This document shows positions 1 through 64,000 of a DNA stretch of 64,000 nt, in pieces; the first letter of the stretch is position 1, and each line of letters starts with the position of its first letter. The position numbers were made by a program, and so were the translations under genes. This DNA is from Alphaproteobacteria bacterium (GTDB lineage: Bacteria > Pseudomonadota > Alphaproteobacteria > Bin65): contig JAJEGH010000016.1 in assembly GCA_022819985.1 (NCBI GenBank), positions 1 through 64,000 on the forward strand, read 5' to 3'. The notes below the pieces were generated by a model. It saw nothing but the letters and a program-made list of their open reading frames with translations. It had not been told where the DNA came from and did no database searches.

Positions 1-2
1 TC

Positions 3-89
3 TCCTTCGGGGTGAAGGCGACGCGGCGCGAGAGCGACACGGCGGCGCCGGAGCACACGGTCGGGTTCGAGCTTCGGGCGAACTGGTGA
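3..89 (+). CDS. C-terminal end of an unidentified gene cut by the window edge
   Basis: An open frame enters from the left edge and stops at TGA 87-89, giving a 28-residue tail that ends in the residues GFELRANW. The tail is too short to recognise. It lies 15 bases ahead of a DUF2285-type reading frame on the same strand, so it may belong to the same mobile-element gene set, but that is inference. Confidence 0.35.
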   Translation, partial: SFGVKATRRESDTAAPEHTVGFELRANW

Positions 90-104
90 TCGCGACGCCC
101 GGCG

Positions 105-808
105 ATGGCGCGGCAGGTCCGCGGATGGGACGCCCTGCGGGCCTGGCGCTTCATCCGGGCGAGCAGGGCCTACCGCGACGCCTGGGCGAAGCGAGTTCCA
201 ATGCCCGGCCTGCCGGAGCGCGCGCCCTTCCCGGTGCGCCTCCAGACCGCCGTCGATCTCGCCGCCGCGGCCTGGGGGATGGCGGCCTTTGAGGACCCGC
301 ATGCGGAGCGGCCGCTCGCCCCGTTCTGGACGCAGGCCGGGGTCATCGACGGCCGGGTGGCGCCGGACGCGCCGCCGTTTGCCCGGCTCGCGGCGGAGGG
401 TGGCGCCCACCTCACCGGGCTGCGGCTTGGCGACGGCGCGCTGATGCTGAGGATCGAGCGGGAGGGCCGGTCGGTCCAGGTCCGGCTCCCTCGCGGCGCC
501 GTCTTCCCCGAGGATGGCGGGATGCTGCTGGTGCGCGAAGTGGCGACCATCGAGGATGTCTGGCTCGGTGCCCCGGTCCCTTGGCCGGGGCGGGGACGGG
601 GGATGACGGAGACGGAGAACTTCTGCTGGCGCTGGAAAGCGAGGCCGAAGGGCTCACCCGGCGCGAGATCGCGGTGCGGCTCTGGGGCCGGGAGCGGGTC
701 GCGGAGGAGTACTACGACGGCAGCTGGATGCATACCCGCGTCAAGCGCCGCCGGTCCCGCGCGAAGGCGATCCTGAAACAGTATCGCGACATGGCGAAGG
801 GGGGATGA
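105..808 (+). pseudogene. DUF2285-type (transcriptional-regulator-like) gene, frameshifted
   Basis: Two adjacent frames together encode one DUF2285-type protein. The first frame (from ATG 105) gives the first half, with motifs such as RASRAYRDAW and PFPVRLQTAVDLAAAAWG, typical of these small proteins from integrative elements. The family's C-terminal part (GELLLALESEAEGLTRREI, then SWMHTRVKRR) is read in a different frame from about 581 to the stop at 808. The change of frame falls in or near the G-rich run around 585-602, so a one- or two-base indel has broken the gene, unless it is an assembly error. DUF2285 genes are common cargo of conjugative and integrative elements in Alphaproteobacteria, so I infer this is the worn edge of such an element. 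The first frame otherwise runs to 776 with unrelated sequence. Confidence 0.6.
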
Positions 809-930
809 CGCCGCGCCGGAGTCGCCAAACACGCGCTGAAACGCGCTATAACAGCCCCCGATGCGCCGGGCTCATATATCGACGACAACCGTGTGTCGGT
901 CGCGGCTGTATCGAGCCCCCGCAACCAACC

Positions 931-968
931 AAAGCCCTTGAAAACATGGATGTTTTCGAGGGCTTTTT
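931..968 (+). terminator. Strong intrinsic terminator
   Basis: A 16-base stem (931-946, AAAGCCCTTGAAAACA) pairs with 951-966 across a four-base TGGA loop. There is a single G-T pair, and a run of five T follows the GGGC. It lies between the end of the DUF2285 pseudogene and the end of the convergent unknown gene. It suits the plus strand best because the T-run is on that side, but the symmetrical stem could act for both. Confidence 0.85.
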
Positions 969-1009
969 GATTCTCCCACTTGGCAAGATTCCTTACTGTC
1001 AACACATAG

Positions 1010-2464
1010 TCAACACGGGTTCGTGGGCGCGGAATCGTGACCGTCCCGTCGAGCGTGGTGCTGGAGTTCGGTCTCGCCGACGTACACATTCTGGTCGGCA
1101 ACGTCAGTAACACGGCCACTCCAATACAGGTCAGAACTTGAATCTCTCCTGATTTCGATGCGGTCGCCGGGCCGTAGATCGTGGTGGGAGTGCCATAGCT
1201 TCAGCCAAAACCCGTCTGCGACGGAACCCGCCCAAATGGACCGGTGAATCGATAAGCAACGACGTGCCCCAGGATCTCGGAGCGGTCGCCTGCTTACCAC
1301 GCGATAGGAAGAAGAGCCACGCCCGGTGACGATGGGGAGCTCGATGAGGAACAGATGGGCCAAATGCATCCGAGCGTCTGACTCCGTGCGACACCATTCT
1401 GGACTGCGGTCGTACACATCGTCGGTAGCCAGCCAGAACCCGATAGGCAGGAGTCGGATGTATCCGAGCACGTCTCCGGCCGGTGTGGTTACGATATGAT
1501 TCTTGGCTCCTTCGCCCCTCCAAATGCTGGTCTCTACGTCCTCGCGTTGGGCTGGTACAGCTTGAATAAGCGCATAAGCCAGGGTCCTCAGCGCAAGGTC
1601 CTCGGAACCCGTCAAGTCATAGCAAATGCCGATTGCGACAGAGTCCGCGTGTTCGTCGCCGATAGTATTGCGTCGGGCTGTGAGCGACCTGATTGCCTCG
1701 ATGTAGGTGTCTTGTCCTTCCAGCCATCCCAGATACGCCTCTTTGGAAGCCTCGCCGTGCGATGCTAGGGACTCGAGGCGGCGGCTGTGGAGAAAAGCCC
1801 GTCGTGCGAAATATTCAACCCGATCAGCGATGGTCCCATAGAGCGGTTGTATGGCCTCGTCTAGGGCGCACAGAATTTCATAGTGGAACTCGATATGCAT
1901 GGACTCCAAGGTCGGGTCGTCAATCGACGACTCCAGTTCCAAGTAGCGCATGAGCTTGAATTGCTCGTTATTGCCAGTCGTCTCAAGATAGTCTTGAAGC
2001 GAGGCAAGGTGACGATAGTCCGGATCCAGCGTATCCGTGCCGTAAAACCCGGTCGCGGCGGCGAAAGCGTTGTCCAGCGATTCAGCAGTGTCGGAGTCGC
2101 ACGTCCTCAACTCGTCGAGAAGAGCGCGCAAATCGTGCGTGCGTGAATAGGGCGACCCTGTGCTCTTGATGAGGTACTTGAGGCCATCTTCTATGGCTGT
2201 ATGGGCGATCGATAGTCTGTTCAGCCGTTGAGGGGTGATAGTCTCGCGCCACTGGTGGTATCTTCCCTGTTCGTCGGGAGGCAGGAGATCACTGGTCAGA
2301 TTCGGAATGATGGAACCCGAATAGCGAATGGCGTCCCGGATACGCCACAATACCGGTTCTTTGGCTGCATCCGACATTGTTGGCTCGATCTTCTGGTTTG
2401 ATGTACCCAGCGCGGTACTACCTTCGTAGGCGTTCGGCCTGATCGCCTTTTCGAGGTCAGACAT
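1010..2464 (-). CDS. Unknown protein with a HEPN-like segment
   Basis: This gene encodes 484 residues of unrecognised function. I chose ATG 2464 because GGGAAG lies a few bases upstream; an in-frame extension to 2560 reads across a transposase remnant. Around residues 75-115 there is a helical stretch of the pattern AHTAIEDGLKYLI, then RTHDLRALLDEL. It resembles HEPN domains, which are helical proteins often found as RNases or in toxin and abortive-infection systems. The remainder has no motif I know, and the C-terminus is rich in Arg and His. Base composition is clearly lower in GC than the flanking housekeeping genes. With an IS66 remnant on one side and a broken DUF2285 gene on the other, it was probably imported. 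A defence role is only a guess. Confidence 0.6.
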   Translation of the reverse strand: MSDLEKAIRPNAYEGSTALGTSNQKIEPTMSDAAKEPVLWRIRDAIRYSGSIIPNLTSDLLPPDEQGRYHQWRETITPQRLNRLSIAHTAIEDGLKYLIKSTGSPYSRTHDLRALLDELRTCDSDTAESLDNAFAAATGFYGTDTLDPDYRHLASLQDYLETTGNNEQFKLMRYLELESSIDDPTLESMHIEFHYEILCALDEAIQPLYGTIADRVEYFARRAFLHSRRLESLASHGEASKEAYLGWLEGQDTYIEAIRSLTARRNTIGDEHADSVAIGICYDLTGSEDLALRTLAYALIQAVPAQREDVETSIWRGEGAKNHIVTTPAGDVLGYIRLLPIGFWLATDDVYDRSPEWCRTESDARMHLAHLFLIELPIVTGRGSSSYRVVSRRPLRDPGARRCLSIHRSIWAGSVADGFWLKLWHSHHDLRPGDRIEIRRDSSSDLYWSGRVTDVADQNVYVGETELQHHARRDGHDSAPTNPC

Positions 2465-2480
2465 CAGCTTCCCGGTCTTC

Positions 2481-2655
2481 AGTTGACGCGTAGTTCCAAG
2501 GTAGCAGTTAGTCGATACGGTTGATCTTATAGTCAGGGATGCGTGCGAGTACTTGGGCAAGCCAAGACAGCAGGGCGACGCCGTTCAGCTTGGCGATCTC
2601 GATCAAGGTGCAGGCGATGGAGGCGGCCCTGCCGCCGCTGGCCGATCTCCCGATG
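2481..2655 (-). pseudogene. Remnant of an IS66-family transposase C-terminus
   Basis: Reading the minus strand from about 2655 gives the end of an IS66-type TnpC transposase: GRAASIACTLIEIAKLNGV, then VLARIPDYKINRID, then a stop (TAA at 2508-2510), then LLPWNYAST. In intact IS66 transposases the corresponding end reads RIDELLPW, so the stop sits where Glu is expected and is a nonsense mutation. Similarity to the family fades upstream of about 2655, so only some 55 codons survive. No terminal inverted repeats were seen. It marks a decayed insertion between ilvD and the unknown gene at 1010-2464. The 283 bases between those genes hold this remnant and nothing else that I can name. Confidence 0.7.
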
Positions 2656-2747
2656 TGCAATTCTCCGGTATTCCCCTATTTCGGACGGCTCTCCTGCGCG
2701 CTTCGGCCGGGGCGGAACGGAGCGACGCCGCCCTGCAAATCCGCCCC

Positions 2748-4478
2748 CTACAAATCCGCATACACATGCCCCTCGGCGCGGGCGCCGGGGTGGCAGACGG
2801 CGCCGTGGCGCGCCGGGCCGACGGTCTGGGCATAGCGCCAGATCGCGCCGGAGCGATAGATATTCTCGCGCGGCTGCCAGGCCTCGCGGCGCGCCTCCAG
2901 CTCGGCGCCGCTCAGGTCCACGGAGATCGTGCCGCCCGGCGCGTCGATGGTGACGGTATCGCCGTCGCGCAGCAGGCCGATCGGGCCGCCGACCGCGGCT
3001 TCCGGGCCGATATGGCCGACGCACAGGCCGCGGGTGCCGCCCGAGAAGCGGCCGTCGGTGATCAGCGCGACATTCTCGATGCCGAGGCCGTAGAGCGCCG
3101 CCGTGGTCGCCAGCATCTCGCGCATGCCGGGCCCGCCCTTCGGCCCCTCGTAGCGGATGACCAGGCAGTCGCCCGCCTGCACGCCGCCCTTGGTGACATA
3201 GTCGAAACAGTCCTCCTCGCACTCGAAGACCCGGGCCGGGCCGGTGAAGGTCTGGCCTTCCGGCGCGATGCCGGCGACCTTCACGATGGCGCCCTCCGGC
3301 GCCAGGTTGCCCTTGAGGCCGACCACGCCGCCGGTCGGCGCCAGCGCGTCCTTCACCCGGTAGACGACGTCCTGGCCTTCGGGGAACGTCACGCCGGCGC
3401 AGTTCTCCGCCAGCGTCCGGCCCGACACGGTCATGCAGTCGCCGTGCAGATAGCCGGCGTCCAGCAACTCCCTGATGACGACCTGCACGCCGCCGATCTC
3501 GTACATATCCTTGGCGACGTATTTGCCGCCCGGCTTGAGGTCCGCGATGTAGGGCGTCTTGCGGAAAATCTCCGCCACGTCGTGCAGGTCGAAATCGATG
3601 CCGCATTCGTTGGCGATGGCGGGCAGATGCAGGCCGGCGTTGGTCGAGCCGCCGGTCGCCGCGACGACGGCCGCGGCGTTCTCCAGCGCCTTGCGGGTGA
3701 CGATATCGCGCGGGCGCAGGTTGAGCCGCAGCAGGTTCATCACCGCTTCGCCGGATTTCTCGCACAGCTGGTCGCGCGATTCGTACGGCGCCGGCGCGCC
3801 GGCCGAACCGGGCAGCGCCAGGCCGATGGCTTCGGAGACGCAGGCCATGGTGTTGGCGGTGAACTGGCCGCCGCACGAACCGGCCGACGGGCAGGCCACC
3901 AGCTCCAGCTCGCGCAGGTCCGCGTCGTCCCAGTGGCCGCCGGCGTGCTGGCCGACGCCTTCGAAAACGTCGACGATGGTCACGTCCTTGCCACGGAAGC
4001 GGCCGGGCAGGATGGCGCCGCCGTAGATGAACACGGCCGGCACGTTCAGCCGGCACATCGCCATCATCATGCCGGGCAGGGCCTTGTCGCAGCCGGCCAG
4101 CGTGACCAGCGCGTCGTAGCCGTGGCCGCGCATGGTCAGCTCGACCGAATCGGCGATGACCTCGCGGCTGACCAGCGAGGCCTTCATGCCCTCATGGCCC
4201 ATGGCGATGCCGTCGGTCACCGTAATGGTGGCGAATTCGCGCGGCGTGCCCCTGGCGGCGGCGACGCCGTGCTTCACCGCCTGGGCCTGGCGGTGCAGGG
4301 AGATGTTGCAGGGCGCGGCCTCGTTCCACGCCGCGGCGACGCCGACGAGCGGCTGGGCGACCTCTTCCTCGGTCACGCCCATGGCATAGAGGAACGCCCG
4401 GTGGGGCGCGCGCTCCGGCCCGACCGTGGTGTGGCGGGAGGGCATTCTGGACTTGTCGAAAGCGCCGTTGCCGGTCAT
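2748..4478 (-). CDS. ilvD: Dihydroxy-acid dehydratase
   Basis: IlvD is a cytoplasmic iron-sulfur dehydratase that converts 2,3-dihydroxy-isovalerate and 2,3-dihydroxy-3-methylvalerate into the 2-keto acid precursors of valine, isoleucine and leucine. The 576-residue product has the family length. Cluster ligands are visible: Cys57 in WNEAAPCN, Cys130 in [12 protein letters not shown], and Cys202 in [12 protein letters not shown]. It is the last gene of a minus-strand run with a CitE-like gene and pyrD, 155 bases after pyrD. Related sugar-acid dehydratases (EDD, YjhG types) share the fold, but this sequence matches the branched-chain form best. Confidence 0.93.
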
Positions 4479-4633
4479 GGGAGACTCCCCGGAATCAATG
4501 ATGAATCGATGTTGGCCTGTCGGGCGGCGACATTACCGGCGCGGGCCGGGGCCGGACAAGCGGCACGGGTGGCGCAGGCGGCAGGGGACGCGGGCGGCGC
4601 CGGTCGCTTCCTCCGGCGGGCGCGGGCCGCTCG

Positions 4634-5668
4634 TCAGGCCGGCGGCGGCGGTGTATCGAAGGCTTCGGCGGCGGCGCGGATCAGCGCCGGGCCCCGGTAG
4701 ATCAGGCCGGTATAGAGCTGGATCAGCGTGGCGCCGGCGGCCCGCTTCGCCGCGGCATCCTGGCCGTCCGCAATGCCCCCGACGCCGATGATCGGCAGGT
4801 CCGGGCCGAGCCGCTCGCGGAAAGCGCCGAGTATTGCCGTGGACGGCGCCATCAGGGGCCGGCCGGACAGGCCGCCCGCCTCGCCCGCCAGGGCCGAGCG
4901 CAGCGACGCCGGCCGGGCGACGGTCGTGTTGCCGACGATCAGCCCGTCGAGCAGCGGCGGCCCGCCGGCGCCGGCAATCCCGGCGATATCGTCGATATCC
5001 GCCGGCTCCAGGTCCGGCGCAACCTTCAGCAGCAGGGGCCGCGCGACCGGCCCCGAATCCTCAAGGGCCGCCCGCACCGGCTCCAACAGACCGCGCAGCG
5101 CCGCCGCATCCTGAAGCGTGCGCAGGCCGGGCGTGTTGGGCGAGGAGACGTTGACGACGAGATAATCGGCGTAGGGCGCCAGCCGGCGCGCGCCGGTGGC
5201 ATAGTCGGCCGCCTTGTCGTCGCTCACCCCGTTCGCCCCCAGATTGACGCCGAGCGGCCCCGGCAGCGCCCGCCGCCGCAGCCCGGCCAGCCGCCGCTCG
5301 GCATGGTCCAGCCCCTTGCTGTTGAAGCCGTAGCGGTTGATGACCGCGCCGTCCTCCGGCAGCCGGAAGACCCGGGGGCGCGGGTTGCCCGGCTGGGGAC
5401 GCGGAGTGACCGAGCCGATCTCGACGAAACCGAAGCCCAGCGCAAATGCCGCGCGCACCGCGTCGGCATCCTTGTCGAAGCCGGCGGCGAGGCCGACCGG
5501 ATTCGGGAAATCCAGCCCGAGCAGGCGCCGCGGCGCAATGCGGTGCGGCCCGCCGTCCAGCGGCAGGCCCAGCGCCTGGGCGCCGCGAAGGAACCGGACC
5601 GCCCAGCGGTGCGCCGCTTCGGGCGGCAGCAGGCGGAGCAGGGAAACGGCGTGCCCGGACAGGGCCAT
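4634..5668 (-). CDS. pyrD: Dihydroorotate dehydrogenase (quinone), class 2
   Basis: PyrD oxidises dihydroorotate to orotate in pyrimidine synthesis and passes electrons to membrane quinone through FMN. The 344-residue protein has the class 2 features: an N-terminal helical extension of about 45 residues for membrane and quinone contact, AAGFDKDADAV near residue 61, INRYGFNSKG near 110, and NVSSPNTPGLR near 173 carrying the catalytic Ser. It lies 30 bases downstream of the CitE-like gene, so the two are probably co-transcribed. Confidence 0.93.
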   Translation of the reverse strand: MALSGHAVSLLRLLPPEAAHRWAVRFLRGAQALGLPLDGGPHRIAPRRLLGLDFPNPVGLAAGFDKDADAVRAAFALGFGFVEIGSVTPRPQPGNPRPRVFRLPEDGAVINRYGFNSKGLDHAERRLAGLRRRALPGPLGVNLGANGVSDDKAADYATGARRLAPYADYLVVNVSSPNTPGLRTLQDAAALRGLLEPVRAALEDSGPVARPLLLKVAPDLEPADIDDIAGIAGAGGPPLLDGLIVGNTTVARPASLRSALAGEAGGLSGRPLMAPSTAILGAFRERLGPDLPIIGVGGIADGQDAAAKRAAGATLIQLYTGLIYRGPALIRAAAEAFDTPPPPA

Positions 5669-5698
5669 GGCAGCCCCTTTCTTCAGGCCGCCGCGCGG

Positions 5699-6598
5699 TC
5701 AGGCGGCCAGTGCGTCGATGGCCGCGGCGAGCGCAACCAGCCGGTGCGCTTCCTCGACATGCAGCGCCTCGATCAACCGGCCGTCCACCAGCACGACCCC
5801 GGCGCCGCGCTCTTCTGCGTCCGCGTGGGCGGCGATGATCCGGCGCGACCATTCGATCTCGTCGGCGTCCGGCGCGAAAGCCCGGTTTGCGGCGGCGATC
5901 TGCTTCGGGTGGATCAGCGTCTTGCCGTCGAAGCCCATGTCCCGGCCCTGCCGGCAGGCCGCTTCATGGGCCGCGTCGTCGCCGAGGTCGAGCGACACGC
6001 CGTCGAGGATCGCGAGGCGGTGCGCGCGCGCCGCGAGCAGCGCCAGGCCGAGGCCCGCCAGCAGCGGCTCGCGCCCCGGAACGTGCCGGGCCTGCAGGTC
6101 TTTCGCCAGATCGGACGTGCCCATCACCAGGCAGCTCAGACGCGGACCGGCTCCGGCGATCTCCCCGGCGTGGAGCACGCCCATCGGCGTCTCGATCATG
6201 CACATGACCGCCATGTCGTCCGGCGCGCCGCAGTCGGCCATCAGCGCCTCCAGATGCCGGACCTGTTCGGCGCTCTCCACCTTGGGCAGCAGGATGGCGT
6301 CGGCGCCGCAGCGGGCGACCGCCGGCAGGTCGGCATGGCCCCAACCGGTATCGAGCCCGTTGATCCGGATGACGACTTCGCGCCGGCCGTAACCGCCGGA
6401 CGCCGCGGCGGCGCAGACCCGGTCGCGCGCCGCTTCCTTGGCGTCGGGCGCAACCGCGTCCTCCAGATCGAGGATCAGCATGTCGGCCGGCAGACTCTGC
6501 GCCTTTTCGAGGGCGCGGGCGTTGGCGCCCGGCATGTAGAGCGCCGAGCGGCGCGGGCGGCTTCGTTTCACATCGCGGAGAGCGCGCGAAAAATCCAT
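5699..6598 (-). CDS. HpcH/HpaI-CitE family lyase (malyl-CoA or citramalyl-CoA lyase-like)
   Basis: The product (299 residues from ATG 6598; the frame is open further upstream to 6724) belongs to the CitE/Mcl family of Mg-dependent TIM-barrel C-C lyases acting on acyl-CoA thioesters. Visible motifs are LYMPGANARALEKA near the N-terminus, DLEDAVAP, VIRINGLDTGWG, LPKVESAEQV, and MIETPMGVLHA with the metal-binding Glu. The C-terminus has GFDGKTLIHPKQI, typical of the family. Substrate could be malyl-, methylmalyl- or citramalyl-CoA; nothing nearby decides this. It heads the minus-strand run to pyrD and ilvD and is divergent from pdxY. Confidence 0.82.
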   Translation of the reverse strand: MDFSRALRDVKRSRPRRSALYMPGANARALEKAQSLPADMLILDLEDAVAPDAKEAARDRVCAAAASGGYGRREVVIRINGLDTGWGHADLPAVARCGADAILLPKVESAEQVRHLEALMADCGAPDDMAVMCMIETPMGVLHAGEIAGAGPRLSCLVMGTSDLAKDLQARHVPGREPLLAGLGLALLAARAHRLAILDGVSLDLGDDAAHEAACRQGRDMGFDGKTLIHPKQIAAANRAFAPDADEIEWSRRIIAAHADAEERGAGVVLVDGRLIEALHVEEAHRLVALAAAIDALAA

Positions 6599-6826
6599 TG
6601 ACGGCGGCAAGGTCCCGAAGAAAAGCTGCGACCATCTAGCGACCGCCCGCCGGGTCCGGCACGTTGACAGAAGGCCGCACAGCGAGACGCAGTTATCCGG
6701 CGGCGCCGGGAATTCACCAGACATAAGATCGGTTGACCGGTACTATCGCCGGTCGATATTTCGGGCAAAGCGCCGGCCGCGCGAGCAGCCGGCCGAATGG
6801 AGTGACGAGCGGGCAAACGAGGCGGA

Positions 6827-7672
6827 ATGAAGGTTCTTTCGGTCCAGTCCACAGTAGCCTACGGCCGTGTCGGCAACGCAGCGGCGACGTTTCCGTTGCA
6901 GCGGCTGGGCCATGAGGTGTGGCCGGTCGCGACGGTGAACTACAGCAATCATCCCGGCTACGGCAGCCACCGCGGCGGCGTTTACCACGCTACGGACATT
7001 GCGGAAATCCTGGACGAACTGGACCGGCGCGGCGCCTTTGGCCGTTGCGATGCGATATTGAGCGGCTTTCTCGGCGCAGCGGCGACCGGGCCCGTACTGC
7101 TGAATGCGGTCGACCGGATCAAGCGCGCCAACCCGAAGGCGCTGTACGTCCTCGATCCGGTGATCGGCGATGCGGAGCGCGGCGTCTATGTCGCCGACGG
7201 CATTGCCGAGTTTTTCCGCAACGAAGCCCTGGACCATGCCGATATCGTCCTGCCGAACCCGTTCGAACTGGCCCAGCTTACGGGCCGGACGATCGGCAAT
7301 ATCGATTCGGCGGCGGACGCGGCGGCATCGCTGCTGGAGCGCGGCCCGGCGATGGTTGTCGTGACCGGGCTGCGGCACAATAACGGCATAACCGTGCTGC
7401 TGGTCACTCCCGGGGAAGCCTGGACGGTCACGACGCCGATCGTGGACATCGCCTCCTATGGCGCCGGAGACGCATTTGCCGCATTGTTCCTGGGGGCGTA
7501 TTTCGACTTTGGCGACCCCCGCGCCGCCGTTTCGAGAGCGGCCGGTTCGCTATACGGTATATTCCGGACGACCCAGAGGCTGAACGAGGATTCGCTGGCG
7601 TTGGTTCCCGCGCAGCAGGAAATTGTCAGGCCGACCGAGCGTTTCGACGCGCTGCCCGTGCGATCCCGATAG
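6827..7672 (+). CDS. pdxY: Pyridoxal kinase
   Basis: PdxY phosphorylates pyridoxal to pyridoxal 5'-phosphate in vitamin B6 salvage, in the cytoplasm. The 281-residue protein is a ribokinase-fold kinase of normal length. It starts MKVLSVQSTVAYGRVGNAA, as PdxY/PdxK enzymes do, and continues with NYSNHPGYGSHRG, LDPVIGD and PNPFELAQLTG. Near residue 213 it has the anion-hole and catalytic Asp motif YGAGDAFAALFLG. It is followed 21 bases later by a LysE-type exporter. Confidence 0.9.
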   Translation: MKVLSVQSTVAYGRVGNAAATFPLQRLGHEVWPVATVNYSNHPGYGSHRGGVYHATDIAEILDELDRRGAFGRCDAILSGFLGAAATGPVLLNAVDRIKRANPKALYVLDPVIGDAERGVYVADGIAEFFRNEALDHADIVLPNPFELAQLTGRTIGNIDSAADAAASLLERGPAMVVVTGLRHNNGITVLLVTPGEAWTVTTPIVDIASYGAGDAFAALFLGAYFDFGDPRAAVSRAAGSLYGIFRTTQRLNEDSLALVPAQQEIVRPTERFDALPVRSR

Positions 7673-7693
7673 GCGGAACGGGGACGGCCACTC

Positions 7694-8347
7694 GTGGACT
7701 TCGTGCTTTTCGCCAAGGGGGCGATCGCCGGCTTCGTCATCGCGGCGCCGGTCGGTCCAGTCGGGATCATGGTCGCCCAGCGTACCCTCGCCAAGGGCAT
7801 CGCGGCCGGCCTGATCGCCGGCGCCGGCGGCGCGCTGGCCGATACGGTCTTCGGCGCCATTGCCGCCTTCGGCATCACCTTCGTCGCCGCGTTCCTGCAC
7901 GAGATCGAACCCAGCCTGCGGCTGGGCGGCGGTATCCTGCTGATCCTGCTCGGCCTGCTGACGGCGCTCAAATCGGTGAAGACCGAGGCCAACCCGCGCC
8001 TGTCCTTCACCCGCAGTTTCGGCGATTTTGCCACCAGCTTCATCCTGACCATCACCAACCCGGCGACGATCGCCAGCCTCGTCGTCGTGTTCCCGGCCCT
8101 CGGCGCCATCGTGCCGGAAGGCGATCTCGCCCGCGCCTGGACGCTCATTCTCGGCGTGTTCGCCGGATCGGCCCTTTGGTGGTTGACCCTCTCCACCCTC
8201 ACGGGCCTTTTCCGGACCGGCCTGAACGAGGCGCGGATGCAGACGATCAACCGGATTTCCGGCGTGGCGATCGTGTGTTTCGGCATCGTCGTGCTGGTCA
8301 GCGTGACCCGTCTGGGTAAATCGCTGCTCGATCTGGCGCCGGTATAG
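7694..8347 (+). CDS. LysE/RhtB family amino-acid exporter
   Basis: This is a 217-residue inner-membrane protein with about six hydrophobic helices. The N-terminus APVGPVGIMVAQRTLAKG is the family signature of LysE/RhtB exporters, which expel amino acids such as lysine, threonine or homoserine. The start is a GTG at 7694. It sits close behind pdxY and may be co-transcribed with it. The substrate cannot be told. It converges on the acyl-CoA ligase gene, and no obvious terminator hairpin lies in the 34-base gap. Confidence 0.85.
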   Translation: MDFVLFAKGAIAGFVIAAPVGPVGIMVAQRTLAKGIAAGLIAGAGGALADTVFGAIAAFGITFVAAFLHEIEPSLRLGGGILLILLGLLTALKSVKTEANPRLSFTRSFGDFATSFILTITNPATIASLVVVFPALGAIVPEGDLARAWTLILGVFAGSALWWLTLSTLTGLFRTGLNEARMQTINRISGVAIVCFGIVVLVSVTRLGKSLLDLAPV

Positions 8348-8381
8348 GGCCGCTTCGGCGAGACCGTGCCGCATCGCGGCT

Positions 8382-10010
8382 TCAGGCTGCCGGCGGCGGC
8401 GCCTTCTTCATGCTGCGCAGGTCGAATGCAGCCGGGTTTTCCGCCGGATCGCCGCCCAGGTCCTTCAGGTCGGCTTTCCTGATCTTGTTGGTCGCGGTGA
8501 CGGGCAGCTCGTCCAGGAACAGGACCCAGCCCGGCGCCTTGTAGTAGGCGAGCCGGGCGAGGCACCACTCGACCAGGCTGCGCGCCGTTGCTTCGTCGCG
8601 CGCCCGGCCGCGCTCGATCCCGGCGGCGGGCACGACGCACGCCATGACTTCCTCGCCGCGCACCGGATCGGGCGCCGCAATGACCGCCACCTGCGCCACG
8701 GCCGGGTGCTTGACGAGCTCCGTGTCGACCTCCAGCGCCGCGATATTCTCGCCCGACCGGCGGATGATGTTCTTGTCGCGGTCGACGAAATAGAAGCGGC
8801 CGTCCGGCGCGCGCATGGCGACATCGCCGGTGTGGAACCACCCGCCGCGCCAGTCCCGCTCGGTCGTCGCTTCGTCCTTGTAATAACCGGAGAAGAAGAG
8901 CCGTCGCGGGTCTTCCGCGGACTTCCGGACGATCAGGCTGCCGGGCGTGCCGTCGGGCAGGTCGTTGTCGTCGTCGACGATCCGCGCCTCGCAGCCCGCA
9001 GGCCGGCCGATGCAGCGCCTGCCCGGCTCGTGGGGCGGCCGGTTGGCCGCGATGGTCGCGCCGGCGCCGGTCTCCGTCATCGCCCAGCCCTCGATCAGGG
9101 GGAAGCCGAAGCGCTCTTCGAAGGGGATATGCTGTGCCGGATCGACATTGGCGCCGAAGCCGAACTTCACCCGGTTGTCCCGCTCCGCCGGATCCTCGGG
9201 CAGGTTGAGCAGGATGGCCGGCATGACGCCGAGATAGTGGAAAATGGTTGCGCCGGTATCGCGCACGTCCTGCCACCAGGTCGAGGGATGGAACCGGTCG
9301 AGCTGGATCAGCGTGCCGCGCGCGATCAGCATCGCGACGAAGGAGCAGGCCATCGCGTTCATGTGGAACAGCGGCAGCGGCGTCAACAGCCGCTCCTGCC
9401 CGTGTTCGACCGCGGCCAACCCGCCCTGTTCGACATACCAATGGCCGACCCCGGCGTAATAGTCGTTGGACAGCATGCAGCCCTTCGGCCGGCCGGTCGT
9501 GCCGGACGTGTACATGAGGGCGCATTCGGTATCGCCCGCAGGAGCGTCGCGCCGCGGCGGCGGGGGCGCTGCGGGCGGGAGTTCGTCGGCGCCGGTCGCG
9601 GGCAGCCGCCGGTCGACCCCGGCGGCCGCCGCCTCGATGTCGGCGGTGCGCTCCGGCACGGCAACGGCCAGGACGCAGTCGCTATGGTCGAGCAGGTAGG
9701 TCAGTTCCGCGCTGCGGTAGTAGGGATTGACCGGAACGACCGACACCCCCAGCGCGTTCAACGCCAACCAGTGGACGATGAAGTCCGGCCGGTTCTCCAG
9801 CAGGATCGCGACCCGATGGCCGTGGCCGTAGCCCGCGGCGGCATAGGCCGCCCGCCTGTCTTCGATGCGCGCCAGCCCCTCGGCATAGGTCAGGGTCGCG
9901 CCGCCGGGCGCGTAGGCCCGGGACGCCGAGGGCGGAATGACCAGGAACGGGCGGTCCGGCGCCTCGGCGGCGGCGGCCTCGAATATGGCGCAGACCGTCC
10001 GGGCGGTCAT
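8382..10010 (-). CDS. Acyl-CoA ligase (ANL superfamily, crotonobetaine/carnitine-CoA ligase-like)
   Basis: This is a 542-residue adenylate-forming enzyme. The core motif YTSGTTGRPKGCM is near residue 177, WAMTETGAGAT in the middle, and GGWFHTGDVA with DRDKNIIRRSGENI before the C-terminal domain. The catalytic Lys region near the end reads TATNKIRKADLKDL. Such enzymes activate a carboxylic acid as acyl-AMP and then acyl-CoA. The start ATG at 10010 overlaps the stop of the upstream racemase-like gene (ATGA), so the two are translationally coupled. The substrate is unknown. The ATG-overlap start is preferred over any longer open frame because the family begins here. Confidence 0.88.
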   Translation of the reverse strand: MTARTVCAIFEAAAAEAPDRPFLVIPPSASRAYAPGGATLTYAEGLARIEDRRAAYAAAGYGHGHRVAILLENRPDFIVHWLALNALGVSVVPVNPYYRSAELTYLLDHSDCVLAVAVPERTADIEAAAAGVDRRLPATGADELPPAAPPPPRRDAPAGDTECALMYTSGTTGRPKGCMLSNDYYAGVGHWYVEQGGLAAVEHGQERLLTPLPLFHMNAMACSFVAMLIARGTLIQLDRFHPSTWWQDVRDTGATIFHYLGVMPAILLNLPEDPAERDNRVKFGFGANVDPAQHIPFEERFGFPLIEGWAMTETGAGATIAANRPPHEPGRRCIGRPAGCEARIVDDDNDLPDGTPGSLIVRKSAEDPRRLFFSGYYKDEATTERDWRGGWFHTGDVAMRAPDGRFYFVDRDKNIIRRSGENIAALEVDTELVKHPAVAQVAVIAAPDPVRGEEVMACVVPAAGIERGRARDEATARSLVEWCLARLAYYKAPGWVLFLDELPVTATNKIRKADLKDLGGDPAENPAAFDLRSMKKAPPPAA

Positions 10011-10768
10011 TGCCCGAGAAAATCCTTCATTGCACCGTCGCTCGGCCGGGCGAAATTGGACCGGCGGCTGACCGCGGTGCCGTCGATCGCCTTGAGCCGG
10101 ACCGCGGCTTCGATCTGTTTTACCAGAATGTTGATGCCGTTCAGGACCGGCGCCCCGCCGACATTGAAGCCGTGCTCGGACGCGAGCAGCAGCATCGGCA
10201 GGCCGCCCGCCGGGATCAGGGCGTCGACGCCTTCGTCGACGAAGGGCTGCGCCTGGGCCACGAACTGCTCGCGGATGCCTTCGTAGACCGACCGGTCGGA
10301 AAGCGCGGCGACGTAATCGAGCGGCGAGGTCGTCATGGCGCGCACGCCGGTCATCCGGCTGCCGAGCCCGTAGGCGGCGATCTGGTCCTCGTGCCACGGG
10401 ATGAACACCGGGTGGATGGTGACCAGGCCGGTCTTGCGGGCCAGAGTGCAGGCGTGGAGCATGGTCGTCTCGCCCAGCCCGAGGACCGGAATGTCGACGA
10501 CCGCTTTCGATTCCATCAGGCCGGAGTCCTGGAAATGGCCCACGGCGAAGGCGTCATAGCCTTCCTCCTGGGCCCGCACGGCATTCTTCACCACCTGCAC
10601 GCCGAGGCGCATTTCCGTGATCGGATGCACGTTGGTCGCAGACGGATACAGGGTGTGGACGACGAGTTCCGTATCCGGATCGGCGACCGACCGGAGATGG
10701 TCTCTCAGACGATCCAGATAGGCCTTCGATTCGTCCTCGTGGGTGAAGCTCTGATACCAGATTCGCAT
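10007..10768 (-). CDS. Asp/Glu-hydantoin racemase superfamily protein lacking both catalytic cysteines
   Basis: The 253-residue product has the overall pattern of hydantoin and Asp/Glu racemases: LYPSATNVHPITEM, then GYDAFAVGHFQDSGL, and VDALIPAGGLPMLLL in the second half. In working racemases of this type the first site reads with a Cys where His stands here (VGHFQDSG). The second, usually GCTG or similar, reads PAGG. The only Cys in the whole protein is in LHACTLA. A two-base Cys mechanism therefore looks impossible, so it may be a different isomerase, lyase or hydrolase on the same fold. It overlaps the acyl-CoA ligase by four bases, suggesting they act on the same compound. Confidence 0.75.
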   Translation of the reverse strand: MRIWYQSFTHEDESKAYLDRLRDHLRSVADPDTELVVHTLYPSATNVHPITEMRLGVQVVKNAVRAQEEGYDAFAVGHFQDSGLMESKAVVDIPVLGLGETTMLHACTLARKTGLVTIHPVFIPWHEDQIAAYGLGSRMTGVRAMTTSPLDYVAALSDRSVYEGIREQFVAQAQPFVDEGVDALIPAGGLPMLLLASEHGFNVGGAPVLNGINILVKQIEAAVRLKAIDGTAVSRRSNFARPSDGAMKDFLGQ

Positions 10769-10872
10769 GCGGTCTCGTCCTCTGGCAGCCGCCCCGGCAC
10801 AACCGGGCGGAATTGGGGGCCGCCGCGCGCCGGGCCGCCGCCATACGATTGCGGGCCGCGCAATCGGGGAAA

Positions 10873-10948
10873 TGGTGCCGATGGAGGGACTCGAACCCCC
10901 GACCCACGCATTACGAATGCGTTGCTCTACCGGCTGAGCTACATCGGC
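10873..10948 (-). tRNA. tRNA-Thr (anticodon CGT)
   Basis: On the minus strand the sequence folds as a complete cloverleaf. The acceptor GCCGATG pairs with CATCGGC. The D-arm is GCTCAGCCGGTAGAGC. The anticodon stem ACGCA/TGCGT carries the loop TTCGTAA (anticodon CGT), and the T-loop is TTCGAGT. The CCA end is encoded (10873-10875). Confidence 0.96.
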
Positions 10949-11086
10949 ATCGTTCCGGCGCTCGCGGCGGCACGGCGCGCCGGTTGGCGGACCGCAGGCA
11001 TTTAGCCATCCTGGCGCTGCCGGTCAATGAAGCGCCGACGGCAAACGGTCTCCGGCCGGGTGCCGGGCGGTTGCCAGGGGAACGCT

Positions 11087-12520
11087 TCAGGCTTGAGGCG
11101 CCTCCAGAACGCCGCCGCCGGCCGCGGCGCTTGCGCCGCCCGCCCGGGCTTCGGCCGCCCCCGTTCCGGCCGCCCTTGTTTCGCCCGCATCGTCCCGCGG
11201 CCCGGCCTCGCTGTGCGGCATGACCCGGGGCGGCGTGGTCCAGCGCAGGGTCTCGAAAGCGCCGCAATGGCCGCACAGTGCGGACCACTCCCGCGCCGTC
11301 GCGCCGCAATTGCCGCACAGCCAAGCCGGCTCGCGCGGCGCTTCCGAGGCCCGGGACAGCCAGTCGCGCGCCAGCGCGGCATCGCCGTTTTCCGCCTGCT
11401 CCAGTTCGGCAAAGAGCCGGCAAAAGGCCGAATCCGGGCTCTGGCCGCCGCCCTCTTCGAGATGTTTGCGCGCCTGGCCCCACAGCCGCGCTTCGAGCAG
11501 CGCGCGCGCCATCGTCAGATGGGATTCCCGCGCCTCCGGCGCCAGCGCGGCGAGCGCCTCGGCGGCCTTGAGCCGGTTCATCGGATCGACGCCGCCCTCG
11601 ACCTGGAGATACAGGCGCGCCAGGTCCGGATGCGGCTCGGCCTGCCAGGCCTGCTCGGCCGCCTTGCGGGCGGCCCGGTTCTTGCCGTCGGCGTGCAGCA
11701 GGGCAACCAGTTGCAGGGTGGCGGGCAGGAAGGCCGGCGCCGCCTTCTGCGCCTTGCGCGCCCGGTCCAGGGCGAGACGGCGCTGGCCGGCCCGCTCCGC
11801 CATCAGGCTGAGCTGGACCAGCAGGGCCGCATCGCGCGGCGCGCCTTCGGCCGGCGAGACGGCCTCCGCCGCCATCGCATCGCGCAGGGTCGCCTCGGCA
11901 TCCTCCCAGCGCCGTCCCTTGATCTGGAGCTGGAACAGCCGGGTCAAAGCCCAGGGCGCCTGCGGGCTCAGCCGGCGCGCCCTTTCCGCCAGTTCCGTCG
12001 CCGCAGCGTCGTCGCCGGCCTGCTCGGCCAGGGTCAACAGGCCCCGGAGCCCCAGCAATTCGGTCTCCTGCGTCTCCAGCATCGCTTCATAGAATTTGCG
12101 CGCAACGTCCGGCCTGCCCTCCATCTGGGCCGCCTGGGCGCCGATCAGCAGCGCCCCCGGCGGCCGTCCCAGCACTTCGCTCGCCTTGCGGGCCTGGCGC
12201 CGGGCTTCCGCCGCATCGCCGGCCGCGACCGCGACCATGCCCCGGGTCAACGCCAGATAGCCGTTTTCGCGCCGCCGGGCCGCGCGGCTCGCCAGGGCGG
12301 CCTTCGGCGCGCGCAGGAACAGCCGCCACAACTGGTAGATGCCGGCGCCCGCGAGGAAGAGCAGGCCGACGAACAGCACGAGCATCGCCACCGAGGTGTC
12401 CACCCGCCAGCCGCGCCATTCCAGCGTGACGGCGCCCGGGGTCTCGGTCAGCCACGCTGCCACCACCGCCGCCGCGAAGACGGCGACCAGCGACAGGAAT
12501 ACCCGGACGAACAGGGACAT
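11087..12520 (-). CDS. hemY: HemY-domain protein (membrane TPR protein of the haem operon)
   Basis: This 477-residue protein has two N-terminal membrane helices (about residues 6-25 and 42-65) followed by a HemY N-terminal domain and TPR-like helices. It ends in a zinc-ribbon-like segment with two Cys pairs, WLCGNCGA and ALCGHCGAF near residue 405. After that comes a low-complexity Ala/Gly-rich tail. HemY of this type is not protoporphyrinogen oxidase; its exact role in haem synthesis is unsettled. It is the last gene of hemC-hemD-mic60-hemY, 18 bases after mic60. The Cys pairs could bind zinc. Confidence 0.88.
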   Translation of the reverse strand: MSLFVRVFLSLVAVFAAAVVAAWLTETPGAVTLEWRGWRVDTSVAMLVLFVGLLFLAGAGIYQLWRLFLRAPKAALASRAARRRENGYLALTRGMVAVAAGDAAEARRQARKASEVLGRPPGALLIGAQAAQMEGRPDVARKFYEAMLETQETELLGLRGLLTLAEQAGDDAAATELAERARRLSPQAPWALTRLFQLQIKGRRWEDAEATLRDAMAAEAVSPAEGAPRDAALLVQLSLMAERAGQRRLALDRARKAQKAAPAFLPATLQLVALLHADGKNRAARKAAEQAWQAEPHPDLARLYLQVEGGVDPMNRLKAAEALAALAPEARESHLTMARALLEARLWGQARKHLEEGGGQSPDSAFCRLFAELEQAENGDAALARDWLSRASEAPREPAWLCGNCGATAREWSALCGHCGAFETLRWTTPPRVMPHSEAGPRDDAGETRAAGTGAAEARAGGASAAAGGGVLEAPQA

Positions 12521-12538
12521 GGCGGCGGGCGCCCCGTC

Positions 12539-14200
12539 CTATCGGCTCTTGCCGCCGGGTGCAGCGCCGCCGGACAGCACCGGCATCAGCGCATCGAGCC
12601 GGGCGAGGGCCGCATCGACGCCGGCTCGCCTTTCCGCTCGGGCCAGCCAGTCGGCAGCGGATCTCCGCGCCGCCTCCGGCATCCTGCGCACAAGGGCGAT
12701 GGCGCCGGCCAGATCGCCGTCGGCCAGCCGGACTTCGGTTTGCGCGACCAGCGCGGCAACCGAATCGCCGGCAACGTTGCGGCCGGTGCGGCGCACGACG
12801 ACGGTCGATTTCAGCTTGTTCCAGGCGCGCTCGATCCAGCCTTCTCCCTGCCCCGGCCCGGCCGCCGTTATGAGACGGGCCGAAAGCGCGTCGAATTCGC
12901 CGCGCAACACCGGCAGGACCGGCGCCCCGGCGGCGGCGGCAGGCTCCAGCGCCTCGAGGACGGACGCCGCCTCGGGGCCGCCCGCCAATTGCCGCGCGAC
13001 CGCCAGGGCCGCGCCGTAGGGACGGCCGGACGCCGCCGCGGCGCGCAACTGGCTCAGCGCCACGACGATGCCGGCCGCGCCGCCGCCGGCCTGCACGGAT
13101 TTCAGGCGGATTTCGGCTGCCGCAATCCGCGCGGCGAGGCCGGAGAGGACGCTTTCCGCTTTTGCGAGCCGCTCCCGATCGAACGCCGCGACCTCGCCCG
13201 ACAGCGCCGCCAGTCCCTTCGACAGCTTGTCCAGCGCCGCCTGTGTGGCCTCATCCGCGCCCTCGCGCCCGGCCGGCCGCTCGGCGGCCGCCGCGACGGC
13301 CCGGGAAAGCGCTTCGACATCCGCTTTCAGGCCGGCCAGATCGGCGGCAATTTTTTCCGGCCTGCCGTCCGCCTGCATCGCTGCAACCGCCAGGCGCAGC
13401 TTTTCCTGTTCGGCCTGCAAAGCCCTTACCGCCGCGTCGAGCGGCGCCAGCGCCGCATCATCGTCCGTTGCCGCCAGCAGCTTCCGGTCCAGCGCTGCGG
13501 CGGCGGCCTCCGCAGCATCCAGGCGTTCGTTCAGAGCGCCGGCCTGCGCCGCGGCCCGCGCGCCGGCGGCGATCGCCGCCGCGCGGGCATCGGCGGCGGC
13601 CTTCTCCGCTGCGGCGAGCCGGGTTTCGAGCGCCCCGGCGGCCGCCGGGTCTATTCCCGATCCGGCGAACCGGTCCGCCGCCGCCCAACCGATCAGGGCG
13701 CCGGCAACCAGCATTCCGGCAAATCCGAAGCCGAACGCAAAGGCCCGCTCCCGGCCGGCGGGTTTCGCCCGCGCCGCCTCTACGGTCGGCCCGGCGGCAG
13801 CGCCCTCCGCTTCCTTCACGCCCGCCGGCGCGTGCACCACTTTCTCGGCCCGCAGCGGTTCGGCCTCCGCCCTGCCCGCGCCGGCCCCGCCATCCGCGCC
13901 CGGTGCGTTGCCGCCGCGCGCGGCGGTGCTCCGGTCTTCCGTCGGGCTTTCGGGCAGCGGGCCTCCCGCGGGCCCGCCCGTCTCACCCGTCCCACCCGTT
14001 TCAACGACCGCGGCGGCGAGATCGATCCCTTCCCGTGCCGCAGCGGCGCGTATCTCGTCCAGCCGCCGGATCGGGATGGCGTTGCGTTCCTTCCAGCCCT
14101 GGACGGTCGTCACGGCGAGCCCGAGTTTTTTCGCCATCGGCCGGATACCGCCGAAGGCCTCGATGATTCGGGCGGCGTCGTTGGGGACCGGATCGCTCAT
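12539..14200 (-). CDS. Mic60/mitofilin-like protein with N-terminal HTH-like domain
   Basis: The protein has 553 residues from ATG 14200 (the frame is open upstream to 14302). Its place between hemD and hemY is the conserved position of alphaproteobacterial Mic60, the inner-membrane protein related to mitochondrial mitofilin that shapes membrane and contacts the outer membrane. Residues 10-60 form a helix-turn-helix-like unit (FGGIRPMAKKLGL, then TTVQGWKERNAIPIRR). A low-complexity linker follows, then a single membrane helix at about 152-175. A long Ala-rich coiled coil covers about 180-400, and a helical C-terminal mitofilin-type region ends the protein. The HTH would face the cytoplasm. 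I infer it is genuine because the reading frame and codon use are continuous. Confidence 0.82.
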   Translation of the reverse strand: MSDPVPNDAARIIEAFGGIRPMAKKLGLAVTTVQGWKERNAIPIRRLDEIRAAAAREGIDLAAAVVETGGTGETGGPAGGPLPESPTEDRSTAARGGNAPGADGGAGAGRAEAEPLRAEKVVHAPAGVKEAEGAAAGPTVEAARAKPAGRERAFAFGFGFAGMLVAGALIGWAAADRFAGSGIDPAAAGALETRLAAAEKAAADARAAAIAAGARAAAQAGALNERLDAAEAAAAALDRKLLAATDDDAALAPLDAAVRALQAEQEKLRLAVAAMQADGRPEKIAADLAGLKADVEALSRAVAAAAERPAGREGADEATQAALDKLSKGLAALSGEVAAFDRERLAKAESVLSGLAARIAAAEIRLKSVQAGGGAAGIVVALSQLRAAAASGRPYGAALAVARQLAGGPEAASVLEALEPAAAAGAPVLPVLRGEFDALSARLITAAGPGQGEGWIERAWNKLKSTVVVRRTGRNVAGDSVAALVAQTEVRLADGDLAGAIALVRRMPEAARRSAADWLARAERRAGVDAALARLDALMPVLSGGAAPGGKSR

Positions 14201-14317
14201 TTCAGGCGCTCCACCGTAACCTGCATCCTGTCCGGCCGTTGCCGGCCCGGGCAGGTCGCCACCGGGCGGGCCGCTACCGGCCGACTCCGGGCCGGGCTGC
14301 ACGCTGCCGCGCCTCCG

Positions 14318-15046
14318 TTACCCGCGGAGTGTCGCGCCGAGCGCGGCGGCCATGGCATCGGCATCCGGCGACGGTGCAACGACGATCCGCCGCGCGGGCG
14401 GCAATCCGCCCGCTTTTCCGTAGGCCTCTGCAACGGCTTCGCCGAGGCAACAGACAAACAGGCCGCCAACGGCCGCTTCATGGCCATCGGCAAGAACCAA
14501 CCTGACGAATTCTAGGGCATTTCGTACGGAAAACAAGGCCGCCGATGTAGCCGTACGCGTATGCAACGCGTTTGCCGCCGCCTCCGGCAGGTTCGGCGCG
14601 CCGCGCGCTTCGTACAACGCAGCCTGTACGACAGCATAACCCAGCACCTCCAACGCCTTTCCAAGATCTCCCGCAACGTCGCGCGCTGCCGGGTAGACCA
14701 GTTCGCCGGCCGTCGGCCGGCACCGTTCAGCGATCAGCGCCGCCAGGCCGCGTACGTCCGAAGCGGCGCTGTGTACGACTGCAAACCCCGCCGCCCGCGC
14801 CGCTTCGGCAGTCGTCGCGCCGACGGTATAGGCCGGCAGGTCCGTGCGCGCGCCGCGCCCGGCATAGAAGCGAACCGCGTTGATGCTGGTGAAGGCCACG
14901 CCCTGGGCCGTTTCCGGAATGGCGAGCGCGGTATCGAGCGGATGGATCGTCGTGACCGGACAGGCGATCGCCGGTATTCCCTCTCCGGCCAGCCGCCTGA
15001 CGAAGGCGCCGGCGCCGGGTTCGGTTCGAACGATCAGCGCCGTCAT
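14318..15046 (-). CDS. hemD: Uroporphyrinogen-III synthase
   Basis: HemD cyclises hydroxymethylbilane, the HemC product, to uroporphyrinogen III with inversion of ring D. The 242-residue length and two-lobed sequence suit the family, which is poorly conserved. Recognisable pieces are GVAFTSINAVRFYAGRG near residue 50, and the mid-protein hinge before YPAARDVAGDLGKALEVLGY. Its start abuts the stop of hemC with no gap, and it precedes mic60 by about 118 bases. Confidence 0.88.
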   Translation of the reverse strand: MTALIVRTEPGAGAFVRRLAGEGIPAIACPVTTIHPLDTALAIPETAQGVAFTSINAVRFYAGRGARTDLPAYTVGATTAEAARAAGFAVVHSAASDVRGLAALIAERCRPTAGELVYPAARDVAGDLGKALEVLGYAVVQAALYEARGAPNLPEAAANALHTRTATSAALFSVRNALEFVRLVLADGHEAAVGGLFVCCLGEAVAEAYGKAGGLPPARRIVVAPSPDADAMAAALGATLRG

Positions 15047-15988
15047 TCAGGCCGCCAGGACCGCCGTCGGCGCCGCGGCCCTGAGCGCCTGCCCGACCGC
15101 CCGTCCCAGCGCGGCCGGATCGTCGGCAGGTCCGCTCCCGCTGCGACGCCAGATCCCGGCGCCGCCGGGATCGGCCACCAGGCCGCGCACCGTCATCCGG
15201 CCATCCCGGATTTCGGCATGGGCGGCGATCGGCGTGCGGCACGACCCGTCGAGAACCGCCAGCACGGCACGTTCCGCCCGCAGCGCCGCCATCGTCTCCG
15301 GATGATCGATCGGCGCAACGTGGCCGAGGACCGCCGTGTCGCCGGCCCGGCACTGCACCGCGACGACCCCCTGTCCCGCCGCGGGCAGAAATTCGTCCAC
15401 GGCAAGCGGCGCGGCGTCTCCGACGCATCCGGTCCTGACCAGGCCCGCCATCGCCAGCAGGGTCGCGTCGAACTCGCCCCGTGCCACCTTGCCGAGCCGG
15501 GTGCCGACATTGCCCCGGATCGGCTCGATCCGCAGGTCCGGCCGCAGAGCGCGCACCAGGGACTTGCGCCGGGCGGACGCCGTACCGAGCCGCGCGCCCC
15601 GGGGGATGCCGGACAGCGTCGGGGACGCCGGGCAGATCAGGGCGTCGCGCGGGTCCTCGCGCGGCAATACCGCGGCGATGGTCAGCCCCTCGGGCAGCCG
15701 GGTTTCGAGATCCTTTGCCGAATGGACGGCGCAATCGACGGCGCCGGCCAGCAGCGCCGCTTCGATTTCCTTGGCGAACAGGCCCTTGCCGCCGATATCC
15801 GCCAGAGGCCGGTCCGTAATCCGGTCGCCGGTCGTCACGATGGGGAGAATGTCCGCGGGCGGCGCGTCCGGATGGGCGGCGGCCAGCGCCTCGGACACCA
15901 GATGCGCCTGGGCCAGCGCCAGCGCGCTGCCGCGCGTGCCGATGCGCAGCGGGCGGCCTTGCAGCGGCGGTGCGGTCGAGGCGGACAT
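15047..15988 (-). CDS. hemC: Porphobilinogen deaminase (hydroxymethylbilane synthase)
   Basis: HemC polymerises four porphobilinogen units on a dipyrromethane cofactor to hydroxymethylbilane. The 313-residue protein shows LRIGTRGSALALAQAHLV near the N-terminus, HSAKDLETRLPEGL with the active-site region, and GTASARRKSLVRALRPDL. The cofactor-bearing Cys sits in LDGSCRTPIAAHAE near residue 245. It heads the haem operon and is divergent from tsaD, the usual arrangement in Alphaproteobacteria. The roughly 160-base gap to the next frame must hold promoters for both sides, but I see no clear consensus there. Confidence 0.95.
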   Translation of the reverse strand: MSASTAPPLQGRPLRIGTRGSALALAQAHLVSEALAAAHPDAPPADILPIVTTGDRITDRPLADIGGKGLFAKEIEAALLAGAVDCAVHSAKDLETRLPEGLTIAAVLPREDPRDALICPASPTLSGIPRGARLGTASARRKSLVRALRPDLRIEPIRGNVGTRLGKVARGEFDATLLAMAGLVRTGCVGDAAPLAVDEFLPAAGQGVVAVQCRAGDTAVLGHVAPIDHPETMAALRAERAVLAVLDGSCRTPIAAHAEIRDGRMTVRGLVADPGGAGIWRRSGSGPADDPAALGRAVGQALRAAAPTAVLAA

Positions 15989-16151
15989 GACCGGCGAGGT
16001 AGCGGTTCGTCCCGCCGGGGCAAGGCGGCGGGGTGGCGCATCGCGACGGGGCGATTATCTTTCTGCCTTCGCCCCCGTCGGCCGGCCGCCGGATGTACGG
16101 CGCCGCCGGCTGCCCGGAGAATACGCCGGAAATCCAACCGGAACCGCACCG

Positions 16152-16319
16152 ATGGCCGTCAAGCGAAAGCGCAAGAAAGGAGCGAGAAAGATCGTGCGGC
16201 CGCGCGACCCGTTCTGGCGCCTGCGCCGGGCCCTGGGCGGCAGCCGGGTGGAGAGCGGGAGGGCCTATCGCCGGCCGGCGGCGCGCACGGCGGCCCGGAA
16301 GGAAATCGATGGCGGCTGA
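16152..16319 (+). CDS. Possible small basic protein upstream of tsaD
   Basis: A 55-residue frame begins ATG 16152 with [17 protein letters not shown] and ends at 16319, overlapping the start of tsaD by 11 bases. It is extremely rich in Lys and Arg. I recognise no family. The ribosome site is weak. It could be a translated leader coupled to tsaD, a small nucleic-acid-binding protein, or chance. Confidence 0.3.
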
Positions 16320-17409
16320 ACCGGACGGCCCGCTGACGGTCCTGGGCATCGAAACCAGTTGCGATGAGACCGCGGCGGCGGTCGTGCGGCGGCATTCCGG
16401 CGGCGCGCCGGAAATTCTCGCAGAGGAGCTGCTTTCGCAGATCGACGAGCACCGGCCCTACGAGGGCGTCGTGCCGGAAATCGCCGCCCGCGCTCATCTC
16501 GACCGTCTGGACGGCCTGACCGGCCGCGCGATGGCGGCGGCGGACCTGGGTTTCGGCGACCTGGACGGAGTCGCCGCGACGGCGGGGCCCGGCCTGATCG
16601 GCGGCGTGATGGTCGGCGCGACGACGGGCAAGGCGATCGCCGCGGCGGCCGGCAAACCGTTCCTCGCCATAAACCATCTGGAAGGCCATGCCCTGAGCGC
16701 GCGGCTGACCGGTCCTGTGGCTTTCCCCTTCCTGCTGTTACTCGTCTCCGGCGGCCATTGCCAATTGCTGCTGGTGCAGGGCGTGGGCCGCTATTTGCGA
16801 CTCGGGACGACGATCGACGACGCCGTCGGCGAAGCCTTCGACAAGGTCGCCAAGCTGCTCGACCTCGGTTATCCCGGCGGGCCGGCGGTCGAAGCCGCCG
16901 CCGCGCACGCGCAGAATCCGGAGCGGTTTGCCCTGCCCCGGCCGATGCGCGGCCGGCCGGGCTGCGACTTCTCCTTCTCCGGCCTCAAGACCGCCGTCTT
17001 CCACCGGCTGCGCGCGCCGGATTGCCAACCGGCGCCGGACGATGCCGCGGATATGGCGGCGGCGTTTCAGGAGGCCGTCGCGGATGTCCTCGTCGAGCGC
17101 ACCTGCAACGGTCTCCGCATGGCAAAGGAACGCGAACCCGGCCTGCGGCGGCTGGTCGTCGCCGGCGGCGTCGCCGCGAACCGGCGCCTGCGCCGGGCGC
17201 TGGAGGACCTGTGCGCGAGGGAGGAACTCGACATTTTCATCCCGCCGCAGCGCTATTGCACCGACAATGCCGCCATGATCGCCTGGGCCGGCGCCGAGCG
17301 GTTGGCGCTGGGCCTCACCTCGCCGCTGGATTTCGCGCCGCGGCCGCGCTGGCCGCTCGATCAACTGGACGGCCCGGCCGAAAGCGCCGGCGGCGCGACG
17401 GCGCGATGA
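16309..17409 (+). CDS. tsaD: tRNA N6-adenosine threonylcarbamoyltransferase
   Basis: TsaD transfers the threonylcarbamoyl group to A37 of ANN-decoding tRNAs, together with TsaB and TsaE; the group is made by Sua5/TsaC, also encoded here at 43266-44264. The protein has 366 residues from ATG 16309. It has [14 protein letters not shown] at the N-terminus, the metal-binding [13 protein letters not shown] with two His, [12 protein letters not shown], and [12 protein letters not shown]. The start was chosen because the family begins just before GIETSCDE. It is followed ten bases later by gpsA and is divergent from hemC. Confidence 0.95.
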
Positions 17410-17419
17410 GGCCGTCGCG

Positions 17420-18418
17420 ATGAGCAGAATTGCCGTCATCGGCGCCGGCGCCTGGGGTACCGCGCTCGCTATAACCGCCGCGCGCGCCGGCTGCACGGTC
17501 GGCCTGTGGGCGCGCGAGCCGGAAGTCGTCGAGTCGATCCGGCACGAGCGGCGCAACGCGCTGTTCCTGCCGGACCACCGGATCGACGAGACGGTCGTGC
17601 CGACGGACGACCTGGGGGAAGCGGCGGCCGAGGCCGAACTCGCCTTGCTGGTCGCGCCGGCCCAGCATGTCGGCGCGGTGGCGGAGCAGCTCGCCGGTCT
17701 ACCCGACGCGCCTCCGATCGTCGTCTGCGCCAAGGGCATCGACCGGGCGAGCGGCCGGCTGCTCTCGGAGGTCGTCGCCGACGCCCTGCCCGGCCGTCCG
17801 GCAGCCGTGCTGAGCGGCCCGAGCTTCGCCGGCGAGGTGGCGCTGGGCCTGCCGGCGGCGCTGACCGTGGCCTCCACCGACCGTCCGCTGGCCGAAAGGG
17901 TCGCCCAGCTTCTCGGCGCGCCGCGCTTCCGGATCTACCGGTCCGACGATCCCGTCGGCGTCCAGATCGGCGGGGCGGTCAAGAATGTCGTCGCCATCGC
18001 CTGCGGCATCGTCGCCGGCGCGGGGCTGGGGGAGAATGCCCGCGCCGCAGTCGTTACCCGCGGCCTCGCCGAGACCGTCCGCCTGGCGGTCGCGAAGGGC
18101 GGCCGGGCGCAGACGCTCGCCGGCCTGTCGGGCATCGGCGACATGATGCTGACCTGCAATTCCTTCCAGAGCCGGAACATGGCGCTCGGCGCGGCGCTCG
18201 GGGCCGAACCGGACCGGAGCTGGACGCCGGCGGAAGTTCTGGCCGCCCGCGACAAGCTTGCGGAGGGCGTCTGGACCGCCGCCGCCGTCGCCGGAATGGC
18301 CGAGCGGCTGAACGTCGAGATGCCGATCTGCGCCGGCGTCAACGCCGTCCTGCACCGGGGCGAGACCGTGCAGGCGATGGTCGACAGCCTGATGGCGCGC
18401 CGGTTCCGGGAGGAATGA
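17420..18418 (+). CDS. gpsA: Glycerol-3-phosphate dehydrogenase [NAD(P)+]
   Basis: GpsA reduces dihydroxyacetone phosphate to sn-glycerol 3-phosphate for membrane lipid synthesis. The 332-residue protein has the N-terminal nucleotide site VIGAGAWGTALA, then CAKGIDRASGRLLSEVV, SGPSFAGEVALGLP, and the catalytic Lys in GGAVKNVVAIACGIV near residue 188. The tsaD-gpsA order is common in Alphaproteobacteria, and here the two are ten bases apart. Confidence 0.95.
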   Translation: MSRIAVIGAGAWGTALAITAARAGCTVGLWAREPEVVESIRHERRNALFLPDHRIDETVVPTDDLGEAAAEAELALLVAPAQHVGAVAEQLAGLPDAPPIVVCAKGIDRASGRLLSEVVADALPGRPAAVLSGPSFAGEVALGLPAALTVASTDRPLAERVAQLLGAPRFRIYRSDDPVGVQIGGAVKNVVAIACGIVAGAGLGENARAAVVTRGLAETVRLAVAKGGRAQTLAGLSGIGDMMLTCNSFQSRNMALGAALGAEPDRSWTPAEVLAARDKLAEGVWTAAAVAGMAERLNVEMPICAGVNAVLHRGETVQAMVDSLMARRFREE

Positions 18419-18433
18419 GGCGGGCGCCGGACC

Positions 18434-19231
18434 CTACCCCGCGTGCCCCGACAGGCCGATAATCGCCGGCCGGCTGCCGCACAGGGCGCAGTCCGGGTCG
18501 CGGCGGACCTTGAGTTCGTGAAAACCGCCGGCCAGCGCATCGTACATGAGCATCCGGCCGGTCAGCGGTTCGCCCAGGCCGAGGATCAGCTTCAGCACCT
18601 CGGCGGCCTGGAGCGTGCCGATCACCCCGGCGACGGCGCCGAAGATTCCGACCTCCTCGCAGCGCGGGATCAGCCCGGCCGGCGGCGGCTCGGGGAACAG
18701 GCAGCGGTAGCAGGGGTTATCGTCGCCGTCCTGCCACGGCCGGAAGGTCGCCACCTGGCCCTCGAAGCGCAGCAGGGCGCCGGAGACCAGCGGTTTGCGT
18801 GCGAAAAAGCAGGCGTCGTTGAGCAGGTAGCGGGTCGCGAAATTGTCCGAGCCGTCGACGACGATGTCGTAATCCGCGATCAGCCGTTCGGCGTTGGCCG
18901 CGGTCAGCCGCTCCTCGATCCGGACGACCGCGATTTCCGGATTGATGGCGGCCAGGCTCTCCGCCGCGCTGTCCACCTTGGGCTGCCCGACCCGGCCGGT
19001 CGTGTGGACGATCTGGCGCTGCAGGTTCGACAGGTCGACTATGTCGTCGTCGACCACGCCCAGCGTGCCGACCCCGGCCGCGGCGAGATACTGGAGCACC
19101 GGTGCGCCGAGGCCGCCGGCGCCGACCGCCAGCACCCGGGCGGCGAGCAGCGCCTCCTGCCCCTCCTCGCCGACCTCGTCGAGGATGATGTGGCGCGCGT
19201 AGCGTTCGAGCTGGGCGTCGGTGATGGTCAT
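18434..19231 (-). CDS. moeB: MoeB/ThiF-type adenylyltransferase
   Basis: This E1-like enzyme adenylates the C-terminal Gly-Gly of MoaD (or ThiS) before sulfur transfer. The 265-residue protein has the nucleotide site VGAGGLGAPVLQYLAAAGVG, the NLQRQIVH segment, and VVDGSDNFATRYLLNDAC. Two zinc-binding pairs are visible, CYRCLF and CALCG. Because mobB, moeA and a moaD gene with a Gly-Gly end lie in this same window, MoeB is the likeliest role, but ThiF activity cannot be excluded. It converges with gpsA. Confidence 0.88.
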   Translation of the reverse strand: MTITDAQLERYARHIILDEVGEEGQEALLAARVLAVGAGGLGAPVLQYLAAAGVGTLGVVDDDIVDLSNLQRQIVHTTGRVGQPKVDSAAESLAAINPEIAVVRIEERLTAANAERLIADYDIVVDGSDNFATRYLLNDACFFARKPLVSGALLRFEGQVATFRPWQDGDDNPCYRCLFPEPPPAGLIPRCEEVGIFGAVAGVIGTLQAAEVLKLILGLGEPLTGRMLMYDALAGGFHELKVRRDPDCALCGSRPAIIGLSGHAG

Positions 19232-19257
19232 CGGCCTACTACCAGATCAAAGCACCG

Positions 19258-19890
19258 TCAAAAAAATAACTCGATGATACCAGCTGCGGCTGAAATCAAG
19301 ATTGCAAGTATAGATAGCTCTCCAGAATAAACTCGAACCGAATCAAGTGCGCGGCGAATTCGACCGCGCACCTTTCGTCCAGAAATTTGCTTGCCGGGCT
19401 TGTTGTAAAGCTGCACACAATCATCTACTTTAATGAAGAACATCGAGCAAAATTTGTCGCCTCGCTTTAGCACGACCACCTTTTTACCCAAATTAAACAC
19501 GGTAACCAGCAAATGACCACTATATCCGGGATCAATTTTTGAATGTGTATTTGATAGGCCTTTTTGCAACAGATTAACCTTTGGAGAAATTTGACCGAAG
19601 ACACCTTTTGGTATGTGAAGCCATTCTTCTGTCTGGATGATTACAGCCATTCCGGGAAGAATTTTGATCTCATTTCCTTCTCCAAGGTCGGCCCCACCAT
19701 CGTCGCGATGGTCTCTATATATTTCTCCCACTCGCAAATCATAGCTTACATTACTATCGTCGCTAGTAGGATCAAGTTGACCACAATCAAAATTCCAGCA
19801 AAGAATCGCAATTCCATCTAAGTCAAAGTCTGCTTGTTTCGTCAAAATTGTGGGCGAACTTCCTTCAGTCGTCAGCGGCATTACTGTCAT
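19258..19890 (-). CDS. dCTP deaminase/dUTPase-fold protein with C-terminal membrane segment
   Basis: The product has 210 residues from ATG 19890, with GGAG eight bases upstream. It has the dCTP deaminase/dUTPase fold signature: NVSYDLRVG near residue 48, HIPKGVFGQ near 92, and SKIDPGYSGHLLVTVFN near 117. In Dcd enzymes the last motif carries the catalytic Glu (IVLEF in E. coli); here Thr130 stands at that point. The upstream Ser/Arg active-site loop is replaced by SPKVNLLQKGL. Residues 189-210 form a hydrophobic C-terminal helix, unusual for the family. The gene is much lower in GC than moeB and coaBC around it, so it is probably imported. It may bind nucleotides without deaminating them. A defence function is possible, since dCTP deaminases occur in phage defence, but this is not shown. 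Confidence 0.68.
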   Translation of the reverse strand: MTVMPLTTEGSSPTILTKQADFDLDGIAILCWNFDCGQLDPTSDDSNVSYDLRVGEIYRDHRDDGGADLGEGNEIKILPGMAVIIQTEEWLHIPKGVFGQISPKVNLLQKGLSNTHSKIDPGYSGHLLVTVFNLGKKVVVLKRGDKFCSMFFIKVDDCVQLYNKPGKQISGRKVRGRIRRALDSVRVYSGELSILAILISAAAGIIELFF

Positions 19891-19966
19891 AGGAAGACTC
19901 CACGCAGTTTGAAAAATTATCTTTATTTGGCCGCTGTTATCGACGCTAGTTTTGTGCCCGCGCCCG

Positions 19967-21205
19967 TCATTCCGCCGCTTCGGCCGGGAAGGACTCGCGG
20001 TTTCCGGGCTCCAGCGCCTGCGCGATCCGCCCGGCGAGGCGGTGCGCAACCTCGTCTTTCGCCAGCCGCGGCCAGTCCTCGACGCCGTCATCCCGGATCA
20101 GGTGGACGCGGTTGGCGTCGCCGCCGAAGGTGCCGGTTGCCGGCGAAACGTCGTTGGCGACGATCCAGTCGCAGCCCTTCTTCAGGCGCTTGGCCTGCGC
20201 GTTGGCGACGACATTCTCGGTCTCCGCCGCAAAGCCGACGACCAGCGACGGCCGCCGCGCCGACCGGGCGAGCGTGGCCAGGATATCCGGGTTCTCGGTC
20301 AGCGAGAGTGCGGGCGGAGCGTTGCTTTCCTTCTTCATTTTTTGACCGGCCGTCCGTTCGGCCCGCCAGTCGGAAACGGCGGCGGCGCAGACCGCGATGT
20401 CCGCGGGCAGGGCCGCCTCGCAGGCGGCCAGCATCTCGCGCGCGCTTTCGACAGGGACCGTCTCGACGCTTGCCGGATCGGCCATCGCCACCGGCCCGGT
20501 CACGAGCACCGTCTCCGCGCCCAGCGCCGCCAGCGCCGCGGCAATGGCGTGGCCCTGCTTGCCGGACGAACGGTTGCCGATGAAGCGGACCGGATCGATC
20601 GCCTCGAAGGTCGGTCCGCTGGTCACCAGGGCGCGGCGCCCCGCGAGCGGCCGGTGCGCTGCGCCGCCCAGGGCTTCTTCGATGGCGGCGAGAATGTCCT
20701 CCGGCTCGGCCATCCGGCCGGGGCCGCTCTCGTCCTCGGCGAGCGGCCCGTCCTCCGGGCCGATGCGCAGCACGCCGCGGGCCTCCAATGCCGCCATGTT
20801 CGCCGCGGTCGCCGGATGCCGCCACATGCGGTGGTTCATCGCCGGCGCGACCAGGATCGGCGCATCGGCGGCGAGCAGCACCGTACTTGCCAGATCGTCG
20901 GCCAGGCCGTTCGCCATCTTCGCCAAGATATCGGCGGTGGCCGGCGCGACGACGATGAGGTCCGCCTCCTGCGACAGGCGCAAATGGCCCATCTCCGCCT
21001 CGTCGGTCAGCGAGAACAGGTCGGTGTAGACCTTCTCGTGACTGAGCGCCGAAACGCTGAGCGGCGTCACAAACTTTTCGCCGGCGGCGGTCAGGACGGT
21101 GCGGACCGCCGCGCCGCGCTCGCGCAGGCGGCGGACCAGGATCAGGCTCTTGTAGGCCGCGATCCCGCCGGTGACGATCAGCAGGATGGTCTTACCGTTC
21201 AGCAT
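19967..21205 (-). CDS. coaBC: Bifunctional phosphopantothenoylcysteine decarboxylase / phosphopantothenate-cysteine ligase
   Basis: CoaBC carries out two steps of coenzyme A synthesis: CTP-dependent joining of cysteine to phosphopantothenate, then FMN-dependent decarboxylation. The 412-residue protein has the CoaC flavoprotein domain first (ILLIVTGGIAAYKSL, VAPATADILAKMANGLADDL, and the signature APAMNHRMWRHP). The CoaB domain begins near residue 190 with ALVTSGPTFEAIDPVRFIGN and RSSGKQGHAIA. Length and domain order are normal. Confidence 0.94.
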   Translation of the reverse strand: MLNGKTILLIVTGGIAAYKSLILVRRLRERGAAVRTVLTAAGEKFVTPLSVSALSHEKVYTDLFSLTDEAEMGHLRLSQEADLIVVAPATADILAKMANGLADDLASTVLLAADAPILVAPAMNHRMWRHPATAANMAALEARGVLRIGPEDGPLAEDESGPGRMAEPEDILAAIEEALGGAAHRPLAGRRALVTSGPTFEAIDPVRFIGNRSSGKQGHAIAAALAALGAETVLVTGPVAMADPASVETVPVESAREMLAACEAALPADIAVCAAAVSDWRAERTAGQKMKKESNAPPALSLTENPDILATLARSARRPSLVVGFAAETENVVANAQAKRLKKGCDWIVANDVSPATGTFGGDANRVHLIRDDGVEDWPRLAKDEVAHRLAGRIAQALEPGNRESFPAEAAE

Positions 21206-22199
21206 GGCCGAAACTTATGGCGCGCGGTGCGGGCGAGCAAGGAGGGGCGGCATGCCGGGTCCGCCGGTTATTGATTTCCGTCCGAATTCGATCGCTCTGG
21301 CGTGCCGCTCCGATTCCTCCCCCGCTTCAGAGGATTGCCCTGCAAAAAAGGGGTGCAACTGCGGCCTTTTCGTTTTTGATCGTTCGTTCCAGTGTTTTCT
21401 CCGTCGCCACCGCCGTTTTTCGGCACCGTATGCCGAATTGGACAGACCGGTCTTTCTTGCGCTTTTTTTTGCGCTGCGCTGCGCTAACCCTTTGGAATCG
21501 CTGGAAAGACGCCCTTCGGGAGTGCGCAAAAACAATCTCGATAGGAAATTTTCCAGCCTCCCGGCCGAGCGGGAGCGCCGCTCGACACCGGAAGCGGCAT
21601 CGCCGGGCAGCACGGCCCGGCGGAAGCGGAGGGTCGAACCGGACGGAGTCCGGCCGTCAAGCCCCGGCGGCGCAATGGGTGGCGCACGGGATGGCGGATC
21701 GGATGGCCGATCGGCGGCGGCGGGCCGGAAAGCGGGAAGGTTCCCGCCTGTTTCTTCGTTCGCTTCTTTGGGGGCGTCGGCTGGCCGCTGCAGGCGCACT
21801 TCGGGCGTTGACGGGGCCGATATAGGGTGTGCGACCCGCTGTGTCAAGGATTTTTATCGAAAAAAAGGAAATATTTTTGAAAGCCGGCTCCAGCGGCCCC
21901 GCCGCATGGAGGGTGCGGGCGATGCCGCGCCGGTGGCCCCTCCCCCTAACCCCCCTTCGGCAAGCTCAGGGCAGGCTCTCCCCCGGAGGGGAGGGGGGAC
22001 GTTCTTGCGGGAGCCGTCGTGCGGAAGCGGGAAAAACGTACGGAATACGGGCGTTTTGCCCCCTCCCCTTGGGGGAGGGGGTCAGGGGGAGGGGTCTGCC
22101 GGGAAACCCATGCCGGCGCCCTTTTCTTGCGTTCTCCGGTTTTCGCAGAGAAATCCCCTTCAGAGGGGAAAGGACTGCGCCGGATCGGATCGCCGCCTT
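21206..22199. other. 994-base stretch without a credible gene
   Basis: Several frames are open here on both strands, but their products are Arg/Ser/Pro-rich and resemble no protein family. The stretch holds T-rich and A-rich tracts (around 21345, 21460-21480 and 21845-21885). It then holds a large G/C inverted repeat (21937-22094). The promoter of coaBC should lie at its left end on the minus strand, but I see no clear consensus. A lost gene or a structured RNA is possible. Confidence 0.5.
21937..22094. repeat. Large inverted repeat (REP-like element) with two inner hairpins
   Basis: The outer arms, 21937-21954 (CCCCTCCCCCTAACCCCC) and 22077-22094, are reverse complements with one mismatch. 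Inside lie two further palindromes: CTCCCCC/GGGGAG around 21978-21993, and CCCCCTCCCC-TT-GGGGGAGGGG at 22059-22080. Next to the left arm is CTTCGGCAAGCTCAGGGCAGG. This sequence looks like the dispersed intergenic repeats common in alphaproteobacterial genomes. As RNA it would fold tightly on either strand. Confidence 0.75.
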
Positions 22200-22643
22200 T
22201 CACGGGTTGTCCGGTTCGGCGAGGTAGCCGTCCGCATCGAGCGGCCAGAAGGGGTTGTGCGCGACCTCCCAGACATGGCCGTCCGGATCGGCGTAACAGC
22301 CGGAATAGCCGCCCCAGTCGGCTTTCTGCGGCTGCTTCAGAGCGGCCGCCCCGGCGGACACCGCTTCGGCGAAAGCCGCATCCACCTCGGCCGGCGAGGC
22401 GTAATTCTGCGCCAGCGCGATGGCCCCGGAACCGAGTTCTGCGCCGGGCCGGCCCTGGTCCGCCGCCAGCGCCCCGGTTCCGATCAGGCCGAGCATCAAG
22501 CCCTTCAGGCGGAAGAACGTCACCTCGGGCAGTTCCTGCGCCGGCTGCCAGCCGAGGGCCCTGTAGAAGGCGCCGGACCGTTCGAGGTCGGCCACGCCGA
22601 GCGAAATCAGCGTGACCCGCTGCGCGGACAGTTCCTGCGCCAT
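22200..22643 (-). CDS. VOC (glyoxalase/bleomycin-resistance fold) family protein
   Basis: This 147-residue single VOC domain starts ATG 22643. It begins RVTLISLGVADLERSGAFYRALGW, as VOC proteins do, and ends with WGGYSGCYADPDGHVWEVAHNPFW carrying the second metal-ligand region. VOC proteins include glyoxalases, dioxygenases and resistance proteins, so the reaction is unknown. It lies 35 bases behind the trans-sulfuration-type gene on the same strand and may be the last gene of that operon. Confidence 0.8.
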   Translation of the reverse strand: MAQELSAQRVTLISLGVADLERSGAFYRALGWQPAQELPEVTFFRLKGLMLGLIGTGALAADQGRPGAELGSGAIALAQNYASPAEVDAAFAEAVSAGAAALKQPQKADWGGYSGCYADPDGHVWEVAHNPFWPLDADGYLAEPDNP

Positions 22644-22678
22644 GGCAGCCCTCTCGTTTCTCGCGGTCCCGTCGTCGG

Positions 22679-23824
22679 TCAGACCTGCTCGAGCGCCTGC
22701 TCCAGATCGGCGATCAGGTCGGCGGCGGTCTCGATGCCGCAGGACAGGCGGACCAGGTTTTTCGGCGTCGGCGATTCCGGCGTCTCGACCACCGCGCGGT
22801 GCTCGATCAGGCTTTCGACGCCGCCCAGCGAAGTCGCCGAGACGAAAAGCTGCGTCGAGCGGGCAAGCCTGTTCGCTCCGTCGAAGCCGCCGGCGACCAG
22901 CAGCGAGAGCATGCCGCCGAAGCCGCCGGTCATCTGCTTTTTCGCAATCGCGTGGCCGGGATGGTCCTCCAGCCCCGGATAGGAGACCCGCTCGATCTTC
23001 GGATGGCCGCGGAAATGCCGGGCGACCGCCATGGCGTTGTCGCACGCCTTGTCCCAGCGCAGGGCGAGCGTGCGCATGCCGCGCAGCAGCAGCCAGGCCT
23101 CGAACGGCCCCGGCACGCCGCCGGAGTATTTCCGCACGGTATCCAATTCCTCCCAGCGGCCGTCCTTCTCCCGCGTCACGACCACGCCGCCGGTCGCGTC
23201 GGAATGGCCGTTCAGATACTTGGTCGAGGAATGGAAGACATAGTCGGCGCCGAGGTCGAGCGGCCGTTGCGTCAGGCCCGGCGCCACGGTGCTGTCCACA
23301 GCGAGCATTGCCCCCGCGCCGTGCGCGATCTCGGCCGCCGCGGCGATATCGGTGACGTCCCAGGTCGGGTTGGCCGGCGTCTCGATCCAGACCAGCGCGG
23401 TCTCGCCCGGCCGGACGGCGGCTTCGAGCGCGCCGGGCTGCGCCTGGTCGAACAGGGTGAGGCCGATGCCGCGGGTCCGCGCGATCCGCTGCATCCAGGC
23501 CTGGGCGCCGAAATACATGACCTGCGGCGCCGCGATATGCCGGCCGGTTTCGACCAGTTCGACCAGCGCCGCGACGCCGGCGAGGCCGGAGGCGAACAGC
23601 ATCGCGCCGGCCCCGCCGTCCAGCTTCGCCAGCAGGTCCTCGACCGGGGTGAAGTTCGGATTGCCGTAGCGGGTATAGAAATACTCGCCCATCGGCTCGT
23701 AGTCGGCGTCCCTCGCATAGGTGACCGAAGCGTGGATCGGCGGCGCGACGGCGCCGGTCGCCGGGTCGAGGTAATGGCCGGCCTGGGCGAGCAGCGAACG
23801 GATATCGTGGTTGGTCCGGGTCAT
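22679..23824 (-). CDS. Cystathionine beta-lyase / trans-sulfuration PLP enzyme
   Basis: The product (381 residues from ATG 23824) belongs to the Cys/Met metabolism PLP-dependent family. It shows PPIHASVTYARDADYEP, then YTRYGNPNFTPVE, LLAKLDGGAGAMLFASGLAG, and IETPANPTWDVTDI. The PLP Lys is in VFHSSTKYLNGHSDATGG near residue 200. Members are cystathionine beta-lyases, gamma-synthases or gamma-lyases; a MetC-like lyase fits best but is not proved. It follows the carboxyltransferase gene by seven bases. Confidence 0.85.
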   Translation of the reverse strand: MTRTNHDIRSLLAQAGHYLDPATGAVAPPIHASVTYARDADYEPMGEYFYTRYGNPNFTPVEDLLAKLDGGAGAMLFASGLAGVAALVELVETGRHIAAPQVMYFGAQAWMQRIARTRGIGLTLFDQAQPGALEAAVRPGETALVWIETPANPTWDVTDIAAAAEIAHGAGAMLAVDSTVAPGLTQRPLDLGADYVFHSSTKYLNGHSDATGGVVVTREKDGRWEELDTVRKYSGGVPGPFEAWLLLRGMRTLALRWDKACDNAMAVARHFRGHPKIERVSYPGLEDHPGHAIAKKQMTGGFGGMLSLLVAGGFDGANRLARSTQLFVSATSLGGVESLIEHRAVVETPESPTPKNLVRLSCGIETAADLIADLEQALEQV

Positions 23825-23831
23825 GGGGCGC

Positions 23832-25376
23832 TCACCAGGCATCAACCGTACGCTTGCGGCCGGCGCGGGGCGGCGGCGCGGGCAGGGCGCGCAGGGTTTT
23901 CGTGAGAATGTCGCGGGTGTCCGCAGGGTCGATCACGTCGTCGTATTCGAAACGGCCGCCGACTTCCAGCGCGGTGTTCTGCGCCATCAGCCATTCCGTC
24001 TTCTCCCGGATCGCCGCCTCGCGTGCGGCCTCGTCTTCGATCGCCTCGAAATCCTTCTTCCAGATAATCCGGGCCGCGCCCTCCAGCCCCATGCCGCCGA
24101 ACTCGGCGGTCGGCCAGGCGACGAGCAAGGCCGGGTCCAGCGCCTTCGAACCCATGACGTAATAGCCGAGACCGTAGGCCTTGCGCATCACGACGGTGAG
24201 GCAGGGGACCGTCGCGTTGGCGAGTGCGACCAGAATACGCGCGCTGTGGCGCACCAGGCCGGTCGTCTCGACCTCCGGGCCGACCATCAGGCCGGGCGTG
24301 TCGCACAGAATGACGACCGGGATGTCGTGGGCGTCGCACAGCTGGATGAAGCGGGCGATCTTGTCCGAGGTCGGGCTGTCGATGGCGCCGCCCAGGAAGG
24401 TCGGCTGGCTGGCGATGACGCCGACCGGCATCCCCTCCAGCCGGGCGAAGGCGGTGATGGCCGCGCCGCCGAATTTCGGCCGCAACTCCTGGACCGAGCC
24501 GATATCGAACAGATGGTCGAGCACCCGGCGGACATTGTAGGCCTGCATCGGGTCTTCGGGCACGATATCGCGCAACCTCGCGACGTCCGGCGCCCGGCCC
24601 GGCTCCGCAGCGCCCCGGAAATAGCCGAGCACCCGCCGCGCCATGCCGGCCGCCCCGGCGTCGTCCTTGCACAGAATGTCGACGGCACCGGCCCGGACAT
24701 GCACGTCGACCGGGCCGATTTCCTCCGGCGTCGGCGTGTAGCCGAGCGCCTGCTGGACCAGCGCCGGCCCGGCCATGCCGATCACCGCCCGTTCCGTCGC
24801 GATCAGGATATCGCACATGCCGGCCAGGTTGGCGTTGCCGGCGAAGCAGCGCCCGGCGACGACTCCCACGGTCGGCACGAGGCCGGACAGGCGGGCGAAG
24901 TTCACGAAGGTCCGGGTGTCGCCGCGGGTCGAGGCGATCATGTCGTGGGGCCGGGCGCCGCCGCCCTCCAGCCAGCTCACCATCGGCCAGCGCTGCGCCT
25001 CGGCCAGGGCGTAGATCCGGTCGGTCTTGCGGTGGTTGGTGAAGCTCTGGGTCCCGGCATGGACGGTGTAGTCGTAGGCCATGACGGCGACCGGCTTGCC
25101 GTCCGCCAGACCGTGACCCATGACGACGCCGTCCGCCGCGCCGCTCATGTCCTCGCGCACCGGCTTCGAGACCCGGCCGTATTCGACGAAGCTGCCGGCG
25201 TCGAGGAAGGCGGCGATGCTCTCGCGCGCCGTCATCTGCCCGCGCGCGTGGCGCTTCGCCGTGGCTTCGGGCCGCGCCCCGTCCAGCGCCCCCTGCCGCA
25301 CGCGCCAGACCGCCTGCAAATCCGAGCGCGCCGGGGCAGCAGGAGCGGAGGCGGAGGGTTTCTTGCGTGCGGTCAT
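23832..25376 (-). CDS. Acyl-CoA carboxylase carboxyltransferase subunit (propionyl/methylcrotonyl-CoA type)
   Basis: This 514-residue carboxyltransferase (two crotonase-fold halves) moves CO2 from carboxybiotin to an acyl-CoA. It shows GVVMGHGLADGKPVAVMAYDY, WLEGGGARPHD, and the oxyanion segment GRCFAGNANLAGMCD. Later motifs are VILCDTPGLMVGPEVE, MRKAYGLGYYVMGSKALDP and WPTAEFGGMGLEGA. No biotin carboxylase or biotin carrier gene is in this window, so its partner must be elsewhere. The first 15 codons are present a second time at about 27131-27175, which shows that the genes upstream were rearranged. The substrate is unknown. Confidence 0.87.
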   Translation of the reverse strand: MTARKKPSASAPAAPARSDLQAVWRVRQGALDGARPEATAKRHARGQMTARESIAAFLDAGSFVEYGRVSKPVREDMSGAADGVVMGHGLADGKPVAVMAYDYTVHAGTQSFTNHRKTDRIYALAEAQRWPMVSWLEGGGARPHDMIASTRGDTRTFVNFARLSGLVPTVGVVAGRCFAGNANLAGMCDILIATERAVIGMAGPALVQQALGYTPTPEEIGPVDVHVRAGAVDILCKDDAGAAGMARRVLGYFRGAAEPGRAPDVARLRDIVPEDPMQAYNVRRVLDHLFDIGSVQELRPKFGGAAITAFARLEGMPVGVIASQPTFLGGAIDSPTSDKIARFIQLCDAHDIPVVILCDTPGLMVGPEVETTGLVRHSARILVALANATVPCLTVVMRKAYGLGYYVMGSKALDPALLVAWPTAEFGGMGLEGAARIIWKKDFEAIEDEAAREAAIREKTEWLMAQNTALEVGGRFEYDDVIDPADTRDILTKTLRALPAPPPRAGRKRTVDAW

Positions 25377-25379
25377 GCG
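25326..25379 (-). repeat. Direct repeat copy 1 (carboxyltransferase gene start)
   Basis: These 54 bases match 27125-27178 with three mismatches and are identical over the last 38. They cover the ATG and first codons of the carboxyltransferase gene. Sequence outside the repeat is unrelated, so it records a duplication or recombination event. Confidence 0.9.
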
Positions 25380-25386
25380 ATGGCGG

Positions 25387-27054
25387 TCAGGTATCGGTGG
25401 GAACCTTGGAGAAAACCGGCTCGACGCCTTGCAGCCAGTTCGATGCCTTGTGTCGATACATGGCAAACATAAACGCAACCGGCATATCGTCCGGGCTCAG
25501 TTCGTGGATCGGCACGCCTTCGAAACCGACGTCGCCGTCGACGATCCATGGGCCGGACGGGTCGAATTCACGCCACTCGGCAATCTTGCTGATCTCCAGG
25601 AAATCAACGGGTTCGGGACGAATTCGTTGCTGCACATAACGCCAGTGAATCGCCAGGCAGAGGTTGTTTGCACTGCCCAGCTCGGTCACGCTCCGGCGTT
25701 GCGCCCGCTCAAGCAGCTCGGCAACCGTGGTCGACGGCGGCGCCAGCGATTCGAACCCCAGGGGCGCCAACAGGTCCAAGGCCGTGAACCGTTTGTCCGG
25801 GCGCGGCAAGTCGGTCAGGCCGAGCGCCCAGGCCAGCATGTGGCAGCAGGCCGGCAGGCACAGGCCTTCCGACCGCTCAAAGTCGGAAAGCCCGCCCTGC
25901 GGGGCGTTGACGTTTTCCCGTTCCCAGGGTTCGAGTTCCTCTTCTAGCCCCTCGCGCGCCAGCCAGGGCGGGAACTCGGCCCTGAAAGTTTCGACATCGC
26001 CGGTCTCTTCTACCCGGCTGCGTATCGCAACGGCCGCCATGCAGAGCGCGCGTTTCAGGATGCGTTCGGTCGAGGGCGGCTCCGGCTCGCGGTCCGCCTC
26101 TTTTTCCTTGTCCCCCTTCGTGTCGTTTGCAAGGACATCCGTCGCCGGTTCGTCCGTTGGACGGCTTTCCGCTGGCTCTTCGTGCGGCACGGTCTCGTCG
26201 TCTTCCGATATCTCGAAATCGTCATCGTCTCCATACAACAGGAGCGCCGATCCGATTCCGGACACATAGAGTTCCACCTGCTGGCCGGGTTCGAGCCAGA
26301 CCAGCCCGGTGCATGTACCGGTCGAGACGATCTCACCCGCTTTCAGTCCGATGCCGCGGCGCGACGATTCGTTGGCGAGCCAGACCAGCGCATCGACGGG
26401 ATCGCCCAGCGCGTCGGCCCCGACGCCCTGCCCGACCACGGCTTGATTCACTGCCAACGTCAGTTCGACAGATTTGAGATCCATGCCCGGCTCGTAGTCG
26501 ACGCCCTCGAATGCGGCCAGTCCGCCGTTGGCCGCCAGGTCTGCGATCAGGTTGGGCGCGCCGGCATTGGCGAAGTCCCGGAAGCAGGAGTCGATCACCT
26601 CGATCGCGGCAAAGACTTTGTCAATGGCGCTTTCGACGTCCGCGCGTGTGTAGGGCGTGGACCGTGGCATCAGATGCCGTTTGAGCGTGAAGGCGATTTC
26701 GCCCTCGATCCCCGGCCGGATGAATCTGTCGGGCGGCAGCCAGGTCGGGCTCTTCAGGAAAACGTCATCGAACACGGGTCCGAAAAAAGGTTCCGGAATG
26801 CCGAGCATTTCCTGCGCGAGGCGGGACGAGCAGCCGATCTTCCAGCCGGCGACGGGTCGCTGAAACCGGTCGACGACAATCTTCTGGACGGTATAGCCGT
26901 CGTCGACCGTGCGCGGCGCGTGGGTCGGGTCCATCCGATCGATGGTCCAGTTGTTGGACCGGCCGTTGAGGATATCGACGGCGGCATAGTCCGCCCAATC
27001 CGGCCTCCGGCCGTCTTCGTTTGTCTTTTGCTTCTTCTTGAACAGTCCGAACAT
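25387..27054 (-). CDS. Fusion of a 2-keto-4-pentenoate hydratase-like domain with DUF4272
   Basis: This 555-residue protein has two parts. Residues about 20-270 match hydratases of the MhpD/fumarylacetoacetase fold: VAGWKIGCSSRLAQEMLG, FFGPVFDDVF, IEGEIAFTLKRHL with the two metal-binding Glu, AIEVIDSCF with a third, and GLKAGEIVSTGTCTGL. An acidic linker (about 275-315) follows. The C-terminal part (about 316-555) matches DUF4272: REGLEEELEPWERE, LAWALGL, the PVDFLEIS and VDGDVGFEGVPI segments, and the terminal NWL and TDT. The first residues, MFGLFKKK, also look like the start of free-standing DUF4272 proteins, as if the hydratase were inserted into one. It sits between a hydratase gene and the carboxyltransferase, inside a duplicated junction. 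The function of DUF4272 is not known to me. Confidence 0.78.
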   Translation of the reverse strand: MFGLFKKKQKTNEDGRRPDWADYAAVDILNGRSNNWTIDRMDPTHAPRTVDDGYTVQKIVVDRFQRPVAGWKIGCSSRLAQEMLGIPEPFFGPVFDDVFLKSPTWLPPDRFIRPGIEGEIAFTLKRHLMPRSTPYTRADVESAIDKVFAAIEVIDSCFRDFANAGAPNLIADLAANGGLAAFEGVDYEPGMDLKSVELTLAVNQAVVGQGVGADALGDPVDALVWLANESSRRGIGLKAGEIVSTGTCTGLVWLEPGQQVELYVSGIGSALLLYGDDDDFEISEDDETVPHEEPAESRPTDEPATDVLANDTKGDKEKEADREPEPPSTERILKRALCMAAVAIRSRVEETGDVETFRAEFPPWLAREGLEEELEPWERENVNAPQGGLSDFERSEGLCLPACCHMLAWALGLTDLPRPDKRFTALDLLAPLGFESLAPPSTTVAELLERAQRRSVTELGSANNLCLAIHWRYVQQRIRPEPVDFLEISKIAEWREFDPSGPWIVDGDVGFEGVPIHELSPDDMPVAFMFAMYRHKASNWLQGVEPVFSKVPTDT

Positions 27055-27069
27055 CGGCTTCTCCAGGTT

Positions 27070-27135
27070 CTATTCTTCGAATGTCACCCGGACCGTGCCC
27101 GTCGGTCCAAAATCTCGCGCCACCGCGCACCGGTG
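27070..27135 (-). pseudogene. C-terminal remnant of another hydratase gene
   Basis: Minus-strand codons ending at TAG 27070-27072 read RDFGPTGTVRVTFEE. This aligns with the last residues of the two intact hydratases in this operon (ADFGSLGKVSVTFSA and GDFGALGSVQVTFDV). Only about 20 codons remain. Upstream, at about 27125-27175, they run into the duplicated first codons of the carboxyltransferase gene in another frame. This shows that one more hydratase gene once stood here and was largely replaced. Confidence 0.7.
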
Positions 27136-27178
27136 CAGCGGGAGCGGAGGCGGAGGGTTTCTTGCGTGCGGTCATGCG
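27125..27178 (-). repeat. Direct repeat copy 2, overlapping the stop of the hydratase gene
   Basis: This copy keeps the junction ATGA, where the stop of the upstream hydratase (27172-27174) overlaps an ATG. It also keeps 15 codons identical or nearly so to the start of the carboxyltransferase. I infer this was the original hydratase-carboxyltransferase overlap before the fusion gene was placed between them. Confidence 0.9.
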
Positions 27179-27957
27179 GAGAAGGTGACGCTGACCTTGC
27201 CGAGGCTGCCGAAATCGGCCGTCGCCGTGCCGCCGTCAGGGACATATTGCATGCCGGTGCAGGTGCCGGTCGTCACGACCTGTCCGGCCAGCAGCCCGTA
27301 GCCGCGGCGGGAGAGATCGTTCGCCAGCCAGGCCAGCGCCTCCAGAGGATGGCCCAGGGCCTCCCGGCCCCTGCCCCTGCCGGTTTCCGCGCCCTCGATG
27401 GACATGACGATTTCTGCCGCTTCGAGATCGACCGCCGGCCAGTCGGAAACGGCGTCGCCGAGGACCAACCCGCCATTGGCGCCGGTATCCGCGGTCAGCC
27501 TGAGAATGCCGGCCTCGGCGAACCGGGTGAAGCGCGTATCGATGATTTCGATGGCCGGGAAGAGGCAGGCGACCCGCTCCGCGATTTCCCGGCGGGTCCA
27601 CGGATCGGGCCGCGCCGGAATATCCGCCGCCAGTTCGAAGGCGAATTCCCCCTCGACGCCCTGCCGGATGAAATTTCCCGCCGGCACGGCCGCCGGCGAG
27701 CGGAACAGGAAGGGGCGGAAGACCCTGCCCGGAAAAGGCCTGTCCGTGTTCAGCATCTTCTGGGCGGCGGCAGTGGTGCAGCCGATCTTGTAGCCGGCCA
27801 GCGGCCAGCCGCACAGATCGGCCATGGCTTCCTGAATGGCGCGGCTGTCATCGGCCGTCGCCGGAACGCAGCCCTCGGGCAGGTCTTCCAGGGCCGCCGC
27901 CCTGTTGCGGGCGTCGATCAGCGTCTGTGCGGCCTGCTTGATCGTGTCGGGCGTCAT
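27172..27957 (-). CDS. 2-keto-4-pentenoate hydratase family protein
   Basis: This 261-residue protein has the MhpD/HpaH family pattern: LAGYKIGCTTAAAQKMLN, PFPGRVFRPFLF, VEGEFAFELAADI with the Glu pair, AIEIIDTRF, TGANGGLVLGDAV, and LLAGQVVTTGTCTGM. These enzymes add water to 2-oxo-4-enoates in aromatic meta-cleavage or similar pathways, or decarboxylate oxalocrotonate; the substrate is unknown. It follows the next hydratase gene by nine bases. Its stop codon overlaps the duplicated carboxyltransferase start. Confidence 0.86.
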   Translation of the reverse strand: MTPDTIKQAAQTLIDARNRAAALEDLPEGCVPATADDSRAIQEAMADLCGWPLAGYKIGCTTAAAQKMLNTDRPFPGRVFRPFLFRSPAAVPAGNFIRQGVEGEFAFELAADIPARPDPWTRREIAERVACLFPAIEIIDTRFTRFAEAGILRLTADTGANGGLVLGDAVSDWPAVDLEAAEIVMSIEGAETGRGRGREALGHPLEALAWLANDLSRRGYGLLAGQVVTTGTCTGMQYVPDGGTATADFGSLGKVSVTFSA

Positions 27958-27966
27958 GGCGCAGCC

Positions 27967-28767
27967 TCATACATCGAACGTCACCTGTACCGAACCCAGC
28001 GCGCCGAAATCTCCCACCGCCGTCGCGCCGGGGCGGCAGGGCGTCATGCCGGTCATCGAGCCGGTGGTGACGACCTCGCCTTCCTTGAGGCCGATGCCGC
28101 GCCGGGACAGGTCGTTGGCCAGCCAGACCAGCGTGTTGAGCGGATGGCCGAGCACGTTGGCGCCGGCGCCGCTCGCGGCCGGCTCGCCGTCGATCGTCAA
28201 GGTCACCGCCGCGGCGGCGAGGTCGCGCTCGCGCCAGTCGCCGATCGGGTCGCCGAGCACGAGGCCGCCGTTCGAGCCGTTGTCGGCGACGAAATGGGCC
28301 ACGCCGAGCGCAAAGCCGTCGACCCAGTAATCGTTGACCAGCTCGATGGCCGGACAGGCCTCCGTCACCGCTTCCCGGATCTCGTCCATCCCGTAGTCGG
28401 CCCCGTAGTCGGCGTCGCGCGGCGGCAGAGCGCGGCCGAGTCGGAAGGCGAACTCGCATTCGACGGCGCATTTGTGCAGGGCTTCGGCGGCGACGCTTGC
28501 CGGGCTGTCCAGCAGGTAAGGCGCGAAGACCCGGCCGGGAAAGGGCGCGTCGGTGCCGAGCATCTCCATCGCCGCGGCGCTCGCCGCGCCGACTTTCCAG
28601 CCGGCGACCTCCAGGCCCCAGAGGTCCGCCAGAGCGTTCTGGATCGCCATGCCGTCCTCGACGGTCTGCGGCGTGCAATCCGGTGGCAGGCGCTCGAGCC
28701 GGCGATGGTCGCCGCGGGCTTTCAGCAACAGTTCGGCGGCGGTCCGGGCGGCGGTGTCGCTCAACAT
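27967..28767 (-). CDS. 2-keto-4-pentenoate hydratase family protein (second copy)
   Basis: This 266-residue paralogue of the neighbouring hydratase heads the operon. It shows VAGWKVGAASAAAMEMLG, PFPGRVFAPYLL, VECEFAFRLGRAL with the Glu pair, CPAIELVNDYW, DNGSNGGLVLGDPIGDW and LKEGEVVTTGSMTGM. It is well diverged from the second copy, so it is not a recent duplicate. It is divergent from the MATE gene; the 146-base gap must carry promoters for both, but I see no clear consensus. Confidence 0.86.
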   Translation of the reverse strand: MLSDTAARTAAELLLKARGDHRRLERLPPDCTPQTVEDGMAIQNALADLWGLEVAGWKVGAASAAAMEMLGTDAPFPGRVFAPYLLDSPASVAAEALHKCAVECEFAFRLGRALPPRDADYGADYGMDEIREAVTEACPAIELVNDYWVDGFALGVAHFVADNGSNGGLVLGDPIGDWRERDLAAAAVTLTIDGEPAASGAGANVLGHPLNTLVWLANDLSRRGIGLKEGEVVTTGSMTGMTPCRPGATAVGDFGALGSVQVTFDV

Positions 28768-28913
28768 GGCGGGTCCTGATGCAATTGATCCGGTAGCGGA
28801 ATCCTGCCGGGGTCATAGCACAAAAGCGAAACAAAGCCAGGCCCGGATAGCCGCTCGCGGCGAACCCCCTATCGCCCGGCCCGGCATTCCGATACGGACG
28901 GAACCGGCAGACC

Positions 28914-30302
28914 ATGACGGCGGCACGGCAGGAACTATGGTTGGTGGAAGCGCGGCAGACGATCCGTCTCGCCGTGCCGCTGGCGCTGATGCAACTCAGC
29001 CAGATCGCCATGACGACGATCGACGTGCTGATGATCGGGCGCTTGGGCAAGGAGGCGCTGGCCGGCGCCGCCCTCGGCGGCAGCCTGATTTTCCTCTGGT
29101 CGGTTACCGGGATGGGGCTGGTCACGGCGGTTGCGCCGCTGGCGGCCCAGGCCTTCGGCGCGGAAGACCCGGTCGGGGTGCGCCGGGTGACGCGCCAAGG
29201 CCTGTGGGTGACGGCGCTGGTGTCCGTGCCCGGCCTGTTCGCCCTGCTGGCGATGGAGCCGGTGCTGCTCTGGATGGACCAGCCGGCCGTTGCGGTCCGC
29301 GGCGCCGGGGAGTATCTCGCCACGGTCGCCTGGAGCCTGCCGATGATCGTCGGCTTCGTCGTGCTGCGCTGTTTCGGCGCGGCGCTCAACCGGCCGCGGC
29401 CGGCGCTGTGGATGATGCTGGCGGGCCTGCCGCTCAACGCTCTGCTCGATTATGCCCTCATCTTCGGCGAACTGGGTGCGCCGCGCATGGAACTGGCCGG
29501 GGCGGGCCTCGCGACGACCATCGTCCAGACCTTCCTGTTCCTGGGGCTGCTGTGGTTCAGCACCCGCAGCCGGGGCCTGCGCGACTATCGCATCCTGATG
29601 CATTTCTGGCGGCCGGACTGGACGGCTTTCCGGCGGATTTTCGCCATCGGCCTGCCGATCGCCGGCATCTACCTGATCGAGATGGGCGTCTTCTCCTTCG
29701 CCGTGGTGATGATGGGCTGGATCGACGCCACGGCGATCGCCGCACATCACATCGCGATCCAGGTCGCCGCCGTCACCTTCATGGTGCCGATGGGCATCGG
29801 CCAGGCGGCGACCGTGCGCGTCGGCCAGGAGATGGGACGCCGGAATCCGTCCGGAATGCGCCGCGCGGGCTTTACCGCCCTCGCAATCGGCATTGCCTTC
29901 ATGTCAGCCATGAGCCTGCTGATCGCCCTGTTTCCCGCCTTCCTGGCCGGCCTGTTTCTGGACCGGACCATGGCCGGTTCGGCAGAAGTGCTGGCGCTGG
30001 CCGCGAGCCTGCTCTACGTCGCGGCGGCCTTCCAGATCGTCGACGGCATGCAGGCCGTCGGCGCCGGCGCCCTGCGCGGGCTGAACGATACCCGCGTCCC
30101 GATGGTCGCCGCCGCCGTCGGCTACTGGATCGTCGGTTTCGGCGTCGGCTGGACCCTCGGCTTCGCCGTCGGCTGGGGCGCCGTCGGCATCTGGATCGGC
30201 CTCGCCCTCGGCCTGGCGGCGACCGGCACCTTTTTCGTCACCCGCTTCAACCGGATGACCCGGTCCGGCCTGCCCTCGCCGGAACCGGCGCGCCCGGTCT
30301 AA
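28914..30302 (+). CDS. MATE family multidrug/cation antiporter (NorM-like)
   Basis: This 462-residue inner-membrane protein has about twelve hydrophobic helices in two homologous halves. The start of each half has family features, RLAVPLALMQLSQIAMTTID followed by MIGRLG. Later come ALNRPRPALWMMLAGLPLNALLDYALIF and GALRGLNDTRVPM. MATE proteins expel cationic drugs or metabolites against Na+ or H+. It is followed eight bases later by tlyA. Confidence 0.9.
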   Translation: MTAARQELWLVEARQTIRLAVPLALMQLSQIAMTTIDVLMIGRLGKEALAGAALGGSLIFLWSVTGMGLVTAVAPLAAQAFGAEDPVGVRRVTRQGLWVTALVSVPGLFALLAMEPVLLWMDQPAVAVRGAGEYLATVAWSLPMIVGFVVLRCFGAALNRPRPALWMMLAGLPLNALLDYALIFGELGAPRMELAGAGLATTIVQTFLFLGLLWFSTRSRGLRDYRILMHFWRPDWTAFRRIFAIGLPIAGIYLIEMGVFSFAVVMMGWIDATAIAAHHIAIQVAAVTFMVPMGIGQAATVRVGQEMGRRNPSGMRRAGFTALAIGIAFMSAMSLLIALFPAFLAGLFLDRTMAGSAEVLALAASLLYVAAAFQIVDGMQAVGAGALRGLNDTRVPMVAAAVGYWIVGFGVGWTLGFAVGWGAVGIWIGLALGLAATGTFFVTRFNRMTRSGLPSPEPARPV

Positions 30303-30310
30303 AATCGGAC

Positions 30311-31090
30311 ATGGCAAAGACGACTGCGAGCGCCGCCGGAAAGCGCGTGGACCAGCTGCTGGTGGAGCGCGGGCTGGCCGATTCGCGCAGCAAGGCACAG
30401 GCGCTGGTCATGGCGGGCGTCGTGTTCCACGGCGAGCGGCGGATCGACAAGCCGGGCACGGTTGTGCCGGACGACGGCGCGCTGGCGGTGCGCGGGCAGG
30501 ACCATCCCTGGGTCTCGCGCGGCGGGCTGAAGCTGGCTCACGGCATCGAGCGGTTCGGCGTCGATCCGGCCGGGCGGACCTGTCTGGATATCGGCGCCTC
30601 GACCGGCGGCTTCACCGACGTCCTGCTCCACCATGGCGCGGCGAAGGTCTACGCCGTCGATGTCGGCCACGGCCAGCTCGCCTGGAAGCTGCGCACCGAT
30701 CCGCGCGTCGTCGTGCTGGAGAAGACCAACGCTCGGAACCTGAGCCGCGACCTGGTCCCCGATCCCCTCGCCGCCATCGTCTGCGACGCGAGTTTCATCG
30801 GGATCGAGACCGTGCTGCCGGCCGGGATGGCGCTGGCCGCGCCCGGCGCCTGGCTGGTCGCCCTGATCAAGCCGCAGTTCCAGGCCGGGCGGGCGCACGT
30901 CGGCAAGGGCGGCGTGGTGCGCGATCCGGCGGTCCACGAGGCGGTGTGCCGGAACGTGCGGGCCTGGCTGGAAGCCCAGGCCGGCTGGTCGGTGCGCGGG
31001 ATCGAGGAAAGCCCGGTCACCGGGCCGGAGGGCAACCGGGAATTCCTGATCTGCGCCGATTACCGTCCGGAAGCGGCCGCTGCCGCATGA
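30311..31090 (+). CDS. tlyA: TlyA family rRNA (cytidine-2'-O)-methyltransferase
   Basis: TlyA methylates 2'-OH of cytidines in 16S and/or 23S rRNA. The 259-residue protein from ATG 30311 has an N-terminal S4 RNA-binding domain (RVDQLLVERGLADSRSKAQA, residues about 11-70). An FtsJ-like SAM domain follows (CLDIGASTGGFTDVLLHHGA near residue 97, and LIKPQFQAGR near 195). The stop lies in the first unit of an 11-base tandem repeat that leads to the next gene. Confidence 0.9.
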   Translation: MAKTTASAAGKRVDQLLVERGLADSRSKAQALVMAGVVFHGERRIDKPGTVVPDDGALAVRGQDHPWVSRGGLKLAHGIERFGVDPAGRTCLDIGASTGGFTDVLLHHGAAKVYAVDVGHGQLAWKLRTDPRVVVLEKTNARNLSRDLVPDPLAAIVCDASFIGIETVLPAGMALAAPGAWLVALIKPQFQAGRAHVGKGGVVRDPAVHEAVCRNVRAWLEAQAGWSVRGIEESPVTGPEGNREFLICADYRPEAAAAA

Positions 31091-31119
31091 CCGGATCATG
31101 ACCGGATCATGACCGGATT
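31087..31119 (+). repeat. 11-base tandem repeat (three units) at the tlyA/methyltransferase junction
   Basis: ATGACCGGATC occurs at 31087 and 31098, with a third unit at 31109 differing only in the last base. The first unit contains the tlyA stop TGA. The third supplies the start ATG of the next gene. Eleven is not a multiple of three, so the three ATGs are in different frames. Confidence 0.95.
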
Positions 31120-32386
31120 CCGGGCCGAAATCGCCATCGAGAACATTGGCCGGCGGGGCGACGGCGTGGCCGCCCTGGAAGGCGGGATCGTCCACGTCCC
31201 CGCCACCGCACCGGGCGACCGCGTGAGCGTGGCGCTGACCGAAACCGGCCCCGGCCGGTTCCGCGGCCGGCTGCTCGACCTGCTGCAAGCCGGGCCGGAC
31301 CGGCGCGAGGCGCCCTGCCGGCATTTCGCCGAGTGCGGCGGCTGCGCCCTGCAACATCTGACGCCGGACGCCTACGGCGCGTGGAAGCTGGACATGCTGC
31401 GCGGCCTGCTCGCCCGCAACGGGCTGGACGCGGCGGTCGTCGAGCCGCTGCATCGCAGCCCGCCGGGCAGCCGGCGGCGCGCCGGCTTTACGATCCGGCG
31501 GCGGCGCGACGACGCCATCGTCGGCTTCAACGAACGCCACAGCCATCGCGTCGTCGATCTCGCCGCCTGTCCTGTAGTACTGCCGGAAATCGCCGCGCTG
31601 ATCGCGCCGTTACGCGCCTGGGCGGAGACGGCGTTGCAGGCCGGCGACCGGGCGGACGCCCACGTCGCGGTGACCGACAGCGGCCTCGACCTTCTGGTCC
31701 GCACCGGCGCCCGGCTCGGCGGCGCGGGGCGGGACGCGCTGGTCGATCTGCTGGCCCGCGAGGACCTTGCCCGGGTGGCGCGCGCCCATCCGAAGCGGGA
31801 GGGCGCCGAGGTGCTGGCCGAGGCCCGGCCGGTGCGGGCGGTCCATGGCGGCGTCCCGGTCGCGCTCGCGCCGGGCGCCTTCGCCCAGGCGACGGCGGAC
31901 GGCGAGGCCGTGCTCACGGGATTCGTTCTCGATGCGGTCCAGGGCGCCGCCTCAGCCTTCGACCTGTTCTGCGGTTCCGGCGCCTTCGCGCTGCCGCTGG
32001 CGAAACGGGGATGCAGCGTCTTCGCTGCGGACATCGACAAGGCGGCCGTCGCCAACCTTTCCGCCGCGGCCCGGCAGGCCGGCCTGCCGAAGCTGCACGC
32101 CGAGGCGCGCAACCTGATGCGCCGGCCGGTCCCGGCGGGGGAACTGGCCGGAGCGGAAATCGTCGTCTTCGATCCGCCGCGCGCCGGGGCGAAGGCGCAG
32201 GCTGCGGAAATCGCCGCGTCGCGGGTTCCGGTCGTCGTCGCGGTATCGTGCGATCCGGGCACCTTCATGCGCGACGCGCGAATTCTCGTCGAAGGCGGCT
32301 ACCGGCTGACCCGCCTGCGGCCGGTCGACCAGTTCCTCTGGTCGGCGCATCTGGAGCTTGCGGCCCGGTTCGACTTTGCCGGATGA
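31109..32386 (+). CDS. TrmA/RlmD-family RNA 5-methyluridine methyltransferase
   Basis: This 425-residue SAM-dependent enzyme methylates uridine at C5, probably in 23S rRNA. An N-terminal TRAM-like domain (NIGRRGDGVAAL, then HVPATAPGDRV) comes first. The iron-sulfur ligands are in CRHFAECGGCALQHL and CPVV. The SAM site is FDLFCGSGAFALPLAKRG, with FDPPRAGAKAQA, and the catalytic Cys is in VAVSCDPGTFMRDA near the end. Which uridine (U747, U1939 or a tRNA site) is methylated cannot be told; RlmD-like is most likely. Confidence 0.88.
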   Translation: MTGFRAEIAIENIGRRGDGVAALEGGIVHVPATAPGDRVSVALTETGPGRFRGRLLDLLQAGPDRREAPCRHFAECGGCALQHLTPDAYGAWKLDMLRGLLARNGLDAAVVEPLHRSPPGSRRRAGFTIRRRRDDAIVGFNERHSHRVVDLAACPVVLPEIAALIAPLRAWAETALQAGDRADAHVAVTDSGLDLLVRTGARLGGAGRDALVDLLAREDLARVARAHPKREGAEVLAEARPVRAVHGGVPVALAPGAFAQATADGEAVLTGFVLDAVQGAASAFDLFCGSGAFALPLAKRGCSVFAADIDKAAVANLSAAARQAGLPKLHAEARNLMRRPVPAGELAGAEIVVFDPPRAGAKAQAAEIAASRVPVVVAVSCDPGTFMRDARILVEGGYRLTRLRPVDQFLWSAHLELAARFDFAG

Positions 32387-32395
32387 TGCCGGGCC

Positions 32396-32629
32396 ATGGC
32401 CGGACCGCCCCATAACGAACGCGACGGCGCCAAGGACCCGGCGCCCGAACTGGCCGAGGCGCGCCGCCGGGCGCGCAAGGTCCTGAAGCTGCTGATCCGC
32501 TGCTACCTGTTCGGCGCGGCGGTAACGCTGGTCGTGCTGGTCTTCACCGCCGATCTCAGCCTGGGGCAGCTGGTCCTCGACACCCTGTTCTGGCCAAGCA
32601 CGCTCGGCGAGATTGCGCAAACTTTGTAG
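32396..32629 (+). CDS. Small single-pass membrane protein, unknown
   Basis: This 77-residue frame follows the methyltransferase by nine bases. A charged N-terminus (ELAEARRRARKVLKLLIR) precedes one membrane helix at about residues 35-52. The end, LFWPSTLGEIAQTL, resembles small alphaproteobacterial membrane proteins of unknown role. The composition matches its neighbours, so it is probably real. Confidence 0.6.
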   Translation: MAGPPHNERDGAKDPAPELAEARRRARKVLKLLIRCYLFGAAVTLVVLVFTADLSLGQLVLDTLFWPSTLGEIAQTL

Positions 32630-32645
32630 AAAGAAGTTCAGATTT

Positions 32646-33308
32646 CTATTGCGTTTTCTTTGCTGTACGATATTGCGGTGAGTCTCTATTTACAATTCGA
32701 CGAAGTTGCTTTACGGAAAGCAGTTTTTTGCCGCGATGCAACATTCGGTGACAGTTGGAGCAAACCAACGCTAATTCAAGTACTTTAGTTTTCCTACGCC
32801 CGTCGAGTTTTGGAATTGGCACTGTATGATGGGCTTCAATGAAACCCTTTCCACGAGAGCCATATGTTTTTTTGAAGTCAAAAGAACATACATCGCATGC
32901 AAGCATGCCGGTTTTACTCCACCTTATTTTCTTTGCTTTATCGATGATATTTCGATCCCGTTCCCTTGTTCGGTGCAGCCGATATTTTTCTTTGCCTTCA
33001 GGAAAGGTCGATTCGTCGTCTTCAGAGACGATAGTGGTTTCAGTAATTTGCTTTCTATCTAAAATTTTGAATCCATTTTCCTGAAGAATCCTCCTTTATT
33101 TCCTAGAGCCAAATTCCCTAGTTGCAGATATTGAGCCTCCCGCAATCTGGGCCGCAAGTAAGGCGACGTACTTGTGCGGATAATTCTTTCCCTCATAAAC
33201 AAGAACATATTGATATTTATTCAAGTTATGCTCAGGGGGCAAATTATCGGGATCGATTCTTTCTAGCGCCTTCTCAAAATACTCTCTCTTCAAATTTTCG
33301 AGTGGCAT
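32646..33308 (-). pseudogene. HNH endonuclease gene (restriction-like) interrupted by a nonsense codon
   Basis: One minus-strand frame of 221 codons runs from ATG 33308 to 32646. It is broken by a single in-frame TAA at 33096-33098. The first part (YVLVYEGKNYPHKYVALLAA, then GGSISATREFGS) resembles the N-terminal domain of ScoMcrA/EVE-like HNH nucleases. After the stop the frame continues RRILQENGFKIL, and near the end it has the HNH motif: CDVC, EAHHTVP, and LVCSNCHRMLH. The match on both sides in the same frame shows a nonsense mutation rather than two genes. The low GC differs sharply from the surroundings, so it was probably acquired. An internal ATG at 32906 could still give an 86-residue HNH fragment. 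Confidence 0.75.
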
Positions 33309-33359
33309 AATTCACCTCCAGTCGCAGACAACATCGGAGCGGCGAGCGCGAAAATCGGA

Positions 33360-33857
33360 TCAACTCAATTCAGCAAGGTTCACACGCACAAATTCGTTTG
33401 GCAAACTTTCGGCGGACAGATAGCGCGCCCGCCGGTGCGCGCCGTTCATGTTGACCAGACACAGGGCGCCGCCTTCCGAGTTGCATAACAGCAAGACCGA
33501 ACGCCCGTACCCGCCCGGCGCATCTATCGCGATCTCACCGTCGGGCGTGGGATAGACTTCGTAGCGCCGCGGCGAAATCCGGTACATGGCCGTCAGCAGT
33601 CGGCGGGCGTTCGCCAGTGCCGCCCCGGACGGCGCAGGAAACTGCTCTTCGCCGGCCTCGGCGATGACATCGTCAAGGTCGCGCAGGGCGTCCCTCAGTT
33701 CGGGGGGTCGGGTTCCTTCTGCCACCTGGACCTCGCGCCGTTGCTTTCGACCCTTCGCCGGAGGAGGTTCCGGTAATGCAGATGTGCCGTCTACCGGCTC
33801 GGTGCATCCCCGAAGATTTAGACACTCCCGGCGCACCGCGCCAGTGAGACGCATCAT
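33360..33857 (-). CDS. Unknown conserved-looking protein
   Basis: This 165-residue protein has no family I can name. The C-terminal half looks folded and constrained (RRYEVYPTPDGEIAIDAP, SVLLLCNSEGGALCLVNM, then HRRARYLSAESLP), ending shortly after with a Leu-Glu-Ser. The N-terminal half is Pro- and charge-rich and may be a linker. It lies between the broken HNH gene and a TPR gene and may belong to the same imported patch. The exact start is uncertain. Confidence 0.5.
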   Translation of the reverse strand: MMRLTGAVRRECLNLRGCTEPVDGTSALPEPPPAKGRKQRREVQVAEGTRPPELRDALRDLDDVIAEAGEEQFPAPSGAALANARRLLTAMYRISPRRYEVYPTPDGEIAIDAPGGYGRSVLLLCNSEGGALCLVNMNGAHRRARYLSAESLPNEFVRVNLAELS

Positions 33858-33875
33858 CTGCCGTCAACCCCTTAT

Positions 33876-35249
33876 CTACCCCAGCGCCGCAGCCTTCTGC
33901 CCCGCCGGGCCGTCCGCGTCGCCGAACAGGGCGGCGTAGCGGCGGCGGGTCCAGGCGCTGGTCGGGCGGCGTTCGGCGCGCTCGGCGACCAGGGCCCTGG
34001 CGCGGGCGGTGCGGCCGGCCCGGATCGTCGCTTCGATGTGCATATGGGCGAACAGATCGCGCTGGGCGTGGCTGCCGCCGAGCCGCCGCAGCCCGTAGCG
34101 CACGGAACCCAGCAGGTCGGCGGCGCGGCCGTAATCGCCGGCGTAATAGGCGGCTGCGGCGTCGCACACCGGCGTCGCGACGTCCCGGTAGATGGGCGCC
34201 TGGCTGCCGTCGGCCTGCGCCGCGTTCCGCACCCCTGCCCGATGGTCCGCCAGCGCCGCGCCGTCGCCGGTCCGGGCAAGGGCGATGGCGTAGTGGGCGT
34301 CGACGAAGGCGAGCAGCAGGTCGGCGGCGTGTTCGGCGCAGTGGCCGGCGACTTCCCGCCAGCGGTCGCCGACATCGACCCCTTCCGATTCGAGCCGCCA
34401 CAGCAGGGCGACCGCGTTGGTCAGGTCGAGATAGTCGCCGGTCTCCTCCTCGCGCACGCCGCGGTCGTAAAGGTCGAGCACCGCGTCGTATTCGCCGAGT
34501 TCCAGATGGAACAGCGCCCGATGCCACCAGAGATGGAAGCGGAAGTTCTGGACCTGGGTCCAGTGCGGCTCCAGGCCGGACAGCCAGGCGATGCCCTCGG
34601 CCTGCCGGCCCTGCATCTCCATGACATGGGCGACGGCATGGGTGCCCCAGGGATCGTCCGGGTTGATGCCGACGGCTTCCCGGCCGCGCTGCTCGGCGCG
34701 GGCATAGTCGCCGTCCTCCTCCAGCGCGAAAGCATAGCAGCCGGCGACGAAGCCGTAGTCCGGCACCGTGGGATCCCAGGCGTGCATGATCCGGGCGAGC
34801 GAATCGCGCATGGCGGCGCTGTCGCCGCTGTAGAAATGGGTGTAGTGCGCCAGCCGCATGGCGAGCAGGTCGTGCGGATGGTCGGTGAGGATGCCGTCCC
34901 ACAGCGCGGTCGCGCCCGTCATGTCGCCCGCCGCCCATAGGTCCAGCGCCGCAATATGCGCCGCTTCGCGCTCCGTGACCGGCCGGTCGGCGGCGGCCCG
35001 CTGCGCCGCCGCCAGGGATTTGCACCCGGCCGCCCAGCGCTTGGCCTCGCTGAACAGCAGCATGAAATAGCCGCGCAAACAGTGCGCCATCGGCATGTCG
35101 GCGTCGGCGGCATAGGCCTCCTTCAGCCGGTCGCCGGTGTCGCGCCGCATGCCGAGATAGCTGCGCACCGTGCGATCCCACGCCTCGGCGGCTTCCGGCG
35201 ATGCGGCGGTCAGCGCAAGGCCGCGGCTGTCGGGATAGGTATTCGGCAT
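33876..35249 (-). CDS. Tetratricopeptide-repeat protein (TTC38-like)
   Basis: The product has 457 residues from ATG 35249, with GGAGTGAG upstream. Paired helices of TPR type run through the whole protein, for example AALDLWAAGDMTGATALWDGI, ALEEDGDYARAEQRGREAVG and HLELGEYDAVLDLYDRGV. The arrangement is like the TTC38 family of soluble TPR proteins. No enzyme motif is visible. It follows the GST gene by 35 bases and is probably co-transcribed with it. Confidence 0.75.
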   Translation of the reverse strand: MPNTYPDSRGLALTAASPEAAEAWDRTVRSYLGMRRDTGDRLKEAYAADADMPMAHCLRGYFMLLFSEAKRWAAGCKSLAAAQRAAADRPVTEREAAHIAALDLWAAGDMTGATALWDGILTDHPHDLLAMRLAHYTHFYSGDSAAMRDSLARIMHAWDPTVPDYGFVAGCYAFALEEDGDYARAEQRGREAVGINPDDPWGTHAVAHVMEMQGRQAEGIAWLSGLEPHWTQVQNFRFHLWWHRALFHLELGEYDAVLDLYDRGVREEETGDYLDLTNAVALLWRLESEGVDVGDRWREVAGHCAEHAADLLLAFVDAHYAIALARTGDGAALADHRAGVRNAAQADGSQAPIYRDVATPVCDAAAAYYAGDYGRAADLLGSVRYGLRRLGGSHAQRDLFAHMHIEATIRAGRTARARALVAERAERRPTSAWTRRRYAALFGDADGPAGQKAAALG

Positions 35250-35284
35250 TCGCTCACTCCGGAACGGGCTGGCGTCGATGGCGC

Positions 35285-35905
35285 TCAGGTCAGCGGCAGC
35301 ATGACGTGTTTTTGAAAGGCCGGGCGCTTCTCGAGTCGGTCCATCCAGTCCGCGACATGCAGCAGCTCCGGCCGTTCGATATGCAGGTTGAGATAGCGCC
35401 AGGTGACGGCGCCGGCAGGAATATCGCCCATCGTGAATCGGTCGCCGCCGATGTAGTCCCTGCTCGCCAAGGCGGCATCCAGGATCTGGAAGACATGGCC
35501 GCACTCGATGGCCCTCTCCGAGATCAGGGCCATGTCGCGCTGGTCCGGCGGCGTGCGGACCAGGCCCCAGAACACCGGGATCAGCGGCCCCATGACAGTG
35601 GTCAGCACCCAATCCATCCACATATCGGCAAGTGCGCGCTCGGCCGGATCGGAGGGCCAGAGATCGCCCTCGCTCCACTTGGCGGCGACATAGCGAGTGA
35701 CCGCGTTCGATTCCCAGACAACGGTATCGCCGTCGATCAGGGTCGGGATGCGGCGGTTCGGGTTGAGCCTGCCGTAGCTTTCGGTATCGAGCAGGCCGAA
35801 TTCGCCGCCGGCGTCCAGCCGCTCGAACGGCACGCCTGCCTCTTCCAGCGCCCACACCGCCTTCTGCACGTTGACCGAATTCTTGCGGCCCCACACCGTT
35901 ACCAT
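35285..35905 (-). CDS. Glutathione S-transferase family protein
   Basis: This 206-residue cytosolic GST has an N-terminal thioredoxin-like domain (VWGRKNSVNVQKAVWALEEAG; glutathione contacts RIPTLIDGD and ESNAVTRYVA). An all-helical C-terminal domain includes RDYIGGDRFTMGDIPAGAV. The Ser/Asn-containing active-site loop fits bacterial theta/beta-like GSTs. It could detoxify electrophiles or serve a catabolic step. It is divergent from the flavin monooxygenase gene. Confidence 0.88.
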   Translation of the reverse strand: MVTVWGRKNSVNVQKAVWALEEAGVPFERLDAGGEFGLLDTESYGRLNPNRRIPTLIDGDTVVWESNAVTRYVAAKWSEGDLWPSDPAERALADMWMDWVLTTVMGPLIPVFWGLVRTPPDQRDMALISERAIECGHVFQILDAALASRDYIGGDRFTMGDIPAGAVTWRYLNLHIERPELLHVADWMDRLEKRPAFQKHVMLPLT

Positions 35906-36061
35906 CCGGCAACCTCCCCTGATCCGTGACAGTGCCGGGGCACGATAACGCCGCGCTGCCCGGCGCCCAAGCAAAATAGGGGTTTGACCCGACGCACCGG
36001 CGGCAGGCATGGTCGATCCCGGCGGCCAGCCGCCATTGGCCCTGTCCCGGAAGCCGAAGCC

Positions 36062-37141
36062 TTGGATTTCTGCCTGTTTCATCTGCCGACCTGGCGCCAC
36101 GCCTATCCGGTGACGCTGAACCGGTTCTACGAGGAGCTGATCGCCGCCGTGAAGCTGGCGGACGCGCTGGGCTGGCGCAGCTACCGAACGACGGAGCACC
36201 ATTTCCACTATTACGGCGGCGCGGTGCCCAACCCGGCGCTCTACCTCACGGCGCTGGCGCGCGAGACCCGGCAGATCCGGCTGGGCACGGCGGTCTCGCT
36301 GCTGCCGCTGCGCCACCCGCTCCAGGTCGCCGAAGACCTGGCGTCCCTCGACCAGTTTTCCGGCGGCCGGGCCGAGATCGGCCTGTCCCGCGGCTTCGTC
36401 CCCCACGAGTTCGCTGCCTTCGGCGTGACCCGGGAGGAAAGCGCCAAGCGCATGTATGAGGGGCTGGAGGTCATCGAGAAATTCTGGGCCGGCGAGCCGT
36501 TCGCCCATGCCGGCCGCTTCTGGTCGTTCGACAGGGTCGAGCCCTGGCCGGCGTCGGTGCAGCCGGAACCGTCGATCTGGATTGCGGCGTCGAACGATCG
36601 CGGCAGTTTCGAGGCCGCCGGCCGGCGCGGCTACAACCTGATGATGAACCAGTATCCGATGAGCTTCGAGAGTCTGGCGCAGAAGATGGGCTGGTACCGC
36701 GGCGCGCTGACCGGCGCCGGCCATGCCGACGTAAGCCCGGGCCCGGACGGCCGCAAAGCCATGGTCGCCCTGCTGACGGTGATCGCCGACACCGAAGAGG
36801 AGGCCGTCGCGATCGGACAGCCGGCGGTGCAGGAGCATGTCGCCGCCTTCGGCAAGGTGCTGGCCGGCGACACCTGGAACCGGGATTTCGCCGCCAGCGA
36901 GGCGGCGCTGACCGGCAGCACCGGGATCGACGACCTGACGACCCTGTTCCGCGAACGCTGCCTGATGACAACGGCGGACCGGGCGGCGGAAAAGATCGCC
37001 GCCTATCGCGACCTGGGCTTCACTGAGGTCGCCTTCATCGCGCGCTTCACCAGCATAACTGCCGAACGGGAGCGCGAAACCGTCGAGCGGCTGCACCGGG
37101 ACGTCCTGCCGCTGCTCGGCGCAACCGCCGCGGCGGCCTGA
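36062..37141 (+). CDS. LLM-class (luciferase-like) flavin-dependent oxidoreductase
   Basis: This protein of about 359 residues belongs to the luciferase-like monooxygenase superfamily, which uses reduced flavin. It begins LDFCLFHLPTW, then RTTEHHFHYYGGAVPNPALYL, LGTAVSLLPLRHPLQVAEDLA, and SGGRAEIGLSRGF. The start is uncertain: no ATG exists early in the frame. A TTG at 36062, preceded by GGAAG, places the N-terminus where the family begins; another TTG lies at 35984. The substrate is unknown. A flavin reductase is not adjacent. Confidence 0.82.
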   Translation: MDFCLFHLPTWRHAYPVTLNRFYEELIAAVKLADALGWRSYRTTEHHFHYYGGAVPNPALYLTALARETRQIRLGTAVSLLPLRHPLQVAEDLASLDQFSGGRAEIGLSRGFVPHEFAAFGVTREESAKRMYEGLEVIEKFWAGEPFAHAGRFWSFDRVEPWPASVQPEPSIWIAASNDRGSFEAAGRRGYNLMMNQYPMSFESLAQKMGWYRGALTGAGHADVSPGPDGRKAMVALLTVIADTEEEAVAIGQPAVQEHVAAFGKVLAGDTWNRDFAASEAALTGSTGIDDLTTLFRERCLMTTADRAAEKIAAYRDLGFTEVAFIARFTSITAERERETVERLHRDVLPLLGATAAAA

Positions 37142-37243
37142 TTCGAACCCCGCTTCGAATGGGGCCGCCTGCGGCCTTCTATTGACGCTCCTGCCCGCGA
37201 TTCCTACGCTCGGCGGGACCGGGCCTGAGAGGAAGGAAATTCC

Positions 37244-39379
37244 ATGCCGCTCGATAGCGCACTTCCTGCCGCCGGAGCCGTGCCGGCCTCCGGGGCGGTC
37301 GCGACCGTCCGCTCGGCCTGCCCGCACGATTGCCCGAGCGCCTGCGCGCTGGAAGTGGAGCGCCTGTCGCCGACGCGCATCGGCCGCATTCGCGGCAACA
37401 AGGAACTGCCCTACACGGCCGGCGTCGTCTGCGAGAAGGTCTCCCGCTACGCCGAGCGCGTGCATCACCCGGACCGGCTGGGCCGGCCGCTGCGCCGGAC
37501 CGGGGCGAAGGGCGAGGGCGATTTTGCGCCGATCGGCTGGGACGACGCCCTCGACGAGATCGCCGAAGCCTTCCTGCGCGCCGAAGCCCGCCACGGCAGC
37601 GAAGCGGTCTGGCCCTATCATTCCGGCGGCACGCTGGGCATCGTCAGCCGCTGGGGCCTCGACCGGCTGCGCAACGCCAAACGCTATTCGAAGCAGCGCT
37701 CGACCATCTGCGTCGGCCCGTCCTCCTCCGGCTGGAAGGCCGGCATCGGCATGCTGACCGGCCCCGACCCGGCGGAAGCGGCGAAATCCGACCTGATCGT
37801 CGTGTGGGGCGGCAACCCGGTCGCCACCCATGTCAACCTGATGAGCCACATCCGGCGCGCCCGCAAGGACAGGGGCGCCGAGCTGGTCGTGATCGATGTC
37901 TACGACACGCCGACGGTGCAGGCGGCGGACCGGGCGCTGATCCTGCGCCCCGGCACGGACGGCGCGCTGGCGCTGGCGATGATGCAGGTGATCCTGGCCG
38001 AAGGGCTGGCGGATCGGAACTATCTCGCCCGGCTGACCGATTTCGACGCGGAGATCGAGCGACACATCCGCAGCCGGACGCCGGCCTGGGCGGCGGAAAT
38101 CACCGGCCTGCCCGAGCAGGATATTATCGATTTCGCCCGCCTGTACGGCCGGACGAAGCGCAGCTTCCTGCGCCTCGGCCTCGGCTTCACCCGGTCGCGC
38201 AACGGCGCCGTCGCCATGCATGCCGTGAGCTGCCTGCCGGCGCTCACCGGCGCGTGGCAGGAGGAAGGCGGCGGTGCCTTCTACGCCCGGCTGGAGGATT
38301 GGGGGCTGGACCTGAACCTCGCCCACGGCCTCGACCTTGCCGACCCGGCGATCCGCTCGCTCGACCAGTCGCGCATCGGCCCGGTGCTGACCGGCGCGCC
38401 CGGCGCGCTGGAGGGCGGCCCGCCGGTCACGGCGATGCTGATCCAGAACGCCAATTCCGCCGAGGTGGCGCCGGACAGCCGCACCGTGCGCGCCGGCCTG
38501 GCGCGGGACGACCTGTTCCTGTGCGTCCACGAGCAGTTCATGACCGCGACCGCCCGCTACGCCGATATCGTGCTGCCGGCGACCACCTTTCTGGAATGCG
38601 ACGACATCTATATGGGCTGGGGCCATTCGGCGCTCACCGTCGGCAAGCGGGCGATCGAGCCCTTCGCCGAGACCCGGAGCAACCACGATGTCGTGTGCGG
38701 CCTGGCGAAACGGCTCGGCGCCGAGAGCCCGGCCTTCGACATGAGCGCGTGGGACCTGATCGACGCCACGCTGCAGAGCTCGGGCAAGGGCGGCGCCGAC
38801 GCCGCGGCGGAAAAGGGCTGGATCGACTGCAACCATGCCTTCGAGGATGCGCATTTCCTGAACGGGTTTCCGACTTCGGACGGCAAGTTCCATTTCCGGC
38901 CGGGCTGGGAATCGCTCGGCCCCTACCATGCCGGCATGCCGGCCCTGCCCGACCATTGGGCGGTAACCGAAACGGCCGACGACGCCCGGCCCTTCCGGCT
39001 GGTCTCGCCGCCGGCCCGCACCTTCCTGAATTCCAGCTTCACCGAGACGCGCGGCTCGCAACGGCGAGAGGGGTCGCCGGCCGTCCTCGTCCACGCCGAC
39101 GACGCTGCGGCCCACTTCATCGTGGACGGCGCCGTCGTGCGGGTCGGCAACGACCGGGGCGCGGTGACGCTGACGGCGCGCATCGCCGACGGCCTGCTGC
39201 CCGGCACCGCGATCGTCGAGGGTATCTGGCCGGGCGACAGCTACCGCGATCCGGCGGGCGGCGGGATGGGCATCAACCAACTCGTCTCGGCCGAGGCGGT
39301 CGGTCCGGTCGGCGGCGTGGCGTTCCACGACACGGCGGTGTGGATAAGGCCGGCGGAGCGGGCCGCCGGGGCAGCCTGA
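37244..39379 (+). CDS. Molybdopterin-dependent oxidoreductase (DMSO-reductase family)
   Basis: This 711-residue protein has an N-terminal iron-sulfur motif, CPHDCPSACALEV with a fourth Cys in TAGVVCEKVSRYA. Molybdopterin-binding segments follow, including VVWGGNPVATHVNLMSHI and DIVLPATTFLECDD. A C-terminal dinucleotide-binding domain contains VSPPARTFLNSSF. No Tat signal is apparent, so it is probably cytoplasmic. It resembles formate-dehydrogenase-like or biotin-sulfoxide-like oxidoreductases of unknown substrate. No electron-transfer subunit is adjacent. The window also has mobB, moeA, moaD and moeB for its cofactor. Confidence 0.86.
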   Translation: MPLDSALPAAGAVPASGAVATVRSACPHDCPSACALEVERLSPTRIGRIRGNKELPYTAGVVCEKVSRYAERVHHPDRLGRPLRRTGAKGEGDFAPIGWDDALDEIAEAFLRAEARHGSEAVWPYHSGGTLGIVSRWGLDRLRNAKRYSKQRSTICVGPSSSGWKAGIGMLTGPDPAEAAKSDLIVVWGGNPVATHVNLMSHIRRARKDRGAELVVIDVYDTPTVQAADRALILRPGTDGALALAMMQVILAEGLADRNYLARLTDFDAEIERHIRSRTPAWAAEITGLPEQDIIDFARLYGRTKRSFLRLGLGFTRSRNGAVAMHAVSCLPALTGAWQEEGGGAFYARLEDWGLDLNLAHGLDLADPAIRSLDQSRIGPVLTGAPGALEGGPPVTAMLIQNANSAEVAPDSRTVRAGLARDDLFLCVHEQFMTATARYADIVLPATTFLECDDIYMGWGHSALTVGKRAIEPFAETRSNHDVVCGLAKRLGAESPAFDMSAWDLIDATLQSSGKGGADAAAEKGWIDCNHAFEDAHFLNGFPTSDGKFHFRPGWESLGPYHAGMPALPDHWAVTETADDARPFRLVSPPARTFLNSSFTETRGSQRREGSPAVLVHADDAAAHFIVDGAVVRVGNDRGAVTLTARIADGLLPGTAIVEGIWPGDSYRDPAGGGMGINQLVSAEAVGPVGGVAFHDTAVWIRPAERAAGAA

Positions 39380-39466
39380 ATCGCGGCATCGTGCGGCAGA
39401 TCGGGGCTTGCGCCGCCCCGGCCCGCGCGACATCTCAGGGGCCTGACCGAAACCCGATCTCCCGCC

Positions 39467-40144
39467 ATGTCCGAAGATGCCGCTAAACCGCCGATCCAGG
39501 CGGTGATGATTCCGGTGACGCCGTTCCAGCAGAATTGCTCGCTGCTCTGGTGCACCGAGACCATGCGCGGCGCGGTGACCGATCCGGGCGGCGACCTGGA
39601 GCTGATCGAAAGCGCGATCGCCGAGCGGACGGTCACGGTCGAGAAGATCCTCATCACCCACGGCCATCTCGATCATGCCGGCGGCACGAAGGACCTGGCC
39701 GAGCGGCTCGAGGTTCCTGTGGAGGGCCCGCACGAGGCCGACATCTTCTGGATCGGCCGGATGGAGGAGCAGAGCCGGATGTTCGGCTTTGCCGGCGCCC
39801 GGGAATTCGAGCCGGATCGCTGGCTCAAGGACGGCGATACGGTCAGCTTCGGCAACGTCACGATGGACGTGATCCACTGCCCCGGCCACACGCCCGGCCA
39901 TGTCGTCTTCGTCCATCGCGCAGCCGGCTTCGCCGTAGTCGGCGACGTGCTGTTCCAGGGCTCGATCGGCCGGTCCGATTTCCCGATGGGCAACCACGAC
40001 GACCTGATCGCCAGCATCCGTAACAAGCTGTTCCCGCTCGGCGACGACATCGCCTTCATCCCCGGCCACGGCCCGCCGTCGACCTTCGGCGAGGAACGCC
40101 GGAGCAATCCGTTCGTCTCGGATATCGCGCTCGGCCTGGCCTGA
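39467..40144 (+). CDS. MBL-fold metallo-hydrolase (glyoxalase II-like, YcbL type)
   Basis: This 225-residue metallo-beta-lactamase-fold hydrolase has its zinc motif in LITHGHLDHAGGTKDLA. Further ligands are in CPGHTPGHVVFVH, VVGDVLFQGSIGRSDFP and IPGHGPPSTFGEE. The short length, lacking the glyoxalase II C-terminal domain, fits YcbL-like thioesterases. It starts 87 bases behind the molybdopterin enzyme and may be co-transcribed. Confidence 0.88.
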   Translation: MSEDAAKPPIQAVMIPVTPFQQNCSLLWCTETMRGAVTDPGGDLELIESAIAERTVTVEKILITHGHLDHAGGTKDLAERLEVPVEGPHEADIFWIGRMEEQSRMFGFAGAREFEPDRWLKDGDTVSFGNVTMDVIHCPGHTPGHVVFVHRAAGFAVVGDVLFQGSIGRSDFPMGNHDDLIASIRNKLFPLGDDIAFIPGHGPPSTFGEERRSNPFVSDIALGLA

Positions 40145-40186
40145 CCCCGCTGCCGCCCCCGCGCGCCGGCCGCAGCGAAGCGCCGG

Positions 40187-41230
40187 CTATCCGTCGAGCG
40201 CCGCGGCCAGCCGGTCGAATTCCGCCAGCCATTCGGTGCGCCAGGCCTGCTTTACGGACTCGTCCACCCAGGCGCCGTCGATGCCGTTCGCCACGAAGCC
40301 GCGCAGCATTTCGAACGGCAGGGCGAAGGTCGTCACCATCTCGGCGTGGGCGTTGGCCGGGTCGGTGTGGTGCAACGGCGGATCGTCGCTGTTCGGCATG
40401 ATCTTCAGCCCGGTCCGCGCCATCGCGGCGATGGGATGGACCTTGGCGAAATCCTGCCCCCTCAGCGTCCGGTTGTACCAGGAATTGGTCGGCACGACGG
40501 TGAAGACGATGCCCTCGTCCTCGCAGCGTTTCAGCAGATCCGGCGCGTCGAGCACCGTATAGCCGTGGTCGATGCGCTCGCAGCCCAGCAGGTCGAGCGC
40601 GGTCTCGACGTTGCGCGCCGGCTCGCCGAACTCGCCGGCATGGGCGGTGCGTTTCAGGCCGCGTTCGCCGGCCAGCCGGTAGGCCTTCCAGAATTTCTCC
40701 GGCGGATGGCCGGTCTCCATGTAATCCATGCCGATGCCGACGGTTTCGTCCCGCGGATGGGCAACGGCGGCCTCGACCATCTCAAAGCCGAGTTCCGGCG
40801 AGGACTCGCGGTCGATGGACGGGATCAGCCGGCCGATAATACCGAAATCCGCCTCGGCGTCGCGCAATCCGGCGATCATGCCGTCGACCGAGGCTTCGTA
40901 GCCGATGTCGCCGATAGTCCAGTGGTCGGTCGGGTTCCAGAACATCTCGCGATAGCGCACCCCGGCTTCCGCGGCGTGCTGCTGGGTGGCATAGACCGCG
41001 TCGCGGAAATCCTCCGGCGTGCGCAGGGACCGGCAGACCAGTTTCAGCGTCTTCAGCACCCGGTCGAAATTCTCGCCGCGGGCGTAGAGCTCCTCCGGAT
41101 CGTCGTGGGGCGGCAGTTCGACCTTGTTGCGTTCGGCGAGAGTCAGCAGGGTTTCGAGCGGCACGGCGCCGGTGAAATGGACATGCAGCTCGGTCTTCGG
41201 GATGGCGCGGCAGAAGTCGGCGAGGTTCAT
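40187..41230 (-). CDS. add: Adenosine/adenine deaminase family
   Basis: This 347-residue amidohydrolase deaminates adenosine (or a related purine) to inosine. Zinc ligands are in TELHVHFTGAVP near residue 17. Later motifs are RTAHAGEFGEP, the ERIDHGYTVLDAP segment, and NSDDPPLHHTD with the catalytic Asp near 290. The segment VGIGMDYMETGHPP departs from the usual Asp-containing one, so the substrate may not be adenosine itself. It converges with the MBL gene. Confidence 0.85.
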   Translation of the reverse strand: MNLADFCRAIPKTELHVHFTGAVPLETLLTLAERNKVELPPHDDPEELYARGENFDRVLKTLKLVCRSLRTPEDFRDAVYATQQHAAEAGVRYREMFWNPTDHWTIGDIGYEASVDGMIAGLRDAEADFGIIGRLIPSIDRESSPELGFEMVEAAVAHPRDETVGIGMDYMETGHPPEKFWKAYRLAGERGLKRTAHAGEFGEPARNVETALDLLGCERIDHGYTVLDAPDLLKRCEDEGIVFTVVPTNSWYNRTLRGQDFAKVHPIAAMARTGLKIMPNSDDPPLHHTDPANAHAEMVTTFALPFEMLRGFVANGIDGAWVDESVKQAWRTEWLAEFDRLAAALDG

Positions 41231-41434
41231 GGGGCACCTGTCGGCGGGGAATGGCGGATCGGGGCGGACTGGCCCGCATTGTCGGGGCTGGTCCGGGTGT
41301 TGGCAATCCGGTCCGCTATCGGCCCGGCGCGATCGACATGGCGGCGCCCGGGGGTACGGCCCGGTCGATGAGGCTGCAGGCGGAGCCGCGGTAGCGCGCC
41401 GACCGGAAATACATCCGGTCCCTTATGCCCGCCT

Positions 41435-43147
41435 TCACCGGTCCCGCGTTATCACGTTGAGCAGCGCCTGGCGGCCTTCCTCGCGCACCGCGCGGACAGC
41501 GCGGTCGAGCGCATCGGGCAGGGCGGCCGGGTCCTCGACGCGCTCGCCGTAGCCGCCGCTCGCTGCGACCACGGTCTCGAAATCCGGCATCGGGTCGAGC
41601 GCGGTAAGCGGCACCGCATTGCGGCGCATGGCTGCCCCGTCGGGATACATCGCCTTCGTCGCCGCGCGCACCGCGCCCCAGCCGGCATTGTTGCTGACGA
41701 CATAGAGCACCGGCAGGTCGTGCGCCCGCGAGACATAGTGGGCGGGCGTCGGGTTGCCGAACATGTAGGCGCCGTCGCCGACTGCCGCGATCACCAGCCG
41801 GTCCGGCGCGGCCAGCTTCGCGCCGAGCGCCGCGCCGAGCCCCCAGCCCAGCCCGCCGGCCGGGCTGAGGCCGAAATAGCTGCTGGGGCGGCGCAGGGTG
41901 AGCTGGGTCGGCGACAGGCCGAGCTCGTTGAGGACGATGGCGTCGTCGCCCGCGATCCGGCCGATGCAATGGCTGAGCCACGGCACGCCGATCGGCCGGT
42001 CGCCTTTCGACTCCTCGGCTGCGCGGCGCCAGCCGGCGCGCAGTTCGGCCGAGCGGGCGGCCAGCGCGGCATGGCGCGCCGCCACGGCATCGGCGTCGCG
42101 GGTCCGTTGCGCCACGGCGGCGTCGAGCGCCCGCAGGGCGAGCGCCGGGCTGGCGTCGATCGCCAGGTCGCAGGGAAAGCTGCGCACCGGATAGCGGCTG
42201 AACAGCGGATCGACGCCCAGATGGATGACCTGGCAGCCCGCCGGCGGGCCTTGCAGGCTCGGGATCCAGGGCACGTCGCAATCGACCGCCAGCACGGCGT
42301 CGGCGTCGGCGAGCAGGGGGCCGGGATCGTAGCCCAGGTTCATCGGATGGTCGGACGCGATACACAGGGAGCGGGCGAAATAGCTCACCACCGGGATCGC
42401 ATGGCGGTCGGCCAGCCGGGACAGCGTCTCGAAGGCCGCCGCGCTGCGGCCGGCGTCGCCGGTCACGATAACCGGCCGTTCGGCCCCGGCGAGGATGCCG
42501 GCCGCCCGCTCGACAGCGTCCGGGTCGGGACCGGGCGGGGCGGAGGGCGCCGATACAGGCGGTGCTTCGCCCGCGCTTTCTTCGGCCAGAACCTCCCGCG
42601 GCAGGGTGAGGTAGACCGGCCCCATCGGCTCGCTCAGCGCGACCGCCATGGCGCGGTCGACCGCCGCTTCGACAAGATCGCTGCGGCTCAGTTCGTAGTC
42701 CCACTTGACCGTCTCGCGCACCAGGCCGGCCTGATCGAACATTTCCTGGGCCCACTGGATGGGGCGGTTGCGCGCGCCGGGCGGGCCGGTCTCGTGATAG
42801 GGCGTGCGACCGGCGGCGAGCAGCATCGGCACCCGGCCGCGCGACGCGTTGATCAGGCCGCAAACCGCGTTGGCGGTGCCGACATTGACATGGACCATGA
42901 CCGCCTGGGGCCGGCCGGAGACCATCGTGTGGCCGTAGGCCATCGAAACGGCGACATTTTCATGGGGGACGGCGATGGCCGTGGGTAGTTTCCCGCCGTC
43001 CGGTGCGCTGCCGTTCGCCTCGCCGCGGGCAAGCGCCTCGATAATCGGCGGAAAATCCGTGCCGGTGTTGGCGAAAATGTAATCGACATGCCGGCCGAGC
43101 CGCGCCAGCAGCCGGCCGGCGACCGTCTCGCCGCCCGGAACGCTCAT
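41435..43147 (-). CDS. ThDP-dependent enzyme (acetolactate-synthase-like large subunit family)
   Basis: This 570-residue enzyme has the three-domain layout of ThDP decarboxylases and synthases. The catalytic Glu is in VPHENVAVSMAYGHT near residue 62. A central domain includes RPVIVTGDAGRSAAAFETL. The ThDP site is AAVGDGAYMFGNPTPAH near 450, and NNAGWGAVR follows. It is not a standard IlvB and has no small subunit nearby, so it may be a decarboxylase or carboligase of unknown substrate. About 200 bases without a gene separate it from the add start; I see nothing definite in them. Confidence 0.84.
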   Translation of the reverse strand: MSVPGGETVAGRLLARLGRHVDYIFANTGTDFPPIIEALARGEANGSAPDGGKLPTAIAVPHENVAVSMAYGHTMVSGRPQAVMVHVNVGTANAVCGLINASRGRVPMLLAAGRTPYHETGPPGARNRPIQWAQEMFDQAGLVRETVKWDYELSRSDLVEAAVDRAMAVALSEPMGPVYLTLPREVLAEESAGEAPPVSAPSAPPGPDPDAVERAAGILAGAERPVIVTGDAGRSAAAFETLSRLADRHAIPVVSYFARSLCIASDHPMNLGYDPGPLLADADAVLAVDCDVPWIPSLQGPPAGCQVIHLGVDPLFSRYPVRSFPCDLAIDASPALALRALDAAVAQRTRDADAVAARHAALAARSAELRAGWRRAAEESKGDRPIGVPWLSHCIGRIAGDDAIVLNELGLSPTQLTLRRPSSYFGLSPAGGLGWGLGAALGAKLAAPDRLVIAAVGDGAYMFGNPTPAHYVSRAHDLPVLYVVSNNAGWGAVRAATKAMYPDGAAMRRNAVPLTALDPMPDFETVVAASGGYGERVEDPAALPDALDRAVRAVREEGRQALLNVITRDR

Positions 43148-43265
43148 GGCCGGTCAGAAACGATAGCGGAAATCCAACTCGAACAGATGAATCTTCATGT
43201 TAATCCGCCGCGTCGGTCCGGCGCAAGCCGCCGCCGCGCAGGCGCAGTCCGGCGGAATTTCCGGT

Positions 43266-44264
43266 TCAGCTCCGCACCGCCGCCCGGCGCAGGCGGTCGT
43301 TGATCGCGGCGCCCAGCCCGTCTTCCGGCACCGGCGAGACGGCGATGGCTGCGGGGCCGAGCGCGTCCAGTTCGTGCAGCAGGCGGAACAGGCTGGCCGC
43401 CGCCTCAGTGAGATCCCCGGCCGGGCTGAGGTTGCGCACCGCGGCGTAACCCGAAGCGGGCGCATCGCCGAAGGCGAGCAGCGCCTCGCCCGCCTCCTGT
43501 GCCTCGCCGGCGTCCAGCCGCAGCGGCGCGCGCGGCGCATAGTGGGCGGCCAGCAGGCCCGGAGACTCCAGGGGCGACTCCAGGGGCGACTCGGGGGGCG
43601 TTCCGGGTGGAGCCGGGCCGGCCGCCTCTACCGGCCCGACGACCGCTTCGCCAACGACTGCTTCGATAACATCGCGCGATACCAGGCCCGGCCGCAGCAG
43701 CACCGGGCCATCGCCGGTGAGCGAGAGCACCGTCGATTCGAGGCCGCCGGGGCACGGCCCGCCGTCCAGGATCAGGTCGGCCGCACCGCCGAGCGAGGCC
43801 GCAACATGGCCCGCTTCGGTCGGGCTGAGCCGGCCGGAGCGGTTGGCGCTCGGCGCCGCCACCGGGCAGCCGGCCGCGCGCATCAGCGCCTGGGCGACCG
43901 GATGGTCCGGCACGCGCACCGCCACCGTGTCCAGCCCGGCGCTGACCAGCCGCGAGACCGGCGCATCCGGCGTCCGCTTCAGGATAAGCGTGAGCGCGCC
44001 CGGCCAGAACGCTTCGGCGAGGCGCAGGGCGCGATCGTCGAATACCGCCCAGGCCCGGTGCGCCGCCAGGTCCGGCGCATGGACGATCAGCGGGTTGAAA
44101 TGCGGCCGGCCCTTGGCTTCGAAGATGCGCGCCACCGCCCGGTCGTCGGTCGCGTCGGCGCCCAGGCCGTAGACCGTCTCTGTCGGGAAGGCGACGAGCC
44201 CGCCGCGGCGCAGCCTCGCCGCCGCGACCGCGATCCCGGCCCCGTCTACCGGCCGTAGCGCCAT
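43266..44264 (-). CDS. L-threonylcarbamoyladenylate synthase (Sua5 type)
   Basis: This enzyme makes threonylcarbamoyl-AMP from threonine, bicarbonate and ATP for the tRNA t6A modification finished by TsaD (16309-17409). The 332-residue protein has the YrdC domain (LVAFPTETVYGLGADATDD, KGRPHFNPLIVHA, SANRSGRLSPTEAGH) and a C-terminal Sua5 domain. A linker between them contains a three-fold 12-base repeat (43564-43599) encoding repeated Glu-Ser-Pro-Leu units. The start was set at ATG 44264. It is followed upstream by cysQ, with 25 bases between. Confidence 0.92.
   Translation of the reverse strand: MALRPVDGAGIAVAAARLRRGGLVAFPTETVYGLGADATDDRAVARIFEAKGRPHFNPLIVHAPDLAAHRAWAVFDDRALRLAEAFWPGALTLILKRTPDAPVSRLVSAGLDTVAVRVPDHPVAQALMRAAGCPVAAPSANRSGRLSPTEAGHVAASLGGAADLILDGGPCPGGLESTVLSLTGDGPVLLRPGLVSRDVIEAVVGEAVVGPVEAAGPAPPGTPPESPLESPLESPGLLAAHYAPRAPLRLDAGEAQEAGEALLAFGDAPASGYAAVRNLSPAGDLTEAAASLFRLLHELDALGPAAIAVSPVPEDGLGAAINDRLRRAAVRS
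43564..43599 (-). repeat. 12-base tandem repeat (three units) inside the Sua5 linker
   Basis: GACTCCAGGGGC stands at 43564 and 43576, and a variant (GACTCGGGGGGC) at 43588. It encodes the flexible linker between the YrdC and Sua5 domains and, being a multiple of three, does not break the frame. Its length may vary between strains. Confidence 0.9.
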
Positions 44265-44289
44265 GGTCCCCGTACCAGCGAACCGCGCG

Positions 44290-45102
44290 TCAGGCCGGCC
44301 GGCCGCGCACGACGAAGCCCGCGTTGCGCCAGCCGGCCTTGCCGTAGGCGAGCGGACCGCCGTCCAGCATGCGCACCGAGCCGCCGGCCGCCTCGACGAT
44401 CGCCTGGCCGGCCGCGGTGTCCCATTCCATGGTCGGACCGAGGCGGGGATAGAGGTCGGCGCTGCCTTCGGCGACCAGGGCGAATTTGAGCGCGCTGCCG
44501 GCGATGATCCGGCGGGCGACGTTTTCGCCGTCGAGGAAATCGTCCAGTTCGTCCCAATTGTCGTGGGACCGGCTGGCGGCGACGACGATGCCGGCCGCCG
44601 GCTCCGCCCGAACGGCGACGGGCTCCGCCGGCCCGTCGCCGGCCTGCCGGCTCGCCGCGCCCGTTCCCTCCCCGGTCGCGTAGCCGGCATAGACGACGTC
44701 CTTTACCGGAATGCCGAGCACGCCGAACACCGGCCGCCGGCCGGCGATCAAAGCGATATTCACGGTGAATTCGTCGCGCCGGGCGATGAATTCCCGCGTG
44801 CCGTCGAGCGGATCGACCAGCCAGAACGGCCCGGCGCCCGCGCCGTCGGTCCGGTGGCTGGCGGCACGCTCCTCCGACACCACGGGAATGTCCGGCGTCA
44901 ACGCCTCCAGCGCCGGCACGATCACGGCATCGGCGGCATGGTCGGCCGCGGTGACCGGGGAGCGGTCGTCCTTGCGGTCGATCTCCAGGTCCGTCCGGTA
45001 GAAAGGCAGGATCGCCGCGCCGGCCCGCCGGGCGATGGCGCGCACGGGATCGGCCAGAGCTTCGAGATCGGGAACGGCAGGACCGGAAGGGGCGTTCTGC
45101 AT
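44290..45102 (-). CDS. cysQ: 3'(2'),5'-bisphosphate nucleotidase
   Basis: CysQ removes the phosphate from PAP (adenosine 3',5'-bisphosphate), the by-product of sulfate assimilation, in a Mg-dependent, Li-sensitive reaction at the inner membrane or in the cytoplasm. The 270-residue inositol-phosphatase-fold protein has KDDRSPVTAADHAADA, PVVSEERAA, and the metal motif WLVDPLDGTREFIARRDEF. Near the C-terminus is MEWDTAAGQAIVEAAGG. ATG 45102 was chosen, because the frame is open further upstream but holds no homologous sequence. Confidence 0.92.
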   Translation of the reverse strand: MQNAPSGPAVPDLEALADPVRAIARRAGAAILPFYRTDLEIDRKDDRSPVTAADHAADAVIVPALEALTPDIPVVSEERAASHRTDGAGAGPFWLVDPLDGTREFIARRDEFTVNIALIAGRRPVFGVLGIPVKDVVYAGYATGEGTGAASRQAGDGPAEPVAVRAEPAAGIVVAASRSHDNWDELDDFLDGENVARRIIAGSALKFALVAEGSADLYPRLGPTMEWDTAAGQAIVEAAGGSVRMLDGGPLAYGKAGWRNAGFVVRGRPA

Positions 45103-45354
45103 CGGGTTTTCCGGCGGGGGTGGAGGCAGCCAATCTAGGGCGGTGCCCGGCGGCGGACAGGGCCTTGCCCCGCCGCCCGCCCATTTCGCCGCATCGGGCG
45201 GCGGCTCGATTCCGCCGCTTGATTCCTTGGCGCCGGAGCCTTTATTCAAGGCCGGCCGCGCGGGCGGCGCCTGCCGGGCGATCGTGCCAGGGCGCCCGCC
45301 GGGCCTGTCCGCCCGGAGATTGCGTCGGGCCGCCGCGCCGGCCTTCCCCCGGAT

Positions 45355-45430
<76 letters not shown>

Positions 45431-45506
45431 TTCGCCCGGTAGGCCGCCAGCGTCGGCGAAGCGCCGCCGTTCCCGCGGCGGCGGGCCGCAGCCGCTGCCG
45501 AGCCGG

Positions 45507-46904
45507 GTGGCCCGGCCCCGAATCTTGTCCCTTCTTTCGCACATACTGACCGCGCTCGGCGGCGGCCGATCGGCGGCCGACGGCGGTTCGTTTGCGCTAA
45601 CCGGCGAAGGCGATCTCGAATCCTGGTTCGGAGTCAGCGACCTTGCCGCCGCCGCTATCGGCGCGGCCGGCCTGGCGCTCGCACAGCTCGCCGCAAATTC
45701 CGGACGCCCTCCCGCCGGCGTTACCGTCGACCGTCGGCTTGCCTCGCTCTGGTTCCGATGGACGCTGCATCCGCTGGGCTGGTCCCTCCCGGCGGCCTGG
45801 GATCCGCTGGCCGGCGACTACCGGACGAGGGACGGCTGGATCCGGCTGCACACGAATGCGCCGCATCACCGTGTCGCTGCGTTGTCCGTTCTGGGCGAAC
45901 ACCCGGACCGGCCCGCCTTGGCGCGCACCGTCGCGGGGTGGCAGGGCGGCCCGCTCGAAGCCGCGATCGTCGAGGCCGGGGGATGCGCCGCCGCCATGCG
46001 CAGCCTCGAAGCCTGGCAACGGCATCCGCAGGGCGAAGCCGTCGCCGGAGAGCCGCTGGTGCACTGGGACGAGCACCCGGCGGCCGAAGCGCGAGGGTTG
46101 CCGCGGGACGGAGCGGAGCCTCTGAGCGGCATTCGCGTGCTTGACCTTACGCGCGTTCTGGCCGGGCCTGTGGCGGGGCGCTTTCTGGCCGCTTACGGAG
46201 CGGATGTCCTGCGCATCGACCCGCCGGATTGGGACGAACCGGGCGTTGTGCCCGAGGTTACGCTGGGGAAACGCTGTGCCGGCCTGAATTTGAAGACGCG
46301 CGCGGACCGGGCCGCCTTCGACGCGCTCGTCCGGGAGGCGGACGTTCTCCTGCACGGCTATCGGCCGGGCGCGCTCGCTGCACTCGGCTACGACAGCGCG
46401 GCGCTTCGCACCGTCAATCCGCGTCTGATCGACGTTTCCCTCAATGCGTACGGCTGGACCGGCCCGTGGGCCGGACGGCGCGGCTTCGACAGCCTCGTCC
46501 AGATGAGCAGCGGCATCGCCGAATACGGCATGCAGAGAGCCGGCGCGGACCGGCCCCTTCCCTTGCCGGTCCAGGCGCTCGACCACGCAACCGGCTATCT
46601 CATGGCGGCCACGGTGCTTCACGCTCTGGATCGCCGGCAACGGTCGGGCAAAGTCCTCTCGGGCAGGCTGTCGCTGGCCCGCACGGCCTGCCTGCTTGCC
46701 GCAACGGCGCGCGAGGAACCGTATTCCGGCCTTGCGCCGGAAACGCCGGACGATCTCGATCCCGCCGTCGAGGAGACGGCCTGGGGACCGGCGCGGCGCG
46801 TGCGCTTTCCGCTCCGGATCGACGGCATCGAGCCGGGCTGGCGTTACCCGGCCGGCAAACTGCGCAGCGCCCCGGCCCGGTGGGAGCGGGCCGCAGAACA
46901 CTGA
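45507..46904 (+). CDS. CaiB/BaiF (family III) CoA-transferase with the domain order turned around
   Basis: This protein of about 465 residues has the family's usual N-terminal motif, PLSGIRVLDLTRVLAGPVAG, only near residue 206. The segment before it (LESWFGVSDLAAAAIGA, then GDYRTRDGWIRLHTN) resembles the second half of ordinary CaiB-type enzymes. The conserved Asp region VQALDHATGYLMAATVLHA comes later. Such permuted-looking CoA-transferases are known in Pseudomonas and others. The start is uncertain: GTG 45507 or TTG 45525, neither with a good ribosome site. The substrate is unknown. Confidence 0.8.
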   Translation: MARPRILSLLSHILTALGGGRSAADGGSFALTGEGDLESWFGVSDLAAAAIGAAGLALAQLAANSGRPPAGVTVDRRLASLWFRWTLHPLGWSLPAAWDPLAGDYRTRDGWIRLHTNAPHHRVAALSVLGEHPDRPALARTVAGWQGGPLEAAIVEAGGCAAAMRSLEAWQRHPQGEAVAGEPLVHWDEHPAAEARGLPRDGAEPLSGIRVLDLTRVLAGPVAGRFLAAYGADVLRIDPPDWDEPGVVPEVTLGKRCAGLNLKTRADRAAFDALVREADVLLHGYRPGALAALGYDSAALRTVNPRLIDVSLNAYGWTGPWAGRRGFDSLVQMSSGIAEYGMQRAGADRPLPLPVQALDHATGYLMAATVLHALDRRQRSGKVLSGRLSLARTACLLAATAREEPYSGLAPETPDDLDPAVEETAWGPARRVRFPLRIDGIEPGWRYPAGKLRSAPARWERAAEH

Positions 46905-46989
46905 CCTGCGACCGCGGCCGGCCGGGTGCCGTTTGCCGGACCGCCCCTCCCCCGTTCCCCCCGTCCCGCCGGCGGCCTACATTGGCGGC

Positions 46990-47556
46990 ATGGATGCGGG
47001 GCGGCGGATCATCGGCATTGCCGGCTGGAAGGGCAGCGGGAAGACGACGCTGGTCACCCGGCTGCTGCCCGTGCTGACCGGCCGCGGCTTCACGGTCTCG
47101 ACGGTCAAGCACGCCCATGACGGCTTCGAGGTCGACCGGCCGGGCAAGGACAGCCATCGCCACCGCGCGGCCGGTGCGGTCGAATCCGTGGTCTCCTCGG
47201 CGACCCGCTGGGCGCTCGTCCACGAGCTGCGCGGCCGGCGCGAGCCGTCCCTCGACGAGTTGACCGCCCGCATGAGCCCGGTCGACCTGCTGATCGTCGA
47301 GGGCTTCAAGCGTCTGCCCCACGCCAAGATCGAGGTGCACCGCCCGGCGCTGGGCCATCCCCTGATCGCGGCCGGCGACCCGGCGGTCGTCGCCATCGCC
47401 AGCGACGGCCCGGTGGCGGATGCCGGCCGGCCGGTGCTCGACCTGCCCCTCCTGGACCTGAACGCGCCGGAGGCGGTCGCCGACTTTATCTGCGCCCGTT
47501 GCGGCCTTGAGGCCGCTGTATCGGCCGACGGTTCTCTCGCACGGGGCGCCGCCTGA
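46990..47556 (+). CDS. mobB: Molybdopterin-guanine dinucleotide biosynthesis protein B
   Basis: MobB is a small GTP-binding protein that aids MobA in attaching GMP to the molybdenum cofactor. The 188-residue protein starts MDAGRRIIGIAGWKGSGKTT with its P-loop. It continues with STVKHAHDGFEVDRPGKDSH, and VDLLIVEGFKRLPHAKIEV is near residue 98. Its stop codon lies in the first unit of a 13-base tandem repeat that leads to moeA. Confidence 0.93.
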   Translation: MDAGRRIIGIAGWKGSGKTTLVTRLLPVLTGRGFTVSTVKHAHDGFEVDRPGKDSHRHRAAGAVESVVSSATRWALVHELRGRREPSLDELTARMSPVDLLIVEGFKRLPHAKIEVHRPALGHPLIAAGDPAVVAIASDGPVADAGRPVLDLPLLDLNAPEAVADFICARCGLEAAVSADGSLARGAA

Positions 47557-47600
47557 GATGACCTCCTGAGATGACCTTCTGATATGGCCCCCTGACATGG
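47552..47600 (+). repeat. 13-base degenerate tandem repeat (four units) at the mobB/moeA junction
   Basis: Units are CCTGAGATGACCT (47552 and 47565, identical), TCTGATATGGCCC (47578) and CCTGACATGG (47591). The TGA of the first unit is the mobB stop, and the ATG of the last is the moeA start. The repeat therefore seems to be a serial duplication of the stop/start junction. Confidence 0.9.
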
Positions 47601-48853
47601 CGCAACTCAGCGACGACTGTTTCGCCTTCGGCGGCGGCCTGACGCCGCTGGACGACGCGCTCGCGCTGCTGGAAGAGCGGGTCTCCGTCGTCGCGGACGT
47701 CGAGGCCGCGGCGCTGCGCGGGGCGCTCGGCCGCATCCTGGCGGAGGATGTCCGCGCCGGCCGCCCGGTGCCGCCGCACGACAATTCGGCGGTCGACGGC
47801 TACGCGGTCCGCTTCGCGGACCTCAACCCGGACGGCGAGACCTGTCTGCCGGAGATCGGCCGCATCGCCGCCGGCGACCCGCCCGTCCTCGCCGACCCGG
47901 ACGCGCGCGGCGCCGTGCGCATCTTCACCGGCGCCGTCATGCCGGCCGGCTTCGATACCGTGATGATGCAGGAGGATTGCCGCGAGGAGGCCGGCGCCGT
48001 GCATATCGCGCCGGGCATCGAAAAGGGCGCGAACCGGCGCTTCGCCGGCGAGGATGTCGAAGCCGGCGCGGTCATTCTGGGCGCCGGCCGCCGGCTGCAG
48101 CCGCAGGATCTCGGTCTCGCCGCGTCGGTCGGGCTCAGCGCCCTGCCGGTACGCACGCGCCTGCGCGCCGCCCTGTTCTCGACCGGCAACGAACTGCGCG
48201 AGCCGGGCGCGGCCGCCGGGCCGGGCGCGGTCTACGACGCCAACCGCTTCGCGCTGGCCGCGCTGCTCGACCGGCTCGGCTGCGCCGTCTCGGACCTCGG
48301 CATCCTGCCCGACGACCGGGCGACCATTTCGGAGGCTCTGGCCGCGGCCGGCGATTGCCACGATCTCGTGCTGACGTCCGGCGGCGTCAGCGTCGGCGAC
48401 GAGGATCATGTCCGCGCCGCGGTCGAGAGCCTGGGGCAAATCCATTTCTGGCGCCTCGCCATCAAGCCGGGCCGGCCGGTTGCATTGGGCCAGGTCGGCC
48501 GCACGCCCTTCGTCGGCCTGCCGGGCAACCCGGTCGCCGTCATGGTGACCTTCCTGCGCTTCGCCCGGCCGCTGATCGACCGGCTGGCCGGCGCGACGGT
48601 CCATGTGCCCAGGCTCTTCCCGGTGCGCGCCGGCTTCGACCACCGCAAGAAGGCCAACCGGCGCGAATGGGTGCGCGCCACCCTGGAGCCCTGCGCCGAC
48701 GGCTGGACCGCGCGCAAATTCGCCCGGCAGGGCGCCGGCATCCTCTCGTCGATGACCGCGGCGAGCGGCCTGGTCGAACTGCCCGAAGACGCCACCGATA
48801 TCCGGGCCGGGATGACCGTGGATTTCCTGCCCTTCAGCGAACTCGGGGCCTGA
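47597..48853 (+). CDS. moeA: Molybdopterin molybdotransferase
   Basis: MoeA inserts molybdate into adenylylated molybdopterin. The 418-residue protein has the MoeA pattern: VPPHDNSAVDGYAVR near residue 55, IFTGAVMPAGFDTVMMQED near 110, and STGNELREPG near 195. LTSGGVSVGDEDHV and VGLPGNPVAVMVTF follow. It sits between mobB and moaD on the same strand. Confidence 0.94.
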   Translation: MAQLSDDCFAFGGGLTPLDDALALLEERVSVVADVEAAALRGALGRILAEDVRAGRPVPPHDNSAVDGYAVRFADLNPDGETCLPEIGRIAAGDPPVLADPDARGAVRIFTGAVMPAGFDTVMMQEDCREEAGAVHIAPGIEKGANRRFAGEDVEAGAVILGAGRRLQPQDLGLAASVGLSALPVRTRLRAALFSTGNELREPGAAAGPGAVYDANRFALAALLDRLGCAVSDLGILPDDRATISEALAAAGDCHDLVLTSGGVSVGDEDHVRAAVESLGQIHFWRLAIKPGRPVALGQVGRTPFVGLPGNPVAVMVTFLRFARPLIDRLAGATVHVPRLFPVRAGFDHRKKANRREWVRATLEPCADGWTARKFARQGAGILSSMTAASGLVELPEDATDIRAGMTVDFLPFSELGA

Positions 48854-48857
48854 TGCG

Positions 48858-49121
48858 ATGCCCAGCGAGATGAACGTGCTCTACTTCGCCTGGCTGCGCC
48901 AGAAGATCGGCGCCGGCCGGGAAAAGGTGACGCCGCCGGCCGAAGTCGCCACGGTCGGCGCGCTGATCGAGTGGCTGCGCGGGCGCAGCCCCGGCCACGC
49001 CGACGCCTTTGCCAACGCCCGTTTCGTGCGCGCCGCCGTGAACCACGAATTCGCGAGCCTGGAGACCGCCGTCGCGCCGGGCGACGAGGTCGCCTTCTTC
49101 CCGCCCGTCACCGGCGGCTGA
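48858..49121 (+). CDS. moaD: Molybdopterin synthase small subunit (sulfur carrier)
   Basis: MoaD donates sulfur, as a C-terminal thiocarboxylate, to make molybdopterin. The 87-residue beta-grasp protein starts near MNVLYFAWLRQKIG and ends in FFPPVTGG; the terminal Gly-Gly is the site adenylated by MoeB. Four bases separate it from moeA. The MoaE partner is not in the window. Confidence 0.93.
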   Translation: MPSEMNVLYFAWLRQKIGAGREKVTPPAEVATVGALIEWLRGRSPGHADAFANARFVRAAVNHEFASLETAVAPGDEVAFFPPVTGG

Positions 49122-49135
49122 ACCGGATTCGCCCG

Positions 49136-49723
49136 GTGACCGCCGAGGCTCCCCGCACCAGGCTGGACCGGGACGCCTGGATCGGCGGCGCCATCGAACT
49201 GCTGGCCGAGCGCGGTCTCAACGCGGTGAAGATCGAGCCGCTGGCGCGCCGCCTCGGCGTCACCAAGGGCAGCTTCTACTGGCATTTCAAGGACCGCCCG
49301 GCCCTGCTCGCGGCGATTCTGGCGCGCTGGGAGGAACGGCAGACCGACCTGCTGGTCCGAATCGCCGGCCATGCCGACGCGTCGCCGGCCGAACGGCTGC
49401 GCCTGCTGCTCGAAATGACGGTCGGCGCCTACGCGGACCCGGAATTCCGCAACGCCGAGATCGCCATCCGCAACTGGTCGCGCAACGATCCCGCCGCGAC
49501 GGTGGCGGTGCGCGCGGTCGACGCCCGCCGTTCGGTCTATATCGAGAATTTCTTCATCGGGCTGGGCTTTACCGAAACGGCGGCCCGCACGCGCGCCGGC
49601 TTGTTCCAGGGCCTGCTGCTCGCCGAGGCGTTGCTGGTCCGCGACGAAACCGCGGAGGACCGCGCCGCCCGGGTCGGCCGCAGCCTCAACCTGCTGGCCG
49701 GCCGGCACCGCAGCGAGGGTTAA
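49136..49723 (+). CDS. TetR/AcrR family transcriptional regulator
   Basis: This 195-residue one-component repressor-type protein starts GTG 49136. Its DNA-binding HTH is IEPLARRLGVTKGSFYWHF, followed by KDRPALLAAIL, and a helical ligand-binding domain follows. Its gene is 14 bases behind moaD and converges with gcvP. The ligand and target genes are not known; no operator was identified. Confidence 0.88.
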   Translation: MTAEAPRTRLDRDAWIGGAIELLAERGLNAVKIEPLARRLGVTKGSFYWHFKDRPALLAAILARWEERQTDLLVRIAGHADASPAERLRLLLEMTVGAYADPEFRNAEIAIRNWSRNDPAATVAVRAVDARRSVYIENFFIGLGFTETAARTRAGLFQGLLLAEALLVRDETAEDRAARVGRSLNLLAGRHRSEG

Positions 49724-49726
49724 CCC

Positions 49727-52606
49727 CTATTCCGCCGCCTCGCCGTAGGCCTCGGGCGGCGGGCAGGCGCAGACGATGTTGCGGTCGCCGTAGACATTGT
49801 CGATGCGCCCGACCGGGGGCCAGTATTTGCCGTCTTTCAGCGCCGGCGCCGGAAAGGCGGCGCATTCGCGCGAATAGGGGTGCGGCCAGTCCGCGGCGAC
49901 CAGATCCTCCGCCGTGTGGGGCGCGTTGGCGAGCGGGTTGTCGTCCGCCGGCCAGTCGCCGGCCTCGATGCGCGCGACCTCATGCCGGATCGCGATCATG
50001 GCGTCGCAGAACCGGTCGATCTCGGCGCGGGATTCGCTTTCCGTCGGCTCGATCATCAGGGTGCCGGCGACCGGGAAGGACATGGTCGGCGCGTGGAAAC
50101 CGTAGTCGATCAGCCGCTTGGCGACATCCTCGACCGAGGCGAACTCCTTGAGCGGCCGGAGATCGACGATGCACTCGTGGGCCACCCGGCCGTTGCTGCC
50201 GGTGTAGAGCACCGGGAAATGCTCCCTCAGCCGCACGGCGATATAGTTGGCGTTGAGGATCGCCACTTCGGTCGCGCGCTTCAGCCCGGCGGCGCCCATC
50301 ATGCTGATATAGGCCCAGCTGATCGGCAGGATGCCGGCGCTGCCCCAGGGCGCCGCGGAGACCGGGCCGATCGCCCGCTCGCCGCCGCATTCCGGATGGA
50401 CCGGGTGGCCGGGCAGGAAGGGCGCGAGATGGTCCTTGACGCCGATCGGCCCGATGCCTGGCCCGCCGCCGCCATGGGGAATACAGAAGGTCTTGTGCAG
50501 GTTCATATGGGCCACGTCCGGCCCGAATTCGCCGGGCCGGGCGATGCCGAGCAGGGCGTTCAGGTTAGCGCCGTCCATGTAGACCTGGCCGCCGCAGCCG
50601 TGGACGATGTCGCAGATTTCGACGATCCCCGCCTCGAACACGCCGTGGGTCGAGGGATAGGTCACCATCAGTGCGGCGAGCCGGTCGCGATGCTGCTCCG
50701 CCCTCGCGCGCAGGTCGGCGATATCGATGTTGCCGTCGGCGTCGCAGCCGACCACGACGACCGACAGGCCGGCCAAGACGGCGCTCGCCGGGTTGGTGCC
50801 GTGGGCCGAACTCGGGATCAGGCAGACGTCGCGCCCGCTCTCGCCCCGGCTCTCGTGCCAGGCGCGGATGACGAGCAGGCCGGCGAGTTCGCCCTGGGAG
50901 CCCGCGTTGGGCTGCAGCGAGACGGCGTCGAAGCCGGTCGCCGCGCACAGCATGTCTTCCAGCTCCGCGATCAGCGCCAGCGTCCCGTCGGCCTGGTCGA
51001 GCGGCGCGAAGGGGTGCAGGCCGGCGAATTCCGGCCAGGAGACCGGTTCCATCTCGGCCGCCGCGTTGAGTTTCATGGTGCAGGAGCCGAGCGGGATCAT
51101 GGCCCGGTCAAGCGCCAGATCTTTCAGGGCGAGGCGCTGGAGATAGCGCATCATCTCCGTTTCAGACCGGTAACGGTGGAACACCGGATGGGTCATGAAG
51201 GAATCGCGCCGGCGCAGCGCGTCGGGCAGCCGGTCGGGCGCGCTGTCGAGCAGAGCCTCGACGCGGGCCGCGTCCGCGGCGCCCGTCAGCGTTTCCGACA
51301 GGGCAAGCAGTTCGTCGGCGCCGCAGGCTTCGTCGAAGGCGACGCCGAAACGGTCGTCGTCGATGAAGCGCAGGTTGAGGCGGGCGTTCATGGCCGCGCC
51401 GACGATCTCTTCGGCCCGGCCGGGCGCCCGCACGGTGACGGTGTCGAAAAAGGCCCCGGCTTCGACCTCCAGCCCGGCGGCGGCGGCCACGTCGGCGAAG
51501 GCGCTGGCGAGCCGATGGACGCGCCGGGCGATCCGCTCCAGCCCGTCCGGTCCGTGCCAGACGCCGTAGAAGCCGGCCATGTTGGCGAGCAGCACCTGGG
51601 CGGTGCAGATGTTGCTGGTCGCCTTCTCGCGCCGGATATGCTGTTCGCGGGTCTGCAGGGCGAGGCGCAGGCCGGGCCGGCCGTGGGCATCGACCGACAC
51701 GCCGACCAGCCGCCCCGGCATTTTCCGCGCGAACCGGTCCCGGGTCGCGAAGAAAGCGGCGTGCGGCCCGCCGAAGCCCATGGGCACGCCGAAGCGTTGC
51801 GCGCTGCCGATCACGATATCGGCGCCCCAGGCGCCCGGCGGTTCGAGCAGGGTGAGCGCGAGCAGGTCCGTCGCTACCGCCGCCAGCCCGCCACCGCCGC
51901 GCACCGCTCTCACGCTGTCCTGCCATGCGTCGATCCGGCCGAAGGTGTCGGGATACTGGATCAGGATGCCCAGGGCGCCGAACGCGCGCTCCGGCGTCAC
52001 CTCGCCGATTTCCAGTTCGATGCCCAGCGGGGCCGCCCGGGTCCGCAGCACGGCGAGGGTCTGGGGATGGCAGCGGTCCGAAACCAGGAAGCGGTCGCTT
52101 TTCGACCTCGCCGCCCTGGCCGCGAACAGCATGGCCTCGGCCGCCGCCGTCGCCTCGTCGAGCAGCGAGGCGTTGGCGATTTCCATGCCGGTCAGGTCGG
52201 CGACCATGGTCTGGAAATTAAGCAGCGCCTCCAGCCGGCCCTGGGAGATTTCCGGCTGGTAGGGCGTGTAGGCGGTGTACCAGGCCGGATTCTCCAGCAC
52301 GTTCCGGCGGATCACCGGCGGCACAATCGTATCGTGATACCCCATACCGATCAGCGAGCCAGCGACCGCGTTGTGCGCGGCCAGTTCGCCGATCCGCAGC
52401 AGGGCCTCGTTCTCCGTCGCCGGTTCGGCCAGCGGCAGCGGCGCGGTATCCCGGATGGTGGCGGGCACCGCCTCTTCGATCAGCGCGTCGAGCGAATCCG
52501 CGCCGACGGCCTCCAGCATGGCCGCGATGTCGTCCGGGCCGGGGCCGATATGCCGGCCGATGAAGGAGTCGCGGTCCTCGAGTTCGGCGTAACGGGCGGG
52601 GGGCAT
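49727..52606 (-). CDS. gcvP: Glycine dehydrogenase (decarboxylating), P protein
   Basis: GcvP decarboxylates glycine and passes the aminomethyl group to the lipoyl arm of GcvH. The 959-residue homodimeric form has two PLP-fold halves. The N-terminus is [19 protein letters not shown]. The first half includes [20 protein letters not shown], and the C-terminal half has the PLP Lys in [19 protein letters not shown] near residue 700. It is the last gene of gcvT-gcvH-gcvP. Confidence 0.96.
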
Positions 52607-52646
52607 GGGGCAACTCCCTGTTCTGTCCCGGGCGGCGGCCCCGGGT

Positions 52647-52674
52647 GGCAGTCGTGCGGCGGCAGTCGTGCGGC
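52647..52674. repeat. 14-base tandem duplication between gcvH and gcvP
   Basis: GGCAGTCGTGCGGC occurs twice in tandem in the 80-base gap between gcvH and gcvP. It is too short for a protein. It is one more short tandem duplication at an operon junction. Confidence 0.85.
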
Positions 52675-52686
52675 GGCCGGGCGCGG

Positions 52687-53073
52687 CTAGCTTTGGCTGC
52701 TCACGAAAGCGGCGTAGGCTTCGGCGTCCATCAGGTCTTCCAGTTCGGCGGGGTCGGCCAGTTTCAGCCTGACGAACCAGCCGTCGCCCTCGGCGTCTTC
52801 GTTGACCGCAGCGGGGTTGTCTTCCAGCGCTCCGTTCGTTTCGACCACCTCGCCGCCGGCCGGCGCGTAAATCTCGCTCGCCGCCTTGACCGATTCGACG
52901 ACGGCCATGTCATCGCCCTTGAGGACGGTCCGGCCGATTTCCGGCAGTTCGACGAACACGACGTCGCCAAGCTGCTCCTGGGCATGGTCGGTGATGCCGA
53001 CAGTGCCGGTATCGCCGTCGACCCTGAGCCACTCGTGGTCTTCCGAATAGTAGGTGGTGGGCATGGGCTGCAT
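52687..53073 (-). CDS. gcvH: Glycine cleavage system H protein
   Basis: GcvH is the lipoylated carrier of the glycine cleavage complex. The 128-residue protein has the lipoyl Lys in [21 protein letters not shown] and the typical [15 protein letters not shown]-terminus. It lies between gcvT (57 bases upstream) and gcvP. Confidence 0.96.
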
Positions 53074-53130
53074 CCTTTCCGGATCGATCGGGCGGCGGTG
53101 CGGACCGGTTGTCCGCCGCCGCGGAAATAG

Positions 53131-54249
53131 TCATCGCCGGTAGCCCGGCGCGATAAAGGGCAGGCACGCCGCCCGGGCGGGCAGCGCCCTGCCGCGTACC
53201 GTGAGGGTGAGCGGCGTGCCGGGAGCGGCATGGCCGATCGCGACATAGCCCATGGCGACCGGGGCGCCGACCGTCGGGCCGAAGCCGCCGCTCGTCACCC
53301 GGCCGACCGGCGCGCCGGCGGCATCGCAGATTTCCGCCCCTTCCCGCGCCGGCGTCCGGTCTTTCAGCCTGAGGCCGATGCGGCGGCGGCGGGTCCCGTT
53401 GCGCAAATGGTCGAGGATCGTGTCGGCGCCGACGAAGCCGCCTTCGGCGCGCCGGCGCTTGCCGATCGACCAGGTGAGACCGGCTTCGACCGGCGTGGTC
53501 GTCAGGTCGATATCGTGGCCGTAGAGGCACAGGCCGGCTTCGAGGCGCAGCGAATCGCGCGCGCCGAGGCCGGCCAGGGCGACCCCGTCATCGGCGAGCA
53601 GCGTTTCCGCCAGGGCCGTGGCGTGGCCCGCCGGCACCGAAATTTCGAACCCGTCCTCGCCGGTATAGCCGCTGCGCGAGATCCAGAGCGGCGTACCGCG
53701 CCAGTGGAACAGGTCGCCCTGAAGGAAAGCGAGGCCGTCGGTGCCCGGTATCTCGGTTTCCAGAACCGAGGCGGCTTTGGGCCCCTGAAAGGCGAGCAGG
53801 GCCTTGTCCTCCTCGATTTCCAGCGCGCAGCCCCGATCGGCCAGCGCCGCGCCGAGATAGGCGAAATCGTCGTCCTTGCGCGCGGCGTTGACGACGATCG
53901 CCAGCGCGTTGCCGGCCAGCCGGGTGACCATCAGGTCGTCGCGGATGCCGCCCTCGTCGCCGGTGAGCTGCGTGTAGCGCATCCGGCCGGCGCCGAGCCC
54001 GGCGATATCGCCCGGCACCAGGCTTTCGAGCGCCTCGGCCGCGCGCGCGCCGACGATCCGCGCCTGGCCCATATGGGACACGTCGAACAGGGACGCCCGG
54101 TCGCGCGTCTGTTCGTGCTCGGCGATGATGCCGCCATACTGCACGGGCAGCGCATAGCCGGCGAAATCGACCATCCGCCCGCCCCGGGCGACGTGCAGGT
54201 CGTAGAGCGGCGTGCGTCTGGCCGCTTCGGGTCCGGTGTCGGTTGCCAT
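53131..54249 (-). CDS. gcvT: Aminomethyltransferase (T protein of glycine cleavage)
   Basis: GcvT releases ammonia from the aminomethyl-lipoyl group and gives methylene-tetrahydrofolate. The 372-residue protein from ATG 54249 has TPLYDLHVARGGRMVDFAGY, then FDVSHMGQARIVG, SRSGYTGEDGFEISV and LGARDSLRLEAGLCLYGHD. It is the first gene after the riboswitch at 54320-54540, which should control it. Confidence 0.95.
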   Translation of the reverse strand: MATDTGPEAARRTPLYDLHVARGGRMVDFAGYALPVQYGGIIAEHEQTRDRASLFDVSHMGQARIVGARAAEALESLVPGDIAGLGAGRMRYTQLTGDEGGIRDDLMVTRLAGNALAIVVNAARKDDDFAYLGAALADRGCALEIEEDKALLAFQGPKAASVLETEIPGTDGLAFLQGDLFHWRGTPLWISRSGYTGEDGFEISVPAGHATALAETLLADDGVALAGLGARDSLRLEAGLCLYGHDIDLTTTPVEAGLTWSIGKRRRAEGGFVGADTILDHLRNGTRRRRIGLRLKDRTPAREGAEICDAAGAPVGRVTSGGFGPTVGAPVAMGYVAIGHAAPGTPLTLTVRGRALPARAACLPFIAPGYRR

Positions 54250-54319
54250 GGGAAAGCCCCGGCCGGGTTGCGCGAGCGGGAGTCGCCGCGCCCCGCCGAC
54301 GATCCGCCGGCCAGGCGCG

Positions 54320-54540
54320 CCCCCTCTGTCGCACAACCTGAGAGTTTGAACCGGTACGGCTGCCCGCCCGGGGCGGCTGCCGGTCTTTCCCCTTCGGTGA
54401 GGCGGCGCTAACGCTCGCGCACGGCCGCCTGCTTTCCAGAGTCGCCTCCGCCTGCGGTCCGGGTGCCTGAGAGATTCCGGGGCGGTTGCTCCTTCGGCGC
54501 CGGACGCGCAACCCGCGCGCCCGAACTCTCCCGCAGGCGT
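54320..54540 (-). promoter_or_regulatory. Tandem glycine riboswitch ahead of gcvT
   Basis: On the minus strand two aptamers follow each other. The first (about 54432-54540) has CGGGAGAG, GCGCCGAAGGAGCAA, AATCTCTCAGGCA and GACTCTGGAAAG. The second (about 54320-54425) has CACCGAAGGGGAAA, AAACTCTCAGGTT and GACAGAGGGG. These are the conserved blocks of glycine riboswitches of the gcvT class. The regulated genes are gcvT-gcvH-gcvP; in this class glycine usually turns expression on. The 150 bases upstream to the Fic gene hold no other feature that I can name. Confidence 0.95.
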
Positions 54541-54692
54541 CAGAGGCTATGGACGAAAGGTTAGCGGAAGCGGACGGCGAGTCAAGCGGCGGAACCGGTC
54601 GCCCGATGCAAATATTCGGCGCGGGCGTTCATGGAGGCGTCGCGCGTTGCTCCGTCGGCGGTCGTGCGCGCACACCGAATTTTCCGCTCAAG

Positions 54693-56009
54693 TCATGGCC
54701 AGCGTACTCTTTGGCGTAAATCGCTCATCATAGACCGCAACAGTCGATTGAACTGTTTTTCGAGATCGTCCAAGTCTTGGCCATCGTACTGCCCGGTCAG
54801 GTAGTTATCTATCTGAAACCGCCATTCGCATCTGATTGGGTCGAATCGGTTTTCAACCGCGAGACGGGTTTCGGAATTCGTTCCATGAAATCCATTCAAA
54901 TGGAACGCCAGTGCATTGGAAATTAGGGATGCATTTTCCGGAATATCGGAAGTATTTTCGCCCGCGCCAAATTCGAGCTCGAGAACATTACCGTCGACTC
55001 TTTGGCCCTTTATGTTCCATACAGAATCGTCGATAGAAGAAAATTCATCGGCGAACAGCGCGACCTTGGACCGACAATAATCCCGGAACGGCCGCACAAC
55101 TCTTTCCACATATTCCCGCGCTGCAACCTGCCCGCCCGCCGCGCTGCTTCTGACGAACGATTGCTTGAAAAGCGCAATTTCCCGATCGATATCGTCTGCA
55201 TCCTCAATGGATTCGCCGCGCGCAGCTCTCAGGTGCAGGTCGAGGGCGTATTCGCAGCACGACGCGATATAGTCGATGAACTGCGCCAGATCCTCGCTCT
55301 TGTCGGCCCGTTCGAGCTCCTGAATGTATCGATCCCTGTCCTCCCGGCGGACGATCGCCACGGTGTAGCCGCGTCCGATGAGAATCATGTTCATCAGCAG
55401 CCGCGCCATGCGTCCGTTACCGTCGTCGAACGGATGGATGCGGACGAAGCGGTAATGGAAGGCCGCGGCGAGAACGATCGGGTGTTCCCCTTCGGCGTCC
55501 CGCGTCCTGTACCAGTCCATCAGGTCGCCCATCGCCGGCTTCACCTGTTCGGGCGGCGTGAAATAATAGGTCTCCCGGGTCGACGTCACGACGTTGTTGG
55601 GCGCGCCCTTGTAAGCGCCGATCCCGATACGGCGCTTGGCTGGGCGCCCGTCCGGCGTTTCGGCATCGACCTCGTAAGGCTCCTTCAACAGGATAGCGTG
55701 AAGCTGCCGGATGAAGGTCTCGGTCAGCCCGAGCTCCTCCCCGACAGCGTCCTCCACTGCCTTGACGGCGTCGTTGTGGCCCTCGATGTCGAGATGGTCC
55801 CGCATCGGCTTGCCGTGAGCGGTGAGTCCGTGGAGGATCAGGCTGCGCGTTTCGCCCAGGGTCAGCGAGTTGCCCTCGACGGCGTTGGAATGGTAGTTCG
55901 ATTCGATCCGCAATTTCTGTCCCACCCGTGCAACCGTTTCCGGTGGCAGGGGGCGAAGCGCATCGAGCTCCTGCTTGAGCCGGTCGATCCGTTCGAGAAT
56001 TTCGCTCAT
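54693..56009 (-). CDS. Fic family protein (probable AMP-transferase)
   Basis: This 438-residue protein from ATG 56009 (GGGGAGG upstream) carries the Fic motif HPFDDGNGRMAR at residues 192-203, with all catalytic residues. An N-terminal inhibitory helix motif SNAVEGN lies at 41-47. The Glu there would block ATP binding until released (class II Fic proteins). Fic enzymes usually transfer AMP to Tyr or Thr of a target protein. The C-terminal region (from about residue 300) is less GC-rich and has no motif I recognise. The gene starts 34 bases after the end of the type III restriction gene, so it is probably the third gene of that operon. The target is unknown. Confidence 0.85.
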   Translation of the reverse strand: MSEILERIDRLKQELDALRPLPPETVARVGQKLRIESNYHSNAVEGNSLTLGETRSLILHGLTAHGKPMRDHLDIEGHNDAVKAVEDAVGEELGLTETFIRQLHAILLKEPYEVDAETPDGRPAKRRIGIGAYKGAPNNVVTSTRETYYFTPPEQVKPAMGDLMDWYRTRDAEGEHPIVLAAAFHYRFVRIHPFDDGNGRMARLLMNMILIGRGYTVAIVRREDRDRYIQELERADKSEDLAQFIDYIASCCEYALDLHLRAARGESIEDADDIDREIALFKQSFVRSSAAGGQVAAREYVERVVRPFRDYCRSKVALFADEFSSIDDSVWNIKGQRVDGNVLELEFGAGENTSDIPENASLISNALAFHLNGFHGTNSETRLAVENRFDPIRCEWRFQIDNYLTGQYDGQDLDDLEKQFNRLLRSMMSDLRQRVRWP

Positions 56010-56043
56010 CGGACGCCTCCCCGATTTCAGGCCCGGAAATTCC

Positions 56044-58575
56044 TTACACGCCGTCCACACCCGCCAGCGCGGCCGGAAACTCGGCTTCGTCGAACACCAG
56101 TTTGAAAATGCCCTTGGCCGGGCCGTCGCGAACGGTCATGGACCCGCACTCGAATGCGCCTTCCAGGGCGTCCAGCACATGCTTCTTGTAATCGGTATCC
56201 AAGCCGTCGAGATGCGCGCCCTTGGTTTCGTAGACCAGAAAGTGCTGCCGCCCGTTTTCGCTGCCGGCGATAGCGACGAAATCGGGCCAGATGCGATTTG
56301 GTTTCCATCCTCGCAGGTAGTAGTCTCCGCCCTGGCGAGCCGCGATCCGGTGCCACCATTGCAAGGCGTTCTGTTCGTCCAGATAGCGCGCGAATTTGCG
56401 CTCCAGGCCGGAGTCGAACTGATGGGTGAAAACCGGCTCGAACAGGCTGAGTTGCAGCGGAGTGTGCCGATCCTCGCGCGTCATCGGGCCGACGTCTTCC
56501 GGCACTGAAATCTCAAAGCTCTTGTCCATACGGAAATTCCCGCTGCCCGGATTCAAATCGAACCGGATCTCCTTTCGCCGCAGCTTTTCCATGAAGACAT
56601 TCCGGGCCAGAACCTCGATTTCAAGGCTCACATGCTTGCGCAATTCGTGAATCAGGTAGGTGCGCTGATCGTAAATCGCGTCGTCGCCCCGATCCGCAGG
56701 CGGCAGCTTTTCGATGAGGTTCCGGGCAATCCGCGCCGCCTGCCAAGGATTCGGCACCATGTCGGACAGACGGCGGGCAAACCACATCAGCCTCAATGTC
56801 TTGTCGACAAAGACTTCCCGGCCCGCGCCGATGTCCGGCGCCGCGTCGCCGAGATCGACGATGGCTGACTGCCGGATGGCCCGTTGGGTCTGGCTCTCCC
56901 CGGCGTCGGGAGCGTCCAGCGCGTTCCAGTCGATATCCGGCAGGATGTCGCGCATATAATCCAGTTCGCGCCAGTCTTCGCCGTCCCGATGCAGCACCAG
57001 GGGCAGGAATATCTCCGCGTCGCGAAACGGCTCCCGCCGCCGTACCGGAACCCGCGTCGCGTCCGCTCCCGCTTCGGAATGGACCTCGCCGGCGAGGCCG
57101 GTCAGCCCTTCCTCTTCCAGTCCGGCCTTTACATGCTCGACCGCCTCGCCAACGGCGGTGTTCCAGCAATAGACATAGCACCGATCCAGGGCATCCCGGC
57201 CGGTGCGCCGGGCATGGGGCTGCCGCATGACGCGGCCGACCAGTTGCGTGATCGCCCGCTTGGCGGTGGTGTTGTCCAGCATCGCCAGCACATAGGCGAA
57301 GGGGCAGTCCCACCCCTCCATCAGCGCCGCCTTGGTGACGATCCAGCGCACCGGGCAATAGGGCGAGAGCAGGTCCTTGCCGGCAAGTTCGTCCCGTTCG
57401 GCGGACTTCACCGCCACCGCTTCGGCCGGGACGCCCAGGTTCCGGATCAGATACGCCCTCACATCCTCGGCGTGGACCCGTTCGCCGTCTTGCTGGTCCT
57501 TGCCCGTGCGCTCGACCCGGACCACGACAATGGGGCGGATATAGCGGCCTTCGCTTGCCTGAAAGGAGTCCGCTTCGGCGGCGAGCCGGTCCAGTTCCCC
57601 ATGGGCCGCGACCAGCGTGTCCTGCCAGGCGACGTTGGAGAAGGCCGTCACCCGGACCGGCAGCTTGATCATTTCCTCCGCCTTCAGTTCGACGCCGCCG
57701 ATATCGACCAGAAGGTTGCTGATGCCGCGGTTGGGCGTGGCGGAAAGCTCGATCACCAGGCGCGGATCGAGACGGTTCACCGAGCGCGCGAACTCTTCGC
57801 CGGCCTTTCGCTGTTTGCCGTAGGCCTTGTGCGCTTCGTCCAGCACCACGACCGGGCGCAGCATCTTGAAAACGTTGAACAAGCTGTGCTTCACCGGGCC
57901 GTCGGCGGCAACGCGCTCCAGATCCGGATGGCCGTTCAGCAGCCGCGCATCGCCCAATATGTCGTCGCCGTCCGGGAAGAAGGTGGGATAGCGGCCGGAA
58001 TCGCGGAACATCCGCAGGAATTCCCTACCTTTCTGCCGGTTGGCAGCCGGCAGCATCAGCAGCATGACGCACAGATAGTTGGCCGTGTCTGCCGCCGTGA
58101 AGGGATCGTCCTTTTCCAGCAGCCGGACCCGCCCGCCGCTGGCCCGCTCCAGCAACTGCCGGTAGGGGTGCTCCCGGTTCTTCAGCGCGGCTTTCGTCTG
58201 CGTATAGATCGCGCGGGTCGGGACAATCCAGAGCGTGAGCCCCGTTTGCCGGCCCAGCCGCTCCAGCACGGCGGCGGCGAGCAGCGTCTTGCCGCCGCCG
58301 GTCGGCACTTTGAGGCAGACATGCGGGATCGGCCGCCCGGCCTCGTCCGTGCGGCTCGCATAGGCGTCGGCGGGCCGGGCGACGCCGCCCGATGCGGCCA
58401 GATTCCGCCACGCAACCGCGGGGAAATTGCGGTCGTCGCCGGTTATTTCGACGCCCCGTTCCTCAAGCGCCTCGATCCGGCGTTGCACGTCGCGGGCCGC
58501 CCGGTCCAGCGCCTCGCGCCAGCGTACGAAGGCGTCCAGCGCCGTGGCCTGATAATCTTTCAGCTCCAGCATCAT
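56044..58575 (-). CDS. Type III restriction enzyme, Res subunit (helicase/endonuclease)
   Basis: This 843-residue SF2 helicase with a nuclease domain has Walker A PTGGGKT at residues 91-97 and VLDEAHKAYGKQRKAG with DEAH near 245. ELSATPNRG follows, and motif VI, TQLVGRVMRQPHARR, is near 440. Near the C-terminus (about 770-795) PDFVAI with the later YETKG forms the PD-(D/E)XK nuclease site. Its partner Mod is encoded directly upstream (58586-60244). It should cleave DNA at head-to-head unmodified sites. Confidence 0.92.
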   Translation of the reverse strand: MMLELKDYQATALDAFVRWREALDRAARDVQRRIEALEERGVEITGDDRNFPAVAWRNLAASGGVARPADAYASRTDEAGRPIPHVCLKVPTGGGKTLLAAAVLERLGRQTGLTLWIVPTRAIYTQTKAALKNREHPYRQLLERASGGRVRLLEKDDPFTAADTANYLCVMLLMLPAANRQKGREFLRMFRDSGRYPTFFPDGDDILGDARLLNGHPDLERVAADGPVKHSLFNVFKMLRPVVVLDEAHKAYGKQRKAGEEFARSVNRLDPRLVIELSATPNRGISNLLVDIGGVELKAEEMIKLPVRVTAFSNVAWQDTLVAAHGELDRLAAEADSFQASEGRYIRPIVVVRVERTGKDQQDGERVHAEDVRAYLIRNLGVPAEAVAVKSAERDELAGKDLLSPYCPVRWIVTKAALMEGWDCPFAYVLAMLDNTTAKRAITQLVGRVMRQPHARRTGRDALDRCYVYCWNTAVGEAVEHVKAGLEEEGLTGLAGEVHSEAGADATRVPVRRREPFRDAEIFLPLVLHRDGEDWRELDYMRDILPDIDWNALDAPDAGESQTQRAIRQSAIVDLGDAAPDIGAGREVFVDKTLRLMWFARRLSDMVPNPWQAARIARNLIEKLPPADRGDDAIYDQRTYLIHELRKHVSLEIEVLARNVFMEKLRRKEIRFDLNPGSGNFRMDKSFEISVPEDVGPMTREDRHTPLQLSLFEPVFTHQFDSGLERKFARYLDEQNALQWWHRIAARQGGDYYLRGWKPNRIWPDFVAIAGSENGRQHFLVYETKGAHLDGLDTDYKKHVLDALEGAFECGSMTVRDGPAKGIFKLVFDEAEFPAALAGVDGV

Positions 58576-58585
58576 GGGCGCGCGC

Positions 58586-60244
58586 TCAGCCCGGCCGGTG
58601 CATGTCGTAGGGCAGTTGGCAGAAGGTAATGCCCAGCGCCGTCAGGTCGCGCTGCGCGATATATTTGCCCGGCGCGAAGACGACCGCCTCCCTGCCGCCC
58701 TCCCGGTTGACGGCGGCGATGCGCTTCGCCCGCTCCTCGTTGAACATGGCGTCGTGGCCGTGCAGCCATTCGAGGTCCGGACGGTAGAGCAGGTAATAAT
58801 CCGTCGAGCCCTCGCTGTGGAACAGGCCGTCGTCGTTCTGCGGTTCGAGATCGGCCGGGCCGGCGGAGACGCCGGTCGCCGTGTGCAGGAGCCAGGCGGC
58901 AAGCGTGGACCGGTCGGGCAGGTTCGCGCCGGTCAGCATGGCCTCGGCGTCCAGCGGTTCGCCCAAAGTGCAATATGCGAAGGACCCGCCAAGACCCTCG
59001 CGCAGGGCGGCGTCTTTCGCCTTGGGCACGCCCTTTATGACCCGCCGCACCCGCTCCGCGGTGATGCTGTCGGCATAGTCCTCGCATTCCACGAGGATGA
59101 ACTTGCGGTCGCCGCCATCCGCCTTGTTCAGGGCGAGTACGGCATGGGCGGTCGTGCCGCTACCGGCGAAAGAGTCCAAAATAATGGAATCTTCTTCCAT
59201 AGCGAGACCCATGATCCGGGTCAAAAGTTCGACGGGTTTGACGGTCGTAAAGTCGGGAAAGTCGTCAGGAAAAACCTGAAGAAGCGTTTTCTTCGCTTCC
59301 TGCGTGTGGCCGACTTCCTTATAGGTCCAGATCGTCTCGGCTACCAAGCCTTGTTTCACTTCGGAAAGAAATCGCTTTATTGCTGGAACTTGATTCCGGT
59401 CTCTACCCCACCAGATTCGATTGTCTCCATCCAATTCCCAGAATTTTTCTTCCGAGTAGCGCCAGAAATTACCAGCCGGAGGGGCCTTTATCACCCGGCC
59501 ACCAGGACACTCTATCGCGTAGGTTCCCCGGCTGTACGGATTTCGCGCCGAGAGGTCGCTGGATTTCCACGGCCCACGCGGATCGTCGTCAGGGTTAGAA
59601 TAACGTGCGTCGGCCTCCTCGGTTCGCGGAAGCAAGCGTAAATCGAATGATCCCTTGCTCTTGGCGTACACAACGATAAAATCGTGATTTTCTGAGAAGT
59701 ATTTGGCGTTGCTTTTGGGGGCGTAGACTTTCTCCCAAACGATTGTTGCGACGAAATTATCTTCCCCGAAAATTTCGTCCATCAGCATCCGCAGATGATG
59801 CTGTTCGTTGTCGTCAATCGACACGAAAATCGCGCCGTCGTCCGCCAGCAGTTCCTTCAGCAGGTGCAGGCGCGGCCACATCATGCAGAGCCATTTGTCG
59901 TGGCGCTCCAGGTCCTCGCCGTCGACCGGACCATTCTCCTTCAGCCACGCTTTCATCAGCGGGCTGTTCACCTTGTCGTTATAGATCCAGCCCTCGTTTC
60001 CGGTGTTGTAGGGCGGGTCGATATAGACGCACTTCACCCGCCCGGCGTAGCGCGGCAGCAGCGCCTTGAGCGCGTGCAGGTTATCGCCGTGGATAATCAG
60101 GTTGTCGTCCGCGGCGGCCCCCGAACCGGGGTCCGCCGCGCCCGGGCCGGCAGAGCGGTCGGCGTCCGGCGCCAACGGCCGGTAGGGCACCGTCAGATGG
60201 TGGGCGTAGATATGCTGCTTGCCCTTGAACTCCAGCGTCGGCAT
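58586..60244 (-). CDS. Type III modification methyltransferase, Mod subunit
   Basis: This 552-residue DNA N6-adenine (or N4-cytosine) methyltransferase starts ATG 60244, with GAGAGGGGG upstream. The catalytic motif DPPYNTG (about residues 76-82) precedes the SAM motif DSFAGSGTTAH (about 365), which is the beta order normal for type III Mod. The central part, from about 59150 to 59850, is lower in GC. It holds the target-recognition region, and this variation suggests exchange. It gives the recognition specificity for both Mod and Res. The stop is ten bases ahead of the Res start. Confidence 0.92.
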   Translation of the reverse strand: MPTLEFKGKQHIYAHHLTVPYRPLAPDADRSAGPGAADPGSGAAADDNLIIHGDNLHALKALLPRYAGRVKCVYIDPPYNTGNEGWIYNDKVNSPLMKAWLKENGPVDGEDLERHDKWLCMMWPRLHLLKELLADDGAIFVSIDDNEQHHLRMLMDEIFGEDNFVATIVWEKVYAPKSNAKYFSENHDFIVVYAKSKGSFDLRLLPRTEEADARYSNPDDDPRGPWKSSDLSARNPYSRGTYAIECPGGRVIKAPPAGNFWRYSEEKFWELDGDNRIWWGRDRNQVPAIKRFLSEVKQGLVAETIWTYKEVGHTQEAKKTLLQVFPDDFPDFTTVKPVELLTRIMGLAMEEDSIILDSFAGSGTTAHAVLALNKADGGDRKFILVECEDYADSITAERVRRVIKGVPKAKDAALREGLGGSFAYCTLGEPLDAEAMLTGANLPDRSTLAAWLLHTATGVSAGPADLEPQNDDGLFHSEGSTDYYLLYRPDLEWLHGHDAMFNEERAKRIAAVNREGGREAVVFAPGKYIAQRDLTALGITFCQLPYDMHRPG

Positions 60245-60298
60245 CGGCGCCCCCTCTCTGCGTATCGGGATTATAGACCGGGGCGGTCGCACCGCAAG

Positions 60299-60332
60299 AT
60301 GTTGTTGCCGCATCCGCAGCGTAACACAACAT
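60299..60332. promoter_or_regulatory. Inverted repeat in the mod leader (possible operator or hairpin)
   Basis: ATGTTGT at 60299-60305 is repeated inverted as ACAACAT at 60326-60332. A smaller palindrome, CACAA-CATA-TTGTG, overlaps its right half. It lies downstream of the predicted mod promoter, in the leader. It could be a binding site for a control protein or a transcript hairpin. Confidence 0.35.
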
Positions 60333-60373
60333 ATTGTGGATAATTCCACTCCGGTTCGCAGGCCGGTATGTAT

Positions 60374-60409
60374 CGCAGCTATTATATTCGTATTTTGTTC
60401 TAAATTCAA
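60374..60409 (-). promoter_or_regulatory. Near-consensus sigma70 promoter for mod-res-fic
   Basis: On the minus strand TTGAAT (60404-60409) is followed after exactly 17 bases by a perfect TATAAT (60381-60386). It would start transcription near 60374, giving a leader of about 130 bases before the mod ATG at 60244. Such an AT-rich promoter stands out in this GC-rich genome, as imported defence genes often do. Confidence 0.75.
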
Positions 60410-60468
60410 CCGATAAACCGGGAGCCGCCCGGTTCGGTTTGCTTCCGCCCCCGCGTGGCGGAGGCCGC

Positions 60469-60705
60469 CTACAGCCCGTTATGGGTGCCGTCGCAGAAGG
60501 GGCCGTTGGCGGTCTGCTTGCACTGGCACAGCCAGGCCTCTTCGGTCTCCTCCTGCTTGAAGACCAGCGGTTTCATCTCGGTCGCCTTGTGGGCGCCGTC
60601 GCAGAAGGGCTGGTTCGCGCTCAGCCCGCAGACGCACCAGGCATAGCTCTTGCCCGCCTCCAGTGTGACGTTCTTCGGTTCCCGCGCCGCGATCTTTCCC
60701 GCCAT
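60469..60705 (-). CDS. Tandem CDGSH iron-sulfur protein
   Basis: This 78-residue protein with two CDGSH-type motifs would bind one [2Fe-2S] cluster each: CVCGLSANQPFCDGAH and CQCKQTANGPFCDGTH. Small CDGSH proteins of bacteria are thought to act in redox or iron-sulfur homeostasis; the exact role is open. The 224 bases between it and mod hold the mod promoter. Confidence 0.9.
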   Translation of the reverse strand: MAGKIAAREPKNVTLEAGKSYAWCVCGLSANQPFCDGAHKATEMKPLVFKQEETEEAWLCQCKQTANGPFCDGTHNGL

Positions 60706-60818
60706 GCTCCTGCCCCTCCTGCCGGCGTATTTCTACCGGCGGCACCGTAGCCAACGATGCCGCGCCCGGCAAGCCGCGGAACCTTTCCCGAACCCGGCAG
60801 TATGGGTAGCATCGGTCC

Positions 60819-61067
60819 ATGAAGACGACGCTGAACATCGATGACGATCTGCTGGCGCGGGCCAGGCGCCGCGCCAGGGAAACCGGACGCCCGCTGCGGG
60901 CCGTGGTCGAGGAGGGGCTGCGCCGCGTGCTCGCGCGGCCTGCCCCCGGCAGCCGATACAGGCTGCCCGATCTGAGGGCGGGGGATCCTGCGGCGCCCGA
61001 TCCGCTGGAGCGCTATTCCTGGCCCGAACTGCGCGACGCGATCCACGACAGATCGAGCGCCGAATAG
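60819..61067 (+). CDS. VapB-like type II antitoxin (ribbon-helix-helix), without a toxin beside it
   Basis: This 82-residue protein begins MKTTLNIDDDLLARARRRA and continues RPLRAVVEEGLRRVL, the ribbon-helix-helix pattern of VapB-type antitoxins. In complete modules a PIN-domain VapC toxin follows directly. Here the next 218 bases, up to thrB, hold no PIN-like frame and nothing else I recognise. It may be a decayed module, or an orphan that acts as a repressor. Confidence 0.72.
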   Translation: MKTTLNIDDDLLARARRRARETGRPLRAVVEEGLRRVLARPAPGSRYRLPDLRAGDPAAPDPLERYSWPELRDAIHDRSSAE

Positions 61068-61285
61068 GGCAGGAATTTCGCCGCTGCGTATCGGGATTTT
61101 ACGGCGGACGTCGACCTCTCTGCGCTTGGCCTCGATCCCGATGCATTGTTCGGAAATATCCGGGACAAGCGACCCGGGCGCGACGACCGGTCGTAAGCGC
61201 AATCTTTCGGCGCGACCGCGGCCCGCCCTGCCGGCCGCTCCGCCCGCCCCTTGAGAGAAAGGCGGGTTGGGCGTAAGCAACGGGC

Positions 61286-62248
61286 ATGGCGGTCTATACC
61301 CAGGTGGCGGACGACGAGCTGGCGGCGTTTCTCGGCGCCTACGACATCGGCGCGCTCGTCGCCTACAAGGGCATCGCCGAAGGAGTGGAGAATTCCAACT
61401 ATTTCCTCCAGACCGAGCGCGGCAGCTTCATTCTGACGCTCTACGAAAGGCGGGTCGATCCGGCCGACCTGCCGTTTTTCCTGGGCCTCATGGACCATCT
61501 GGCGGCGCGGGACATCGCCTGCCCGACGCCGATCCACGCCCGCGACGGCGAGGCGTTGCGTACGCTCTCCGGCCGGCCGGCCGCGATCATTTCCTTCCTG
61601 CAGGGGGTGTCGCCGCGCCGGGTCGATATCCGCCATTGCGCGCCGCTCGGCGGGGCGCTGGCCGGGATGCACCTGGCGGCGGACGGCTTCGCCATGAGCC
61701 GGCCGAACGCGCTCAGCCTCGCCGGCTGGCGGCCCCTGTTCGACCGCTGCGGCCCGCGCGCCCACGAGGTGCAGAACGGCCTGGCCGGCGAGATCGAGCA
61801 GGAGCTGGAATTCCTGGAGGAGAACTGGCCCTCCGGCCTGCCGACCGGCGTGATCCACGCCGACCTGTTCCCGGACAACGTGTTCTTCCTCGGCGACCGG
61901 GTCTCCGGCCTGATCGACTTCTACTTCGCCTGCAACGATTACTTCGCCTACGACCTGGCGATCTGCATCAACGCCTGGTGCTTCGAGAAGGACGGCAGCT
62001 TCAACGTCACCAAGGCGCGCCACATGCTGAACGCCTATCGCGCGGTGCGGCCCTTCTCGGCGGCGGAACTGGCGGCGATCCCGGTGCTGCTGCGCGGCGG
62101 TGCATTGCGCTTCCTGCTGACCCGGCTGCACGACTGGCTGTTCCACCCGGAAGGCGCGCTGGTGACGCCGCACAACCCGCTGGAATACCACCGCAAGCTG
62201 CGCTTCCATCAGGGCGTCAAACGGCCCGGCGAACTGGGGCTGGAGTGA
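61286..62248 (+). CDS. thrB: Homoserine kinase (ThrB2 type)
   Basis: This homoserine kinase of the aminoglycoside-phosphotransferase fold makes O-phosphohomoserine for threonine synthesis. The 320-residue protein has [20 protein letters not shown] near the N-terminus. The catalytic loop is [16 protein letters not shown], and the metal-binding segment is [18 protein letters not shown]. It is followed 28 bases later by the rnhA fusion, a common order in Rhodospirillales. Confidence 0.93.
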
Positions 62249-62276
62249 CGCAGGACAGCGAGGAAGGGCCTACGGG

Positions 62277-63224
62277 ATGACGGAAACGATGGCCGGCGGC
62301 CGGGCCGAGGCGCGGCCCGAACTCTATACCGACGGCGCGTGCAGCGGTAATCCGGGGCCGGGCGGCTGGGGCGTGCTGATCCGGCGCGGGCCGGAGGAGG
62401 AGACCCGCTGCGGCGGCGCGGCGGAGACGACCAACAACCGCATGGAATTGCAGGCCGCCATCGAGGCGCTGAAGGCGGTGCCGGAGGGCGGCGCGGCGAC
62501 GCTCCATACCGACAGCAGCTACGTCAAGGACGGCATCACGCGCTGGATCGCCGGGTGGAAGGCCGGCGGCTGGCTGACGGCGGCGCGCAAGCCGGTCAAG
62601 AACCGCGACCTGTGGCAGGAACTGGACGCGCTGCACGGCGCCCGGCGCATCGACTGGCGCTGGGTGAAGGGCCATGCCGGCGATCCCGGCAACGAGCGGG
62701 CCGACGAGCTGGCCCGGCAAGGCATGGCGCCCTTCCTGCCGGAAGACATGCGGCAAGCCGCGGTACAGAATCCCCCGGCCGGCATGCAGCGCATCATTCC
62801 CATGCTCAACTATGCCGACGCGCCGGCGGCGATCGATTTTCTCGTGCGCGCCTTCGGCTTCCGCGAGCGCCAGGTCTACCCCATGAAGGACGGGCGGATC
62901 GGCCATGCCGAACTGGCATTGGGCCCTGGCGGGCCGGGCGGCAATGTCGTGATGCTGGCAAGCGTGTTCCCGGAGATGGGCCAGGTCGCGCCGGCGCAGG
63001 CGGGCGGGCATTACAGCCAGGTCTTCTGCTATGTCGACGATGTCGACGCGCACCACGCGCAGGCGCAGGCCGCCGGCGCGCGCATCACGGCCGAACCGGA
63101 AGACCAGTTCTACGGCGAGCGCCACTACCGCGCCGAAGACCCGGAAGGCCACCGCTGGATCTTCGGCCAGCGCGTCCGCGAGGTGCCGGAAGCGGAGATC
63201 CGGGCGGCGATGGAAGGGATGTAG
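62277..63224 (+). CDS. rnhA: Ribonuclease HI fused to a VOC (PhnB-like) domain
   Basis: Residues about 15-160 are a complete RNase HI, which removes RNA from RNA-DNA hybrids. Its four catalytic acids are in [44 protein letters not shown] and [15 protein letters not shown]. From about residue 176 the frame continues without a stop into a VOC domain ([20 protein letters not shown], then [11 protein letters not shown]) of the PhnB/glyoxalase type. Ordinary RNase HI ends where the VOC part begins. An internal ATG at the VOC start (GMQRIIPML) could give a separate product too. I know of no function for such a fusion. It follows thrB. Confidence 0.85.
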
Positions 63225-63275
63225 CGGCGCCGGTCTGCCGGGCGGTACGACGAGGAAATTCGGAAAGCGATTTCA

Positions 63276-64000
63276 ATGCCGGAACTGCAAAGCGCCTTCG
63301 GGCTGGTCGTTCTGTTCGGGCTGGCCTGGGCGGTCGGCACGCGGCGGCGCGACGCCTGGCGGGTGGCGCTGGCCGGGATCGGCCTCCAGGTCGCGCTCGC
63401 GCTCATCCTGCTCAAGGTGCCGCTGATCGCCGATGGCGTGGCCTCCCTCAGCCATGTCGTGGCCGTCATGGAACGGGCGACGCGCGCGGGCACCAGCATG
63501 GTCTTCGGCTATATCGGCGGCGGGCCGCTGCCGTTTACCGAGAGCCGGCCCGGCGCCGCGTTCGTTTTCGCATTTCAGGCCCTGCCCATCGTTATCGTGA
63601 CCAGCGCGCTGACCGCGCTGCTGACCCACTGGCGCATCCTGCCCTGGATCGTGAAGGCGATCGGCACCGTGCTGGAGCGCGGCTTCCGCATCGGCGGCGC
63701 GCTGGGGCTGGCGAGCGCCGCCAACATCTTCGTCGGCATGGTCGAAGCGCCGCTCTTCATCCGCCCCTACCTCAAGGATTTCAGCCGCAGCGAACTATTC
63801 GTCGTCATGACCGTCGGCATGGCGACGATCGCCGGCACCGTCTTCGTGCTCTATGCCGGCATCCTGGCGCCGGTGCTGCCTAACGCCGCCGGCCAGATCC
63901 TGGTCGCCTCGGTGATCAGCGCGCCCGCCGCCATCGCCATCGCCCTGCTGATGGTGCCGGCGGACGGGCCGGCGGCGGCGAGCGGCAGGCTGCCGCCGCG
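63276..64000 (+). CDS. Concentrative nucleoside transporter (NupC/CNT family), incomplete
   Basis: This membrane protein runs past the window end. It starts MPELQSAFGLVVLFGLAWAVG with GAGG upstream (about 63251). It continues with VFGYIGGGPLPF and ASAANIFVGMVEAPLFIRPYL, the conserved CNT segments for nucleoside and cation binding. CNT proteins import nucleosides with H+ or Na+. The visible 241 residues cover roughly half of the family length. Confidence 0.88.
   Translation, partial: MPELQSAFGLVVLFGLAWAVGTRRRDAWRVALAGIGLQVALALILLKVPLIADGVASLSHVVAVMERATRAGTSMVFGYIGGGPLPFTESRPGAAFVFAFQALPIVIVTSALTALLTHWRILPWIVKAIGTVLERGFRIGGALGLASAANIFVGMVEAPLFIRPYLKDFSRSELFVVMTVGMATIAGTVFVLYAGILAPVLPNAAGQILVASVISAPAAIAIALLMVPADGPAAASGRLPP

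Follow-up and report, generated by a model that had tools for sequence, protein, structure and literature searches.

The FAH-superfamily enzymes MhpD (PDB 1sv6/2wqt) and HpcG (2eb4-2eb6) are the closest described counterparts of the gene analyzed here, together with the 4-oxalocrotonate decarboxylase NahK/AmnE and the decarboxylase-hydratase complex (5d2i, 8ih6). Decarboxylase and hydratase of this FAH-type family work as a complex (PMC5480330; PMC10470539). Free proteins of the DUF4272 family (PF14094), with which the gene shares its other half, carry a helical domain, and many of the ∼20 read here have apparent signal or lipoprotein peptides. To our knowledge, DUF4272 has no known function, and a search of the literature available to us found no paper naming it.

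The window, that is, the whole stretch of 64,000 nucleotides analyzed in this study, contains an operon in which a hydratase and a DUF4272 domain are joined in one gene (Table 1). Judging by the names of matching public records, its genome (G000) would belong to a sponge-associated alphaproteobacterium, like those of its relatives. All genes of the arrangement described in the initial annotation are present on the minus strand, flanked by a MATE transporter gene and a gene for a PLP enzyme of Cys/Met metabolism. The fusion has a fold in common with MhpD and HpcG over the whole hydratase half (TMt ∼0.8 to 0.85) and the same metal-site Glu triad plus Lys, with sequence E values of 1e-23 to 1e-28; however, it is only ∼28% identical to them, falls below the equivalog cutoffs, and adds an N-terminal extension of ∼18 aa as well as a C-terminal linker and DUF4272. 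NahK/AmnE belongs to the same superfamily and fold, and the paired enzymes of the decarboxylase-hydratase complex have a likeness here in neighboring paralogs within one operon, whereas no meta-cleavage genes surround the fusion and its pairing is proposed by analogy. As for the free DUF4272 proteins, the helical domain is homologous over nearly its full length and the R-H-x-A-x-N-W...T-D-T end is common to both, but the domain of the fusion is only 16 to 28% identical to theirs and is attached to an enzyme. The chemistry of the fusion is familiar, and its novel half is DUF4272.

Table 1. Features of the hydratase-DUF4272 operon (positions in the window)
Feature	Position	Strand	Evidence
hyd1, FAH-superfamily hydratase/decarboxylase paralog, 266 aa	27967..28767	-	PF01557 4.2e-8
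hyd2, second FAH-superfamily paralog, 261 aa	27172..27957	-	PF01557 7.2e-9
Copy of the CT-gene start, first ∼54 bp (ATG at 27175), direct-repeat arm	27125..27178	-	94% identity to 25326-25379
hyd1 tail, G004/G005-type allele, last ∼15 codons including stop	27070..27114	-	Junction alignment
GGAG, probable ribosome-binding site of the fusion, CCTGGAGAAGCCG-ATG	27061..27064	-	Form conserved in G001 and G005
Fusion gene, complete, 555 aa, MFGLFKKK...KVPTDT	25387..27054	-	Pfam; orthologs
Hydratase domain of the fusion, residues 25-281	26212..26982	-	PF01557; 1sv6 matches (sequence 2.9e-28; Foldseek)
Acidic linker of the fusion, residues 282-323	26086..26211	-	pLDDT; dN/dS
DUF4272 domain of the fusion, residues 324-555, all-helical	25390..26085	-	PF14094 1.4e-13 (half alone)
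Second direct-repeat arm, 54 bp, true CT start	25326..25379	-	Repeat comparison
Carboxyltransferase (CT) subunit, acyl-CoA carboxylase beta type, 514 aa	23832..25376	-	PF01039 2.7e-97

Architecture and conservation of the fusion

Pfam analysis revealed that the fusion matches the FAH superfamily (FAA_hydrolase, PF01557) over residues 87 to 269 (1.3e-10; 41.7 bits versus a gathering score of 23.9) and DUF4272 (PF14094) over residues 320 to 484 (2.1e-12; 47 bits versus 27), both above the curated cutoffs, and the orthologs exceed the PF14094 cutoff too. The architecture read initially from the frame, with a hydratase at the N terminus, an acidic linker and DUF4272 at the C terminus, was thereby confirmed, and structure prediction with AF2 agreed with it: the FAH-type hydratase core was confident, the DUF4272 half was helical (pTM 0.78 when modeled alone), and the linker was disordered, with pLDDT below 50 throughout. 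In Foldseek searches, the hydratase half matched MhpD (1sv6) with an E value of 1.3e-18 and a TMt of 0.85, revealing the characteristic FAH-superfamily fold, and also matched NahK, HpcG and the decarboxylase-hydratase complex 8ih6, the last of which was among the sequence matches as well.

Full-length orthologs occur in two further assemblies (MAGs) from this genus, G005 (81% identity) and G001 (80%), and thus an assembly chimera is ruled out. The public contigs matching these orthologs are FZLR01000049.1 (Rhodospirillaceae bacterium Spongia_Bin9) and WTGH01000047.1 (isolate CO36386bin_9). Pairwise dN/dS values among the three orthologs were 0.14 to 0.18 for the hydratase half, 0.26 to 0.28 for the DUF4272 half and 0.31 to 0.55 for the linker, indicating purifying selection on both domains and a loose linker; the value for the entire fusion was 0.22 to 0.24 versus 0.06 to 0.08 for CT. 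The fusion is a real, selected, genus-level domain fusion. Moreover, its first 13 residues are invariant across the three orthologs, suggesting that the N-terminal extension probably matters in some way.

Lys72, Glu117, Glu119 and Glu152 of the fusion align with Lys60, Glu105, Glu107 and Glu138 of 1sv6 and with Lys61, Glu106, Glu108 and Glu139 of HpcG, the three glutamates of which we take to be metal ligands. All four residues are invariant in the three fusion orthologs, as expected of a member of this metal-site family, and hyd1 and hyd2 retain the same Glu pattern, so that the alignments bear out the earlier claim that each of the three hydratase frames has kept its metal-ligand Glu residues. 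It is possible that the three hydratases handle several related 2-oxo-enoates. Within NCBIfam, hyd1, hyd2 and the fusion lie near DmpE, MhpD, HpaH and DmpH, each far below every equivalog cutoff (bits versus cutoff: DmpE, 131/408.8; MhpD, 114/350; HpaH, 114/351.5; DmpH, 97/350.55); the best match of hyd1 was DmpE-type (6.7e-34), likewise below the equivalog cutoff. Phylogenetic analysis of the hydratases grouped hyd2 with hyd1 and other family members, and the fusion formed a separate long branch.

The DUF4272 domain of the fusion is nearly full length and divergent. Its PF14094 match begins at model position 25, the first 25 model positions being missing (Pfam membership does not require them), and an extra insert of ∼40 aa precedes the final conserved helix. 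The C-terminal motif (RHxALNWL...TDT) is present as RHKASNWL...PTDT. By eye, a similar GDF...FGKP...L insert was seen before the C-terminal motif in the DUF4272-like frames of L047. The lack of the first 25 model positions does not favor an origin by insertion of the hydratase within a DUF4272 protein, as initially suggested. That suggestion had invoked MFGLFKKK as the common start of free DUF4272 proteins, which found no support as a hallmark: none of ∼20 free members read from sampled Proteobacteria, plasmids and viral contigs begins this way, with start codons confirmed for only some of them. Searches for relatives of the DUF4272 fold among PDB and viral models gave no convincing counterpart, with no Foldseek match to the PDB below an E value of 1 and Z values of at most 3.5 among re-aligned chains, and searches of PADLOC and PHROGs gave no match.

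PF14094 was detected in 4 of 385 genomes of the class, 8 of 398 genomes of the phylum and 3 of 369 genomes of a second class, these samples overlapping in part. Outside the genus, the hydratase-DUF4272 fusion was found in none of the ∼1,100 sampled proteobacterial genomes, and a profile of the whole fusion gave hydratase-only matches in the 385 class genomes. Searches of plasmids with its DUF4272 half and of viral contigs with the whole fusion gave no match, and a scan of public contigs with two narrow peptide patterns recovered it in just the two congeners. The fusion therefore looks confined to the genus, subject to sampling that covers the order of the window's genome with only 11 genomes.

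Gene orders within the genus and the recombination junction

The locus is present in six of the seven species of the genus, all six with hyd1, and in G006 there is only a distant hydratase, elsewhere in the genome. Three gene orders were observed: hyd1-hyd2-CT in G002, G003 and G004; hyd1-fusion-CT without hyd2 in G005; and, in G000 and G001, hyd1-hyd2 followed by a copied CT start, a hyd1 tail, the fusion and CT. The gene-order comparison thus places the fusion in three of the seven species, a patchy distribution. In G000 and G001, hyd2 is separated from the fusion by the copied first 54 bp of CT, followed by the hyd1 tail and the fusion leader. The ATG of the CT-start copy overlaps the hyd2 stop (ATGA) exactly like the true CT start in G002 to G004, and the copy and the true start form a 54-bp direct repeat bracketing the inserted unit. 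This repeat was absent from the initial description of the locus.

The hyd1 tail and fusion leader at the junction match their counterparts in G005 at 52 of 62 nt in G000 and 54 of 62 nt in G001, and by eye the tail hardly differs from the end of hyd1 in G004, whereas its match to G000's own hyd1 end is poor (29/47). In the hydratase tree, hyd1 of G004 and hyd1 of G005 are sisters (100/100). Thus, the tail is best read as a hyd1 fragment of the G004/G005 type carried along with the fusion. The C-terminal hydratase remnant reported in the initial annotation is real, but it is not what is left of a different third hydratase, and its status as an independent gene was rejected. The hydratase array accordingly comprises three genes and a copied tail instead of four hydratase genes.

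The fusion and hyd2 are alternative occupants of one slot, and judging from gene orders and junction alignments, the locus is a record of recombination between two operon versions. The hyd1-fusion-CT version may have arisen in or near the G004/G005 branch and would have recombined with a hyd1-hyd2-CT version, homologously at the CT start and nonhomologously at the hyd1 tail, leaving the CT-start copy and the hyd1-tail fragment upstream of the fusion; transfer in this direction is a proposal. Counted from the ATG, the CT-start copies show 2 differences in 54 positions within G001 and 6 within G000, but 8 to 12 when copies from the two genomes are compared, which suggests that the two repeat arms exchange sequence. 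Despite the junction common to G000 and G001, the CT tree placed G001 nearer to the fusion-less G002 and G003. The fusion may later have been lost in G002/G003, where an exchange between the 54-bp repeats would have removed it cleanly, or it may have moved again. In addition, the GC content of the fusion is 63% versus 69 to 71% for its neighbors, and its GC3 is 78% versus 85 to 91%; this lower GC, like its long, isolated branch among the hydratases, fits an acquisition from outside the lineage. By preserving alternative gene orders and both junctions, the locus offers a clear view of two operon versions recombining between related sponge symbionts.

Proposed function and metabolic context

Taken as a whole, our preferred explanation, with a probability of about one-half, is that the fusion can stand in for hyd2 with the same metal chemistry, that DUF4272 is an accessory, and that the gene arrived by operon recombination. 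The fusion is a third hydratase-type paralog of the MhpD/HpcG/NahK branch with a C-terminal DUF4272 on a flexible linker, and its predicted activity is that of a hydratase or decarboxylase acting on a 2-oxo-enoate-like acid at a divalent-metal site formed by Glu117, Glu119 and Glu152 together with Lys72. By analogy with decarboxylase-hydratase pairs, it could replace hyd2 as the partner of hyd1; the strongest support for this pairing is that the fusion occupies the slot of hyd2 in G005, and it need not replace hyd2 in G000 and G001, since both coexist there. DUF4272 would then act as a noncatalytic, helical docking or assembly domain. A more specific version, with DUF4272 directing a 2-oxo-acid hydratase to hyd1 or CT or anchoring it there, and with the fusion and hyd2 as interchangeable subunits of a genus-specific enzyme, is speculative; if true, it would provide the first functional handle on DUF4272. 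In any case, the conserved attachment of DUF4272 to an enzyme whose chemistry can be assayed opens a practical route to this domain.

Other explanations would divide the same observations differently. The separate lineage in the hydratase tree, the GC content below that of the neighboring genes and the occurrence in three of seven species would also be expected if the fusion were an enzyme of an unrelated pathway parked in the operon, with DUF4272 as a regulatory or ligand-sensing domain switching the hydratase in cis. We consider this unlikely, although worth keeping in view, as the slot of the fusion has the same operon neighbors in each of the three genomes and a long, fast-evolving, disordered linker argues against tight allosteric coupling. 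It is less probable again that DUF4272 is a conflict-related (immunity-like or exported) module, joined by a recombination accident and kept only for folding or stability. The rare and scattered occurrence of DUF4272, one plasmid region with several DUF4272 genes adjoining DUF4279 and the apparent export signals on many free copies speak for such an origin, but the DUF4272 half is under purifying selection and has kept its C-terminal motif, the operon contains no toxin partner, and the available text of a polymorphic-toxin survey (PMC3482391) does not name DUF4272. Finally, its conservation, weaker than that of CT, might indicate that the fusion lacks catalytic activity and instead has a structural or regulatory role as a subunit in a hyd1 or hyd2 assembly; given the invariance of the metal-site Lys and Glu residues in all three orthologs and the lack of a hyd2 to regulate in G005, this is quite improbable.

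With regard to the pathway, a DmpG-type 4-hydroxy-2-oxovalerate aldolase (TIGR03217) was found above the cutoff in none of the seven congeners, and therefore a role in classical catechol meta-cleavage does not fit. HpcH/HpaI-type aldolases are plentiful, one of them within the window at ∼5.9 to 6.6 kb. CT is most similar among solved chains to 5fif (1.5e-123), followed by 4rcn (4e-117), the former deposited as a carboxylase and the latter as a long-chain acyl-CoA carboxylase, and its PF01039 match assigns it to the CT subunits of acyl-CoA carboxylases. The genome carries four biotin carboxylase genes (PF02785), usual but not required near CT, and none is on the contig of the window (C49); CT is thus linked to the hydratases by position only. 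The genes adjoining the hydratases of more distant relatives gave no pathway clue, the upstream gene being EF-G-like in two of these relatives.

Repeat arms and the frame that they open

The two copies of the carboxyltransferase gene start differed at 2 to 6 of 54 positions within one genome versus 8 to 12 of 54 between genomes, and this greater likeness within than between genomes suggests gene conversion between the two arms. The copied start opens a 136-aa frame, the start of which coincides with the stop of hyd2 (a hydratase-type paralogue) in an ATGA overlap, and which overlaps the first part of the hydratase-DUF4272 fusion gene in a different reading frame. This frame could be translated by ribosomes re-initiating after hyd2, and its translation could affect expression of the fusion.

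Features in the window
Feature	Position	Strand
HpcH/HpaI-type aldolase/citrate-lyase gene	5700-6640	-
Carboxyltransferase gene	23832-25376	-
Carboxyltransferase-start copy	25326-25379	
Carboxyltransferase-start copy	27125-27178	
136-aa frame	26765-27175	-
Long frame	33876-35912	-
tRNA-SeC call (ARAGORN)	35005-35096	-

Neighboring enzymes

The closest chains to the carboxyltransferase were 5fif and 4rcn, both single-chain carboxylase types, while PccB-type chains scored lower; no biotin carboxylase gene was detected near the carboxyltransferase gene, which stands alone. The aldolase/citrate-lyase gene shares the contig with the hydratases and, despite the 20-kb distance, its product is a possible candidate for the step downstream of the hydratase product. 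The tRNA-SeC call falls within the long frame and is probably a false positive.

Free DUF4272 proteins

Several unfused DUF4272 proteins (L054, L055, L056, L062, L087, L089, and L090) have an N-terminus resembling a signal or lipoprotein peptide. Judging from these putative peptides, the domain is probably often exported. One source, a Persicobacter plasmid (L089), carries more than one DUF4272 gene, with a DUF4279 gene close by.
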